A stretch of DNA of 64,000 bases from Acidiphilium sp. (GTDB lineage Bacteria; Pseudomonadota; Alphaproteobacteria; Acetobacterales; Acetobacteraceae): NCBI GenBank assembly GCA_027449105.1, contig DAIDMG010000001.1, forward strand, positions 1 to 64,000, read 5' to 3'. Below the pieces are notes generated by a model. The model ran no database searches. It was not told the origin of the DNA and was given only the letters and a program-made list of their open reading frames with translations. Both the position numbers and the translations under genes were made by a program. Position 1 is the stretch's first letter, and every line of letters starts with the position of its first letter. Below, piece after piece: positions 1-64,000 of this stretch.

Positions 1-3
1 GGC

Positions 4-1185
4 ATGTGGTTCTCCCACCACGAGATCACGATGAAGGCCACGGGCGAGGCCGTACCCACCGCAGTGCGCTCCCTGGCCCGCTCGATCATGCGCCAGATCA
101 TGCGGCGACATCGCCGCCCTGATCTGTGCCACATCTCCATGCGCCTCGACCACCGCGCCGCCTGCCTCGCCGCCCCAACCAGGGCCGCCCAGGCCGGGCG
201 TGTCGGCTGGTGGGTCAACCTGTCCACGATGGAGCGGGGCAGGAAGATCGCCGTGCCTCTTCTGACCTACGATCACCACCGCAACCGGCGTGGTCAGGTC
301 AGCAACGGCGTGCTCGTGACCGGGGATCGCAACACAGGCAAGCTCCTGTTCGGCGTTGTCACCGACATCGGGGCGGATTGCGCCGCCAGCCGTGCCGCCT
401 ATGAGCCCAGACGGGATGCGATGGCTCTCGACTTCGGTCTGTCTATCCTGTTTGCCGGCGATGACGGCGCGCTGCTTGGCAAGGACTGGCTGAAGGCGCT
501 TCGTGCCTATGATCATCGCATCACGGAGATCGCCAGGGGCATGCAGCGCCGGGGGCGGAAGCCGCGAGAGAGCGCCCGCTACCGCAAGGCGGTGACCGCC
601 CTGCGCGGCTGGATCAGGACCGAGGTGGGGCGCGTCCTGAACGCGCTCGTCACTGCCAGGCGGCCGGCGGCGCTGGTGCTTGAGCGGTTGGACTTCCGGA
701 GCCCGGCGCTGTCGTCCCGGTTGAACCGCATCATCCAGAACTGCGGTCGAGCGGTGATCCGCGCCAAGCTGGCCGATCTCCAGGATCGCTTCGGTGTCAC
801 GTCCGAAGAGGCGAACCCGGCCTACACGTCCCAGACCTGCTCGTGCTGCGGCTATGTGGACAGGCGAAATCGCCCGTCACAAGGCATCTTCCATTGCCTG
901 CGGTGCGGCCAAAGAATGCACGCCGATGTCAATGCGGCACGGAATATCGGGCGACGCCGTGCGTCGCCTATCGGTTCCGTGTTCCAGTCGAAGGCGGCGA
1001 TCCTCGCTGAACTGCTGCGCCGGTTCAACGAGCGAAGGGTGCTCGGCACCCGATCCGGTGGGAGGGGTTCCACCGCCGACCCGCGATTGGCCAATCCCTA
1101 CTTCAGTGGGGAGAAGCCAACAGCAGCCCGGATGTCGAAAGCAAGGCCGCTACCAGATCTGGTGGCGGTTGAGCTAACTCGATAG
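4..1185 (+). CDS. TnpB-family RNA-guided nuclease / IS200-IS605 family OrfB-like transposase (N-terminus may extend left of the window)
   Basis: RuvC-I ALDFGL, RuvC-II LVLERLDF, zinc ribbon CSCCGY..FHCLRCG, RuvC-III HADVNAARN, all in one ORF; no tnpA seen nearby. Confidence 0.88.
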   Translation: MWFSHHEITMKATGEAVPTAVRSLARSIMRQIMRRHRRPDLCHISMRLDHRAACLAAPTRAAQAGRVGWWVNLSTMERGRKIAVPLLTYDHHRNRRGQVSNGVLVTGDRNTGKLLFGVVTDIGADCAASRAAYEPRRDAMALDFGLSILFAGDDGALLGKDWLKALRAYDHRITEIARGMQRRGRKPRESARYRKAVTALRGWIRTEVGRVLNALVTARRPAALVLERLDFRSPALSSRLNRIIQNCGRAVIRAKLADLQDRFGVTSEEANPAYTSQTCSCCGYVDRRNRPSQGIFHCLRCGQRMHADVNAARNIGRRRASPIGSVFQSKAAILAELLRRFNERRVLGTRSGGRGSTADPRLANPYFSGEKPTAARMSKARPLPDLVAVELTR

Positions 1186-1456
1186 TGCCCACGGCCTCGA
1201 TGCCCATGGACAGGTTTGCGACGGCTCGTCGGCAAGAAGAAAGCGGCGACGTGGATAAGCAGGTTTGGCGTCTTGCCATGAAGTGGGTCGCACCTTCAGG
1301 GTACTGCGTCTTGGTGTCGAGAACGCAAAGATAAGGAAGCCGACCTTTTGCAAAATCGCTTCATTGATTGGAGGGCGTGGCGTTGCAGAGGGGTTGCTCG
1401 GCGGGACTATCGGACTCACCTACAGAATGATGACGGGTCAGGATCGGAGCACCGCC

Positions 1457-2884
1457 ATGACAGTCGTGGAAACTGACGTACCGGCGCGGCTAGACCGGCT
1501 GCCTTGGGCCAGGTTCCATTGGCTGGTTTTGATCGGACTTGGGGTTGCCTGGATCTTGGATGGGCTGGAGGTGACGCTGGTCGGTTCCCTGTCTGGCGCG
1601 ATTGCACAGAGCCCGGTCCTGCACATGTCGGCGTCGCGTGTTGGCGACAGCGCCAGCGCCTATTTGGCGGGCGCTGTCATCGGCGCGCTCGGCTTCGGGT
1701 GGCTTGCCGATCGGCTGGGGCGCAAGCGGCTTTTCGGGGTGACAGTGTTGATTTATCTGAGCGCGACCCTGGCCACCGGGTTTGCCTGGAGTTTCGCATC
1801 GTTCGTCGTATTTCGTGCTCTAACAGGAGCGGGCATCGGAGGGGAGTATACGGCCGTTAACGCGGCGATTCAGGAAATGATCCCCGCGCGGCAGCGTGGA
1901 TTCGCGGATCTCGTGGTAAATGGCTCGTTCTGGATTGGAGCCGCCATCGGAGCCGGCGGCTCGCTCATCGCCCTCGATCCGCACATGATCCCACCCGGAT
2001 TGGGATGGCGGATCGCTTTTGGACTTGGCGGGATCCTGGGCCTCGGTGTGCTGCTGTTACGGCGCTGGATTCCTGAAAGCCCGCGTTGGCTGATGACCCA
2101 CGGCGAGCCGGAGCTAGCCGAGCAGGTGGTACGACAGATCGAGACCAGCGTAGAGGTGCAAAAGGGGCTGCTGCCCCCAGTTCCGCCGGAGCGGTTGCGA
2201 TTGCGAACCGACGTAAAGTCCTGGTTTGGTGCTGGAATGGTCGCATTGGCGACGCGCTACCGACAGCGCACCATGTTGGGGCTGGTCCTTATGGCGAGTC
2301 AGGCGTTCTGCTACAATGCTGTGTTCTTCACATACGCACTGATCCTGACACGGTTCTACGGCGTGAGGGCCGGTGCGGTGGGCTTGTTCATCCTGCCATT
2401 TGCAGTGGGCAATTTTCTTGGCCCGTTGCTTTTGGGGAAGCTGTTCGATGTGCTTGGGCGGCGGGTGATGATCGCGGGAACATACGCGGCGTCCGGTGTG
2501 TTGATGGCAGTGAGCGGCTGGCTTTTCGCACGGCGCGAGTTGTCGGCGATCGGGCAGACTGAAACGTGGACGGCGATCTTCTTCGTTGCTTCAGCGGCGG
2601 CGAGTTCCGCTTATCTGACTGTGGGCGAGAGTTTTCCGCTGGAGATCCGAGCGGTGGCGATCGCGTTGTTCTACGCGTTTGGCACGCTCATCGGTGGTGT
2701 GGGAGGGCCGGCGCTGTTTGGGGCGCTGATCCAGGGCGGGTCGCGAACCGCCCTGATGTGGGGCTACGAGCTCGGCGCGCTCTTGATGCTGGCCGCAGCC
2801 GGGATGGCGTGGGCTCTGGGAATCGCGGCAGAGCGGCGTTCCCTCGAGGCCGTTGCACCGCCGCTGGCCGCAACTCCGGATTAG
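1457..2884 (+). CDS. MFS transporter (sugar/aromatic acid transporter-like)
   Basis: Multi-TM protein with MFS signature GWLADRLGRKRLF and PESPRWL; the first ORF ATG is at 1265 but MTVVETD at 1457 is the more plausible start. Confidence 0.85.
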   Translation: MTVVETDVPARLDRLPWARFHWLVLIGLGVAWILDGLEVTLVGSLSGAIAQSPVLHMSASRVGDSASAYLAGAVIGALGFGWLADRLGRKRLFGVTVLIYLSATLATGFAWSFASFVVFRALTGAGIGGEYTAVNAAIQEMIPARQRGFADLVVNGSFWIGAAIGAGGSLIALDPHMIPPGLGWRIAFGLGGILGLGVLLLRRWIPESPRWLMTHGEPELAEQVVRQIETSVEVQKGLLPPVPPERLRLRTDVKSWFGAGMVALATRYRQRTMLGLVLMASQAFCYNAVFFTYALILTRFYGVRAGAVGLFILPFAVGNFLGPLLLGKLFDVLGRRVMIAGTYAASGVLMAVSGWLFARRELSAIGQTETWTAIFFVASAAASSAYLTVGESFPLEIRAVAIALFYAFGTLIGGVGGPALFGALIQGGSRTALMWGYELGALLMLAAAGMAWALGIAAERRSLEAVAPPLAATPD

Positions 2885-3229
2885 AAATAATTATGCGTTC
2901 AAGTCGTGCAGAGTCCGCAGGCAACATCCGTGTGTTAGAGAATGCACCGGGGCGGCAGGCCAAACCGTCTGCGCGTGTTTTTGGCCGTTGCCGCATGTTC
3001 GTACGTGGTCGGGCTTTTCTCCTCGCTCATGATCTACGTTGATCACGCCAAGCATTTTCCCGGAGATCATTCGGATGGTACATCGCGGCAGGGTGTCGGC
3101 GTCAATGATGCGGCCCACAATGCCATACGGGCCAGCGGTACGGACCAGACAGCATTTATCGAAGCAGGCTGCCCCAGGTTTGTGGGTCTGTCTGGGTGGG
3201 CAAGGACGGGCCGTGCAGTGAACCACGGC

Positions 3230-3243
3230 TTGACTCAGATCAA
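3230..3243. promoter_or_regulatory. Putative FNR/FixK/DNR-type binding site TTGACTCAGATCAA
   Basis: Matches TTGAY-N4-RTCAA; a CATAAT hexamer at 3266-3271 would put the site near -41.5 of a predicted start at about 3278. Confidence 0.45.
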
Positions 3244-3428
3244 TGATCAGCCGTCGATGACACCGCATAATCCGCGTGATCGAGAAAGGGTGCGTAGCCG
3301 CGGAAGCACAAGACTCTTGTCCGCATGCTTCTGAACTGATCTTGTGGCCCCTATTCCGGTGATAGCTTTGAGCAGAGGGCCGTCGGGCCGCGCGACAATG
3401 AACATTCAGGCCAAACGAGGATAACAGC

Positions 3429-3725
3429 ATGATGTGGGGTTACGGACCGGGTTATGGCTACGGCGGCGGGTGGCATGCATGGGGGCCAATGATGCTGTTC
3501 GGGGGATTTTTCGGCTTTGCCTTCCTGCTTTTGGTAATCGTGGCCGGGGCTTGGGCGATTCGCTCGATGGGGCGCGGACACCAGTGCTATCCTTCGGCAC
3601 AAGGTGTACCGCCCCAAACCGAGCGAACCTCGCGCGGTCTTGAAATCCTTGATGAACGTTACGCGCGTGGTGAGCTGGAGCGTGAAGAATATCTCCAGCG
3701 CAAGAAGGACCTTCTCGGGCCTTGA
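3429..3725 (+). CDS. SHOCT-domain small membrane protein
   Basis: Gly/Tyr/Trp-rich N-terminus, one TM helix, C-terminal RGLEILDERYARGELEREEYLQRKKDLL typical of SHOCT; AGGA upstream of ATG. Confidence 0.8.
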   Translation: MMWGYGPGYGYGGGWHAWGPMMLFGGFFGFAFLLLVIVAGAWAIRSMGRGHQCYPSAQGVPPQTERTSRGLEILDERYARGELEREEYLQRKKDLLGP

Positions 3726-4082
3726 TCGTGATTTTGGGGCGCATTTCCGTTTCCCCAAATTAGACCCGGCGCGAGCCACCAGTCCTTCGAATGGGTTGCC
3801 CGATTCTTCCTGGCCGTTGTTGACTTCCATGACGATGTGCGGTGTGGCATGAGCCGGATCGCCATGTCCGTGGAACCATTCGACTAAGCGGGCCCGGCCT
3901 GCACATATGCCACGTTGCACGACCCGACGGTGGGCGGAATGCGCAACGCGGAGCCGACAAGACGAGGCCAGATTTAGGAGCGTTTTCGGGGCTGGAATGA
4001 CGTTTCGGGCGTTCGGCGGCCCGCGCGCGGGATTGCCCCGCAACTCTTTATGGGTTCCAGGTCTTGATCCCCCCGGAAGTCA

Positions 4083-5462
4083 ATGCTTTTTGGAGCATGG
4101 CACCTTCTCGAGCGTGGTTTCTGGGCAGGTTGGCATCCGGGGAGACGGGTCGCGGTGGAAGCAGCGAAGCAAAATATCATTTTTATTGCGGCCGCAATCA
4201 TAACAGGCGTGATATCGATCGCGTTCGGAATCGGGATAACACGCGCCAGTGCGCTCTTCGCTCACGTCACGGCGCATCGACTGTGGCTCACGCTGCTACT
4301 TTGCCCGATCGGGCTGGCTGGGATCGTGTTTTTGACGCGCACAGTGTTTCCCGGGGCGCAGGGCTCCGGCATTCCGCAGGCCATGGCGGGGATGACCATG
4401 CGAGATCAGGCGAACGTTGATACCGTCCTGTCCCTGCGCATTGCAGTCGGCAAGTTTCTTCTGACTTTGGCCGGCTTTGCGGTGGGCGCCTCGATTGGTA
4501 AGGAAGGACCAGCGGTGCAGATCAGCTGCGCCGTGATGAACGTATGCGGGAGATTGGGGCTTGAGCGCAGCCTTTTACTGCAGCGCCTGCTGATTCTTGC
4601 GGGAGGAGCGGCAGGAATTACCTGCGCATTCAACGCTCCGGTTGCCGGCGTCTTGTTTGCGATCGAGGAGATGGCTGGAAGTTTTTCCAGCCGAGAGGCG
4701 CGCTTGATCATCCTCGCTGCTTTTGGCAGCGGAATTACGCTGTTGCTCCTCCTCGGATATCAGCCCTATTTCGGTTTTTCCCATGCTACCCTGCGACTTG
4801 GGCTTGTCTGGCTACTGGTCCCTGTCTGCGCAGTCATTGGCGGGGTTGCTGGTGGTATATTCGCGCAAGTGCTGGTAACACCGAAACGGTTCATGCCGGG
4901 CCCGATCAACTGGTTGGCCAAGCATCACCCGATTGGTTTCGCTCTGCTCTGTGGCCTGCTCCTGGCCGCGTTGGGTCTGATTTCGCATGGCCAGATCTTC
5001 GATGCGAGCCATCGTGAGGCGCAGGAGGCCTTGACGGAGGGTGTGGTTTTGCCCTTCGGCTTCGCGCCGCTGAAGTTTCTGGCGACACTGATCTCCTATC
5101 TTTCGGGGATTCCGGGCGGTATATTCGCTCCTTCGCTGGCCGTGGGAGTGGGACTTGGCACGATGTTCAGTCATCTCGTGCCAGGCGTGCCGGTGGCCGC
5201 ATTCGCGATGGTGGGAATGGCCGGCTATTTCTCCGGCGTGGTCCAGTCACCGCTGACAGCGACGGCAATTGTGATCGAGATGACCAGCAATCCGGCAATG
5301 ACCGTCCCGGTCGGGATTGCCGCCATTCTCGGCACAATGGCGTCCCGGCTGGTTTGCAAGGAACCCGTCTATCACGCCATGGCACACCAGTTTTTGCGTG
5401 TCGTTGAACGCGAACCGGAACCGACGACGGACGACGATACCACCGGTGCGGAACCCGACTAA
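4083..5462 (+). CDS. ClC-family chloride channel/antiporter (start could be GTG at 4155)
   Basis: ClC motifs GSGIPQAM, GKEGPAVQ, FNAPVAGVLFAIEEM, GGIFAPSLAVG. Confidence 0.92.
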   Translation: MLFGAWHLLERGFWAGWHPGRRVAVEAAKQNIIFIAAAIITGVISIAFGIGITRASALFAHVTAHRLWLTLLLCPIGLAGIVFLTRTVFPGAQGSGIPQAMAGMTMRDQANVDTVLSLRIAVGKFLLTLAGFAVGASIGKEGPAVQISCAVMNVCGRLGLERSLLLQRLLILAGGAAGITCAFNAPVAGVLFAIEEMAGSFSSREARLIILAAFGSGITLLLLLGYQPYFGFSHATLRLGLVWLLVPVCAVIGGVAGGIFAQVLVTPKRFMPGPINWLAKHHPIGFALLCGLLLAALGLISHGQIFDASHREAQEALTEGVVLPFGFAPLKFLATLISYLSGIPGGIFAPSLAVGVGLGTMFSHLVPGVPVAAFAMVGMAGYFSGVVQSPLTATAIVIEMTSNPAMTVPVGIAAILGTMASRLVCKEPVYHAMAHQFLRVVEREPEPTTDDDTTGAEPD

Positions 5463-5688
5463 ATGGTTGCCGCAGGCAAGCACACAGGATTGTTACTCGC
5501 GGCTCCGACCATGGCAACTACATTTCGTGACGGTGAGGCCTTGGCCGTGAGAGTCTTGCCTTTTATCTTGGGTGGCTTGGCGGCGCACTGCGACGCGATT
5601 TGATTTGTTGCTGGTGCAAAATAGGATTGTCTTGATGTCTTATACAAAAATGCCGAAAACCGCGACCAGGCGTCGGGCCAACCCGATG

Positions 5689-6888
5689 AGCAAGCTCGAA
5701 CGGCGTGCAAGCCGCAGCCTTGCGTCGATTTATGGGTTACGAATGCTCGGCCTGTTTCTGATTCTGCCGGTTTTCTCGGTCTACGCGAGATCTCTGCCGG
5801 ATGGGCATGACCGTTTCCTCGTCGGTCTAGCGCTCGGCATTTACGGCCTAACGCAGGCCTGCTTGCAAATTCCTTTTGGCATCGCGAGTGACCGTTACGG
5901 GCGTAAGCCGGTCATGATTCTTGGGCTGGTGATCTTTGCGCTTGGTTCCTTCGTGGCGGGCTTTTCACACACGCTGCCAATGATCATCCTTGGCAGAGCC
6001 GTGCAGGGCGCGGGGGCGATTTCGGCTGCCATTTCGGCAATGATCGCGGATGCCACCAGACCGGAAAACCGTACAAGGGCGATGGCGCTTGTTGGGATGA
6101 CCATCGGCGCAAGCTTCATCATTGCACTCGTTCTTGGGCCGTTGCTCTATCATTCGATATCGGTTCCAGGAATGTTCCTGCTCACTGGCGTTCTCGCGGT
6201 AGGCGCAGTCCTCGTTGTGAAGTTTGTTGTTCCCGATGTGAACATGGGCGCGTTCGATTCTGTCCAGCCAGATGACGAGAGCAGCAGTGTGTTTACTCCT
6301 GCACTCCTCAGGCTGGACTTTTCGATTTTCGCGCTTAATTTCATGCAGGTTGCACTGTTCCTGGTTTTGCCGCTCGCGCTTGTGGATGACCTCGGTATTC
6401 CGGTCGAGGGCAACTGGGTCGTCTATCTTCCGGTGGCCGTGTTCTCATTTATGGTCGCAATTCCGGGAATTATCTGGGCGGAGACCCGCGGCTACATGCG
6501 ACATGGTCTGATCGGCGCGGTCGCGCTGATGGGTCTTTCTATGCTCGGCTTTGCGGCGGGGTATCACAACGCAGTTGCTCTGGTGGCAGCGCTGTTTGCG
6601 TTCTTCGTCGGTTTCAATTTACTGGAAGCGCTGTTACCGTCGCTCGTGTCGCGGACAGCTCCGCCATCACGCAAGGGGCGTGCGCTGGGCGTCTATAATA
6701 CGGCCCAGTCCCTGGGATTGTTCGCTGGTGGAGCGGTCGGTGGTGTTGCCGCTAACGCAGGCGGCAGTGCTGCCGTGTTTCTAACCTGCGCGGCCCTTGG
6801 GCTCGTCTGGCTGGTTGTTGCATCGTTTGTACGGCCTCAAGGGAAGCCCCGCACGGATGAAGCGGAATCGGCGTTGGCCGGCGGGTAA
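5689..6888 (+). CDS. MFS transporter, YajR-like
   Basis: RRASRSLASIYGLRMLGLFLILPVFSVYA and GIASDRYGRKPVM; ORF opens at 5572, internal MSKLERR start preferred. Confidence 0.85.
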   Translation, partial: SKLERRASRSLASIYGLRMLGLFLILPVFSVYARSLPDGHDRFLVGLALGIYGLTQACLQIPFGIASDRYGRKPVMILGLVIFALGSFVAGFSHTLPMIILGRAVQGAGAISAAISAMIADATRPENRTRAMALVGMTIGASFIIALVLGPLLYHSISVPGMFLLTGVLAVGAVLVVKFVVPDVNMGAFDSVQPDDESSSVFTPALLRLDFSIFALNFMQVALFLVLPLALVDDLGIPVEGNWVVYLPVAVFSFMVAIPGIIWAETRGYMRHGLIGAVALMGLSMLGFAAGYHNAVALVAALFAFFVGFNLLEALLPSLVSRTAPPSRKGRALGVYNTAQSLGLFAGGAVGGVAANAGGSAAVFLTCAALGLVWLVVASFVRPQGKPRTDEAESALAGG

Positions 6889-7135
6889 TAGCCGACAAGC
6901 ATTACAAGATACTGAGCGAGCGCGGTTAGAAGATCCTCTGCTGGTTTCGCCTTGCCGACATTTTTGAAGAACTCCACTTTCCTTCTTTCAAAATTCGGCG
7001 GCGATAGTCACGCGGTAGTGTACTCTACGTGGGGCCGTGGCGACATGCCTGATGGGCAGTGTCTCGAAATTGAATTCTTTCCATGCAGGTGCGAAGGATA
7101 TCCAGGACGCGATCTGCCAGGGATGTCGTAAATTG

Positions 7136-9988
7136 CTAACGGAGCTGTTCGGCTTTTGCCGCCGGAATCTCAGCGGAGTTCGTTGGCGGTTCGGCCAGTG
7201 CTTCAATTAGCGCGGCACGCAGTTGCGCGAGTTTGCGTTCGTTTTCGACTTTTAATCCGAACACATCCTTGACGTAGAAAACGTCTACTGCACGGACGCC
7301 ATAGGTCGTGATGTGGGCAGATGCGATCTGGAGTCCCTGTTTGGTGATTGCCGCGGTCACATCGTGGAGAAGACCTGGCCGGTCGCGTCCATTAACCTCG
7401 ATCACGGTATGCCGGTTTGACGCGACGTTATCGATGACCACTCGGGGGGGCACATGAATTGCGCGGGTCCGTGCAGCGGCGATCCCTCGCGCCTGTTTTC
7501 GAATTTCCGCGGCAAGCCGCAACCGCCCGGTCAATGCCTGTTCGATGAGGGTGGCCAGCCTCGTAACCCGGTGCGGCGAGTCAAAGGGACCGCCAGAGGC
7601 ATCTTGAATCCAGAATGTATCCAGCGCCATTCCATTGGTCAGCGTGTGAATCCGTGCGTCAACGATGGAGGCGCCGGCCAGCGCCAAGGCACCTGCAATC
7701 CGGCTGAATAGACCTGAATGATCGGCAGTATAGACGGTCACTTCGGTAACGGCCTGAGCCGGCAATGGTTGTGCGTCTACCAGCAGTTGCATCTGCTCGT
7801 GACGGGCTCGGCGAATCAAACGTGCATGCCTGGCGATACTGTCGGGATCGAAGCCGAGCCAGTATCCTGGATAAAATAGATCGAGAAAATGTGAACGTTC
7901 CTCCTCTGGCCAATCGCCAAGCAGTTCGGCAACCATTTCCTTGACCCTGGCGATCCGGGCGTCGCGTTCCGAGGTTGCCAGTCCTCCCTCCAGGACTTCG
8001 CTCACACGGGCATAGATTTCCCGTAGCAACGTGGCCTTCCAACCGTTCCAAACCTTGGGTGAGACCGAACGTATATCTGCGACGGTCAAAACCAGCAGGA
8101 GTCGCAGCCGCTCGGGAGACTGAACCACATCGGCCACATCGAGGATCGTTTTCGGGTCATCAATGTCTCGGGAAAACCCGGTTTGGCTCAGCAACAAGTG
8201 GTGTAGCACCAACCAGGAAACCATTTCGGTTTCCTCTGGCACAAGACCCAGCGCAGGGCCCAAGGCCAGGGCGATCTCGGCGCCCAGTTCCGAGTGGTCA
8301 CCACCTCGCCCCTTGGCGATGTCGTGCAGGAGCATCGCGACATAAAGGGCCCGCCTGGATTGCACGTGCCGTGCCAGCCCGCTCGCCACGGGCGCCACCT
8401 CGGCAAGTTCACCGCGCTCAATCGCGTTCAGTACGCCGATTGCGTGGATCGTATGCACATCGACCGTAAATACGTGGTAGCTATCAAATTGCATCTGGCC
8501 CACAATCCGTCGCCATTCAGGCAAAAACCGCCCGAGGGCACCGGTTTCGTTCAAAATCGTCAACCACCGTGCACCATCCGTGGTTGGCGTGTCGCTGCCG
8601 CACAACAGGTCCATGAACATCGTCGCTGCGGCAGGGTTGCTCCGCAATTCAGCGGTTCGTCGTGCGCCACGGATCATTGCGCGGAGCGCCAGCGGATGAA
8701 GGGTAAGACCGCGATCCCTGCATGCAATCAGGATCCGGAACAGCTGCAGTGGTTCGGAACTCGGCTCCCGTCCGGGCGCAAAAAGGATGCGGCCATCGGC
8801 CAGAACGAACCCCGCATCGGCGAGCGCCGAATCGGTCGTCGGGGCGACTGCCGGCGGGCCGAGTGCAACCCGGACAAGCGCTGGTTCCAGAACCGCTGTG
8901 ACGCGCGCCACCTCCCGGGCGACGAGGAAATAATGGCGCATGAACCGTTCGACGCCATCCTGTCGCCCGTGCCGTGTGTATCCCATCCGCGCGCCGACCA
9001 CCGGCTGCAGATCGAACGTCAGTCGTTCCTCGGCCCGCCCGGCGACGTAGTGCAGATGAAACCGGACCGTCCAGAGATAGTCCCATGCGCGTTTGCAGGC
9101 GCGCGCCTCGCTTTCCGTCAAAATTCCGCCGCCCGGGGCTGACGTTCCCACGAGTTCGGTCATCGCGAACGTTCCGAATACGTAGCGCGAAAGCCAATAT
9201 AGCGTCTGCAGATCACGCAGGCCGCCCTTGCCTTCCTTGATATTCGGTTCGACCATAAACGGCGTGTCACCGAAACGCCGGTGACGTATCGCGCGCTCGT
9301 CCTGTTTGGCCGCAATATACGCAGCTGGACTTTCGGCCGCGCAATCGGCTCGGAACACCAGCTGGAAATGTGCGAACAATGCCCGGTCTCCGGCAAGGCA
9401 ACGCGCGTCGAGCATCGATGTCCGAACGGTTACATCGCCGGCAGCTTCGGCAAGACAATCCTTGGTCGACCGCGTTGCGTGACCGACTTTCAGACCAAGA
9501 TCCCAGAGAAAATATAACATGAACTCAACGGTGCTGAGCACCGCGACAGACGGTTCATGATCGGTCAGGAAGAGCAGATCGATATCGGAAAATGGCGCAA
9601 GGGTTGCACGACCGTACCCGCCCGTCGCTGCCATCGAAAGGCGGTCCGTACTTACCACGCTTGGTCGCGCCGTTGCATAATCGAACAAGGCTGACAGGAA
9701 CTCATCCATCAGCCCGGCGAGCAATCGCGCTGCCGCTAGCCCACCGAGATGGCCGGCCTCGAAGCGTTCCCGCACGTGGGTTTGCAAGCGAGCCAGCTGC
9801 CGACGAAATACCTCGATAGCAATGTCACGTACCGGGTTCGGATTCTCCCGAAGGAATTCAGCCAAAGTTGACGCAATGCCGGGTCGTTCCAGCGAGTCCT
9901 GCGTTGCGGATGATGACGCAGGCTGAACCGCCCGCGCTGGGTGCGGTTCGGTCAGCGGATCGGAGACTTGTTGCATCTTATTCGTCAT
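7136..9988 (-). CDS. glnD: [Protein-PII] uridylyltransferase / uridylyl-removing enzyme
   Basis: 950 aa; nucleotidyltransferase GGYGRATLAPFSDIDLLFL, HD domain (LLHDIAKGRGGDHSELG), two C-terminal ACT domains. Confidence 0.97.
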   Translation of the reverse strand: MTNKMQQVSDPLTEPHPARAVQPASSSATQDSLERPGIASTLAEFLRENPNPVRDIAIEVFRRQLARLQTHVRERFEAGHLGGLAAARLLAGLMDEFLSALFDYATARPSVVSTDRLSMAATGGYGRATLAPFSDIDLLFLTDHEPSVAVLSTVEFMLYFLWDLGLKVGHATRSTKDCLAEAAGDVTVRTSMLDARCLAGDRALFAHFQLVFRADCAAESPAAYIAAKQDERAIRHRRFGDTPFMVEPNIKEGKGGLRDLQTLYWLSRYVFGTFAMTELVGTSAPGGGILTESEARACKRAWDYLWTVRFHLHYVAGRAEERLTFDLQPVVGARMGYTRHGRQDGVERFMRHYFLVAREVARVTAVLEPALVRVALGPPAVAPTTDSALADAGFVLADGRILFAPGREPSSEPLQLFRILIACRDRGLTLHPLALRAMIRGARRTAELRSNPAAATMFMDLLCGSDTPTTDGARWLTILNETGALGRFLPEWRRIVGQMQFDSYHVFTVDVHTIHAIGVLNAIERGELAEVAPVASGLARHVQSRRALYVAMLLHDIAKGRGGDHSELGAEIALALGPALGLVPEETEMVSWLVLHHLLLSQTGFSRDIDDPKTILDVADVVQSPERLRLLLVLTVADIRSVSPKVWNGWKATLLREIYARVSEVLEGGLATSERDARIARVKEMVAELLGDWPEEERSHFLDLFYPGYWLGFDPDSIARHARLIRRARHEQMQLLVDAQPLPAQAVTEVTVYTADHSGLFSRIAGALALAGASIVDARIHTLTNGMALDTFWIQDASGGPFDSPHRVTRLATLIEQALTGRLRLAAEIRKQARGIAAARTRAIHVPPRVVIDNVASNRHTVIEVNGRDRPGLLHDVTAAITKQGLQIASAHITTYGVRAVDVFYVKDVFGLKVENERKLAQLRAALIEALAEPPTNSAEIPAAKAEQLR

Positions 9989-12623
9989 CTACCGCGTTCG
10001 CAGGTTCAACGCCAAGAAACTTTCGTCGCAAAGCATAGATTGCAGATAACGCGTCGCGGGGTGTCATCTGGTCGGGATCCATTGCCGCGAGCGCTTCTAT
10101 GACGCGAGAGCCGTCATCAGGCCCAGCGCTTGAGCCGGCCGTTGCGTCGAATAAGGGCAATGGCTGTGCAGTCCTGTCGGAGCGTTCTGCTGCACGCAGT
10201 AAGAATTCTGCGCGCCGAACGACCGAGGCCGGGACACCGGCAAGCTTGGCAACATGCACGCCCCAGCTTCGGGCGGCCGCTCCATCGATCACCTCATGCA
10301 GAAACACGATTTCACCCCGCCATTCCTTCACGCGCATCGTTCGCAAAGATAGCCTTGGAAGCGCCTCTGCCAAAACCGTCAGATCATGAAAATGCGTTGC
10401 AAAAATGGCGCGGCAGCGAATTGTTCCGTGTAAAGCCTCGAGCACCGCCTGGGCGATCGCCAGCCCATCACGCGTTCCAGTGCCACGACCAATCTCGTCA
10501 ATAATCACGAAACTACGTGGCCCGGCCTGGTTTAAGATCGATGCGGTTTCGATCATCTCGACCATGAAGGTTGATCGTCCAGCCGCGAGATCATCGGCAG
10601 CCCCTACCCGCGAGAACAACCGATCCACAAGCCCAATCCTCGCGGAGTCGGCTGGTACGGGAAGCCCCGCCTGTGCCAAGACGACTATCAGTGCGTTTTG
10701 CCGCAGAAACGTTGATTTCCCTGCCATGTTAGGGCCGGTGAGAAGCATCAGCCGGTGATCGGGTGAAAGATCGGCATCGTTCGCGATGAAGCTTTGGCCG
10801 GGAGGCAGGGCAGCTTCCACAACGGGGTGCCTGCCACCCAGGATTTCAAAAGCCGCGTCGCCGGTCAGCTGTGGGACGCACCAGCGCAAACCTGTAACCA
10901 GGCTGGCTGCTGATTGTGCGACGTCAAGGCCGGCGAGGGTTTCCGCGACAGCGCCAAGCCTTTCGGCGTCGGCTACCACCCGGTGGCGCAACATCGCCAG
11001 GATCCAACTCTCCCGTGCGGCCGCTCGGCCGTGCGCCTCGGCGATCCGCTGATCCAGCGCCACCAGCTCCGGATGCGAAAATCGGGCGGCCGAGGCGAGA
11101 CCCTGACGGAGCAAAAGTTCGGGAAATTCGCGCAAGGTATCGATTGCGCTGGAAGGTACCTCAATTACATAACCGAGCTGTGCGTGGTACCGGATTTTGA
11201 GGTTCGGTACGCCGAACTGTCGTGCAAAGGCACTCTGCATTCCTGCGACTACGCGACGCGACTCATCGCGCAGTTGGCGTTCGGAGTCGAGTTCCGCATC
11301 AAATCCGGGACGGATTGACTCCGCATCGCCTGATCGGGCAGGTGGTGTGTCGACCAGCGCTGCCCGCAGTACTGCATGAAGTTCCGTAGGGATCGCAGGC
11401 ATGGTCAACATCGCCGGGAGCGACGCGGAACCTAGCTGCTTCAGCATCTCAGCGGCTCGTTCAGCGACTTCGAGCGCGTCGCGTACTAACCCGAGATCGC
11501 GCGGAGATACGGGACGTACGCGTGCAACCGGATCCTCTTCGGCCAAACCTAATCGGACGAGCGAGCGGGCGAGGTCTGCTGCGCCCCGCAACACGGCGCG
11601 TAGTTCGTCCAGAAGCATCGGGTGATCCGAAAGCATCCGCCACGCTGTCTGCCGTGAAATTAGAGTGGCTTGATCATCAAGAGGATTTACAATCCAGTGA
11701 GCCAAGAGCCGCGCGCCCGCAGCGCTTACGGTATGCTTTACAGTCCGAAGAAGACTACCAGTCTCCTGACCGTTCCGATCATGCACCAGATCCAGGCTGG
11801 CTCGCGTCGCGGCGTCCATCGTTAGAAGTCCGGACTCGAGTGGGCGCTTGGGCCGTGCCAATCGTACCTGGGCAATCCCGTGACAGCGCTCAATATGTCT
11901 CACCGCATGCGCTGCAGCAATGGCTTCTTCGTCGGTGAAGGCGCCAAAAGCTTCGATGGAAGAGACCCCGAAACTTCGGGCGAGAATGTGCCGCGCCGTG
12001 GTTGCGGTCGGCGGGAGTTCCGTGGCGCTCCGCCGGTCTGCAAGACCAGTAAGATCAATTTGATCCGGCGAAAGGATCTCTGCCGGGTCAAGTCTCCCCA
12101 GCAAGCTCGGTAGGTCTCGTGCTAAAATTGATGCAGTTTCGAACAATCCGGTTGAAGCATCGAGCCAGGCTGCGCCAATCCTGTTGTCCTGCGCTGCCAA
12201 TGCAAGAAGCAGTCTGGTGCTCCCCGGCTCCAATAACGCCTCTTCCGTGATTGTGCCCGGTGTGATCAGCCGAACCACCGCTCGGTCGATAGGCGCTTTG
12301 CCGCCTCGCGCCCGTGCTGTTTCAGGGGCTTCCAGCTGCTCGGCGATGGCAACCCGAAAGCCGCGCCTTACTAGTCTGGCCAGAGCCGCATCTCTCTGGC
12401 TAACCGGAACGCCGCACATCGGAATCGGTTGCCCCCGGTGAGTGCCGCGGCTGGTTAAAGCGATATCCAGAGCGGTTGAAGCCGCCTCGGCGTCGTCAAA
12501 AAATAGCTCGTAAAAGTCACCCATTCGAAAAAAAACAAGCGCGTCGGAATAGTCCGACTTTGCCTTGAACCACTGAGCCATGGCGGGGGTCGCGCTGTCA
12601 GCGCCGGAAACCTGCATGATCAT
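9978..12623 (-). CDS. mutS: DNA mismatch repair protein MutS
   Basis: 881 aa; TPAMAQWFKAKSDYSDALVFFRMGDFYELFFDDA, Walker A TGPNMAGKSTFLRQNALI, FVIIDEIGRGT; 11-bp overlap with glnD. Confidence 0.98.
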   Translation of the reverse strand: MIMQVSGADSATPAMAQWFKAKSDYSDALVFFRMGDFYELFFDDAEAASTALDIALTSRGTHRGQPIPMCGVPVSQRDAALARLVRRGFRVAIAEQLEAPETARARGGKAPIDRAVVRLITPGTITEEALLEPGSTRLLLALAAQDNRIGAAWLDASTGLFETASILARDLPSLLGRLDPAEILSPDQIDLTGLADRRSATELPPTATTARHILARSFGVSSIEAFGAFTDEEAIAAAHAVRHIERCHGIAQVRLARPKRPLESGLLTMDAATRASLDLVHDRNGQETGSLLRTVKHTVSAAGARLLAHWIVNPLDDQATLISRQTAWRMLSDHPMLLDELRAVLRGAADLARSLVRLGLAEEDPVARVRPVSPRDLGLVRDALEVAERAAEMLKQLGSASLPAMLTMPAIPTELHAVLRAALVDTPPARSGDAESIRPGFDAELDSERQLRDESRRVVAGMQSAFARQFGVPNLKIRYHAQLGYVIEVPSSAIDTLREFPELLLRQGLASAARFSHPELVALDQRIAEAHGRAAARESWILAMLRHRVVADAERLGAVAETLAGLDVAQSAASLVTGLRWCVPQLTGDAAFEILGGRHPVVEAALPPGQSFIANDADLSPDHRLMLLTGPNMAGKSTFLRQNALIVVLAQAGLPVPADSARIGLVDRLFSRVGAADDLAAGRSTFMVEMIETASILNQAGPRSFVIIDEIGRGTGTRDGLAIAQAVLEALHGTIRCRAIFATHFHDLTVLAEALPRLSLRTMRVKEWRGEIVFLHEVIDGAAARSWGVHVAKLAGVPASVVRRAEFLLRAAERSDRTAQPLPLFDATAGSSAGPDDGSRVIEALAAMDPDQMTPRDALSAIYALRRKFLGVEPANAVDDE

Positions 12624-12806
12624 AATCTATAGAAGCTTGGCTGCGGCGCGAAGAGGCGCTTTGCCGCCTGCACGCCCGCTCATTCTTGTGCGGGGATCCA
12701 ACCATAGCCCGGTCATAGGAATTCTGGGCAGGAACAGGGTGTTCGAGGCGGCATGCGAGAAGACCGATGACGACGGCCGTTTGGAGGGTAGTGCGATCGC
12801 TGCTGG

Positions 12807-14231
12807 TCACGACCCCGCTGTTTGTGCCGGTTGTGGTGTCGTGTGGGTGAGGTCGACCACAATCCAGGCTGGGCCGTCGGGGCCGTTGACCAGTAACGAC
12901 GCCTGCTTCCTGCCAGCGAGCTGCTTTTCGAGCTGACCCGGCGTTGTCACGAACACCGGGCCAACGGCCTGGATAACGCTGTTTGCTGCCAAGCCAGCGC
13001 GCTTGGCCGGGCCGTCCGCTGTGATCGCAACGACCAGTACTCCATCTGCTCCGGGGCTGGCGATCACGCTGATGCCGAGTGCTGGAAGATGGTCCGGCTT
13101 CGGCTGGCTTTTCTTGCTATGAGGCAATTTTCCGACCGGCAGCGATTTTGGGGAGGAGACGAGAATGCTTGCCCGGTGGACGATACCGCGGCGAAAAAAA
13201 GTAAGATGCACTTTCTGCCCAACCGCACGCTCGCCAATGGACACTGAAAAACTATGGGCGTCGGTTAACGATCTTCCGTCGATCGCGGTGATCAGGTCTC
13301 CAGGCTTTAGAATACCTGCCGCCGGCCCGTTGGCGACCGCTTCTGCGACAACCACCCCGTCGGTCGACTGCAGATGCCAGGCTTTCTTCATGGCATCCGA
13401 TACATCCTCGATCCGCAGACCAATCCAGCCGCGATCCATTTGGCCATGCGCTATCAATTGTGCTGCCACAGGCTGAACCATGCTCGATGGAATTGCAAAA
13501 CCAACACCAACCGACCCACCCGAGGGCGAGTAAATAGCTGAATCGACGCCGATGACGTGACCGAGCGCGTTGAGCAGCGGTCCACCCGAATTGCCGCGAT
13601 TGATAGCAGCATCGGTCTGGATGAAGTCGTCGTACTTGCCAGAGCCGATGTTACGATGGAGGGCACTAACGATTCCTGCGGAAATCGATGTCCCGAGCCC
13701 AAACGGGTTACCAATGGCCACTACCCAGTCACCAAGTTCCAGCTTGCTGCTTGAGCCGAACTGAAGATAGGGGAATGGGCCGGGGGCCTCAACCTTGAGT
13801 ACTGCCAGGTCGGCTATCTTGTCCACGCCAACTCTTTTGGCATCGTAGACGGAGCCGTTCTGCATGGTTACGGTTATCTGGCTCGCTCCGGCTATGACGT
13901 GATGATTCGTTACGATATAGCCGTTTGGGCTGATGAAGAAACCGGTACCCAATGCCTGGTTAGCTTTCGGTGGTACGATAAGAGTCCCGGTACTCTCTCT
14001 GGTGGAGTCTGCCTGCGCCGAGCCAGCCTCCACGTTGGCGCCCAATCCATGATCGCCCCGCTTCAAGGGATCAATACTCGAGATATCGACGACGGCAGGG
14101 ATTGCATTGTTGGCGATCTGCGAGATCGCCGGCGGCACCGGAATGGCCCATGCGGCGGGGGACAGGGCGGTCAGGGTCGGGAACAGCATCGTACAAGCTG
14201 CGAGAAGAACCAGGAGATGTTTCATGGACAT
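12807..14231 (-). CDS. DegP/HtrA-type periplasmic serine protease with PDZ domains
   Basis: Signal peptide, catalytic contexts NHHVIAGA, DLAVLKV, GNSGGPLLN, two PDZ-like regions. Confidence 0.93.
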   Translation of the reverse strand: MSMKHLLVLLAACTMLFPTLTALSPAAWAIPVPPAISQIANNAIPAVVDISSIDPLKRGDHGLGANVEAGSAQADSTRESTGTLIVPPKANQALGTGFFISPNGYIVTNHHVIAGASQITVTMQNGSVYDAKRVGVDKIADLAVLKVEAPGPFPYLQFGSSSKLELGDWVVAIGNPFGLGTSISAGIVSALHRNIGSGKYDDFIQTDAAINRGNSGGPLLNALGHVIGVDSAIYSPSGGSVGVGFAIPSSMVQPVAAQLIAHGQMDRGWIGLRIEDVSDAMKKAWHLQSTDGVVVAEAVANGPAAGILKPGDLITAIDGRSLTDAHSFSVSIGERAVGQKVHLTFFRRGIVHRASILVSSPKSLPVGKLPHSKKSQPKPDHLPALGISVIASPGADGVLVVAITADGPAKRAGLAANSVIQAVGPVFVTTPGQLEKQLAGRKQASLLVNGPDGPAWIVVDLTHTTPQPAQTAGS

Positions 14232-15076
14232 AGAGTGATCGCGGTTGAGTAGTCGGGCAAGAGGGCGTCGCGGAGCATCGATGCTTCGGTACCGCCAGCG
14301 CGAAGTGTCCGTAACGCTTCTGCCTCGCCTCGCTTAGCCAAACGTCGCCCGTTCTTGTCTGTAAGCAGGAGATGATGCCGATAACGCGGGATGGGCCAGT
14401 GGAACAATGAGCACAAAAGCACCTGAACATCGGTCAGAGGCTTGAGGTCGATGCCTCGGGTGACGAGCGTAACGTTTTGCAGCGCATCGTCATGCGTAAC
14501 ACAGAGATGATAACTTGCTGGCACGTCCTTGCGTGCGAGCACAACGTCGCCGAACCGCGCGGGTTCCGCAGTGATCCACCCTTGTCCGTCCTCGTACCAG
14601 CGCAAGGCCTGCACATGGCGAAGCGCCGCTGCCATGTCGAGCCGAAACGCATAAGAGGCTGCACCTTCCATTTTTCGCTGTATCTCGCTTCTCGGTAAGC
14701 TGCGACAGGTTCCGGGGTAGGGTGCATCAACCTGGTGTGGCGCACCCAATGCTGCGGCGATTTCCTTGCGGGTGCAAAAGCACGGGTAAAGCAAGCCCAT
14801 CGTTTTCAGCTGCTCGATGCGTGCGCGGTATTCCGGCAGATGCTGCGATTGCACCCGTATGGCTCCATCCCAGTCTATGCCGAGCCACGTCAAGTCCTCA
14901 ACAATGGCCGTTACAAATTCTTCGCGGCATCGCTGCTGATCGATGTCCTCGATACGCAACAGGAACTGTCCACCCGCTTCCCGTGCCAGGCGCCATGCAA
15001 ACAGCGCGGATGCAGCGTGGCCACGGTGCAGGAAGCCGGTTGGGCTGGGAGCAAAGCGTGTAACGACGGTATGCAC
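14222..15076 (-). CDS. gluQ: Glutamyl-Q tRNA(Asp) synthetase
   Basis: TRFAPSPTGFLHRGHAASALFAWRLAREAGGQFLLRIEDID; short GluRS-like protein lacking the anticodon-binding domain. Confidence 0.93.
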   Translation of the reverse strand: MHTVVTRFAPSPTGFLHRGHAASALFAWRLAREAGGQFLLRIEDIDQQRCREEFVTAIVEDLTWLGIDWDGAIRVQSQHLPEYRARIEQLKTMGLLYPCFCTRKEIAAALGAPHQVDAPYPGTCRSLPRSEIQRKMEGAASYAFRLDMAAALRHVQALRWYEDGQGWITAEPARFGDVVLARKDVPASYHLCVTHDDALQNVTLVTRGIDLKPLTDVQVLLCSLFHWPIPRYRHHLLLTDKNGRRLAKRGEAEALRTLRAGGTEASMLRDALLPDYSTAITLCP

Positions 15077-15082
15077 GTCCAG

Positions 15083-16399
15083 TTACAAGATGAAGCGGCT
15101 GAGGTCACCCTTTGCTGCTAGCGGTGCAACCCGATCCTCGACCATCGCCGCATCCACAATGATCGTTTGTCCAGCACGATCCGTGGCTCCAAAACTGATT
15201 TCCTCAAGCAAGCGCTCAAGGACTGTGGAAAGCCGGCGTGCGCCGATGTTTTCCACCCGCTCGTTGATGTCGGCCGCCAGCTTGGCGATTGCATCGATCG
15301 CGTCGTCGGCAAATTCCAGATCAACTGCTTCAGTGCCCAGAAGGGCACGATACTGCTTGAGCAGCGAATGCTCAGGTTCGGTTAGGATACGTCGGAAATC
15401 CTCACGTGACAGTGACGCAAGCTCGACACGGATTGGCAATCGTCCCTGTAATTCCGGGAGCAGATCCGAGGGTTTGGCCACGTGGAAGGCGCCAGAGGCG
15501 ATGAACAATATGTGGTCGGTCTTGACCGGACCGTATTTGGTCGAGACTGTGGTGCCTTCGATCAGCGGCAGAAGGTCACGCTGCACCCCCTCGCGTGAAA
15601 CGTCGCCGCCGCGGAATCCTGCCTCGGTACGGGCGCAGATCTTGTCTATTTCGTCGATAAAAACGATGCCGTGGTTTTCAGCAAGCAGGCGTGCATTTTC
15701 GGTTAGGGCCTCGTTATCGAGCAGCCGGTCGGCCTCCTCGCGGATCAGGGCTGCGCGTGCGGCCGCGACACTCATCCGCTTGCGCCCATGACCGCGGGCA
15801 AACATCGATTTCATCATGTCGCCCAGATTGATCACACCGCCGGGCGGCACGCCTGGAATATCAAGCTGACCGATTGGCATTCCGTGTTGCTCGTTGAGTT
15901 CGATGTCGATTTCCTTGTCTTCGAGCTCGCCATCGCGCAGCATCCGGCGGAACCGGCTCCTGGTTTCGGCGCCAGACCCCTCGCCTACCAGTGCTGTCAG
16001 GAGCCGTTCTTCCGCTGCCAGTTCCGCTCGTGCCTGCACACCCTTACGACTCCGGTCACGCAGCATTGTGATCGACACCTCGACGAGGTCACGAACAATG
16101 CTTTCAACATCGCGACCGACATAACCGACTTCCGTGAATTTTGTTGCTTCCACCTTGAGAAAGGGAGCTTGAGCGAGCCTGGCGAGCCGCCGGGCGATTT
16201 CGGTCTTGCCACAGCCCGTCGGCCCTATCATCAGGATGTTCTTTGGTACGACTTCTTCGCGCATTTCCTCCGGTAGCTGCTGGCGCCGCCAGCGATTGCG
16301 CAGAGCGATCGCAACTGCACGTTTGGCGTCGTTCTGACCGATGATGAACCGATCGAGTTCAGAGACGATCTCTCGCGGAGTGTAGGTTGGTGCATCCAT
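15083..16399 (-). CDS. hslU: ATP-dependent protease ATPase subunit HslU
   Basis: [34 protein letters not shown], Walker [17 protein letters not shown]-terminal DLSRFIL. Confidence 0.98.
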
Positions 16400-16950
16400 T
16401 AGAGTGCTTCTATGATAATGGAATGGTTGGTGAACACGCAGATGTCCGCAGCAATTTTCATCGACCGCCGGGCAATTTCCTCTGCCCCGAGTCCGTCTAC
16501 GGTGATCAGCGCACGCGCTGCCGCAAGCGCGTAATTACCACCAGAGCCTATGGCAATGATACCGTCTTCGGGCTCCAGCACATCGCCATTACCGGTTAAC
16601 GTGAAGGAATGCTGTTTATCGGCGACGGCCATCATGGCCTCGAGGCGACGCAGGTAGCGATCGGTCCGCCAATCCTTTGCCAATTCGACGCAGGCGCGTT
16701 CCAGCTGGTTGGGGAATCGTTCGAGCTTCGTCTCCAGGCGTTCGAGAAGCGTGAACGCATCTGCCGTTGCACCGGCAAACCCGGCGACGACCGCCCCGTT
16801 GCCAATTCGCCGCACTTTCCTGGCGTTGCTCTTGATAACAGTATTGCCCAGACTCACTTGGCCGTCGCCCGCCATCACCACCGAATCGCCCGCGCGCACG
16901 CATAGGATGGTGGTTCCATGCCAGCCGATCGGGTCATTGCTTTGGTTCAT
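16399..16950 (-). CDS. hslV: ATP-dependent protease subunit HslV
   Basis: [26 protein letters not shown]; start set at MNQSND inside the 16986 ORF. Confidence 0.96.
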
Positions 16951-17060
16951 GATAAGGCAGATGGCATTCCAACGGGGTTCCGACAAGCGCAGCCCGTACC
17001 CATTCCCCGGGTTGCGGGTGTATTTTTCACGCCGCGCGATAGCATTCTGCTACAACTCTC

Positions 17061-17519
17061 TTGAACTTTCTTGCCAGGAGACTCAATGGAGCATCCGGAT
17101 CGATACTCTATAGAAAATTCGAGCGCATCATGGTTGCCGCGTTGACGCTGATGCTCGCGATCATCGTCGTGGCGGCCGTGTTGCATCTCGCGGTGAAGTT
17201 TATCAACGACGTTCTCTTTACCTCGTTCGATCCGACGCAGCCGGCGGTGTTCCAGGATTTGTTCGGCGCCATCTTCACTGTTCTCATGGCCCTTGAGTTC
17301 AAGCGGTCGATTTTGGTTGCCAAGGATGATGATGGAGGTGTGGTCCGTGTAAAAATCGTGATTTTGATCGGGTTGCTCGCGATCGTTCGCAAGGTGATTA
17401 TTCTGGATCTCGGTACAGCGCCCGCGCTGCAGATTATCGGCCTGTCGGCAGCATTGCTTGCACTTGGAATCGTCTACTGGCTGGTGCGCGACGGTGACCG
17501 ATACCATGGAACGACGTGA
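17061..17519 (+). CDS. PsiE-family membrane protein (start uncertain: TTG 17061 or ATG 17130)
   Basis: YRKFERIMVAALTLMLAIIVVAAVLHL and LVAKDDDGGVVRVKIVILIGLLAIVRKVIILDL, PsiE-like TM topology. Confidence 0.75.
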   Translation: MNFLARRLNGASGSILYRKFERIMVAALTLMLAIIVVAAVLHLAVKFINDVLFTSFDPTQPAVFQDLFGAIFTVLMALEFKRSILVAKDDDGGVVRVKIVILIGLLAIVRKVIILDLGTAPALQIIGLSAALLALGIVYWLVRDGDRYHGTT

Positions 17520-17570
17520 GCGTCTGATCAAGCCGTGCGCTGCGACGTCGGTTGTCGGCGGACGCCGGTG

Positions 17571-18731
17571 CTAACGGATCAGCGCCGCGAGCAACGCATC
17601 AAGGCGTTTTCGGCCCTCATGCGTTGCAACCAGCCGATCAGGCGTTGCTGCGAGGTATCCTGCCAGAATCGCATCCTTAACAATGCCTGGATCGACTGCC
17701 GCGTACAGCGGAGTACCTGTCCGCGCCGCGAACGCGCCCGCGTGGATCCCGTCGCAGAGACGCAGTCCCATCAACAGGGCTTCACGGGCACGCTCATCGG
17801 GAGGGATCGGTGTTTCGTCGACGCTGCCGTGAGCACGCGCCTCAACTCGTTTGGCCCACTCTTCAGGGCTGCGGTGCCGACGCGTCGCAAGCAATGTTTC
17901 ACCGATCGTGATTCGTCCATGGGCCCCCGGTCCTACGCCCGCATAATCCTGGTAACGCCAGTAGGCGAGATTATGGCGCGATTCGTAGCCGGGTTTTGCA
18001 TAGTTGGAGATTTCGTACGCCGCCAGACCGAAGCGTGCCGCGACTTGGTTCGTCACGTCGTACAGGATTGCCGCTTCCTCATTGTCGGGAAGGAGGAGTT
18101 CCCCGCGTTGGTGGCGAGTATAGAACTTGGTTCCTGGCTCGATGGTGAGCTGATAGAGCGACAGGTGATCAGTACCCACAGAGAGTGCGCGAGCCAGTTC
18201 GCGCTGCCAGGATAGCGGGTTTTGGCCGGGCCTTGCATAGATCAGGTCGAAACTGACCCGGGGAAAGATCGAGCGAGCCAACTCGATGGCTGTCAGGGCC
18301 TCGTCTGCGGAGTGTTCGCGGCCAAGGAACCGCAGGCTCTCATCATCAAGGCTCTGAACACCGATTGAGATGCGATTCACCCCGGCTTCGCGATACCCCC
18401 GGAATCGCTCGATCTCGATGCTGGTTGGGTTGGCTTCCAGCGTGATTTCGACATCCGCATCGGCAACAAAGGCCGATCGGGCGTCCTGGATCAGTGAAGC
18501 CACGCTATCTGGGGCCATCAGACTGGGGGTGCCGCCGCCAAAGAAGATCGAGCCAAGGGCGCGCCGGCCCAGACGCGCAGCTTCGAAAGCGAGTTCTGCC
18601 CGGAGCGCTTTGAGGATCCGCGCTTCCGGAATGTGTTCGCGGACGTGCGAATTGAAGTCGCAGTAGGGGCATTTGGACCGGCAAAACGGCCAGTGAATGT
18701 AGAGTGCCAGACTTTGTCGCATGAATGCCAC
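17571..18731 (-). CDS. hemW: Radical SAM heme chaperone HemW / coproporphyrinogen III oxidase-like
   Basis: LYIHWPFCRSKCPYCDFNSH, FFGGGTPSLM, RISIGVQSLDDESLRFLGREH. Confidence 0.93.
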   Translation of the reverse strand: MAFMRQSLALYIHWPFCRSKCPYCDFNSHVREHIPEARILKALRAELAFEAARLGRRALGSIFFGGGTPSLMAPDSVASLIQDARSAFVADADVEITLEANPTSIEIERFRGYREAGVNRISIGVQSLDDESLRFLGREHSADEALTAIELARSIFPRVSFDLIYARPGQNPLSWQRELARALSVGTDHLSLYQLTIEPGTKFYTRHQRGELLLPDNEEAAILYDVTNQVAARFGLAAYEISNYAKPGYESRHNLAYWRYQDYAGVGPGAHGRITIGETLLATRRHRSPEEWAKRVEARAHGSVDETPIPPDERAREALLMGLRLCDGIHAGAFAARTGTPLYAAVDPGIVKDAILAGYLAATPDRLVATHEGRKRLDALLAALIR

Positions 18732-18919
18732 CCTTTACCACACCTTGCATCGCCTGGGCATCTGCGTCATATCGCCTCGATCGGCCCCAAAACCGATAAT
18801 TCGCACACGAAGCGCCTTCCCCGGCATGCTGATGTCGGGTCCGGTGCCTATTGGCTCTGCTTCGTGGAGGTTTAACCGGACGGCCCATAACCGGGGCCAT
18901 TTTGAAAGGATCATGCATC

Positions 18920-19708
18920 ATGGCGATGCCAGAAGTTTCGCTGCGGCAGTTGCTCGAATCCGGTGTTCATTTCGGTCACAATACGCGCCGCTGGAACCCC
19001 CACATGGCGCCGTTCTTGTTCGGCGTACGCAACCAGGTTCATATTATCGATCTGCAGCAGACGGTTCCGCTGATGGAACGGGCGCTGCGTGAGATTCGCA
19101 ACGTGACCGCCGCAGGTGGTCGGGTTTTGTTTGTTGGAACCAAGCGGGCAGCAGCTGACCACGTTGCCGACGCTGCCAAACGTTGCGGTCAGTACTATGT
19201 GAATCATCGCTGGCTTGGCGGGATGCTGACCAACTGGAAAACGATCACCAATTCGATCCGCAAGTTGCGCCAACTTGAAGAGATGCTGACAGGCGAGGCT
19301 CAGGGGCTGACGAAAAAGGAGCGACTGAACCTGTCGCGTGAACGCGACAAACTTGATCGGGCGCTTGGTGGTATCAAAGACATGGGCGGCTTGCCTGACA
19401 TTCTGTTTATCATCGATACCAACAAGGAAAAACTGGCAGTTGAGGAGGCGAACAAGCTCGGCATTCCGGTAGTCGCGGTGCTGGATTCGAATTCTGATCC
19501 TGAAGGCATTACCCATCCGATTCCGGGGAATGACGACGCGATCCGTGCGATCACGCTCTATTGCGATCTGGTGGCCGGTGCGGTGCTCGACGGCATCAGC
19601 GCCGAGCTGGCCGCGACCGGAGCGGACATCGGTGCTATGGAGGAGTTGCCGGACGCCGGCGCCGCCGATAGTGCGACTGATACCGACAGCGCGCCCGTTG
19701 CGGTGTAA
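18920..19708 (+). CDS. rpsB: 30S ribosomal protein S2
   Basis: [28 protein letters not shown]; start corrected from the ORF start 18851 to MAMPEVS. Confidence 0.98.
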
Positions 19709-19737
19709 CCCGCCCGTTTTTCAAAGGAGATGTGCTG

Positions 19738-20649
19738 ATGGCCGAGATCACCGCAGGAATGGTGAAGGATCTGCGCGAGAAAACTGGCGCAGGCATGATG
19801 GATTGCAAGAAGGCGCTTACGGAGACGGGCGGCGAGATGGAAGCTGCGATCGACTGGCTGCGCAAGAAAGGTCTCGCAGCGGCGGCAAAGAAGTCCGGGC
19901 GGGTAACCGCCGAGGGCTTGGTTGGCGTGGCCCAGGAATCGAATGTGGCAGCCATGGTCGAAGTGAACGCGGAAACAGACTTTGTTGCCCGCAATGAGGC
20001 CTTCCAGAATTTTGTCGAGGCCGTTGCCAGACTTGCGTTGCAAACCGGCGATGACCTGGATGCGCTGAAAGCGGCTGCCTTTCCGGGGACTGGGCGAACG
20101 GTTGCCGAGGAGCTCACGCATCTCGTCGCAACCGTAGGAGAAAATATGACGATCCGCCGGGTTGCGGCGCTTCGCGTGCACAATGGTGCGGTCACGTCCT
20201 ATGTGCACGGCGCCCTCAGGCCGGGGTTGGGCAAGATCGGTGTCATCGTCGCATTGGAAGGGCGCGCCGACGAGGCCATCTATGCTCTGGGGAGGCAAAT
20301 CGGGATGCATGTCGCCGCAACGCGGCCTGACGCCCTGAACATCGCCGATGTTGATCCGGCGGCGCTTGAGCGCGAGAAAGCCATATTGGTTGAGCAAGCC
20401 CGCGCCTCCGGCAAGCCGGACGCGATTATTGCGAAGATGGTCGAAGGGCGGGTGAAGAAATATTATGAGGACGTGGTTCTCCTGGAGCAAACCTGGGTCC
20501 ACGATGGAGAAAGCAAGGTTCGGAACATCCTTGCGAATGCAGGGGCGACACTGACAGGCTTTGTACGGTTTGCTCTCGGAGAAGGAGTTGAAAAGGAAGC
20601 AACCGATTTTGCTGCCGAAGTCGCCGCGGCAGCAGGGGTCGCCGCATAG
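19738..20649 (+). CDS. tsf: Elongation factor Ts
   Basis: [45 protein letters not shown]. Confidence 0.98.
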
Positions 20650-20790
20650 CTGCTCCGGTCAGGCGGAGCCTCGTCGCCCCGTATGCGAGGCGCATCTCCC
20701 ATTGCGTCCAGGGTCCACACTTTTTCTTGACGAAAACGTGAGATCCGGCCTGAAATCGTTTGCCTCATAACAACGTGATGGGAGAAAGCG

Positions 20791-21249
20791 ATGGCGAAAC
20801 GCGCAATGCCCGGAAAGCCGGCTTGGGTGGGGGATTTCACTTCTTTTCTGATGCGGGGCAACGTCGTGGATCTGGCGGTTGCCGTCGTCATTGGCGCCGC
20901 CTTTACCAAGATCGTCAATTCTTTGGTGGGCGATCTGATCAATCCGATCATCGGGTTGATCACTGGTGGCGTAGACTTCTCCAATCATTTCGTGACGCTT
21001 ACCGGAAAGGTGGAACCAACTCTGGAAGCGGCGAAAAAGGCGGGTGCCGTAACGCTTAATTACGGCGTCTTCGTCAATGCCCTTGTGAACTTTGTGATCG
21101 TCGGCTTCGCGATTTTCTGGCTGGTGCGGACGGTGCAGAAGCTCCACGCGAAGCCGGCGCCAGCGCCAGCGGCGCCAACGGCGACCGAGGCGTTGCTTGC
21201 CGAGATTCGTGACCTGTTGAAGGAACAACATGGTCGTTCGGCCGGCTGA
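20791..21249 (+). CDS. mscL: Large-conductance mechanosensitive channel
   Basis: FLMRGNVVDLAVAVVIGAAFTKIVNSLVGDLINPIIG. Confidence 0.97.
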   Translation: MAKRAMPGKPAWVGDFTSFLMRGNVVDLAVAVVIGAAFTKIVNSLVGDLINPIIGLITGGVDFSNHFVTLTGKVEPTLEAAKKAGAVTLNYGVFVNALVNFVIVGFAIFWLVRTVQKLHAKPAPAPAAPTATEALLAEIRDLLKEQHGRSAG

Positions 21250-21368
21250 CGATCGTGGCATGCGGCATAAATGCGTATCAGTCGGTTCCCGAATGCTGGC
21301 GTTTGGCTGGACATCCGAGTCTGCGACGGTCGCTTGCTGTTCTTTTTGGGATCAAAGGAAAAGTACTT

Positions 21369-21719
21369 ATGACTCATATTCTCCGCACGGACGCCGATTC
21401 GATTCTTTCCAAAGTGGTCGAATATCATGGATTTATCTTTACACAGGGCTTGGTAGCCCGTGATCTTTCCGGCGATGTCGCCGCCCAGACTGCAGATATT
21501 CTCGAGCAGATCGATCATCTGCTCGAGGTGCACCGTACCGACAAAACGCGGCTGCTGCAGGCGCAAATATGGCTTGCGGTGATCGATGATCGGGCGGCGA
21601 TGAACAAGGTGTGGGCCGCGTGGTTGCCCGAGGGGGGCGCCCCGACTCGTGCATGCGTCGAAGCAAAATTGTCTGATCCGAGGATGCGGGTCGAGATCAT
21701 GATCACTGCTTGTCGATGA
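21369..21719 (+). CDS. RidA (YjgF/YER057c/UK114) family protein
   Basis: VVEYHGFIFTQGLVARDLSGDVAAQTADILEQIDHLL; start corrected from 21255. Confidence 0.85.
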   Translation: MTHILRTDADSILSKVVEYHGFIFTQGLVARDLSGDVAAQTADILEQIDHLLEVHRTDKTRLLQAQIWLAVIDDRAAMNKVWAAWLPEGGAPTRACVEAKLSDPRMRVEIMITACR

Positions 21720-22010
21720 TCGTCGGCCATGCAGGGCGTCGCATTAGGAACTCAGTCATAAAACGCCCGATCGAAATTTCTCCAGAATCAAAAACTTTTT
21801 AGATGTGATATTTTTATCGCAATCATGCCTTGCCTAGATTGCAACGCCGCCTTAACAGCGACGCATCGGTAGAAGCTTGGGGGGCTTGCCGATGAGCAGA
21901 AGATTCCGGTCCGCTGTTGCACCCATCCCGGAGACTTCTGTGCGTAAGTGATTGGTCAGGCAGGCTTCTTCAACTGATGTCCATGCTGACTCGTCTGGGA
22001 AGGGATTTGG

Positions 22011-22844
22011 ATGGCTTCGAGCCGGATCGCAAAACGACTGCGTCCCTGGGCGGTTTTTGGGATAGGCATGCTGCTGTGTGCGCGTATCGGTCATGCAGAA
22101 ATGACGGCACGCAATGATGCTCACCCCCTGCATCGTGTCACGGCTCGGGTAACCGCGCGAAAAGGCGCGGTCCATCACTGGGTGCCCCGTGCCCACATCG
22201 CCAGTGCAGTGGAGCAGCGACTTCTTGCAAGAGTCGCGGTCAGGGATCGTGGACCGCGGCAGCGGGCTGATGGCCTTGTTGGCGACCGCAAGGCTGTATA
22301 CAGGCGCCCTGAAAACTACGCGACAGATATCCAGATGCCGCGGGCCGTCGATCGGCGTTATGCCCCGGCCGGTCAGTATCTCTGGTGCGTTCCCTACGCC
22401 CGGGATGTGTCGCACATTGACCTTGTCGGTGATGCTTTCCTGTGGTGGGCCGAGGCTGCAGGGCGCTATGCGCGCGGCATTCGACCCAGTCGCGGTGCCG
22501 TTCTCGTTTTTCGATCGAGCAGCAGGATTCGGCTTGGCCATGTTGCTGTGGTCGCGGCTGTTCTAAACAGCCGGGAAATTCTGGTTGACCAGGCCAATTG
22601 GCTACCGGATCGTGTAAGTCTGGATGTGCCGGTCATCGATGTCTCGCCCGAGAATAACTGGAGCGAGGTACGTGTTGCTTTGGGAAACGGAGGGTTCGGC
22701 GCGCCTTATCGCACATACGGTTTCATCTATGATCGGGCCCCGGGAACGCTGACCGTTGCCGATCGGTCCGCCCGGACCGAGGTGGCCATGGCGCCGAGCG
22801 TCAACCCGATCCGGTTGACGGCCCCCTATCGTCAGCTGCGCTAA
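22011..22844 (+). CDS. Secreted CHAP-domain peptidoglycan amidase/peptidase-like protein
   Basis: N-terminal signal-like segment; catalytic-type YLWCVPYARDVS and LGHVAVVAAVLNSREILVDQANW. Confidence 0.85.
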   Translation: MASSRIAKRLRPWAVFGIGMLLCARIGHAEMTARNDAHPLHRVTARVTARKGAVHHWVPRAHIASAVEQRLLARVAVRDRGPRQRADGLVGDRKAVYRRPENYATDIQMPRAVDRRYAPAGQYLWCVPYARDVSHIDLVGDAFLWWAEAAGRYARGIRPSRGAVLVFRSSSRIRLGHVAVVAAVLNSREILVDQANWLPDRVSLDVPVIDVSPENNWSEVRVALGNGGFGAPYRTYGFIYDRAPGTLTVADRSARTEVAMAPSVNPIRLTAPYRQLR

Positions 22845-22854
22845 AGCCTGCACA

Positions 22855-23577
22855 TCAGAATTTGTCCTTGGCTGCCCGCAACCGGGCAAAGGCTGCGGGG
22901 CTTTCGGCCCGAAGAAACGGGTTCGTCGCGAGTTCATCCCTGAGCAGGACTGGCAAGGTTGGTTGACCTGCGGCACGCAGCCGTTCGACCTCCCCTGCTC
23001 GAGCTTGCAACGCGGCATTGGTCGGGTCGACTGACAGGGCGAACGCAGCATTCGACAGCGTGTATTCGTGGCCGCAAAGTAGGGTTGTGGCGGGATCGAG
23101 AGCGGCCAGCTTGTGCAAGCTGGCAAAAAACTGTGAGGGCGTTCCTTCGAACATCCGACCGCACCCCAGACTGAACAATGTGTCGCCGCAGGCCGCGATC
23201 GTGTCGCCAATAAGATACGCTACGTGGCCCACGGTATGACCGGGGGTATCGATCATGCGAATTTGGCTGGCGCCGAAGGGAATGGTTTCACCATCGCGCA
23301 AGGCGATGCTGAGTTTGGGAAGGCGTCGGGCATCCGCGCCATTGCCAACTATTTTTGCGCCGTACGTTTCGGCGAGCGCTGAAGCACCGGCAATGTGGTC
23401 GTCATGATGGTGAGTCAGAAGCACAAGGTCGAGACGCCCACCGGCCCGATCGATGGCTGCGGCCGCCGGTTCAGCTTCGGCGGGATCGACAATGGCGATC
23501 GCGCCGCTTGACGACTCTGTGAGCCTCCAGGAGTAGTTGTCGGCGAGCATCGGGATACGTTCGATGGCGATGGTCAT
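22855..23577 (-). CDS. gloB: Hydroxyacylglutathione hydrolase (glyoxalase II)
   Basis: LLTHHHDDHIAGA, DTPGHTVGHVAYLI, GCGRMFEGTPSQFFASLHKL. Confidence 0.95.
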   Translation of the reverse strand: MTIAIERIPMLADNYSWRLTESSSGAIAIVDPAEAEPAAAAIDRAGGRLDLVLLTHHHDDHIAGASALAETYGAKIVGNGADARRLPKLSIALRDGETIPFGASQIRMIDTPGHTVGHVAYLIGDTIAACGDTLFSLGCGRMFEGTPSQFFASLHKLAALDPATTLLCGHEYTLSNAAFALSVDPTNAALQARAGEVERLRAAGQPTLPVLLRDELATNPFLRAESPAAFARLRAAKDKF

Positions 23578-23634
23578 GGCGTCATCCTTACTTTGACTCG
23601 TTAGTTTCGTTCATGTCGGTGCTATAGCAATGTC

Positions 23635-24390
23635 ATGACGGCAAATGCGACCGACTTCGCGGACTTCTACCGCAGCGCCCTCGGAATTGCGACCTCGCGA
23701 CTGGTCCGGAGAAAGCTGCGCGAGTTTTGGCCAGCGCTCGCGACAGAGAATCTTCTGGGGCTGGGCTATCCGAACCCGTATCTCGATCTGTGGCGGCTGC
23801 AGGCGACTCGCACGATTTCAATCATACCCTCACAATTATGGCACGCGCATAGGCCGCGCTACGGTGCCACCATAACAGCGACAGCCGACGAAGATGCCCT
23901 GCCGATCGCCGATCTCAGCGTTGACCGGGTCCTGGTTGTCCATGGTCTGGAACACGCCGACTCCGCCCGCCGGATGTTACGCGAAATATGGCGTATCTTG
24001 GCGCCAGCGGGGCGGCTGGTCGTGATTGTGCCGAATCGGGCTTCGATATGGGCTTACCTGCAACGTACACCATTCGGGTATGGTCAGCCGTATACCGCGC
24101 CGCAGCTTGAAGACCTGCTAAAGGCTGTGATGTTCCAGGTTGAGCGGCGCGGCTCGGCCGTGTACGTCCCACCGCTCCGGTTTCGTCCCCTGCTGCGCGG
24201 CGCTGAAGTGATGGAGCGCGTTGGTCAAAGGGCTTTGCCGGGAATGAGCGGCGTGATCATGATCGAGGCTGCAAAAGATGTTGCCGGCCTGATCCCGACA
24301 ATCCAGACCCGCCGGCGGGTCATTGTTGAATCTTATCCGCATGGCCTCCACCGCCAGACGGGGGGCGCAAATTTCAGCTCCAGACAGTGA
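23635..24390 (+). CDS. Class I SAM-dependent methyltransferase
   Basis: GLGYPNPYLDLW, ALPIADLSVDRVLVVHGLEHADSARRMLREIWRILAPAGRLVVIVPNR; divergent from gloB. Confidence 0.85.
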   Translation: MTANATDFADFYRSALGIATSRLVRRKLREFWPALATENLLGLGYPNPYLDLWRLQATRTISIIPSQLWHAHRPRYGATITATADEDALPIADLSVDRVLVVHGLEHADSARRMLREIWRILAPAGRLVVIVPNRASIWAYLQRTPFGYGQPYTAPQLEDLLKAVMFQVERRGSAVYVPPLRFRPLLRGAEVMERVGQRALPGMSGVIMIEAAKDVAGLIPTIQTRRRVIVESYPHGLHRQTGGANFSSRQ

Positions 24391-24538
24391 AAGCGGCGAT
24401 CAGGAGGAGAGTGACGACCAGAACAATCGTCGTGATCACGATGAAGCGCGTAAAGACGCTCCATGACTGCTGGCGATCTGTGTCCAGTTCTTCAAGAACG
24501 ATTGGCGTTTTATTTGGGGACTCGGTCTCAGCCATCAT
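24374..24538 (-). CDS. Small membrane protein, possibly aa3-type cytochrome oxidase subunit IV-like (COX4_pro_2-like)
   Basis: DRQQSWSVFTRFIVITTIVLVVTLLLIAAFTVWS: short charged N-terminus plus one TM helix; weak family match by eye. Confidence 0.45.
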   Translation of the reverse strand: MMAETESPNKTPIVLEELDTDRQQSWSVFTRFIVITTIVLVVTLLLIAAFTVWS

Positions 24539-24642
24539 ATCCGTCCGCCCTTTTTTTGCTTGTTTCGTTGCCCCATTCACGACCACGGAATTTTATACAT
24601 GAGAAATACACGGGAACGTGAACGCGTTATCAATATGGCGGC

Positions 24643-25272
24643 TTAACAGGAAATGCAAGGGTTGATCAGCGACCTGACTTTATTTGGCGGTGGCAACGGT
24701 TTTCCGGAGGCATGACAGGCCAGCGCCGTCGGGTAGATTTTGTGTTCCAGTGCCAGTACGCGCTCGGCGAGCGATGCTTCGGTGTCATCCGGCAAGACGG
24801 GTGTTGCCGCCTGCGCGAGAATCGGCCCTTCGTCCATCATTTCGGTGACCAGATGCACCGTACATCCATGAATCTTGACGCCGGCCGCAAGTGCTCGAGC
24901 GTGAGTGTTGAGACCGCGAAATGCGGGCAGTAGCGAGGGATGGATGTTTAGCATGCTGCCTTCCCAGCGGCGGACAAAGAAAGGCGTTAGCAAGCGCATA
25001 TAGCCGGCGAGGCAGACCGTCGTGCAATCAGCATTGCGTAGCGCGGTATCAATCGCTGCCTCGTGTGCACCACGGTCGCCCCCGTAAGCAGCGTTCGCAA
25101 TTACCTCAACGCAAATTCCGTACTTGCGTGCGATGGCGAGCCCAGGAGCATCGGGGTGGTTCGAAATTACAATCGCGATCTCCGCAGGGTAGTTCGGCTG
25201 CCCGGCAGCATGAATCAGCGATGCCATGTTGGATCCGCGACCGGAGATGAGAATGCCGGTCCGGGTTTTCAT
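24643..25272 (-). CDS. purN: Phosphoribosylglycinamide formyltransferase
   Basis: GILISGRGSNMASLI, LAGYMRLLTPFFVRRWEGSMLNIHPSLLPAFRGLNTHARAL. Confidence 0.97.
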   Translation of the reverse strand: MKTRTGILISGRGSNMASLIHAAGQPNYPAEIAIVISNHPDAPGLAIARKYGICVEVIANAAYGGDRGAHEAAIDTALRNADCTTVCLAGYMRLLTPFFVRRWEGSMLNIHPSLLPAFRGLNTHARALAAGVKIHGCTVHLVTEMMDEGPILAQAATPVLPDDTEASLAERVLALEHKIYPTALACHASGKPLPPPNKVRSLINPCISC

Positions 25273-26339
25273 CGGAACAACCCGGCGGCGTTCGGAATAT
25301 GGACGGCGGCAGAGCCATGGCGATCCGCGACACGACCAAGCGTGACGGGTGGGAAGCCCTCGCTCTCAAGAATCGCGGTGGAGGCAGCGACATCCGTGCC
25401 GCGAATAACCAGCACCATGCCAATACCGCAGTTGAAAACCCGCAGCATTTCCATGCTGTCGACGCAGCCGGCCTGCGCCAGCCAATGGAATATTTGGGGC
25501 ACAGGCCACGACTCCGTGAGTTCCGCAGCGCACGAGCCGGGCAAGACTCGCGGGAGATTACCAGGCAGGCCGCCGCCGGTAATGTGCGCTGCTGCACGCA
25601 ACAAGCCTGCGCGGGCGAGTGCGAGAACAGGGCGAACGTAGAGCGCTGTCGGTTGCATGAACGCCGCGCCAAGAGTCTGGTTGGGCGAAAACGGTGCGGA
25701 GTCGTCGAGGTTCAGACCTGCTGCGTCGATGATGCGACGGACCAGGGAGAAGCCGTTGGAATGAACGCCTGTGCTCGGCAGTCCAAGTAATATATCGCCA
25801 GGCAGTACCCGGTCGGGAAGAATCTTACCGCGTTCGACGGCGCCGACCGCAAAGCCTGCCAGATCATAATCGTTGCCGCGATACATGCCTGGCATCTCCG
25901 CAGTTTCCCCGCCACTGAGAGTGCATCCCACTTGGCGGCAGGCCTCTGAGATACCGGCGATCACCCGCGTTGCGATAGCTCGATCAAGATGGCCCGTCGC
26001 AAAATAATCCAGAAAGAAGAGGGGTTCTGCGCCCTGTACGATGAGATCGTTAACGCACATCGCAACCAGATCGATGCCGACGGTGTCGTGGATTCCGGTT
26101 TCGATGGCAAGACGAAGTTTCGTCCCGACGCCATCTGTGGTCGCAACCAGGATTGGGTCAGTAAAGCCGGCTGCTCGAGGGTCAAAAAGGGAGCCGAACC
26201 CGCCCAGGCTGCCGATCGCGCCGCGACGTATCGTTGCCCTTGCCAAAGGCTTGATCGCCTCTACCAGCGCGTCGCCAGCCTCAATGTCAACGCCGGAATC
26301 GCGGTAGGTAAGCCCTCCCGGGTCCTCGCTGCTGGTCAT
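25269..26339 (-). CDS. purM: Phosphoribosylformylglycinamidine cyclo-ligase
   Basis: LTYRDSGVDIEAGDALV, ATTDGVGTKLRLA, HITGGGLPGNLPRVLP; 4-bp overlap with purN. Confidence 0.97.
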   Translation of the reverse strand: MTSSEDPGGLTYRDSGVDIEAGDALVEAIKPLARATIRRGAIGSLGGFGSLFDPRAAGFTDPILVATTDGVGTKLRLAIETGIHDTVGIDLVAMCVNDLIVQGAEPLFFLDYFATGHLDRAIATRVIAGISEACRQVGCTLSGGETAEMPGMYRGNDYDLAGFAVGAVERGKILPDRVLPGDILLGLPSTGVHSNGFSLVRRIIDAAGLNLDDSAPFSPNQTLGAAFMQPTALYVRPVLALARAGLLRAAAHITGGGLPGNLPRVLPGSCAAELTESWPVPQIFHWLAQAGCVDSMEMLRVFNCGIGMVLVIRGTDVAASTAILESEGFPPVTLGRVADRHGSAAVHIPNAAGLFR

Positions 26340-26495
26340 GCGTGCCTCCGATGCGCTATTGCCAGATCTTATGGGATCCGCGCCGCTGTCATTTTTGAGA
26401 AATGCCGCTACACGGGTTGCCGTTCACACCTGTCTATCACCATGGCTCGCCGAGCGGTGCAACTGCACCCATTTTAGACACCCGAAAGTACGTGG

Positions 26496-27086
26496 ATGCC
26501 AGAAGGTCTGAATGCCACGCCTGTTTCGCGGACGATCGCGGGTGACGTGATCAACTTGCCGAACGCACTGACATTCGGAAGGATCTGCGCGGTGCCGGTG
26601 GCGGTCTGGCTGGTGTTGCGGCATGCCTTGGGAATGGCGGCTGCCCTGTTCATCATAGCGGGACTGACCGATGCACTGGACGGCGCCTTGGCGCGAAAGC
26701 GAGGGGTATCGGCTCTTGGTACTGTGCTTGATCCGGTCGCGGACAAACTGCTGTTGATCTCGATGTTCGTAACACTGGCCGCAATCGGCCGGCTGCCTGT
26801 TTGGTTGTCGATTTTGGTGGTGTTTCGCGATCTCATCATTGTAGGCGGCATTGTCGTCTTGCGGCTCCTTGGCCGGTCAGTAATCATTAAGCCGCTGCTG
26901 ATCTCGAAACTGAACACCGTGGCCCAGCTCATACTGGTGGCGGTTGCGATGCTTGACGCCAACAGGCTGTTCCATGACTCGATGCCATGGCTCGCCGAAG
27001 CGGTCCAGGTCTGCGTCGTTTTCGTCGCCGCCACCACGATGATTTCGGGGGCAGGGTATGTGCTAAGGGGAGCGCGTCTTGCCTGA
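26496..27086 (+). CDS. CDP-alcohol phosphatidyltransferase family protein
   Basis: TDALDGALARKRGVSALGTVLDPVADKLL (DG-x2-AR-x8-G-x3-D-x3-D). Confidence 0.93.
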   Translation: MPEGLNATPVSRTIAGDVINLPNALTFGRICAVPVAVWLVLRHALGMAAALFIIAGLTDALDGALARKRGVSALGTVLDPVADKLLLISMFVTLAAIGRLPVWLSILVVFRDLIIVGGIVVLRLLGRSVIIKPLLISKLNTVAQLILVAVAMLDANRLFHDSMPWLAEAVQVCVVFVAATTMISGAGYVLRGARLA

Positions 27087-27099
27087 AAGGGACCCCAGT

Positions 27100-28233
27100 A
27101 TGACCGAACCGACACGAACGGTCGCGCAGCCGCCAGCGGTTTCAGCAATTCCGCACAGTGTGCCGTCTTGGCAGCGCGTGGCAGCAATTCTGGCCGGATT
27201 GTTTGCCGTGTGGCTATTCCTGCGCCTGTTTGCCGGCATTTTGCTCCCTTTTGTCGTGGCTGCCGGAATAGCCTATTTTCTTGACCCGCCGGTCTCGACG
27301 TTGGCACGACTTGGTGTGCCGCGGTGGCTCGGAGCGATCCTGATGCTGGTCGCTCTCCTGACCTTCATCCTGCTGAGCCTGCTGTTGCTTTATCCGCTCG
27401 CCTCTGCCCAGATTCGCCTGCTTTCCTCGCAGGTGCCGCAGATGGTTGCCGGACTCCAGAGTTTCGCGGTGCACGAGATTGGCGTGCTGCAAAAGATTCT
27501 CGGCCCTGGCATGATTTCAAACAAGCTTCAGGCCCTAGTCGCGGACGAGGCTGGAGCCGCAATGGGGTTCATCGCTGATACCGCCCGACGTTTGCTCGGC
27601 ACGGGATTTGCCCTGTTCAATATTCTCACGCTCGTGATTGTCACGCCTATCATCGGGTTCTATTTGTTGCGCGACTGGCCGCTGGCAATGGCGCGTCTGG
27701 ACTCCTTGCTCCCTCGGGCCCAGGAAGCGGTCGTCCGCGGGCTTGCGAACGAAATCAGCCGCATCCTCAATGCGTGGCTGCGCGGACAGGCGATTTGCTG
27801 CCTGTTTCTTGCAGCCTTCTATTCGATTGCGCTGAGCGTGGCGGGGCTCAATCTGGGGCTCGTGCTCGGGCTTGTAGCCGGGATTCTGTCATTCATCCCT
27901 TACGTGGGTACCATTGTGGGAGCGATCTCGTCCATCGTGCTTGCTATCGGGCAGTTCAACGGGATCGATCACGTACTGATCATTGGACTGATTTTCGTGG
28001 CCGGTCAGCTGTTGAACGACTACGTGGTGGCGCCGCGCTTTCTCGGCGACCGGCTCGGCCTATCGGCAGCTTGGGTCATTTTCGCGCTCTTTGCTGGCGC
28101 GGAGGCGTTTGGTTTTCTCGGTATTCTTCTGGCAGTGCCCGTCACAGCGACACTCGGCGTACTCGTGCGGTTCTGGATCAGGCGTTACCAGCAGAGCTCG
28201 CTTTACCTTGACCCCCCACGCGTGTCGTTGTGA
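27100..28233 (+). CDS. AI-2E family transporter / PerM-like permease
   Basis: Multi-TM; FAGILLPFVVAAGIAYFLDPPVSTLARLGVPRW and LSFIPYVGTIVGAISSIVLA. Confidence 0.92.
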   Translation: MTEPTRTVAQPPAVSAIPHSVPSWQRVAAILAGLFAVWLFLRLFAGILLPFVVAAGIAYFLDPPVSTLARLGVPRWLGAILMLVALLTFILLSLLLLYPLASAQIRLLSSQVPQMVAGLQSFAVHEIGVLQKILGPGMISNKLQALVADEAGAAMGFIADTARRLLGTGFALFNILTLVIVTPIIGFYLLRDWPLAMARLDSLLPRAQEAVVRGLANEISRILNAWLRGQAICCLFLAAFYSIALSVAGLNLGLVLGLVAGILSFIPYVGTIVGAISSIVLAIGQFNGIDHVLIIGLIFVAGQLLNDYVVAPRFLGDRLGLSAAWVIFALFAGAEAFGFLGILLAVPVTATLGVLVRFWIRRYQQSSLYLDPPRVSL

Positions 28234-28251
28234 GCGACCGGGGGTGATCAG

Positions 28252-28998
28252 GTGTCGATGATCCGGACGATAACGAGGGCGCGGCAGCTGATTCTGCCAT
28301 TCGCGGAGCCGGAGGTTTTTGCGCACGAGGATTTCATTGAGGCTGGGTCGAATGCGATGGCTCGCGCGGCCTTGGCGAATCCTGAAATCTGGGTCAACGG
28401 GCGGCTTGTTCTCTGGGGGGGGGAAGGCAGCGGTAAATCGCACCTGGCCGCGGTCTGGTCGGCAACGCGAGGCGCGCTGCTGTTGTCTGCCACAACGTTG
28501 CGGACGCCGATCGACCCGCCGGCATGCGATATCGTTATTGAGGATATCGACGCGATCATCGATCCGCTGGCATTGCTTTCCAGCCTCAACCTTGCCCAGG
28601 CGCTGGGCCGGATGACTCTCTTGACGTGCCGAACGCCGCCGGCACGGCTGGGTATTGGGCCACCCGATCTTGCCAGCCGGCTGCATGCAAGCCTCACGAT
28701 TGGCATCGGGTCACCGGAAGATGCGCTGCTCGATGCATTGTTCCAGCGACTCGCGGCGGCTCGGCAGATAACGTTCAGCGATGGTTTGCGCCGCTACCTG
28801 CTGGCACGCCTGCCACGTCGACCAGGCGTGCTGCGTGAGGCGATTGCGCGACTCGACCGAACGACGATGGCGCATGCGGCACGACCAACACGCCGCCTCG
28901 CCGAGGCCGCCCTCGGCGATCTTTTCGAGCTAGGTAACGCACCGGGGTGCGACCAGCCGGGTGAATGCTCTGCAAGCGACGCGCAATTACCTCTGTAA
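28252..28998 (+). CDS. DnaA-related regulator, HdaA-like
   Basis: QLILPFAEPEVFAHEDFIEAGSNAMA, WGGEGSGKSHLAAVW; located between perM-like and ppk. Confidence 0.85.
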   Translation: MSMIRTITRARQLILPFAEPEVFAHEDFIEAGSNAMARAALANPEIWVNGRLVLWGGEGSGKSHLAAVWSATRGALLLSATTLRTPIDPPACDIVIEDIDAIIDPLALLSSLNLAQALGRMTLLTCRTPPARLGIGPPDLASRLHASLTIGIGSPEDALLDALFQRLAAARQITFSDGLRRYLLARLPRRPGVLREAIARLDRTTMAHAARPTRRLAEAALGDLFELGNAPGCDQPGECSASDAQLPL

Positions 28999-29027
28999 AC
29001 GCTTGCAGATTGCTGTAAGATCTGGCC

Positions 29028-31235
29028 ATGGACCAGGACGCTGTTCCACTCACTGCAGTGATCGAAGGAGCTGAGCCGGCGATTCGCCATGAGTCAGGCC
29101 GGTTTCTCAACCGTGAGCTTTCCTGGCTTGATTTCAATGCTCGTGTCGTGGCTGCGGCTGAGGATGAGCGGTTTCCCTTGCTTGAGCGCCTGCGCTTTGT
29201 TTCGATCAGCGCGTCCAACCTGGACGAGTTTTATTCTGTTCGTGTTGCGGGGCTGATCGGGCAGGTGCGGGCCGGTGTGGCTGCCCTCTCCTCCGATGGC
29301 CTGACGCCGGGTCAGCAGCTAGCCGCCGTGAATGCCCGGGCCCGTGATCTGCTTGCCGGGCAACAGCGTGCCGTTACAAAGCTGCGGCGTGAGCTGGATG
29401 CAATCGGGATCAGCATCGTAACGCCAGCCGAGCTGACGCAAGAAGAGCGAGGCTTTCTCGATTATTACTTCATGGAGCGGGTGTTCCCGGTACTGACGCC
29501 GCTCGCGATCGACCCGGCCCATCCGTTTCCCTTTGTTCCGAACATGGGATTGGTGCTCGCACTCCGGCTGGTGCGGGAGGCAGATGGCGGTGCAATGCGC
29601 GGACTTATCCCCTTGCCCGCGCAGATTCGACGCTTCATTCGGCTGCCTCCGCCGACGCAGGCAAGCGGCCCGGCGCCGATCCGTTTCGTGCTGCTGGAAG
29701 ATCTGGTCGAGCTGTTCCTTGACCATCTGTTCCCTGGTTTTCAGCTGGCCGGTTCGGGCCTTTTCCGGGTGATCCGCGATACCGATGTGGAGTTCGAGGA
29801 GGAAGCCGAGGATTTGGTGCAGTCCTATGAATCGGCACTGAAACGCAGACGGCGAGGCGTTGTCATTCAATTGACGCTGGCGGCAGGAATGCCTGACAGC
29901 CTTCGTGCTCTTGTCATCGAAGAGGTTGAGGCACCTGACGACGAGACAATTGTCGAAGCTGGATTCCTTGGCCTGGTCGACTTGAAGGAGATGATTGTCG
30001 AGGATCGGCCCGATCTCCTGTTCCCCGTGTATACGCCGCGTTTTCCCGAGCGGATTCGCGACTTCGGGGGTGATTGCTTTGCAGCGATCCGCAACAAGGA
30101 CATCATCGTCCATCACCCGTTTGAGAGTTTCGACGTGGTTGTCCAGTTCCTGCGCCAGGCGGCCGCTGATCCGAATGTGGTCGCAATCAAGCAAACGCTG
30201 TACCGAACCAGTCGGGATTCACCGATCGTTGGTGCGCTGATCGAGGCAGCAGAAGCTGGAAAAAGCGTGATGGCGATGGTCGAACTGCGGGCACGCTTTG
30301 ACGAGGAGGCAAACATCCGCCTTGCGAGGACACTGGAAGCAGCAGGTGTTCAGGTGGTCTACGGTTTTCTTGGCTTGAAGACACATGCGAAGCTGTCATT
30401 AATTGTTCGCCGTGAGGGTAATGCCATGCGCGCCTATGCGCATTTTGGCACCGGCAATTACCACCCGATTACCGCACGAACCTATACCGATCTATCATTT
30501 TTCACCACAGATCCGGAGCTTACGCGCGACGCAGCGCGATTGTTCAATTACATGACCGGCTACGCCCGGCCGGAGCGGATGGAACAGCTTGCTTTCAGCC
30601 CGCTGACAACACGTAAGACGATCGAGGCGCTCATCGATGCGGAAATTGCTGCGGCACGGAGCGGGCGGCCGTCGGGGATCTGGCTGAAGCTGAATTCGCT
30701 CGTCGATGAACAGTTAATCGACCGCCTTTACGAAGCGTCATGCGCCGGTGTGCCCATCCACGCTGTGGTCCGGGGCATCTGCTGCCTTCGTCCAGGGGTC
30801 CCGGGGCTGTCACAGAACATCGCGGTCAAGTCCATCATTGGACGCTTCCTTGAGCATGCACGGATCGCCGTTTTCGCGAACGAGGCAAAAATGCCATCGC
30901 GGAATAACAAGGTGTTTATATCAAGCGCCGATTGGATGGTCCGTAATCTCGATTGGCGAATCGAGACCTTTGTACCAATCCATAATCCCACCGTCCACGC
31001 CCAGGTTCTGGACCAGATTATGGTTGTCAATCTGCAGGATAACACGAACGCGTGGACGCTCGACGGTGACGGTCGCTGGTACAAGCAACACCATGGACGC
31101 AAGGCAATCTCCGCTCATGATTATTTCATGACCAATCCGTCATTGTCGGGTCGGGGATCGGCGCTACGCGGTCCACCGGGTAACGCTCGGCGGGAGCAAA
31201 CGCGCTTCCGGAAGACTTTTCTGATCGAAGAATAA
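29028..31235 (+). CDS. ppk1: Polyphosphate kinase 1
   Basis: RFLNRELSWLDFNARVV, LKTHAKLSLIVRREG, HFGTGNYHPITARTYTDLSFFT, phospho-acceptor His contexts. Confidence 0.97.
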   Translation: MDQDAVPLTAVIEGAEPAIRHESGRFLNRELSWLDFNARVVAAAEDERFPLLERLRFVSISASNLDEFYSVRVAGLIGQVRAGVAALSSDGLTPGQQLAAVNARARDLLAGQQRAVTKLRRELDAIGISIVTPAELTQEERGFLDYYFMERVFPVLTPLAIDPAHPFPFVPNMGLVLALRLVREADGGAMRGLIPLPAQIRRFIRLPPPTQASGPAPIRFVLLEDLVELFLDHLFPGFQLAGSGLFRVIRDTDVEFEEEAEDLVQSYESALKRRRRGVVIQLTLAAGMPDSLRALVIEEVEAPDDETIVEAGFLGLVDLKEMIVEDRPDLLFPVYTPRFPERIRDFGGDCFAAIRNKDIIVHHPFESFDVVVQFLRQAAADPNVVAIKQTLYRTSRDSPIVGALIEAAEAGKSVMAMVELRARFDEEANIRLARTLEAAGVQVVYGFLGLKTHAKLSLIVRREGNAMRAYAHFGTGNYHPITARTYTDLSFFTTDPELTRDAARLFNYMTGYARPERMEQLAFSPLTTRKTIEALIDAEIAAARSGRPSGIWLKLNSLVDEQLIDRLYEASCAGVPIHAVVRGICCLRPGVPGLSQNIAVKSIIGRFLEHARIAVFANEAKMPSRNNKVFISSADWMVRNLDWRIETFVPIHNPTVHAQVLDQIMVVNLQDNTNAWTLDGDGRWYKQHHGRKAISAHDYFMTNPSLSGRGSALRGPPGNARREQTRFRKTFLIEE

Positions 31236-31357
31236 CCGATGCGTTGCGTGCACCAGACCGCTTTCCTGGGAGCCCAAGCTGTGCGTACAGGTAGAAAGCG
31301 AGAGGGGAGTCTTGTCTCACGCCGGATGTTCGCCGGGACTTACGCTGGCGCCGAAAG

Positions 31358-31615
31358 TTATTGCAGCGTCATAGTGGTACCGTGGCGGCATTCGCCGGGC
31401 GTAATCAGATCTACCGACGCGACGCGCACCGAGTGAAGACGCCCGTCGAGGCTTCGGGACCAGAAATCCAGAAAACGATGGAGTACAGGATAGGAGGGCG
31501 CCAAATCCAGATCTTGCCAGATATATGTTTGCAAAACACCGGGATGGTCCGGCAGGTGATATAGAATCTCAGCGGTTGTTAGCCGATAGTCCCGAATTTG
31601 GCGTCCAAGCTCCAT
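31358..31615 (-). CDS. usg: Usg family protein (unknown function)
   Basis: YRLTTAEILYHLPDHPGVLQTYIWQDLDLAPSYPVLHRFLDFWSRSLDGRLHSVRVA. Confidence 0.85.
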   Translation of the reverse strand: MELGRQIRDYRLTTAEILYHLPDHPGVLQTYIWQDLDLAPSYPVLHRFLDFWSRSLDGRLHSVRVASVDLITPGECRHGTTMTLQ

Positions 31616-31762
31616 CGTGCATCCCGTCGGTTTGATTGACTCCAGGTTGAGCGGCGGCGAACCGCTTGGCACTAAGATGGCACCATCTTGCCAAGATAAT
31701 TCAATAAAAAAATCATCGATTTCAGCACTTTATCACTCGACAAACCGATCTGCTGCTGAATC

Positions 31763-31791
31763 TTGACTCGGCGGCCCGGCAATTCTATTTG
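31763..31791 (+). promoter_or_regulatory. Sigma70-like promoter of groESL, TTGACT-N17-TATTTG
   Basis: -35 at 31763-31768 and -10 at 31786-31791 with 17-nt spacer, abutting CIRCE. Confidence 0.6.
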
Positions 31792-31792
31792 A

Positions 31793-31819
31793 GTGGCACT
31801 CTCTGGGTGAGAGTGCTAG
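31793..31819 (+). promoter_or_regulatory. CIRCE element (HrcA operator) upstream of groES
   Basis: GTGGCACTC-N9-GAGTGCTAG versus consensus TTAGCACTC-N9-GAGTGCTAA. Confidence 0.92.
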
Positions 31820-31896
31820 CAGCGCCCGGTGCCGCTTTCGGGTCGGTCGCTGCTGAGTCTTATTCTTGTAACAGACTAATGTCAGGAGCGATCCAG

Positions 31897-32211
31897 ATGA
31901 AATTCCGTCCTCTGCACGACCGTGTGGTGGTTCGTCGGCTGAATGCCGAAGAAAAAACCGCCGGCGGCATCATCATCCCCGACACTGCCAAAGAAAAGCC
32001 GATGGAAGGCGAAGTTATTGCTGTGGGCCCGGGCGCCCGCAATGAGCAGGGTCAGCTCGTGACGCTCGACGTCAAGGCTGGGGATCATATTCTTTTCGGA
32101 AAATGGTCCGGCACTGAAGTCAAAATTGACGGCGAAGAGCTGCTGATCATGAAAGAGTCCGACATCATGGGCATCATCGAGGGTAGTGCGGCCAAAAAGA
32201 AGGCCGCCTGA
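31897..32211 (+). CDS. groES: Co-chaperonin GroES
   Basis: [35 protein letters not shown]. Confidence 0.98.
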
Positions 32212-32243
32212 TCCTTCGTCGAACCCCCATCCGATTTCGTTAA

Positions 32244-33899
<1,656 letters not shown>

Positions 33900-33929
33900 A
33901 CCACGGTCGCTTGGCTGTGAATTTCGAAG

Positions 33930-33957
33930 AGGCCGTGGATTTGTCCACGGCCTTTTT
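33930..33957 (+). terminator. Rho-independent terminator after groEL
   Basis: Perfect stem AGGCCGTGGA-TTTG-TCCACGGCCT followed by TTTT. Confidence 0.9.
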
Positions 33958-34255
33958 GCTTGAAAAAAGCGGCAATCACGCTCAGCCCCTTGATACGTAA
34001 TCAACAGGCGCTGGTTGCCCTGGTCGCGCAACAGGCCACCGATCTGCTACTCGGCCCTCGCAGGTCGTACAGCTCCCCAAGATGGGCCCCGCTCAACGGA
34101 AAACGCGCAACCTTTAAGGAGCAGTCGGCAGACAGACAAGCCATGAGAGGCGGTGTCCGCGATCTGGAAAGGAAAGCTGCTATTTGCCAGCGGCACCCGA
34201 TGCCTGCGTTGACGTCAGGCGCCGCTGCGCAGACTGCCGCAAGGAAATCCGCGGG

Positions 34256-36907
34256 TCAAGGTTCGTCCGGGTCCGGTTCAAGGCTCGCAACAGCCTCGCG
34301 GATAACATTCGCGATGTGCTGCTGGCCCGCACGGCCCGCCGGACCGCCAGCCAGCCGGGCAGGGTCAATTGGTTTTCCGAAGCGGATCGTGATTTGCGTT
34401 CGCCGGGGGAAGCGTGCGCCCGGCGGCAACGCGACGTTTGTGCCGCTGATGAAGACCGGGACGACGGCGACCGGATGCTCGAGCCACAAGGCGCCGATTC
34501 CAGGCAGGAAGGTTTGCAAGGAACCATCGGGGCTGAGCCCACCTTCGGCAAACCAGATGAGGGTTCGCTGGCGAGCCAGCACGGATGCGCCCAAGGCAAG
34601 GGCCTGGGCTACGTTCCGGTCGGGATCAATGGGTACGATCTGCGCAGCTCGGCTGAAAAGGCGTCGCAAAGGAGTATTGAACAAAAGCCCTGTCCATCCC
34701 GCCCAGTATGCATCCTGAAGCTGTTGATGTGACAGCGCGGCCGAGAGCGCGAAAGGATCAAGATAGCTTACGTGATTGGGACAGAGGAGGAAGGGTCTGG
34801 GTGGCAGTGACTCCTCCCCAACCACGCGCAGCCTGAAAAAGGAACGCATCACGGCACGCACAGACGCTTCGCCCACGCTGCGGAGAGCATGAACACCGAG
34901 CCCATAATCCGCGAGCCAGCGCTTTTCGCTTTCGACCATGACCGGCGGGATTTCCGAGGTCGCAGGCGCCTGGGTCGCCTCCCGAAGCAAGTCGCGCAAG
35001 GTTACAACGCGCGCAATCTGCCGTTCGGTAAGAGAAATGCCGCATTCGCGTTGGAGTGCTAACGTAAGATCGATCCATCCCAGCGAATCAATTCCAAGAT
35101 CGAGTTGTGGGCTCGTTTCAAGATCAATCGAATGATCGGGAAAACGGCTTTGTAGCCATCGCCATAACCGGGCGCTCCTTGCGTCGTCCAGCAACGCCTT
35201 GTCCACTGGCGCCATTGGGGTGCCTTCCTGCCTGGATGGTGGGCTATGGGCGACAGTGTAGAGCGCCGGCAATAAATGCCTCCGAAGCTTGCCAAGCTGG
35301 GTCCGTGGCAGCGGCGAACGCGTGACCGAAAAGCCGGTCAGTCTGAGGTGGGGAGGCAAAGTTCTCGCGCGCTTGTTCAGAGCGTCCCTGATCAATCCTT
35401 CCAGCCGGATTGCCCCGGCATCACGGGCAATTTCTTCGTTCGGAACAACCAGCGCGACCAGGCCCCGCTTCATCCCCAACAGAGCGATTTCCCGGATCAA
35501 CGGATTTTCCGAATATGCGGCTTCCACGATCTCCGGATAGATCTTCTTTCCATTTGATAGCACGATCGTTTCGGTTCGGCGCGCAATAACAAATAGATAG
35601 GAGTCGCGATCAAGCCGGCCGAGATCGCCCGTCCGAAACCATCCGTCCGACGTGAAAGCCGCCTGCGTTGCTGCGTCATCAGGGAAGTAACCAGAAAACA
35701 CGCTGCTGCCACACGCCTCGATTTCGCCGACACCGGATGGGTCTGCATCGGCTATACGGACACTAACACCAGGCAACGCCTGGCCGGCAGAGCCGGCACG
35801 AGCGTAGCCAATGCGGCTGAATGTAAGTATAGGTGACGTTTCCGTCAGTCCATACCCCGTTAGCACCTGCCAGCCAAACGCCGTGAGGCCTGTCTCGATA
35901 TCTGTCGGCAGCGCCGCTCCGCCACAAACCATCAGCCGCAGGTGGCCGCCAAATTGCCGGTGCACGGAACGAAGCAGCCAACGACCGAGTGGCCACCCCA
36001 GCCGATGTTGAGCAAGGCGGGATAGAGACAACAAGGCCGAGAATATAGATTGCGTCAAAGGCGGCCGAGCAGCGGCGGCGCGGAGGATTCCGTCAACGAG
36101 CGCAGTGTACAGGCGTGGGACGCCCAAAAGAACGGTTACACGGTACCGCTGCAGTGCCGTCACCAGTTCCGGTCCACTCAGACCAGCCGGAAGCACGATG
36201 CCGGCTCCACAAGAGGAAACCGTCAGAAGTCCTACCGTAAGGGGGTAGATGTGGTGAAGCGGCAAAGGTATCAACACACGGTCATTTTCACTAATAAAAC
36301 CTTCGTGTGACAGAGCATTGACATTCGAAAGAAGGTTCGCATGGGTGAGAGGAACTGCTTTGGGCAAACCCGTCGTTCCTGACGTAAAGGCGAGAATTGC
36401 GACATCTCCGGGCCGGGACAGAGGCGGTTGCGGCGTCCAGAGTACGCGCACCCGATCCCGCCGTTGCGCGATCTCGGACGCGACTGCGTCGAGATCAATG
36501 ACCTTGAGAGCCTTATGGATGGCCTGGATGCCTTCGACCCGAAAGCCGGGTGTCAGGATAACGTCACAATTGGCGACCTCCATCATGTGCGCGATGTCAT
36601 CGTGACTTGCGTGCCAATCAATCGGCATAACAGCCAGTCCTGCTCCGATGATGCCCCAAAACGCCTGGATCCAGGCCAAACTGTTCGGCGCGAGCAGGCC
36701 GACGACTTTGCGTTGCGTGGATGGATGTTCTCTTAAGTGCTCCGCAAACGTTTGGGCGGCCATCGACAGTTCCGCGAACGTTGTTCGGGCTTCCCCATTC
36801 TGCTCCACCATCTGAAGGACCGCAGGAGTGTCCCCAAATCTGTCCATTTGGCCGAGAACATCCTGAAGCGTGACGAGGTGGGCGGATAGATCGGCATCAC
36901 GCGGCAT
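34256..36907 (-). CDS. Three-domain AMP-dependent acyl ligase - acyl carrier domain - PlsC-type acyltransferase
   Basis: AMP-binding motif FTSGTTGLPKAVPLTHANLL; ACP motif LGIDSLGWIDL; acyltransferase NHVSYLDPF (HX4D) and FAEGGLSPDG. Confidence 0.92.
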   Translation of the reverse strand: MPRDADLSAHLVTLQDVLGQMDRFGDTPAVLQMVEQNGEARTTFAELSMAAQTFAEHLREHPSTQRKVVGLLAPNSLAWIQAFWGIIGAGLAVMPIDWHASHDDIAHMMEVANCDVILTPGFRVEGIQAIHKALKVIDLDAVASEIAQRRDRVRVLWTPQPPLSRPGDVAILAFTSGTTGLPKAVPLTHANLLSNVNALSHEGFISENDRVLIPLPLHHIYPLTVGLLTVSSCGAGIVLPAGLSGPELVTALQRYRVTVLLGVPRLYTALVDGILRAAAARPPLTQSIFSALLSLSRLAQHRLGWPLGRWLLRSVHRQFGGHLRLMVCGGAALPTDIETGLTAFGWQVLTGYGLTETSPILTFSRIGYARAGSAGQALPGVSVRIADADPSGVGEIEACGSSVFSGYFPDDAATQAAFTSDGWFRTGDLGRLDRDSYLFVIARRTETIVLSNGKKIYPEIVEAAYSENPLIREIALLGMKRGLVALVVPNEEIARDAGAIRLEGLIRDALNKRARTLPPHLRLTGFSVTRSPLPRTQLGKLRRHLLPALYTVAHSPPSRQEGTPMAPVDKALLDDARSARLWRWLQSRFPDHSIDLETSPQLDLGIDSLGWIDLTLALQRECGISLTERQIARVVTLRDLLREATQAPATSEIPPVMVESEKRWLADYGLGVHALRSVGEASVRAVMRSFFRLRVVGEESLPPRPFLLCPNHVSYLDPFALSAALSHQQLQDAYWAGWTGLLFNTPLRRLFSRAAQIVPIDPDRNVAQALALGASVLARQRTLIWFAEGGLSPDGSLQTFLPGIGALWLEHPVAVVPVFISGTNVALPPGARFPRRTQITIRFGKPIDPARLAGGPAGRAGQQHIANVIREAVASLEPDPDEP

Positions 36908-36964
36908 GTCAGAATTCCCAGGAAATCGCCGACGGTAGCGGTCGCGGAAATGAGTTGCCGGCCA

Positions 36965-37213
36965 TCAACGGCGCTCTGGTTCCGGCAATGCGCTTTCGAG
37001 GATCTCGAAGATTTGAGCTGCCCGGCCACTAGGCGAGCGATGCAGTCTGCGATGCAAATAGTCATCCGACGTCAGCCACGTGTACGCTTCGAGAACTTCG
37101 TCATACGTTCCGCCCACGCCAAGAATTTGCATGACAAGATCGTCGTCGCATTGACCGATTATCGTCCGAATTTCAGTTGAATTGGCAGCTTTGACATCTC
37201 CGGATTCATTCAT
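36965..37213 (-). CDS. Small acidic conserved hypothetical protein (82 aa)
   Basis: Start MNESGDV with GGAGTGG upstream; coherent helical sequence DDDLVMQILGVGGTYDEVLEAYTWLTSDDYLHRRLHRSPSGRAAQIFEILES. Confidence 0.65.
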   Translation of the reverse strand: MNESGDVKAANSTEIRTIIGQCDDDLVMQILGVGGTYDEVLEAYTWLTSDDYLHRRLHRSPSGRAAQIFEILESALPEPERR

Positions 37214-37464
37214 ATTCCACTCCGTTGTCCAGGCGGGCCTAACGCGCCGGAAATGGTTGGCGGTCGCCCGGCACGCGTCCATGGCATTGTCTTGCCCTCT
37301 TCAGCAGGGATCGTGGGTGCCACCCGGATCGTATTTCTGAGGCAATAACCATTGGACGGAAAGAAACAGCAAACACAATTGAGGTCCAGGCAAAATTGCG
37401 TGGCCGCATGTTCGGGCAGAAAGGCTGTTTCTCAGGCAGTGAATAAGTTCGAACTAACACGGCG

Positions 37465-39090
37465 TTATACCCCGATCCCGGCTTCGGGGGACGCCGGCTC
37501 TGCTTTAGCCTCGGGAATCTCCGTCATCGTCGCTTCCGTCAGCAGCAAGGTGCTGGCAACCGACACGGCATTTTCGAGCGCTACGCGTACGACCTTGGTG
37601 GGATCAATGATGCCCGCCTCGAAGAGATCGACAAATTCCTTGCGGCCAGCGTCAAAGCCGTGGTTGCCGATGCCTTCCATCATGCGGGCGACGACCACTC
37701 CCCCGTCCGCAGCTGAGTTTTCGGCGATTTGGCGCGTTGGCGCCTCGAGCGCGCGCTTCAAGATCTGTACGCCGGTCCGTTCATCACCGTCACATTTGGC
37801 TTCTTCCTGTGCGACGGCCGCAATGCCACGTAACAGTGCGAGGCCACCACCCGGAACGATACCCTCGGAAACAGCCGCCTTGGTAGCGCTGATGGCATCG
37901 TCGAAAGCTTCCTTTTTGGATTTCATTTCGGCTTCTGATGGCGCTCCCACGCGAATGACGGCGACACCACCAGCCAGCTTTGCCAGCCGCTCCTGCAGTT
38001 TCTCCCGATCATAATCACTCGTGCTCTTGTCGATTTCGCGACGGATCTGCTCAACCCGTGCGCTGATTTGCGCGCGGTCGCCGGCACCGCCAATAATGGT
38101 TGTATTGTCCTTGTCGACGACAACCCGTCGTGCTCTCCCCAGCTGCGCTAACGTCGCATGATCAAGCTTGAGACCCAGGTCCTCCGAAATCACCTGGCCA
38201 CCCGTTAGCGTCGCGATATCCTGGAGCATCGCTTTCCGCCGATCGCCGAAACCTGGAGCGCGGACTGCGCAACTCTTGAGTACACCACGAATTTGGTTCA
38301 CGATGAGCGTAGCCAGCGCTTCGCCTTCGATATCCTCGGCCACGACGAGAAGTGGCTTTCCCGACTTTGCAATCTGTTCCAGCAAGGGGAGCGTGTCACT
38401 CAGCGCGCTGATCTTCCTGTCGCAAAGCAAGATGGTGCAATCCTCCATGACAGCTTCCATTGCTTCGGCATTGGTAATAAAATAGGGTGATTGAAAGCCG
38501 CGGTCAAATTGCATGCCTTCCACGACGTCGAGGACCGTTTCGGTTGTCTTGGATTCTTCGACCGTGATGACGCCTTCGTTGCCAACCTTGTCCATTGCAT
38601 CGGCTACCAGCTCGCCTATCACCGGGTCATTGTGTGCCGAGATTGCACCGACCTGGCTCTTTTCCTTTCGGGTTGCCACTGGTCGCGACAAGCCGTGCAA
38701 GGATTGAATGGCTGCCTTTGCGGCCCGATCGAGACCCCGCTTGATGTCTATCGCGCTCGCTCCAGCCACGACGTTGCGAACCCCGTCCGCAAAGATTGCG
38801 TGCGCAAGGATCGTCGATGTGCTCGTGCCGTCGCCCACCATGTCACCAGTTTTCTCGGCGGCTTGACGAAGCATGCGTGCGCCAAGATTCTCTTCGGGAT
38901 CCTTGAGATCGAATTCCTTGGCGATCGTGACTCCGTCGTTGCAAACGATGGGGACACCCCACTTTTTCTCGATCAGGACGGACTTGGATCGCGGTCCCAG
39001 GGTTACACGCACGGCATCGGCGAGTTGCGTCGCCCCTCGCAGTATTTTTTCACGGGCGGCGGAGCGGAAGAGAACCTGCTTGTGGGCCAT
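37465..39090 (-). CDS. groEL2: Second, divergent chaperonin GroEL without adjacent groES
   Basis: 541 aa; [32 protein letters not shown]-terminus ends [10 protein letters not shown] with no GGM tail. Confidence 0.97.
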
Positions 39091-39197
39091 GCAACCATTA
39101 CCTCTTGCGTCAGAGTTGCCGGGAACAGCCCGCGGGAAGTGTGAAAAACTCCCGAAACCTCCAGCGAATGTTGATAGCGACGGCGCTGAGAAATTCC

Positions 39198-39211
39198 TTG
39201 ATCTGGGTCAA
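39198..39211. promoter_or_regulatory. Putative FNR/FixK/DNR-type binding site TTGATCTGGGTCAA
   Basis: TTGAY-N4-RTCAA palindrome in the divergent groEL2/hsp20 intergenic region. Confidence 0.6.
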
Positions 39212-39272
39212 GGCAGTGTCGCCGCGCGTGGTTCAGTTTGGCAGCGCTCGCATTCTTGGAAGGAGGTTTGCT

Positions 39273-39809
39273 ATGCCTGAACCATCAAGAAAAGTTGCTG
39301 TTAAGGCGGGAAGCGGGGGCACGCCATCGGCGCCTCAACTCTGGCGGCCGTTCGACGCCCTCCGTCAAGAGATTGACCGGCTGTTCGATGATTTCGATGG
39401 CGGCTCGTGGCTAAGACCATGGCGGCGATCGCTTTTAAATGTCGAGCCATTTTGGCGGCGCGAGGCTGAGTGGTCTGCAGAACCGGCCGTCGACATCGTG
39501 GAAAAGGAGGCGGCGTACGAGATTACCGCGGAACTGCCAGGGTTCGATGAAAAGAACGTCGAAGTCAGTTTGGCTAACGGCGGTCTCGTGATCAAAGGCG
39601 AAAAATCCGCGGAGAAAGAGGAGAAGGAGAAGAACTATCACCTTCACGAGCGCCGCTTCGGCTCTTTCGAACGGTATTTCGGCCTCCCGGAAGGCACGGA
39701 CGCCGACAAGATCGAAGCAAGTTTCAAAAAAGGCGTCCTTACAGTGACGCTGCCGAAAAAGCCCGAGGCCCGAAAACCCGAAAAGAAAATCGCGATCAAG
39801 AGCTCTTGA
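39273..39809 (+). CDS. Hsp20/alpha-crystallin family small heat shock protein
   Basis: PAVDIVEKEAAYEITAELPGFDEKNVEVSLANGGLVIKGEKS, FKKGVLTVTLPK; AGGAGG at 39261; start corrected from 39105. Confidence 0.95.
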   Translation: MPEPSRKVAVKAGSGGTPSAPQLWRPFDALRQEIDRLFDDFDGGSWLRPWRRSLLNVEPFWRREAEWSAEPAVDIVEKEAAYEITAELPGFDEKNVEVSLANGGLVIKGEKSAEKEEKEKNYHLHERRFGSFERYFGLPEGTDADKIEASFKKGVLTVTLPKKPEARKPEKKIAIKSS

Positions 39810-39904
39810 TCGTTGCGGGGTGCGATCGAGTTCGTTCATTCGGCTACCCGATCGGGTAAAGGCGTTGTCCCCGCTCTCCGAGGCGCAAGTGGCGTCGCGC
39901 GCGG

Positions 39905-40200
39905 GTAGGGAGCGCTCCATGGTGGATTGGAGGCGGAACCCCTTTTACACCGGATCGGGTGCTGAATACTCTTCGCTCGCTGAACCGAGCGCACCCGTTC
40001 AGCGAAGACTGACGGCTTCGCCTGGAAAAACCGAACCGATCAGCGACGGACGGGCAGCCGATGTTGCGTACCGCGTTGCCATCGGCGTGCATCCTGTTGC
40101 CGTACCCGCGTGACAGGCAGGGGAATTTGTCTGCGACGGGGCGCCTGTCCACGCAGCCGCAGTCCGCGAAGGTCTGTGACGAGTAGGCCAGGGGTTGATG
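39905..40200 (-). pseudogene. Degraded 3' fragment of a tnpB-family gene
   Basis: Minus-strand CVDRRPVADKFPCLSRGYGNRMHADGNAVRNIG and ERRVFSTRSG align with CVDRRNRPSQGIFHCLRCGQRMHADVNAARNIG and ERRVLGTRSG of the 4-1185 ORF; ribbon Cys lost, 2-nt indel. Confidence 0.85.
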
Positions 40201-40480
40201 GGCTGTCTCGGGCGCCGCCTCGCTGCCGTTTGCTCACAGGCGCTCGTTAGGGGCTGCCAACCTGATAGCGGGAATCGCTCGTTGAAATGGCTGCGGCAGC
40301 GATCTAATCTCGTTGCGGGTAAAGGACAGTTGGTCCGGGATGGCAACGGAGTTTCGGAACCCACCCGACGCGGCGGGTGGCAGGTTGTGCTTGCCCGGCC
40401 CGGCAATCCGCGCTAGTCCCCGCCGGACAGCGGCGCAAGCGACCTGTGCGTGATGCCTTGCGGCACGTCGATGTCTTGGC

Positions 40481-40562
<82 letters not shown>

Positions 40563-40611
40563 GGCCCGCTACCAGTTGAACGAATACGAGTAGATAAGGA
40601 TTTCCTTGGCG

Positions 40612-41943
40612 ATGCAGGTTACCGAAACCCTGACCAACGGGCTGAAACGCGGCTTTACCGTGACTGTTCCGGGTGCCGACCTCCAGGAACGGCGCGACAA
40701 GCGCCTCTCGGAGTTGACCAAGACAATGCGCATCCCGGGATTTCGCCCCGGCAAGGTGCCGCTGAACCTGGTTCGCAAGCGTTTTGGGGAGGCGGTCGAC
40801 GCTGAGGTCATCCAGGAATCGGTGAACGAGGCGACAGACAGGGTTTTATCCGAGCGAAATCTGCGGCCTGCCGTTTCACCCAAGGTCGAGGTGACGCAGC
40901 AGGGAAACGGATCCGACCTAGAGTTCAAGGTCGAGATGGAAGTGCTTCCCGATATCGTGATTCCTGATTTGACCGTTGTGACGTTGGTGCGGCTTAAGGC
41001 TCCTGTAACTGAGCAGGAAGTTCAGGAGGCTCTCGAAGGCTTTGCTAAGCAGCGTGCAACGGCGGAGCTGATCGATGAGACGCGCCCGGTCGCAGAGGGC
41101 GAGGTCATTACCGTGGATTTCGCCGGGTCGATAGGAGGCGAGGCATTCGAGGGGGGGACCGCTACGGACGTCGATATCGAGATTGGTGCAGCCGGGTTCA
41201 TTCCCGGGTTCGTTGAGCAGATCGCCGGTATCTCGCCTGGCGAACATCGGACGGTCTCGGTAACGTTTCCCGAGAATTATCAGGCCGCGCATCTTGCTGG
41301 AAAAGCAGCCGAATTCGCGGTCACTGCGAAAGCGCTGAAGCGGAAGCGCATGCCGGATCTGAACGATGTGTTTGCCGAAGAACTTGGTTTCGAGTCGCTG
41401 GCAGAGGTGAAGAAATTCTTCCGCGAACGGCTTGAGGGCGTTCGCGCCGGGGCGAGCAGGATGAAGCTGAAGCGCGCTCTGCTCGATCAACTCGCGGAGC
41501 AGGCCAAGTTCCCTGTCCCGGAAGGTCTCGTGGAAGCAGAATTCTCGGAAATCTGGCGGCAGGTGGAAGCAGAACGTCAAGCGGGCCGATCCGATGCGGA
41601 AGACGCGGGAAAAGACGAAGCGACCTTGCGCAGCGAGTATCGGGCAATCGCGGATCGGCGGGTTCGGCTCGGGCTCCTGGTTGCCGAAATTGGTCGGCTG
41701 AACAAGATTGAGGTCAGCGAGTCGGATGTGCGACGGGCAATGATGGCGGAGCTGCAGCGCTATCCGGGTCAGGAAAAGCAGATCATGGATTTCTATCAGA
41801 AAAACCCTCGCGCATTGGACCGGCTGCGCGGCCCTATTTTCGAGGATAAAGTGGTTGATTATGTTGTCGAGCGTGCGCAGGTGACGGAGACGGAGGTCAC
41901 GTTCGCCGAACTTATGGAAGATGTGGACGATCAAGGGGCGTGA
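40612..41943 (+). CDS. tig: Trigger factor
   Basis: MQVTETLTNGLKRGFTVTVPGADL, FPENYQAAHLAGKAAEFAVTAKALKRK; ATG at 40612 after AAGGA. Confidence 0.97.
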   Translation: MQVTETLTNGLKRGFTVTVPGADLQERRDKRLSELTKTMRIPGFRPGKVPLNLVRKRFGEAVDAEVIQESVNEATDRVLSERNLRPAVSPKVEVTQQGNGSDLEFKVEMEVLPDIVIPDLTVVTLVRLKAPVTEQEVQEALEGFAKQRATAELIDETRPVAEGEVITVDFAGSIGGEAFEGGTATDVDIEIGAAGFIPGFVEQIAGISPGEHRTVSVTFPENYQAAHLAGKAAEFAVTAKALKRKRMPDLNDVFAEELGFESLAEVKKFFRERLEGVRAGASRMKLKRALLDQLAEQAKFPVPEGLVEAEFSEIWRQVEAERQAGRSDAEDAGKDEATLRSEYRAIADRRVRLGLLVAEIGRLNKIEVSESDVRRAMMAELQRYPGQEKQIMDFYQKNPRALDRLRGPIFEDKVVDYVVERAQVTETEVTFAELMEDVDDQGA

Positions 41944-42067
41944 CGGGGTATTACAGGACAGGGCTGGACGGCAGCCGGAACAGCGCTACAGTGGTGAGAC
42001 GAATGGCATTGCACGACACGTGCTGCGAGGCGCGGCGAAGCGACGCCATTTGATTGGGAGTGGTTGA

Positions 42068-42721
42068 ATGGATCGGGATCCGGTCGATTTCTACATGAGC
42101 AACCTCGTGCCGATGGTGGTCGAACAGACCGCGCGCGGTGAGCGGGCATACGATATCTATTCGCGACTCCTTAAGGAGCGGATCATTTTTTTGACGGGCC
42201 CGGTGTTCGACCAGGTGGCATCCCTGATATCCGCCCAGTTGCTGTTTCTGGAGAGCGAGAACCCGACCAAGGACATCGCCTTTTATATCAATAGCCCTGG
42301 TGGCGTGGTGTCATCTGGCCTCGCGATCTACGATACCATGCAATATGTTCGGTGCGCGGTTTCGACGGTGTGCATTGGTCAAGCGGCGTCAATGGGCAGC
42401 CTGCTGCTGGCCGCCGGAGAAAAAGGCAAGCGCTTCGCCTTGCCGAATTCGCGGATCATGGTGCATCAGCCGTCCGGCGGTGCACAGGGTCAAGCGGCCG
42501 ATATCGAAATACAGGCGCGCGAAATACTCACGCTCCGACAGCGATTAAATGAGATCTATGTTGCTCATACGGGACAGACGCTCGAGACGATCGAGCGTGC
42601 TCTGGAGCGCGACAGGTTCATGTCAGCTGTAGAAGCACAGCAATTTGGGATAGTTGACGAAGTTGTCATTCGCAATCCGGCGTCCGGTGAGACCAGGGGC
42701 GCCGGCATGGCAGCAGCATAG
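42068..42721 (+). CDS. clpP: ATP-dependent Clp protease proteolytic subunit
   Basis: [53 protein letters not shown]. Confidence 0.98.
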
Positions 42722-42901
42722 AAGTCGGCGATACCGGCTCTCGGCTTGATCATCAGTGCGGCGCCTGCCGCAGGTATCGGCGGACATTGGCGGACGTTCA
42801 CGAAATGACGCCTGTGAATTGGCGCTTGTATGATTAGCCCCCGGGGTTTAGGTTGATTATCATGGAGTGTGTCCGATCGACGGGCGGCCGTTGGAGCGCG
42901 T

Positions 42902-44158
42902 ATGAGCAGTAAGTCTGGAGAACCAAAGAACACGTTGTATTGCTCGTTCTGTGGGAAGTCACAGCACGAGGTCCGCAAGTTGATTGCAGGTCCAACCGTG
43001 TTTATCTGCGACGAGTGTGTCGAACTCTGCATGGACATTATCCGTGAGGAGCATCGCACGCATCTGGTCAAGTCCCGCGATGGCGTGCCCACACCCCGTG
43101 AGATTTGCAAGGTTCTGGATGATTACGTGATTGGACAGGATCTGGCCAAGAAGGTGCTCAGTGTAGCCGTACACAACCACTACAAGCGCCTGGCGCATGC
43201 GCAAAAGAACAACGATATCGAGATTGCGAAGTCCAACATCCTTCTTGTAGGACCAACCGGTTCCGGCAAAACGCTGCTGGCACAGACGCTTGCACGAATC
43301 CTGGACGTGCCGTTCACGATGGCCGATGCGACAACACTGACCGAGGCCGGCTATGTTGGTGAGGATGTCGAAAACATCATCCTCAAATTGTTGCAGGCGG
43401 CCGATTACAATGTCGAGCGCGCACAACGAGGCATTGTCTATATCGACGAGGTCGACAAGATCAGCCGCAAATCTGACAACCCATCAATCACGCGCGACGT
43501 GTCCGGCGAGGGCGTTCAGCAGGCGTTATTGAAGATCATGGAAGGGACCATTGCTTCGGTGCCGCCGCAGGGTGGCCGGAAACATCCGCAGCAGGAGTTT
43601 CTTCAGGTCGATACCACCAACATTCTCTTTATCTGCGGTGGAGCGTTCTCGGGGCTGGAGAAGATCATCGCGCAACGCGGCAAGGGTTCGGCGGTCGGTT
43701 TCGGCGCTGTTGTGCGCAGCCCGGAAGAGCGGCGTACGGGCGAGGTTCTGCGCGAAGTCGAGCCCGAGGATTTGCTTAAATTTGGCCTGATACCCGAGTT
43801 CATTGGCAGGTTGCCCGTGGTGGCGACGCTGGATGATCTTGATGAAGGCGCGTTGATCGAAATTCTGACAAAACCAAAGAACGCGCTGGTTAAGCAATAT
43901 GGCCGACTTTTTGAAATGGAAGGCGTCAAGCTTAATTTTACCGAAGACGCGTTGCGCGTAGTGGCGGCAAGGGCCATCCAGCGAAAAACCGGTGCGCGGG
44001 GATTGCGCTCGATAATGGAACAAATCTTGATCAACACAATGTTCGATCTTCCCGGACTGGACGGCGTTGAGGAAGTCGTGATCAACGGCGAAATCGCCGA
44101 AGGGCGCGCCAATCCATTGTTCCTTTATGGCAAAGAACGCGCCGAGGCAGGGTCCTGA
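42902..44158 (+). CDS. clpX: ATP-dependent Clp protease ATP-binding subunit ClpX
   Basis: Zinc-binding [32 protein letters not shown], Walker [16 protein letters not shown]. Confidence 0.98.
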
Positions 44159-44321
44159 CCCGAGAGAGGTCTGCGTCGGACGCATTGCCTTGCGACGTGT
44201 GCCAGGTCCATTGTCAAGCCTTCTCAGCGATCCCATATCCTCATCGTTGCCGGGCGTCCCGGAACCGCAATCTGTGCCGCGTTCGGGCAGATCGCGTTGT
44301 TGAAGGAAGGTAAGAAATATT

Positions 44322-46760
44322 ATGTCAGAGACCAGTCGGCCTCCCAGTTCCGTAATCGTGGCGCCGTCACCCCCAAGTGGTGCGCTGCCGGTATTGCCAT
44401 TACGTGATATTGTCGTTTTTCCGCACATGATCGTGCCGTTGTTTGTTGGCCGTGAGAAGTCCGTGCGCGCTCTCGAAGGTGTCATGAAGGACGACAAGCA
44501 GATTCTGCTGGTCGCTCAGAAGAACGCGCAGCAGGATGATCCGCTGGCAGATGATCTCTATGATGTTGGGACCATTTCGACCGTGCTCCAGCTGCTCAAG
44601 CTGCCCGATGGCACGGTAAAAGTATTGGTGGAGGGTGTTCGGCGGGCGCGACTTACGGGCTTCAAGGAGATCGACAGCCACTTTGAAGCGTATGCCGTGC
44701 CTCTTGATGACGATATCGTCACGGGTGCCAAGGAGATAGAAGCGCTTTCGCGCACCGTGGTGGGGCAGTTTGAGCAATACATCAAACTGAACAAGAAAAT
44801 TGCCCCGGAGGTGCTGGTTTCGATCAACCAGATCGATGACCCCTCAAAACTGGCGGATACCGTGGCGAGCCATCTGGCATTGAAAATTGCCGACAAGCAG
44901 GAACTGCTGGCGACGGTGCCGGTTGCGGAGCGGCTGGAGCGGGTCTTTGCTCACATGGAAGCAGAGATCGGCGTCTTGCAGGTCGAGAAGCGGATCCGTA
45001 GCCGGGTCAAGCGGCAGATGGAGAAAACCCAGCGCGAATACTACCTCAATGAGCAGCTCAAAGCGATCCAGAAGGAACTCGGTGAGGGTGAGGAGGGCAA
45101 GGACGAGACCGCCGAGCTGGAAGAGAAGATCAAGGCAACCAAGTTGTCCAAGGAGGCGCGGGACAAGGCTATCGCTGAGCTCAAGAAGCTGAAGACGATG
45201 AGCCCGATGAGTGCTGAGGCCACGGTCGTGCGCAATTATCTTGACTGGGTTCTTGGCATCCCGTGGAAGAAGCGAAGCAAGGTCAAGAACGACATTGTCG
45301 AGGCTGAGGCGGTCCTGAACGCCGACCATTATGGTCTTGACAAGGTCAAGGAGCGAATTCTGGAGTATCTCGCGGTGCAGGCGCGGAGCCCGAAATTGCG
45401 TGGTCCGATCCTGTGTTTGGTGGGACCTCCGGGAGTTGGCAAGACTTCGCTTGGCAAGTCGGTCGCTCGGGCCACCGGGCGCAATTTCGTTCGCATGTCG
45501 TTGGGTGGGGTTCGCGACGAAGCGGAGATCCGGGGGCACAGGCGCACCTACATTGGGTCGATGCCCGGCAAGGTGATTCAGGGCATGAAGAAGGCGAAGA
45601 CCTCGAATCCGCTGTTTCTCCTTGATGAAATCGACAAGCTGGGCGCGGATTGGCGCGGCGATCCGACGTCGGCGCTGCTTGAGGTGCTCGATCCCGAGCA
45701 GAATGCAAACTTCAACGATCACTACCTTGAGGTAGACTACGATCTGTCTGATGTGATGTTCGTGACCACCGCAAACAGCCTCAACATGCCGCAGCCCTTG
45801 CTCGACCGGATGGAGATCATTCGTATCCCGGGATACACGGAGGACGAGAAGATCGAGATTGCCAAGCGGCATTTGATGAAGAAGCAGGCCCAGGCGCATG
45901 GTCTAAAGCCGAACGAATGGCTCGTGTCTGACGACGCGCTGCGAGAACTGATCCGCACGTACACGCGTGAGGCCGGCGTTCGGAATCTGGAACGCGAGCT
46001 GGCAAATCTTGCCCGCAAGGCGGTCAAGGAAATCGTGACCAACAAGATCTCCAAAGTCGAGATCACTACGAAGAATCTGGAGAAGTTCGCGGGCGTGCCG
46101 CGCTTCAGATTCGGTGAGACCGAGGCGGAGGACATGGTAGGCGTTGTGACCGGGCTTGCGTGGACAGAGGTCGGCGGCGAAATTTTAACGATCGAGAGCG
46201 TTCTGCTGCCGGGCAAGGGAAATGTGAAGCAGACCGGCAAGCTTGGCGACGTGATGCAGGAAAGCGTTGCGGCGGCAATTTCATATGTGCGGTCGCGCTC
46301 GCTTCAGTTCGGGATCAAGCCCACGCTGTTCGAGAAGCGCGACATCCACGTGCATGTGCCTGAGGGAGCGACGCCGAAGGATGGGCCTTCGGCGGGAATC
46401 GCAATGGCGACGTCGATTGTTTCCGTGCTGACGGGAATCCCGGTACGTAAGGATATTGCGATGACCGGAGAGATTACGCTTCGCGGGCGCGTATTGCCGA
46501 TTGGCGGCTTGAAGGAAAAGCTGCTGGCAGCTCTTCGGGCGGGAATCGTGACGGTTCTGATTCCCAAGGACAATGAGAAGGATCTGGCGGAAATTCCCGA
46601 TAATGTGAAACAAGCATTGAAAATCGTGCCGGTCTCCCATGTTGATCAGGTTATCACGCAGGCATTGGTGCGAGCGCCGGAACCGATCGCGTGGGAGGAG
46701 CCTGCTGAGGACATAGCAGCTCATGTAACCCCACCGGAGGCGCCCGCTTTGCCTCACTGA
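44322..46760 (+). CDS. lon: Endopeptidase La (Lon)
   Basis: 812 aa; LPVLPLRDIVVFPHMIVPLFVGREKS, GPPGVGKTSLGKSVA, proteolytic PKDGPSAGIAM. Confidence 0.98.
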   Translation: MSETSRPPSSVIVAPSPPSGALPVLPLRDIVVFPHMIVPLFVGREKSVRALEGVMKDDKQILLVAQKNAQQDDPLADDLYDVGTISTVLQLLKLPDGTVKVLVEGVRRARLTGFKEIDSHFEAYAVPLDDDIVTGAKEIEALSRTVVGQFEQYIKLNKKIAPEVLVSINQIDDPSKLADTVASHLALKIADKQELLATVPVAERLERVFAHMEAEIGVLQVEKRIRSRVKRQMEKTQREYYLNEQLKAIQKELGEGEEGKDETAELEEKIKATKLSKEARDKAIAELKKLKTMSPMSAEATVVRNYLDWVLGIPWKKRSKVKNDIVEAEAVLNADHYGLDKVKERILEYLAVQARSPKLRGPILCLVGPPGVGKTSLGKSVARATGRNFVRMSLGGVRDEAEIRGHRRTYIGSMPGKVIQGMKKAKTSNPLFLLDEIDKLGADWRGDPTSALLEVLDPEQNANFNDHYLEVDYDLSDVMFVTTANSLNMPQPLLDRMEIIRIPGYTEDEKIEIAKRHLMKKQAQAHGLKPNEWLVSDDALRELIRTYTREAGVRNLERELANLARKAVKEIVTNKISKVEITTKNLEKFAGVPRFRFGETEAEDMVGVVTGLAWTEVGGEILTIESVLLPGKGNVKQTGKLGDVMQESVAAAISYVRSRSLQFGIKPTLFEKRDIHVHVPEGATPKDGPSAGIAMATSIVSVLTGIPVRKDIAMTGEITLRGRVLPIGGLKEKLLAALRAGIVTVLIPKDNEKDLAEIPDNVKQALKIVPVSHVDQVITQALVRAPEPIAWEEPAEDIAAHVTPPEAPALPH

Positions 46761-46773
46761 CCCGGTTTTTGTT

Positions 46774-46822
46774 AAATTGTGTGCAATTTCGAACGGCGCG
46801 CGTGGGATTTGCGCGCCGTTCG
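46774..46822. other. Two back-to-back hairpins in the lon-hupB intergenic region
   Basis: AAATTG-TGTG-CAATTT (46774-46789) directly followed by CGAACGGCGCGC-N9-GCGCGCCGTTCG (46790-46822), 12-bp perfect stem, no U tract. Confidence 0.8.
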
Positions 46823-46946
46823 CGTTGACGAAGGGGAATCAGGGCCTCTACTGTACCGCCGCAGTCGGAGAGACTTTCCGGGCTGCTCGCAGATGCGGGG
46901 GCGAGGATAAGGGGCTCGCGACTTCGTTATATTTGGGAGACTCAAA

Positions 46947-47219
46947 GTGAACAAAATGGATCTTGTCGCCGATGTGGCGGAGCAGGTGGATCTTTCAAAG
47001 GCGAAGGCCGCCGAAGTGGTTGATGCGGTATTCGCGGCCATCGAGAGCGCTCTCAAGAAGAAGCAGGAAGTCCGCCTCGTTGGCTTTGGAACGTTCGCGA
47101 CAGCAACGCGTAAGGCTGGCACGGGCCGCAATCCGCGGACCGGGGAGGAAATCAAGATTCCGGCATCGACGTCTGTTCGGTTTAAGCCCGGGAAGACCCT
47201 CAAGGACGCGGTAAACTGA
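46947..47219 (+). CDS. hupB: HU family DNA-binding protein
   Basis: MNKMDLVADVAEQVDLSKAKAAEVVDAVF, GFGTFATATRKAGTGRNPRTGEEIKIPAS. Confidence 0.97.
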   Translation: MNKMDLVADVAEQVDLSKAKAAEVVDAVFAAIESALKKKQEVRLVGFGTFATATRKAGTGRNPRTGEEIKIPASTSVRFKPGKTLKDAVN

Positions 47220-47264
47220 TTTTGTAGCCGCGCGACGATGCGCGGCGCATGGCGGCATTAGAGC

Positions 47265-47295
47265 CCCGAATTGCTGTAGTAATTCGGGAGTTTTT
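47265..47295 (+). terminator. Rho-independent terminator after hupB
   Basis: CCCGAATT-N8-AATTCGGG followed by AGTTTTT. Confidence 0.85.
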
Positions 47296-47314
47296 CCCAC
47301 GTCTGATTGCTTTT

Positions 47315-47386
47315 GGGCGGTTAGCTCAGCGGTAGAGCGTCTCGTTTACACCGAGAGGGTCGGCGGTTCGAATCCGTCACCGCCCA
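47315..47386 (+). tRNA. tRNA-Val (anticodon TAC)
   Basis: GGGCGGT/ACCGCCC acceptor, TCTCG-TTTACAC-CGAGA anticodon arm, GGTTCGAATCC T loop. Confidence 0.96.
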
Positions 47387-47451
47387 TTCAATTTCGGCAG
47401 ATCGGCTGGCTTGACGGCATGGGGGGTGCGATCTACTAGCCTTCGCATCGC

Positions 47452-47528
<77 letters not shown>

Positions 47529-47715
47529 TCGCGAATAAGAAAAGACGTGCGGCCGGTTGTTCGGAATGTCCGAACGAGGTATCGTGCAGGGGTGGATCGT
47601 CGCGGCAGGCTGGTTTTGTCGCGCCATGTGGATGTGCGGTGGGGGAAGCAATTGTACCGGCGCTTACGTCCGGTGTCGCTTCTGAGGCGTTACTCAGATT
47701 GAGGAGTGATGAGCG

Positions 47716-48081
47716 GTGCAACCCATCTTGGACCAATATTTTCCAATCCTCGTGTTTTTCGCTATCGCTGCGGGGATAGGGTTCGCCTTCGTTTTGGGTT
47801 CGTTCCTGGCGGCGCGGCAGAATCCGTATGCCGCCAAGCTGTCCGCCTATGAGTGTGGCTTTCCGGCGTTTGATGACGCTCGTCGACGCTTTGATGTCCG
47901 CTACTATCTGGTGGCCATTCTGTTTATCATTTTTGACGTCGAGATTGCGTTTCTGTTTCCGTGGGCGGTCAGCCTGTCGCACATCGGCATGTTCGGGTTT
48001 TGGACGATGATCGGTTTCCTGGCGATCCTGGCAATCGGGTTTGTTTATGAGTGGCGGAAAGGCGCTCTGGATTGGAGTTGA
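47716..48081 (+). CDS. nuoA: NADH-quinone oxidoreductase subunit A (GTG start)
   Basis: [43 protein letters not shown]. Confidence 0.97.
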
Positions 48082-48122
48082 GATCAGTGCGTTCTGGGGC
48101 CGAAGCAGGATTGAGGAGCACG

Positions 48123-48680
48123 ATGAAAATGGACGGTGCGCAACTTGCGTGGAACACGCAACAGCTTGAGCCGGGGGAAGAGCAGGAAGCGGTGGTCCGC
48201 GCGATCACTGGAGAAATTGCCGGCAAGGGCTTCGTGGTTGCCAATCTCGACCGCGTTGTGAACTGGGCGCGTACGGGCAGTCTCTGGCCGATGACTTTTG
48301 GCTTGGCCTGCTGCGCGATCGAGATGATCCACGCATACATGCCTCGCTGGGACCTTGATCGACTCGGAATTATCCCCCGCAATTCGCCCCGCCAGAGCGA
48401 CGTGATGATCGTTGCTGGGACTCTGACCAACAAGATGGCGCCAGCCTTGCGGCGCGTTTACGATCAGATGCCGGAACCGCGCTGGGTGATTTCGATGGGG
48501 AGTTGTGCCAATGGCGGCGGCTATTACCATTACTCCTATTCGGTCGTTCGTGGCTGTGATCGGGTTGTTCCCGTCGATATCTACGTGCCAGGGTGCCCGC
48601 CCACTGCGGAGGCGCTGGTCTACGGGATTCTGCAGTTACAGAAGAAGATTCGCCGGACCGGGACAATCATTCGTGGCTGA
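48123..48680 (+). CDS. nuoB: NADH-quinone oxidoreductase subunit B
   Basis: [53 protein letters not shown]; start corrected from 48051. Confidence 0.98.
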
Positions 48681-48689
48681 GTAAGAATA

Positions 48690-49328
48690 ATGAGCGAACA
48701 ACAAGAGGCCGGGATGGCTGGCTCTACCGCTGATCCCTTCAATGATGTGCTGCTTTCGCTGACGGGGGTGACGAAGGTCCTCATGGAACGGGACGAGCGG
48801 GTCGCGCATGTTGACCGTGCCAGGCTGCTCTCCGTGATGGAGATTTTGAAGACGGATCCCAGGTTTTCATATGAGCAGTGCATGGACGTGTGCGGTGTCG
48901 ATTGGCCTGACCGGACTGAACGTTTCGATGTCGTCTATCAGCTGTTGTCGCTAACGCGCAACGATCGGTTGCGCGTAATTGTTACCACTGATGAAGAACA
49001 GCTCGTACCGAGCGTGACACCTATTTGGTCAGGCGCTTGCTGGTGGGAACGCGAGGTTTGGGATCTGTTTGGCGTGCGATTCGATGGACTTGTGGACCAT
49101 CGCCGCATCCTTACGGATTACGGATTTGAAGGGCACCCGTTGCGTAAGGATTTCCCGCTCACGGGCCACGTCGAGGTGCGGTACGACGAGGATGAGAAGC
49201 GGGTGGTTTATGATCGCGTTGCGTTAACGCAGGAGTTTCGGCAGTTTGACTTTCTTTCGCCTTGGGAGGCGGTCACGACCCTGCCGGGCGACGAAAAAGC
49301 CATACGCAAGGCAGGTTCTTCGTCATGA
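48690..49328 (+). CDS. nuoC: NADH-quinone oxidoreductase subunit C
   Basis: [62 protein letters not shown]. Confidence 0.97.
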
Positions 49329-50536
49329 GCAATGTTTCGGAACAATCGACCCCGGCGTACGATTTTGCGGTAACGGACCGGCATACGGTTAACTTCGGCC
49401 CACAGCACCCGTCGACGCATGGTGTTCTGCGGTTGATCATGGAACTTGATGGTGAGACCGTGGAGCGTGCCGACCCGCATATTGGCCTGCTGCACCGTGG
49501 CACTGAAAAGCTGATCGAATACAAATCCTATCTTCAGGCCGTGCCGTATTTCGATCGACTTGATTACGTATCTGCAATGAATTGTGAATATGCGTTCGCG
49601 CTTGCAACGGAAAAGCTTCTGGATGTCGTTGCGCCGGATCGTGCGCAATGGATCCGCGTGATGTTTTCGGAAATTACGCGCATTCTGAATCATATTCAGA
49701 ACACGGTGCATCTAGCGCTCGATATTGGTGCCCAGACTCCAAGCCTTTGGGGTTACGAAGAGCGCGAAAAGCTGCTTGAGTTCTACGAAGCGGTTTCTGG
49801 CGCGCGATTTCATGCAAACTATTTTCGTCCGGGTGGTGTGGCAAAAGATCTTCCCGATGGACTCGCCGAAAGAATTTGGGATTGGACCGAGAAATTCCCG
49901 AAATTCGTTGATGACGTGGAAGGGTTGCTGACCGAAAATCGTATCGTCAAACAGCGACTCGTGGATATCGGAGTCATTTCAGTTTCCGATGCGCTCGGCA
50001 TGGGGTTTGCGGGGCCGAATTTACGGGCTTGCGGTGTGCCCTGGGATCTGCGTCGGTCGCGACCCTATGACAAATATTCGGAGGTCGATTTCGCGATTCC
50101 TGTCGGAAAGCACGGAGATTGCTACGATCGCTATCTCGTGCGCATTCACGAAATGCGAGAAAGCGCGAAGATCATTCGCCAGGCTCTCCAGAAATTGCCG
50201 GTGGGTCCGGTGAAGATCCAGGACAGCAAGATTGCGTCACCCAAGCGGTCGGAGATGAAACGTTCGATGGAAGCAATGATCCATCATTTCAAACTATACT
50301 CCGAGGGTTTTCATGTGCCGGCTGGCGCCACGTATACCGCCGTGGAGGCGTCAAAGGGTGAGTTTGGTGTCTATCTGATCGCCGACGGGACGAATCATCC
50401 ATATCGGTGTAAAATCAGGCCGACCGGATTTGGTCATCTGCAGGCAATGGACTTGCTTACAAGGGGACATATGCTTGCTGATGCAATCGCAATTCTTGGA
50501 TCGATCGACGTCGTATTTGGTGAAGTGGATCGTTGA
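49325..50536 (+). CDS. nuoD: NADH-quinone oxidoreductase subunit D
   Basis: [41 protein letters not shown]. Confidence 0.98.
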
Positions 50537-50538
50537 CG

Positions 50539-51147
50539 ATGAGTGTGCCTGTGCAACCCGACCAATTCGCATTCGACGAAAAAAGCAGCGCGGAGATTCC
50601 GTCAATTATGGCGCGGTATCCCCAGGGTAAACAGGCAAGTGCGGTGATGCCCCTACTTGACCTGGCGCAAAGGCAGATGGCCCGTGTTACCGGGCGCGCT
50701 TGGGTGCCGCGCGTGGCAATGGATGCGGTCGCTGATCTGATCGGTGTCCCCAAGATTCGCGTCTACGAAATTGCAAGCTTCTACACGATGTTTCATCTCG
50801 GGCCGGTCGGTCCAAATCATCTTCAGGTTTGCACGACGACACCGTGTTGGCTGCGAGGATCGGATGCCGTGCATGCAGCGTGCCGCGCCGCTGCCGATAC
50901 CGACCCCGATCTGTTTACTGTTGAAGAAGTCGAATGCCTTGGCGCGTGCGTCAATGCGCCAGTGCTCATGATCAATGATCAGCTTTACGAGGATCTTGAT
51001 GGGGAGCGGACGGAGGCGGTGCTGAACGCGATCCGTCGCGGTGAAAAGCCGGAACCCGGCTCCACCGCCGGTCGCCACGGGTCGGCGCCGGAGGGCGGCC
51101 CCACGACCTTGTTTGCCACTGATGCCAGCGAACGGACCGACGCCTGA
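50539..51147 (+). CDS. nuoE: NADH-quinone oxidoreductase subunit E
   Basis: [50 protein letters not shown]. Confidence 0.97.
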
Positions 51148-52442
51148 TGTTAAGCGATAAGGATAGGATTTTCACGAACCTCTACGGGCTGCACGATTGG
51201 AGGCTTCGGGGCGCCCGAGCGCGCGGCGACTGGGACGGCACGGCGGCGATCATCGCGCGTGGCCGCGATGCGATTGTGGAGGAGGTTAAGGCGTCCGGCC
51301 TGCGCGGTCGCGGGGGGGCTGGTTTCCCCACCGGCCTGAAATGGTCCTTTATGCCGAAGCAAAGCGATGGGCGACCAAGCTACCTCGTCATCAATGCGGA
51401 TGAGGGCGAGCCGGGGACGTGCAAGGACCGCGACATTCTTCGGTACGATCCACACAAGCTGATAGAAGGGTGTCTGCTTGCCGGCGCTGGCATGGGCGCT
51501 AACGCGGCATACATCTACGTTCGAGGCGAGTTTCACCAGGAATATCGCAACCTGCAGGCGGCGATCGATGAAGCCTACCAGGCGGGTTTGATTGGCACAA
51601 ACGCCTGCCGTTCGGGTTTCGACTTTGATATTCACGTGCATCGCGGTGCCGGCGCTTATATTTGTGGCGAGGAATCCGCACTGCTGGAGAGCATTGAGGG
51701 CAAAAAGGGAATGCCCCGGATGAAGCCGCCATTTCCGGCGGCGATCGGCCTGTATGGCTGCCCAACAACGGTCAACAACGTTGAAACGATCGCCGTAGTT
51801 CCGACAATTCTGCGACGCGGCGCAGCATGGTTTTCGGCGCTCGGCCGGCCGAAGAATACGGGAACCAAGATTTTCTGCATTTCGGGGCATGTCAACAGGC
51901 CGTGTAACGTGGAGGAAGAGATGGGTATTCCTCTACGGGACTTGATCGAGAAACATGCCGGCGGAGTCCGGGGAGGTTGGGACAATCTGCTGGCCATCAT
52001 CCCTGGGGGCTCGTCCGTACCGGTCCTGCCAAAGTCCATCTGCGATTCGGTTTTGATGGATTACGACAGCTTGCGTGACGCGCGCAGCGGATTGGGAACG
52101 GCGGCGGTTATCGTGATGGATCGATCAACTGACTTGATACGCGCCATTGCGCGCCTCTCCGCTTTTTATAAGCACGAAAGCTGTGGCCAGTGCACACCAT
52201 GCCGCGAAGGTACCGGATGGATGATGAGGGTCATGAATCGATTGGTTGAAGGGCGTGCCGAGATCGCAGAAATCGACCTTCTGGAGCAAGTGACGCGGCA
52301 GGTCGAAGGTCACACGATTTGTGCCTTGGGCGACGCTGCGGCGTGGCCGATCCAAGGACTCCTGCGTCATTTTAGGCCGATGGTAGAAGTGCGTATCGCC
52401 AACTACCACAGTCGGGACACGCGCCGCGTGGCAGCGGAGTGA
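51147..52442 (+). CDS. nuoF: NADH-quinone oxidoreductase subunit F
   Basis: [49 protein letters not shown]. Confidence 0.98.
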
Positions 52443-52455
52443 CGAGGTAGCACAA

Positions 52456-52605
52456 ATGCGGTGTACGGAACTTGGCAAGGGCTCGCGGACTGCCCGCTTC
52501 GGTCTCCTTGGCTTTGATTTTGTCAAAGCGAAGCGAGGGTGCGCAGCCTCGGCTGAATCCGCAGTGAAGGGCCGCTTTATTGACACCAACAGGAAGCAAG
52601 GCTGA
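52456..52605 (+). CDS. Candidate 49-aa small protein between nuoF and nuoG
   Basis: ATG preceded by GAGGT at 7-nt spacing; MRCTELGKGSRTARFGLLGFDFVKAKRGCAASAESAVKGRFIDTNRKQG; stop overlaps the nuoG ATG (TGATG). Confidence 0.4.
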   Translation: MRCTELGKGSRTARFGLLGFDFVKAKRGCAASAESAVKGRFIDTNRKQG

Positions 52606-54665
52606 TGGCGAAGGTCACGATCGACGGCATCGAAATTGAGGTACCGAACGGTTTCACAGTGCTGCAGGCTGCGGAAGCGGCAGGGCGCGAAATTCCCCGC
52701 TTCTGCTACCATGACCGGCTTTCCATCGCCGGAAATTGCCGAATGTGCCTCGTCGAGATCGAGAAAATGCCAAAGCCCGTGGCCTCCTGTGGTCAGCCCG
52801 TCGCGGATGGCATGGTGATCTCCACCGACTCCGAGAAGATTCGCGAGGCCCGCCGCGGAGTGATGGAGTTCCTGCTTATTAATCATCCGCTCGATTGCCC
52901 GATCTGCGACCAGGGTGGCGAATGCGATTTGCAGGACGAAGCGCTAGGGTATGGGAGAAGTTACTCGCGCTATCACGAGCCTAAACGAGCGGTTAGCGAA
53001 AAATATCTTGGCCCGCTGGTCAAGACCGTTATGACGCGGTGTATCCACTGCACGCGTTGTGTCCGCTTTCTTGCGGAAATTGCCGGGGTGCCCGAGCTTG
53101 GCGCGGTGTCGCGCGGCGAGTCCATGGAAATCACCAACTACATCGAGCGGGGACTGAGCTCGGAACTCTCGGGAAACATTATTGACCTTTGTCCCGTGGG
53201 CGCATTGACATCAAAACCCTACGCGTTCACGGCCCGAGCCTGGGAGCTAAACAAGGTCGACAGTATCGATGTTTTGGACGCCATCGGGACCAATATTCGC
53301 GTTGACTCGAGGGGAGGCGAGGTTCTGCGGATACTGCCGCGCCTCAATGACGGGGTGAACGAAGAATGGCTGGCGGACAAGGGTCGTTTTGCCATCGACG
53401 GGAACAAGCGCCGGCGCCTGGACCGGCCGTGGGTCCGTGAGGCGGGCAAGCTCCGCCCGGCGACTTGGCAGGAAGCGTTTGCGGCTATCGCGCGACGGCT
53501 CGAGGGTCTGACCGGTGACCGTATTGGCGCAATCGCCGGCGATCTTTGCGACGCTGAAAGCATGTTTGCGTTGAAGACGCTGATGCAATCGTTGGGATCG
53601 CGAAACTTGGATTGCCGTCAGGACGGGGCTTTTCTCGACCCGTCGAGGCGGGCATTCTATTTGTTCAATACGACGATCGCCGGTCTGGATGAAGCTGACG
53701 CGTTGCTCATTATTGGAGCGAACCCGCGTCGGGAAGCGCCGGTTCTGAATGCGAGAATACGGCGGCGGTGGATGGAACTAAGCCAGTTCGAAGTCGGGCT
53801 GATCGGTGCCGACGTCGATTTGACCTATCCTGCCGAGCGGCTTGGATCTGATCCATCCGTCATTGCGGCTCTGCGCACAGGGAGTGTGGATTTTGCCCGG
53901 AAGCTTGAAGCTGCCAAGAAACCAGCGGTGATTCTCGGGTATTCTGCTTTAATGCGACCGGATGGCGCGGCGCTTCTTGCCGCTGCCTGGCGGCTTGCCC
54001 TGCATTTCAACATGATCAGGGCCGACTGGAATGGCTTCAATGTCTTGCATCGGGCAGCGGCTCGAGTTGGTGGTCTTGATTTGGGCTTTGTTCCGCAGGA
54101 GGGTGGGCAGAGCGCCTCGCAGATGCTGGTTGGAGGGGTCGATGCGCTGTGGTTGCTCGGGGCAGACGAAATCGATGCGGCCAAAATACCTGCCAATACC
54201 TACGTGATTTACCAGGGGCACCACGGTGACCGCGGCGCGGCACGTGCCGACGTGATCTTGCCAGGATCGACCTATCTCGAGAAGCCCGGGCTTTACGTCA
54301 ACCTCGAGGGACGGGTGCAGGAAGCTGCGCGGGCGATCTTTCCGCCAGGGGAGGCGCGCGAGGATTGGGCCATTATTCGGGCTTTCAGCGATGTTGTGGG
54401 GAAGACGCTACCTTTCAATGACATGAAGGAGGCGCGTGAATCGCTGGTAAACGCCTGTCCGGTCTTTGGAGAGATTGGCACCTTACGCCGGCTTGCAACG
54501 CTCGACACGACGCCTCCTGCGGGAGACCCTGATGCGGTTTCGTCAGAGCCGCTGGTGGAGCCGTTTGAGAACTACTACCAGACTGATCCGATCAGTAGGG
54601 CAAGCCCGACGATGGCGCGCTGTGTTGACGAGATCCTGTCGCCTGGCCGCGCTGCGGCGGAGTAA
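52605..54665 (+). CDS. nuoG: NADH-quinone oxidoreductase subunit G
   Basis: Fe-S ligand motifs [46 protein letters not shown]. Confidence 0.98.
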
Positions 54666-54669
54666 AATC

Positions 54670-55686
54670 ATGTCGGCAAGCTTCTTCTCAAGCGATTTCG
54701 GCTTCCTCGTGATTACGCTGTTGAAGGCATTAGCGCTGCTTGTGCCTCTTCTGATTGGAGTTGCCTATCTTACCTACGCCGAGCGCAAAGTTCTGGCAGC
54801 GATGCAGTTGCGGCGCGGCCCGAACGTGGTTGGACCTTTCGGGCTTTGGCAGCCGTTTGCTGACGCGATCAAGATGCTGTTCAAGGAGACGATCGTTCCG
54901 GACGGCTCTAACCGCCTATTATTCTTGGTCGCCCCGATGATCACTTTTGGTCTTGCTGTGATGGCCTGGGCCGTGATCCCGGTGAACGATCATTGGGCTA
55001 TTGCCAATATCAACGTCGGCATCCTGTATTTGTTCGCGATTTCTTCGCTTGGTGTCTACGGGGTTATTATCGCCGGCTGGGCGAGTAACTCGAAGTTTGC
55101 CTTTCTAGGCGCGATGCGCAGTGCCGCACAAATGGTCAGTTACGAGGTGTCCATCGGCGTGGTGATTTTGACCGTGCTGGTTTGCGTAGGCAGTCTCAAT
55201 TTAAATGATATTGTGATGGCGCAACGGCATATTTGGTTTGCAATTCCGTTGCTGCCTATGCTGGTCGTTTTTTTCATTTCCACGCTTGCAGAAACAAATC
55301 GTGCTCCATTTGATCTTCCGGAGGGCGAGAGCGAGATCGTTGCGGGATTCTTTGTCGAATACAGCGCAATGAGCTTTGCTCTCTTTTTCCTTGGCGAGTA
55401 TGCCAACATGATTTTGATGAGTGCGATGACAACGATCCTGTTTCTTGGTGGTTGGCTTGCGCCGGCACCTTTGGTGCTCTTTACCTGGATTCCGGGGCCG
55501 ATTTGGTTTGTAGCCAAGGTTGCGGCGTGCCTGTTCGTGTTCCTGTGGGTGCGGGCGACGCTGCCACGATTTCGCTACGATCAGCTGATGCAGCTTGGCT
55601 GGAAGGTCTTTCTTCCACTTTCCCTGGTTTGGCTGGTTCTAACGGCGGGAGCGCTGGAGTTGTTCGGCTGGTTACCTCATGCATGA
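54670..55686 (+). CDS. nuoH: NADH-quinone oxidoreductase subunit H
   Basis: [39 protein letters not shown]; start corrected from 54466. Confidence 0.97.
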
Positions 55687-55701
55687 CCGGGAGAAATACT
55701 G

Positions 55702-56190
55702 ATGGCGAGACTTGACCGGTTCGCGCGAGGACTGATCCTTGCGGAAATCCTCTCAGGAATGGGTCTGACGTTGCGGTACTTTTTCAAACCGAAGGCAACG
55801 CTCAACTATCCCTATGAAAAGAACCCTCTTAGTCCGCGCTTCAAGGGTGAGCATGCCCTGCGGCGTTATCCGAATGGCGAAGAGCGTTGCATTGCGTGCA
55901 AACTATGCGAGGCCATCTGCCCGGCCCAAGCGATTACCATCGAAGCTGAGCCGCGTGAGGACGGCTCACGGCGAACAACGCGCTACGACATTGATATGAG
56001 CAAGTGCATCTATTGCGGTTTGTGCGAGGAAGCCTGTCCGGTTGACGCGATTGTCGAGGGGCCGAATTTTGAATTTGCGACCGAGACCCGTGAGGAATTG
56101 ATGTACAACAAGCAGCGCTTGCTTGCGAACGGCGATCGCTGGGAGTCTGAACTCGCCAAGCGGCTTGAGCTTGACGCGCCATACCGCTGA
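55702..56190 (+). CDS. nuoI: NADH-quinone oxidoreductase subunit I
   Basis: Two 4Fe-4S motifs [14 protein letters not shown] and [14 protein letters not shown]. Confidence 0.98.
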
Positions 56191-56197
56191 GGAGGCC

Positions 56198-56839
56198 ATG
56201 ATGATCCCAACGATCTTCTTCTACTTGTTCTCCGTAATCCTCCTCGCATCAGCATGCATGGTTATTACGGCGCGGAACCCGGTTCATTCCGTCCTGTTTC
56301 TGATCGTTTGTTTTCTTAATGCCGCAGCATTGTTTGTGATGGCCGGCGCAGAATTTCTGGCAATGGTTTTGGTTATCGTGTACGTTGGTGCCGTCGCCGT
56401 CCTGTTCCTCTTTGTGGTGATGATGCTCGATGTGGATTTCATCGCGCTACGCGAGGGCTTCCAACGTTACATGCCCCTCGGCCTAACGGTTGGCATGATT
56501 CTGATGGTAGAAGTTGGCCTGACGGTTGGTGGTTTTGAATACGCCGGCGTCGGCCACGGAGATCACGCGACGGTCATGCTTCCGGGAAGCACAGACGCAA
56601 GTGCTCTCGGCAATCTGATCTACACTCATTATGCCTACGTGTTTGAGTTGTCAGGCCTTCTGCTCCTTATTGCAATGATTGGCGCTATCGTGCTGACATT
56701 GGTGGAACGGACGCCACCACGGCGGCAAGACATATCGCGCCAACATGCAAGAAGCGTCGCCGGGACCCTGACGATGGTGAAGGCCGAACTTGGTGCTGGC
56801 GTGACCCTGCCTGAGCCGCGCGAGAGGGAAATCGTATGA
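56198..56839 (+). CDS. nuoJ: NADH-quinone oxidoreductase subunit J
   Basis: [59 protein letters not shown] before ATG 56198. Confidence 0.97.
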
Positions 56840-57150
56840 TACTTCCTGCTGGACTCAACGCCTATCTGGTTGTGGCGGCGTTACTGCTGGTCATCGGAAT
56901 TTTTGGCATTTTCCTTAATCGCAAAAACGTCATTGTCATCATGATGTCGATTGAGCTGATTCTGCTTGCCGCCAACCTCAACTTTGTTGCCTTTTCCGGG
57001 GCTCTGCACGACATGGCGGGGCAGGTTTTTACCATGTTCGTGCTTGCCGTCGCCGCGGCAGAAGCCGCAGTCGGACTTGCGATTGTTGTTGTTTATTTCC
57101 GTAACCGCGGTTCGATCGAGGTCGAAGACGTTACGCTGATGAAGGGCTGA
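56836..57150 (+). CDS. nuoK: NADH-quinone oxidoreductase subunit K
   Basis: [33 protein letters not shown]. Confidence 0.98.
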
Positions 57151-57152
57151 TC

Positions 57153-59081
57153 ATGATGCTCGCGATCGCCGTTTTTGCACCTTTGGCGGGAACCATCCTC
57201 GCCGCACTTCTTCGCCCGACCGCCGGGAACAGACCCGCAATCGGCGCCAGTCTTCTTGGAATGGCCGTTTCTGCCTTCGCCGCAGTGTCAAGCTTGATCC
57301 GCCACGTGCATGATGGGGTGCCGATGCATCCAATTGCGCTCGGTTCATGGATTTCCGTTGGGCAGTTTTCTGCGCGCTGGGCGCTGCGCGAAGATACGCT
57401 CTCGCTGGTGGTGACCGCGATGGTAAGCGTGGTCTCGGCAATTATCCATTTGTACAGCGTCGGTTATATGGCGCACGACCGCACCAAGACGCGGTTTTTC
57501 GTTTATATCTCGCTGTTCACGTTTGCCATGCTGATGCTTGTGACGGCGAATAACCTTCTGCAGTTGTTTTTCGGATGGGAGGGCGTTGGTCTCGTATCCT
57601 ATCTGCTCATCGGATACTGGTATGATCGAGACAGCGCGAACGCTGCCGCGATCAAGGCATTCGTCGTAAACCGCGTTGGTGATTTATTCTTTCTAATCGG
57701 TACTGTTCTAATCTACGTGCAGTTTGGCACGATGGATTTTGACGCGATCTTCCGTGCCGTGCCGTCGATGTTGCACACTCGATATCATCTCGCCGGCTTC
57801 AACCTGCCTGTTTTGGAGCTTATCTCGGTCCTGTTGTTCATCGGTGCGATGGGCAAATCTGCGCAAATATTCCTGCACACGTGGCTACCTGATGCCATGG
57901 AAGGGCCAACGCCGATTTCCGCGCTGATTCATGCGGCGACGATGGTTGCTGCCGGTGTGTACATGGTTGTACGCATGTCACCGCTGATAAGCCACGCGCC
58001 CGTGGCAATGGCCACAATAACAATAATTGGAGGATTCACGGCTTTTTTTGCGGGCACCATTGGCTGCGTACAGAACGATATCAAACGGATTATCGCCTAC
58101 TCCACCTGCTCTCAGCTTGGATACATGTTTCTTGGTGCCGGCGTCGGCGCGAATCAGGCGGCCATCTTTCACATGTTAATGCACGCCTTCTTCAAAGCGC
58201 TCCTGTTCCTGGCGGCTGGTTCTGTGATTCATGCGCTGGCCGACGAACAGGATGTTCGGCAGATGGGTGGACTTTGGCGGAAATTGCCGCTCACCTATGT
58301 GACAATGGCCGTCGGCGGACTGGCGTTGGCGGCCATACCGCCGTTTTCGGGATATTACTCCAAGGATGCGATTCTGGGAGCGGCATTTGCAAACGGTGGC
58401 GCCCCGGCCACCTTCGGTTGGGTTTGTGGGGTCCTGGGTGCCGGCCTGACCGCCTTCTATACTGCACGTTTGGTTTTGCTGACATTCCACGGCACCTATC
58501 GTGGTCCTCGCCAGACTTACGAGCACGCTCACGAAAGTGGTTGGACAATGGCGGTGCCGCTGGTTCTGCTCGCGATAGGGGCCTTCGCGGGGGGGTACGT
58601 GCTGCAAGGGACGCTGATTGGTCCCGGTAACAACGCTTTCTGGGGTGCGAGCATTGTCGATCCGGCAGGATTGCATGTGTTGCGAGAGGCGCGACTGAAC
58701 CCGGCTTGGGCCGATCACTTGCCGCTCGCGCTTGCGCTGGTAGGTTTCGGGATCGCCTATTTGTTCTATGTTGTCAGGCCGACGATGGCCTCGTCTCTAG
58801 CCACGGCCTTTCCCGGAACGTACCGGTTTCTCCTGAACAAGTGGTATTTCGATGAACTCTATGACTGGTTATTTGTCCGGTCGGCACGACGATTGGCCCG
58901 ACTCGTGTGGCATGGCGGTGACGAGACAGTAATCGACGGTGTGCCAACCGGGCTGGCACGGTGGACGGCCGAGCTTTCGGGAGGGCTTGGGCGACTGCAA
59001 AATGGCTCTCTCGCTGCATATAGTTTTGTCATGCTGATTGGACTCATGGCGCTGGTCAGCCTGTTCCTGGTGCTGCGCTAA
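57153..59081 (+). CDS. nuoL: NADH-quinone oxidoreductase subunit L
   Basis: FGWEGVGLVSYLLIGYWYDRDSANAAAIKAFVVNRVGD, GPTPISALIHAATMVAAGVYMVVR. Confidence 0.98.
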   Translation: MMLAIAVFAPLAGTILAALLRPTAGNRPAIGASLLGMAVSAFAAVSSLIRHVHDGVPMHPIALGSWISVGQFSARWALREDTLSLVVTAMVSVVSAIIHLYSVGYMAHDRTKTRFFVYISLFTFAMLMLVTANNLLQLFFGWEGVGLVSYLLIGYWYDRDSANAAAIKAFVVNRVGDLFFLIGTVLIYVQFGTMDFDAIFRAVPSMLHTRYHLAGFNLPVLELISVLLFIGAMGKSAQIFLHTWLPDAMEGPTPISALIHAATMVAAGVYMVVRMSPLISHAPVAMATITIIGGFTAFFAGTIGCVQNDIKRIIAYSTCSQLGYMFLGAGVGANQAAIFHMLMHAFFKALLFLAAGSVIHALADEQDVRQMGGLWRKLPLTYVTMAVGGLALAAIPPFSGYYSKDAILGAAFANGGAPATFGWVCGVLGAGLTAFYTARLVLLTFHGTYRGPRQTYEHAHESGWTMAVPLVLLAIGAFAGGYVLQGTLIGPGNNAFWGASIVDPAGLHVLREARLNPAWADHLPLALALVGFGIAYLFYVVRPTMASSLATAFPGTYRFLLNKWYFDELYDWLFVRSARRLARLVWHGGDETVIDGVPTGLARWTAELSGGLGRLQNGSLAAYSFVMLIGLMALVSLFLVLR

Positions 59082-60610
59082 TGAACAATGTTTTCGTCAA
59101 TATGCCGATTCTTTCGGTTTTAATCTGGTTGCCCATTCTGGGCGCAGTCATCATTCTAGCTGGGGACAGTGACCGCGACTCCGATGGATCCCGGAGTCGA
59201 TGGATAGCACTCGGGGTGAGCACCGTCGAATTGGTGCTTGCGATCGCCCTGCTTGCGGCCTTCAACCCGCACGCCAGCGGATTTCAGTTCGTCGAAATTA
59301 TGGATTGGCTCCCTGCTTACGGGGTCAGTTACCACCTGGGAATCGATGGGATAAGCCTGTTTTTCGTGATCTTAACCGCGTTGCTGACGCCGGTGGTGAT
59401 CTTGGCAAGCTGGCGGGAGCATCGTCGCATACGGACCTATATGGCCGCATTCCTGCTGATGGAAGCCTTGACCATCGGTATGTTTGAATCTCTCGACTTC
59501 CTGTTGTTTTATATCTTTTTCGAAGGCGTCCTGATCCCGATGTACCTCATTATCGGTATTTGGGGCGGAGAGAGGCGAGTTCATGCGGCGCTGAAGTTCT
59601 TCCTGTTCACCTTGGCCGGTTCCCTGCCGATGCTTCTTGCCCTCGTCTGGATGTGGCAGCACGCGGGCACGACGAATATGGTGACACTGGCGCACATGCC
59701 AATTCCGGCGTCAGTGCAGGATTGGCTCTTTATCGCGTTTCTTGCGTCCTTCGGTGTCAAGGCAGCGGTTTGGCCCATGCATATTTGGCTTCCGGAGGTT
59801 TATGGAGAAGCTCCTTTGCCTGGAACTGTCATGCTGGCGGCTGTACTGTCCAAGATGGGGGCCTATGGTTTCCTGCGGTTCAGTTTGCCGATGCTGCCCG
59901 AAGCATCGGCCTATTTTGCCCCGCTGATGTTTGTTCTGGGCGTCGTTGCCGTCATCTACATTTCGCTTGCTGCCCTTGCGCAGAGAGACATCAAGCGAAT
60001 GGTTGCGTATTCCTCCGCAGCGCACATGGGCCTCATCGTTGTTGGCATTTTTACACTTTCGATCGTTGGAATCGAGGGCGCATTGTTCCAGATGGTGTCC
60101 CATGGTCTGGTGATCGCGGCTCTGTTCCTGTGCATTGGCGTGCTGCTGTCACGCGGGCAGTCGCGAATGCTTGACCAGCTTGGCGGGTTAGCGGCGCGCA
60201 TGCCCGTTTTTGCGACGTTTCTTATGCTGTTTGTGCTTGCGAATGTTGGATTGCCGGGAACTTCGGGGTTTGTCGGTGAAGTTCTTGTCCTTGCGGGTGC
60301 AATCAAGGTTAATTTCTGGGTAGCGCTGCTGACTGGTACGGGCATGATTCTGAGTGTTGCATACATGCTTGTACTGACCCGACGGGTTCTCTTCGATAAC
60401 GCTCGGTATTCATCAAACGTAGCAACGAATGACCTTAACGGGAGGGAATGGCTTATGCTGGCGCCTATCGCTGTTCTCGTGCTTTTTCTGGGAATTTATC
60501 CTGATGCCCTGACCGTGCCGTTCAGTCATGCGGTGCAGACTCTGGTTCATGAGACGTTGGCGGCGGGAAGAGCAGTTCCGTCTGGCAGACTTGCGATGGT
60601 GACACGATGA
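59081..60610 (+). CDS. nuoM: NADH-quinone oxidoreductase subunit M
   Basis: FFEGVLIPMYLIIGIWGGERRVHAALKFFLFTLAGSLPML, HIWLPEVYGEAPLPGTVMLAAVLSKMGAYG. Confidence 0.98.
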   Translation: MNNVFVNMPILSVLIWLPILGAVIILAGDSDRDSDGSRSRWIALGVSTVELVLAIALLAAFNPHASGFQFVEIMDWLPAYGVSYHLGIDGISLFFVILTALLTPVVILASWREHRRIRTYMAAFLLMEALTIGMFESLDFLLFYIFFEGVLIPMYLIIGIWGGERRVHAALKFFLFTLAGSLPMLLALVWMWQHAGTTNMVTLAHMPIPASVQDWLFIAFLASFGVKAAVWPMHIWLPEVYGEAPLPGTVMLAAVLSKMGAYGFLRFSLPMLPEASAYFAPLMFVLGVVAVIYISLAALAQRDIKRMVAYSSAAHMGLIVVGIFTLSIVGIEGALFQMVSHGLVIAALFLCIGVLLSRGQSRMLDQLGGLAARMPVFATFLMLFVLANVGLPGTSGFVGEVLVLAGAIKVNFWVALLTGTGMILSVAYMLVLTRRVLFDNARYSSNVATNDLNGREWLMLAPIAVLVLFLGIYPDALTVPFSHAVQTLVHETLAAGRAVPSGRLAMVTR

Positions 60611-62052
60611 TAAACGAATCAGGCATGTTCTCGCTCGCACTGCCTATAGTGGCGATCGCCGCAAGCGCGCTTGTCATGCTCCTTGCTGGAATTCTGTCCA
60701 AACGCGATCACGCCTTTGCCATTACCGGAGCTGCAATTTTTGTCTTTGCCATCGTGGGCCGCCTCGTGTTTGTCGCGCCAACAGGCGTCGGATTTCACGG
60801 GATGCTGATTACCAATGCATTTACCAGATTCGCCGACATTCTGGTCCTTCTTGGGGCAATCGGTGCGCTCGTTCTATCCGCCTCTTTCAACCAAAGAGTC
60901 GGAATTGCGCGCTTTGAGTATCCTTTGCTTGTCATGTTTGCTGTGATCGGCATGCTTGTTTTGATCGGTGCTGACAATTTGCTCAGCCTGTATGTCGGTT
61001 TCGAAATTCAATCGCTGTCGCTTTATGTTCTGGCGGCGGTTGCGCGCGACAATCTCCGGTCGGCCGAAGCAGGGCTAAAATATTTTGTTCTCGGCGCGCT
61101 GTCCTCGGGGCTGTTACTGTATGGTATTTCGTTAGTGTACGGTTTTGCGGGCACACTCGATTTTGCGGGAATTGCGCGCGCGGCGTCGGGAGCCGCGGGG
61201 GCCAGGCTGGGTTCAATGGTTGGTCTTGTGTTTGTTTTGGTGGGACTCGCCTTCAAAGTCTCGGCGGCACCATTCCACATGTGGACGCCTGATGTCTATG
61301 AAGGTTCACCAACTTCGGTGACATCTTTTTTTGCGACGGCACCGAAAGTGGCAACAATGGCGCTGCTGGCTCGCGTGCTGTTTGTCCCATTTGGACCTAT
61401 GCTGCCTCACTGGCAACTGCTCGTGGAGATCATCGCGGCTTTATCAATGATAGTTGGCGCAATTGGTGCGGTCCGACAGACCAACATCAAGCGGCTCTTG
61501 GGGTATTCAGCCGTAGGCCATATGGGCTACGCTCTGATTGGCATTGCCGCGGGGACGGCGGCCGGGATACGCGGAACACTTATCTATATAGCGATTTACG
61601 TTGTGATGTCGCTTGGCACCTTTGGTTGTGTCACCGCGATGAGCCGTAAAGGAAAGCCTGTTGAGCGGATTGAGGATCTCGCCGGCATGGCTGCCGAGGA
61701 TCCACGCTATGCCCTGGCTCTAGCCATCTTCATGTGGTCGATGGCCGGGATTCCGCCACTCGCTGGGTTCTTTGGGAAACTTTATGTGTTTCTTGCTGCG
61801 ATCCATGCCGGGTTGGACGTTCTCGCCGTGATCGCGATTGCGACGAGTGTTATTGCGGCATTCTATTATCTGCGTGTCATTAAAGTGATGTATTTTGATC
61901 GCGGTGCTCCGGGCTTTGATCCGCGCAGTATAGGCATGAATGTGGTTATCTATGCGAGCGCGATTGGCTTGGTGTTATTCATCTTCGTGCCGGGATCCGT
62001 TACGGTCGCTTCGGCTCAGGCGGCCCACGTTCTGCTTGGTTCGGGATTTTGA
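60607..62052 (+). CDS. nuoN: NADH-quinone oxidoreductase subunit N
   Basis: YVGFEIQSLSLYVLAAVARDNLRSAEAGLKYFVLGALSSGLLLYG, PFHMWTPDVYEGSPTSVTSFFATAPKVA. Confidence 0.98.
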   Translation: MINESGMFSLALPIVAIAASALVMLLAGILSKRDHAFAITGAAIFVFAIVGRLVFVAPTGVGFHGMLITNAFTRFADILVLLGAIGALVLSASFNQRVGIARFEYPLLVMFAVIGMLVLIGADNLLSLYVGFEIQSLSLYVLAAVARDNLRSAEAGLKYFVLGALSSGLLLYGISLVYGFAGTLDFAGIARAASGAAGARLGSMVGLVFVLVGLAFKVSAAPFHMWTPDVYEGSPTSVTSFFATAPKVATMALLARVLFVPFGPMLPHWQLLVEIIAALSMIVGAIGAVRQTNIKRLLGYSAVGHMGYALIGIAAGTAAGIRGTLIYIAIYVVMSLGTFGCVTAMSRKGKPVERIEDLAGMAAEDPRYALALAIFMWSMAGIPPLAGFFGKLYVFLAAIHAGLDVLAVIAIATSVIAAFYYLRVIKVMYFDRGAPGFDPRSIGMNVVIYASAIGLVLFIFVPGSVTVASAQAAHVLLGSGF

Positions 62053-62816
62053 CGCGCGCAAGTTCTCCGTGGCGCGTTGAGCATTTTCCAACGATCGGTT
62101 CTACTTCGGACCTTTGTATCGAACGGGCTCGGACGACCGGCCACGACCGATTGGCAGTCACGGCCGACGTACAAACGGCCGGCCGGGGACGCGCCGGAAG
62201 GACTTGGACTTCGCTGCAAGGAAATCTTTTTTGTTCCATGCTTGTGCGGCCTTCGATTGCTGCAGCGTGTGGCCCGCTGTTTGCTTTGCTGGCCGGTCTG
62301 GCTTTTTGCGAAGCAATCGAAATGGTTTGCGAATCGGTGCCGGAACTCGCGCTCAAGTGGCCAAATGACGTGATGATTGGAGAGGCGAAACTTGGCGGAA
62401 TTTTACTTGATGCAGAGATTAGCGGTGACCGAATCGACTGGCTGGTGATTGGTTGCGGAGCCAATCTCGTGCATGCGCCGGAGATACCAGGCCGACAGTC
62501 AGTTGCGCTTGGGGATTTCATTACGCCGCCTTCACCCGGTGACCTGATGCCTGTACTTTTGTCGCGTGTCGATTATTGGCGGTCCAAGCTCGAATCCGGT
62601 CACGGGGCGATGCTGCGCGCTGCTTGGCTCCTGCGTGCACATCCAGCTGGAACAAAGCTTGGCGTAGACGCGGGACGGATTCACGGAGCATTTGTGGGTA
62701 TTGATGACAACGGCGCTTTGCGGCTTGCGGACAATTCGGGGCGTATCGCCACGATCCGAAGCGGTGATGTGGAGTTGCTGCGGGTAGTAGCGGAACGCGG
62801 GAGACAAGAGCGATGA
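62049..62816 (+). CDS. birA: Biotin-[acetyl-CoA-carboxylase] ligase (start uncertain, TTG)
   Basis: [55 protein letters not shown]. Confidence 0.94.
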
Positions 62817-62823
62817 TCACGCG

Positions 62824-63624
62824 ATGTTGTTGGTGATCGATGCCGGTAATACAAATATCGTTTTCGCCGTCCATGACGGTACGCGATGGCGCGGTATTTG
62901 GCGGATTGCGACGGATTCGCAACGCACCTCAGATGAATATGGTGTGTGGCTCGGCGCGCTTCTCGCCCGGCAAGGTCTTCGAATCGAGGACTTGACGCGT
63001 GCGGTCATTGGCACTGTGGTGCCGGCGGCGCTCTACCATCTTCGGCGCCTTTGTCGGGATTGGTTCTCGATTGAACCACTGATTACCCAGTCCAACCTTG
63101 ATTGGGGTTTTACGATCAAGGTGGACAACCCCAGCGAGGTTGGAGCAGACCGGCTACTTAATGCGCTGGCCGCGCAGCAAAGCTACGGAGGTCCGCTTAT
63201 TGTTGTTGACTTTGGAACGGCGACCACATTTGACGTAGTGGACCAAACCGGCGCGTACATCGGCGGTGCGATTGCTCCGGGAATCAATCTTTCGGTCGAG
63301 GCGCTGCACCAAGCTGCTGCACGTCTGCCGCGCATCGGCATTGGGCGTCCTCAAGCCGTGATCGGGCGATCCACGATCCCGGCCATGCGCTCGGGAATCT
63401 ACTGGGGGTATGTCGGGCTAGTGGAGGGTATGATTGCCCGCATCGAAGCGGAGTTCGGTCAACGAATGAAGACCGTAGCAACCGGCGGATTGGCGCCACT
63501 GATCGCGGAAGGCACCCCTCGGATCGAGCGCACTGATCCGGACTTGACCCTGGAAGGCTTGCGATTGCTGTCAGAGCGTAATTCAGCGCCGCATTTCCGT
63601 AGCCGCGAGGCGGATGGGGATTGA
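62824..63624 (+). CDS. coaX: Type III pantothenate kinase
   Basis: [60 protein letters not shown]. Confidence 0.97.
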
Positions 63625-63656
63625 TACGCGGACATTTCATAGAGAGCAGAACATCA

Positions 63657-64000
63657 ATGAACGATTTTGGTTCCGGTCTCTTTTTTGTGCCTTTGGGGGG
63701 CACGGGCGAGATCGGCATGAACCTCAACGCCTATGCGTTGGACGGCACCTTTCTTGCGGTAGACTGCGGGATGGGTTTCGCCCACCCGGATACGCCGGAA
63801 GCGGACTTACTTGTAGCGGATGCCAGTTTTTTCGCTGAGCGCCGGGAGCGGTTGGCGGGTCTGGTGATCACGCACGCCCACGAAGATCATATCGGAGGTA
63901 TTGTCTGGCATTGGCGGGCCCTCCAATGCCCGATCTTTGCGACCGCATTCGCTGCGACCTTGATCCGGTTTCGCTTGGCGGAGGCGGGGTTGCTGAACAA
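63657..64000 (+). CDS. rnj: Ribonuclease J-like beta-CASP metallo-hydrolase, truncated by window end
   Basis: FVPLGGTGEIGMNLNAYALDGTFLAVDCGMGF, VITHAHEDHIGGI. Confidence 0.93.
   Translation, partial: MNDFGSGLFFVPLGGTGEIGMNLNAYALDGTFLAVDCGMGFAHPDTPEADLLVADASFFAERRERLAGLVITHAHEDHIGGIVWHWRALQCPIFATAFAATLIRFRLAEAGLLN

Follow-up and report, generated by a model that had tools for sequence, protein, structure and literature searches.

FNR/FixK control of a solo groEL gene and of hsp20 genes is already known in kind from Bradyrhizobium and Rhizobium. In Bradyrhizobium diazoefficiens, expression at 0.5% O2 dropped 29-fold for groL5 (groEL5, blr4635) and 111-fold for hspC2 (blr4637) in a delta-fixK2 mutant; a FixK2 box is listed for each of these genes, and in vitro transcription served as validation for hspC2 (PMC9104804). 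In Rhizobium leguminosarum UPM791, the small heat-shock protein RLV_1399 showed an FnrN-dependent microaerobic induction of ~50-fold (1% O2), and its gene has an anaerobox at -87.5 (PMC11784457). The terms "chaperone," "hsp" and "heat shock" are absent from the main text of a reconstruction of the FnrN/FixK regulon in 50 alphaproteobacteria (PMC4999443). The clean association between an FNR/FixK box and a whole clade of solo GroELs, described below, was not found stated in the literature searched and may be new.

The window analyzed in this study, a 64,000-nucleotide stretch of DNA from Acidiphilium sp., contains a solo groEL gene (groEL2, 37465–39090, - strand) and, divergent from it, an hsp20 gene (39273–39809, + strand) encoding an alpha-crystallin small heat-shock protein of 178 amino acid residues (PF00011, 94 bits). 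The ATG of groEL2 (39090, - strand) and that of hsp20 (39273, + strand) are separated by an intergenic gap of 182 bp. The first-pass annotation had placed in this gap a palindrome fitting TTGAY-N4-RTCAA, and both its sequence and its coordinates were exact: the 14-bp box TTGATCTGGGTCAA occupies positions 39198–39211, has no strand of its own and lies upstream of both genes, its center (39204.5) being 114.5 bp from the ATG of groEL2 and 68.5 bp from that of hsp20. Similar to this locus, the FixK2 regulon of B. diazoefficiens includes a solo GroEL gene beside hsp20, each with a FixK2 box. In B. diazoefficiens, however, groEL and hsp20 are co-directional, have separate boxes and are activated through FixLJ-FixK2, whereas the window has a single box between divergent genes and its genome encodes FNR-type and FixK-like regulators. 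Similar to RLV_1399, hsp20 of the window is an hsp20 gene behind an anaerobox. Different from the window, RLV_1399 has two anaeroboxes, and a groEL partner in its promoter region is not described (PMC11784457).

Given its enrichment across the genome and its conservation upstream of orthologues, we consider it very likely that TTGATCTGGGTCAA is an FNR/FixK class II operator from which groEL2, and probably also hsp20, would be turned on under low oxygen. In the proposed mechanism, an FNR/FixK-family dimer would occupy the palindrome: at low oxygen, an O2-sensing FNR-type protein, a FixK-like relative, or both acting in a cascade would bind the box and, as a class II activator, bring in RNA polymerase. 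groEL2 would thereby be switched on, with its start predicted near 39163, and so, probably, would the divergent hsp20, whose start is predicted near 39246. The products would be an Hsp20 holdase and a solo GroEL whose GroES would need to come from the housekeeping operon; the two would make up a putative microoxic protein-quality module apart from the CIRCE/HrcA-controlled groESL. Binding, the oxygen response, action in both directions and the supply of GroES in trans are all predicted from DNA and protein sequences.

When groEL2 was compared with the GroELs of the window's own order, a discrete group matched at 70–84% and all others at no more than 58%, with nothing in between. The clade of groEL2 was sampled as 60 loci with a complete start, for which sequences were drawn from named genomes, plasmids, the class, the order and one rhizobial genus. 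In a tree of all 60 members and 30 sampled other GroELs, the clade was monophyletic with a support of 0.98. groES was found in the locus of none of the 60 clade members vs. 120 of 128 other GroELs, and the GGM tail was found in 0 of 60 vs. 111 of 129. groEL2 itself has no adjoining groES and no GGM tail and belongs to this monophyletic group, and is thus a member of the solo-GroEL clade. Moreover, hsp20 was in the fetched locus of 32 of the 60 clade members vs. 1 of 128 other GroELs. Within the window's own genus, the clade was absent from all four genomes sampled, which indicates a patchy distribution. In related genomes, two clade groELs are closely preceded by the published groL5 box, TTGCGCTAGGTCAA, and one of these two also has the published hspC2 box before its hsp20. 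Judged by these shared box sequences and not by the protein, groL5 (blr4635) appears to belong to the solo-GroEL clade.

A strict box was present within 300 bp upstream of 35 of the 60 clade groELs vs. none of 128 other GroELs (Fisher p ~4e-22, to be taken only as a guide since related loci are not independent). At 12 loci, hsp20 comes before groEL; here the box was upstream of hsp20 instead, strict in 9 and with at most one mismatch in all 12. The box was thus at the head of the transcription unit in 44 of 60 loci when strict matches were counted and in 53 of 60 with at most one mismatch, while 7 of 60 had no box in the regions searched even when one mismatch was allowed. The loci that conserve it, upstream of the solo groEL or of its hsp20 partner, come from diverse alphaproteobacteria. 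The box thus stays with the promoter when genes are rearranged, a pattern that chance cannot explain. Among the 60 loci, no other shares the divergent arrangement of groEL2 and hsp20 seen in the window, and the comparison therefore lends no support to action in both directions.

Class II FNR promoters have a 14-bp TTGAT-N4-ATCAA-type site ~41 bp upstream of the start and a -10 element ~22 bp downstream of the site. groEL2 shares this layout, although the starts in the window are predicted. The hexamer TATCAA (39171–39176, - strand), which the first-pass annotation had proposed as the -10 element of a start with the box near -41, begins 22 nt after the box and coincides with the -10 peak of the orthologues, and thus has the class II geometry. 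When 17 non-redundant orthologue promoters were aligned on the box, the -10-like score peaked 21–24 nt downstream (a peak reached by 0 of 2000 shuffles). The same -10-like peak was obtained with box-associated genes from the genome of the window itself. On the hsp20 strand, the annotation had recognized only a weak -10, which agrees with our finding of TTCAGT alone (39232–39237, + strand), starting 21 nt from the box; a ribosome-binding site of hsp20, AAGGAGG, was read from the sequence at 39260–39266 (+ strand). A scan for consensus sigma-70 promoters found none at the locus, which is uninformative here since promoters that depend on an activator seldom have a good -35 element.

The unequal -10 elements bear on whether both genes are served by the box. 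It is quite possible, though we would not favor it, that the box drives only one of them, groEL2 or hsp20, and that the other has a promoter of its own that went unrecognized. A good -10 (TATCAA) is found on the groEL2 side only, and in Bradyrhizobium loci in which groEL2 comes first, hsp20 has its own separate box. However, no other FNR/FixK box was found in the 182-bp gap, and the distance between the box and the ATG of hsp20 matches most homologous hsp20 promoters. In most of the latter, the box is ~62–78 bp from the ATG and is followed at 22–23 nt by TATTCT or TATGCT; in a minority, it is 113–157 bp from the ATG. With 68.5 bp, hsp20 of the window belongs to this larger group but has a poor -10. 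By this distance, control of hsp20 is as plausible as that of groEL2. Control in both directions is therefore plausible, with that of groEL2 better supported by its predicted -10.

The genome examined is a draft of 2.77 Mb in 388 contigs and is 88% complete. It encodes two clear FNR-family proteins, so the first-pass annotation did not fail for want of an FNR/FixK homolog, a finding by which it would have been refuted, and candidate cognate regulators for an FNR/FixK-activated promoter are at hand. Both have the E-x2-S-R recognition helix, and a strict box is found upstream of the gene of each. The regulator on contig C16 possesses cysteines C24, C27, C35, and C123 (CX2CX7C plus a central cysteine), that is, the three N-terminal cysteines and one central cysteine of an O2-sensing FNR. 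Its closest solved relatives are FNR-type regulators, and C24, C27, and C123 align with the [4Fe-4S] ligands of solved FNR proteins, while its third N-terminal cysteine is at X7 rather than X5 spacing. It scored 167 bits against the NCBIfam FnrL model, under the cut-off of 300 bits. The regulator on contig C9 is without Fe-S cysteines and is FixK-like, its best score being against FixK.

Strict boxes were also found upstream of cydA (cytochrome bd) and a cytochrome c gene. Further box-associated genes encode an ALA-synthase-like protein, a hydrogenase-like small subunit, a Rieske protein, a ribosome-hibernation-type protein, a PRPP synthase, a glycogen synthase, and a lactate permease. It is plausible that this gene set is an oxygen-limitation regulon; the gene calls around the 48 strict boxes of the genome were rough, and about ten products were checked against Pfam, with matches to partial sequences. 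DNR, NnrR, FNR, and FixK recognize near-identical sequences. For this reason, and with the second regulator being devoid of Fe-S cysteines, the box might be read by a DNR/NnrR-like protein of this superfamily that responds to NO or redox, with a trigger other than oxygen. We regard this as unlikely, as one regulator retains all four cysteines of the FNR cluster and the box-associated genes, among the about ten products checked, include those of oxygen-limitation type (cydA, ALA-synthase-like, cytochrome c).

The housekeeping chaperonin genes of the window are organized differently from groEL2. groES (31897–32211, + strand), the partner of GroEL1, is followed by groEL1 (32256–33899, + strand), which encodes the housekeeping GroEL with a GGM tail. 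Upstream of groES is a CIRCE-like element (31793–31819, + strand) with three mismatches to the consensus, which points to HrcA control of groESL. It was the only CIRCE-like match with at most three mismatches in the window, where 0.01 would be expected by chance. The first-pass annotation had noted that groEL2/hsp20, unlike groESL, are without CIRCE, and this proved correct. The 182-bp region gave no match to a CTTG.../CCCAT-type pattern of RpoH (sigma-32), although the pattern was only a rough one, and sigma-54 had no match at the locus. Heat-shock control of groEL2 and hsp20 by HrcA/CIRCE or RpoH, with the palindrome being incidental, would be in keeping with the membership of both in classical heat-shock families and with the HrcA gene present in the genome. 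Such control is very improbable, as neither CIRCE nor the rough RpoH pattern was found near the site and the box is conserved in a GroEL clade without groES; HrcA control in particular is unlikely since groESL accounts for the single CIRCE-like match of the window. The proposal of the first-pass annotation, that groEL2 and hsp20 respond to low oxygen, NO or redox rather than to HrcA, is thus well supported at the sequence level by the conserved box, the regulators found and the FixK2 and FnrN precedents.

Enrichment of the box was assessed by counting the pattern across the genome, with other spacings and the reversed pattern as controls. Strict TTGAYN4RTCAA occurred at 48 sites, compared with 3 sites for the reversed pattern and 40 in total for spacers of N5–N8, or ~10 per spacing. 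Precisely at the spacing of FNR sites, the strict motif is therefore enriched ~5-fold. Some 10 of these 48 strict sites are probably due to chance, and several of the 48 fall inside genes. The loose motif with at most two mismatches showed no enrichment in the window (26 matches, with 21.8 expected), and our claims accordingly rest on strict matches only. With ~10 chance strict sites expected genome-wide, a fortuitous palindrome could occur somewhere, but that this one is fortuitous is exceedingly improbable in view of a chance probability of ~7e-4 for a strict site in one given 182-bp region (from the wrong-spacing background) and of the conservation among orthologues.

Several GroELs of unclear use are common in alphaproteobacteria. 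The clean split reported here, with the loss of groES and the GGM tail in one clade and its gain of predicted low-oxygen control, offers a testable reason for a spare chaperonin, and it predicts microoxic control of groEL2/hsp20 in further lineages, including that of the window. We tentatively propose that these GroES-less chaperonins, patchy across the alphaproteobacteria, are a dedicated low-oxygen chaperonin that is wired to FNR/FixK, paired with Hsp20 and has kept its operator at the head of the transcription unit despite repeated rearrangements. Such a chaperonin may serve specific clients, for instance respiratory enzymes or hydrogenases that are produced under microoxia, instead of general heat stress.

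In rhizobia, the clade groEL is often plasmid-borne and near genes for universal stress proteins, ppsA, glucokinase, and host-attachment-type genes. On rhizobial and Bosea plasmids, the solo groEL was found in recurring islands with universal stress proteins, host-attachment-type proteins, ppsA, glucokinase, PRPP synthase, and hsp20, and these islands resemble the microoxic set of B. diazoefficiens. In the window's own genome, several strict boxes are clustered on contig C29 near the genes of an S30AE (ribosome-hibernation-type) protein and a PRPP synthase; this may be an island of the same type. On contig C4 of this genome, two strict boxes are in one intergenic region between divergent genes for a Lon-like protease, named by eye, and a lactate permease. 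A clade groEL was also found on a contig labeled Singulisphaera (Planctomycetota), which reflects either transfer or a misbinned MAG contig. Finally, the window contains a second strict FNR/FixK box, TTGACTCAGATCAA, at positions 3230–3243. This box is ~192 bp upstream of a gene for a small SHOCT-domain protein (about 3429–3725), which is possibly a second member of the regulon in the window.
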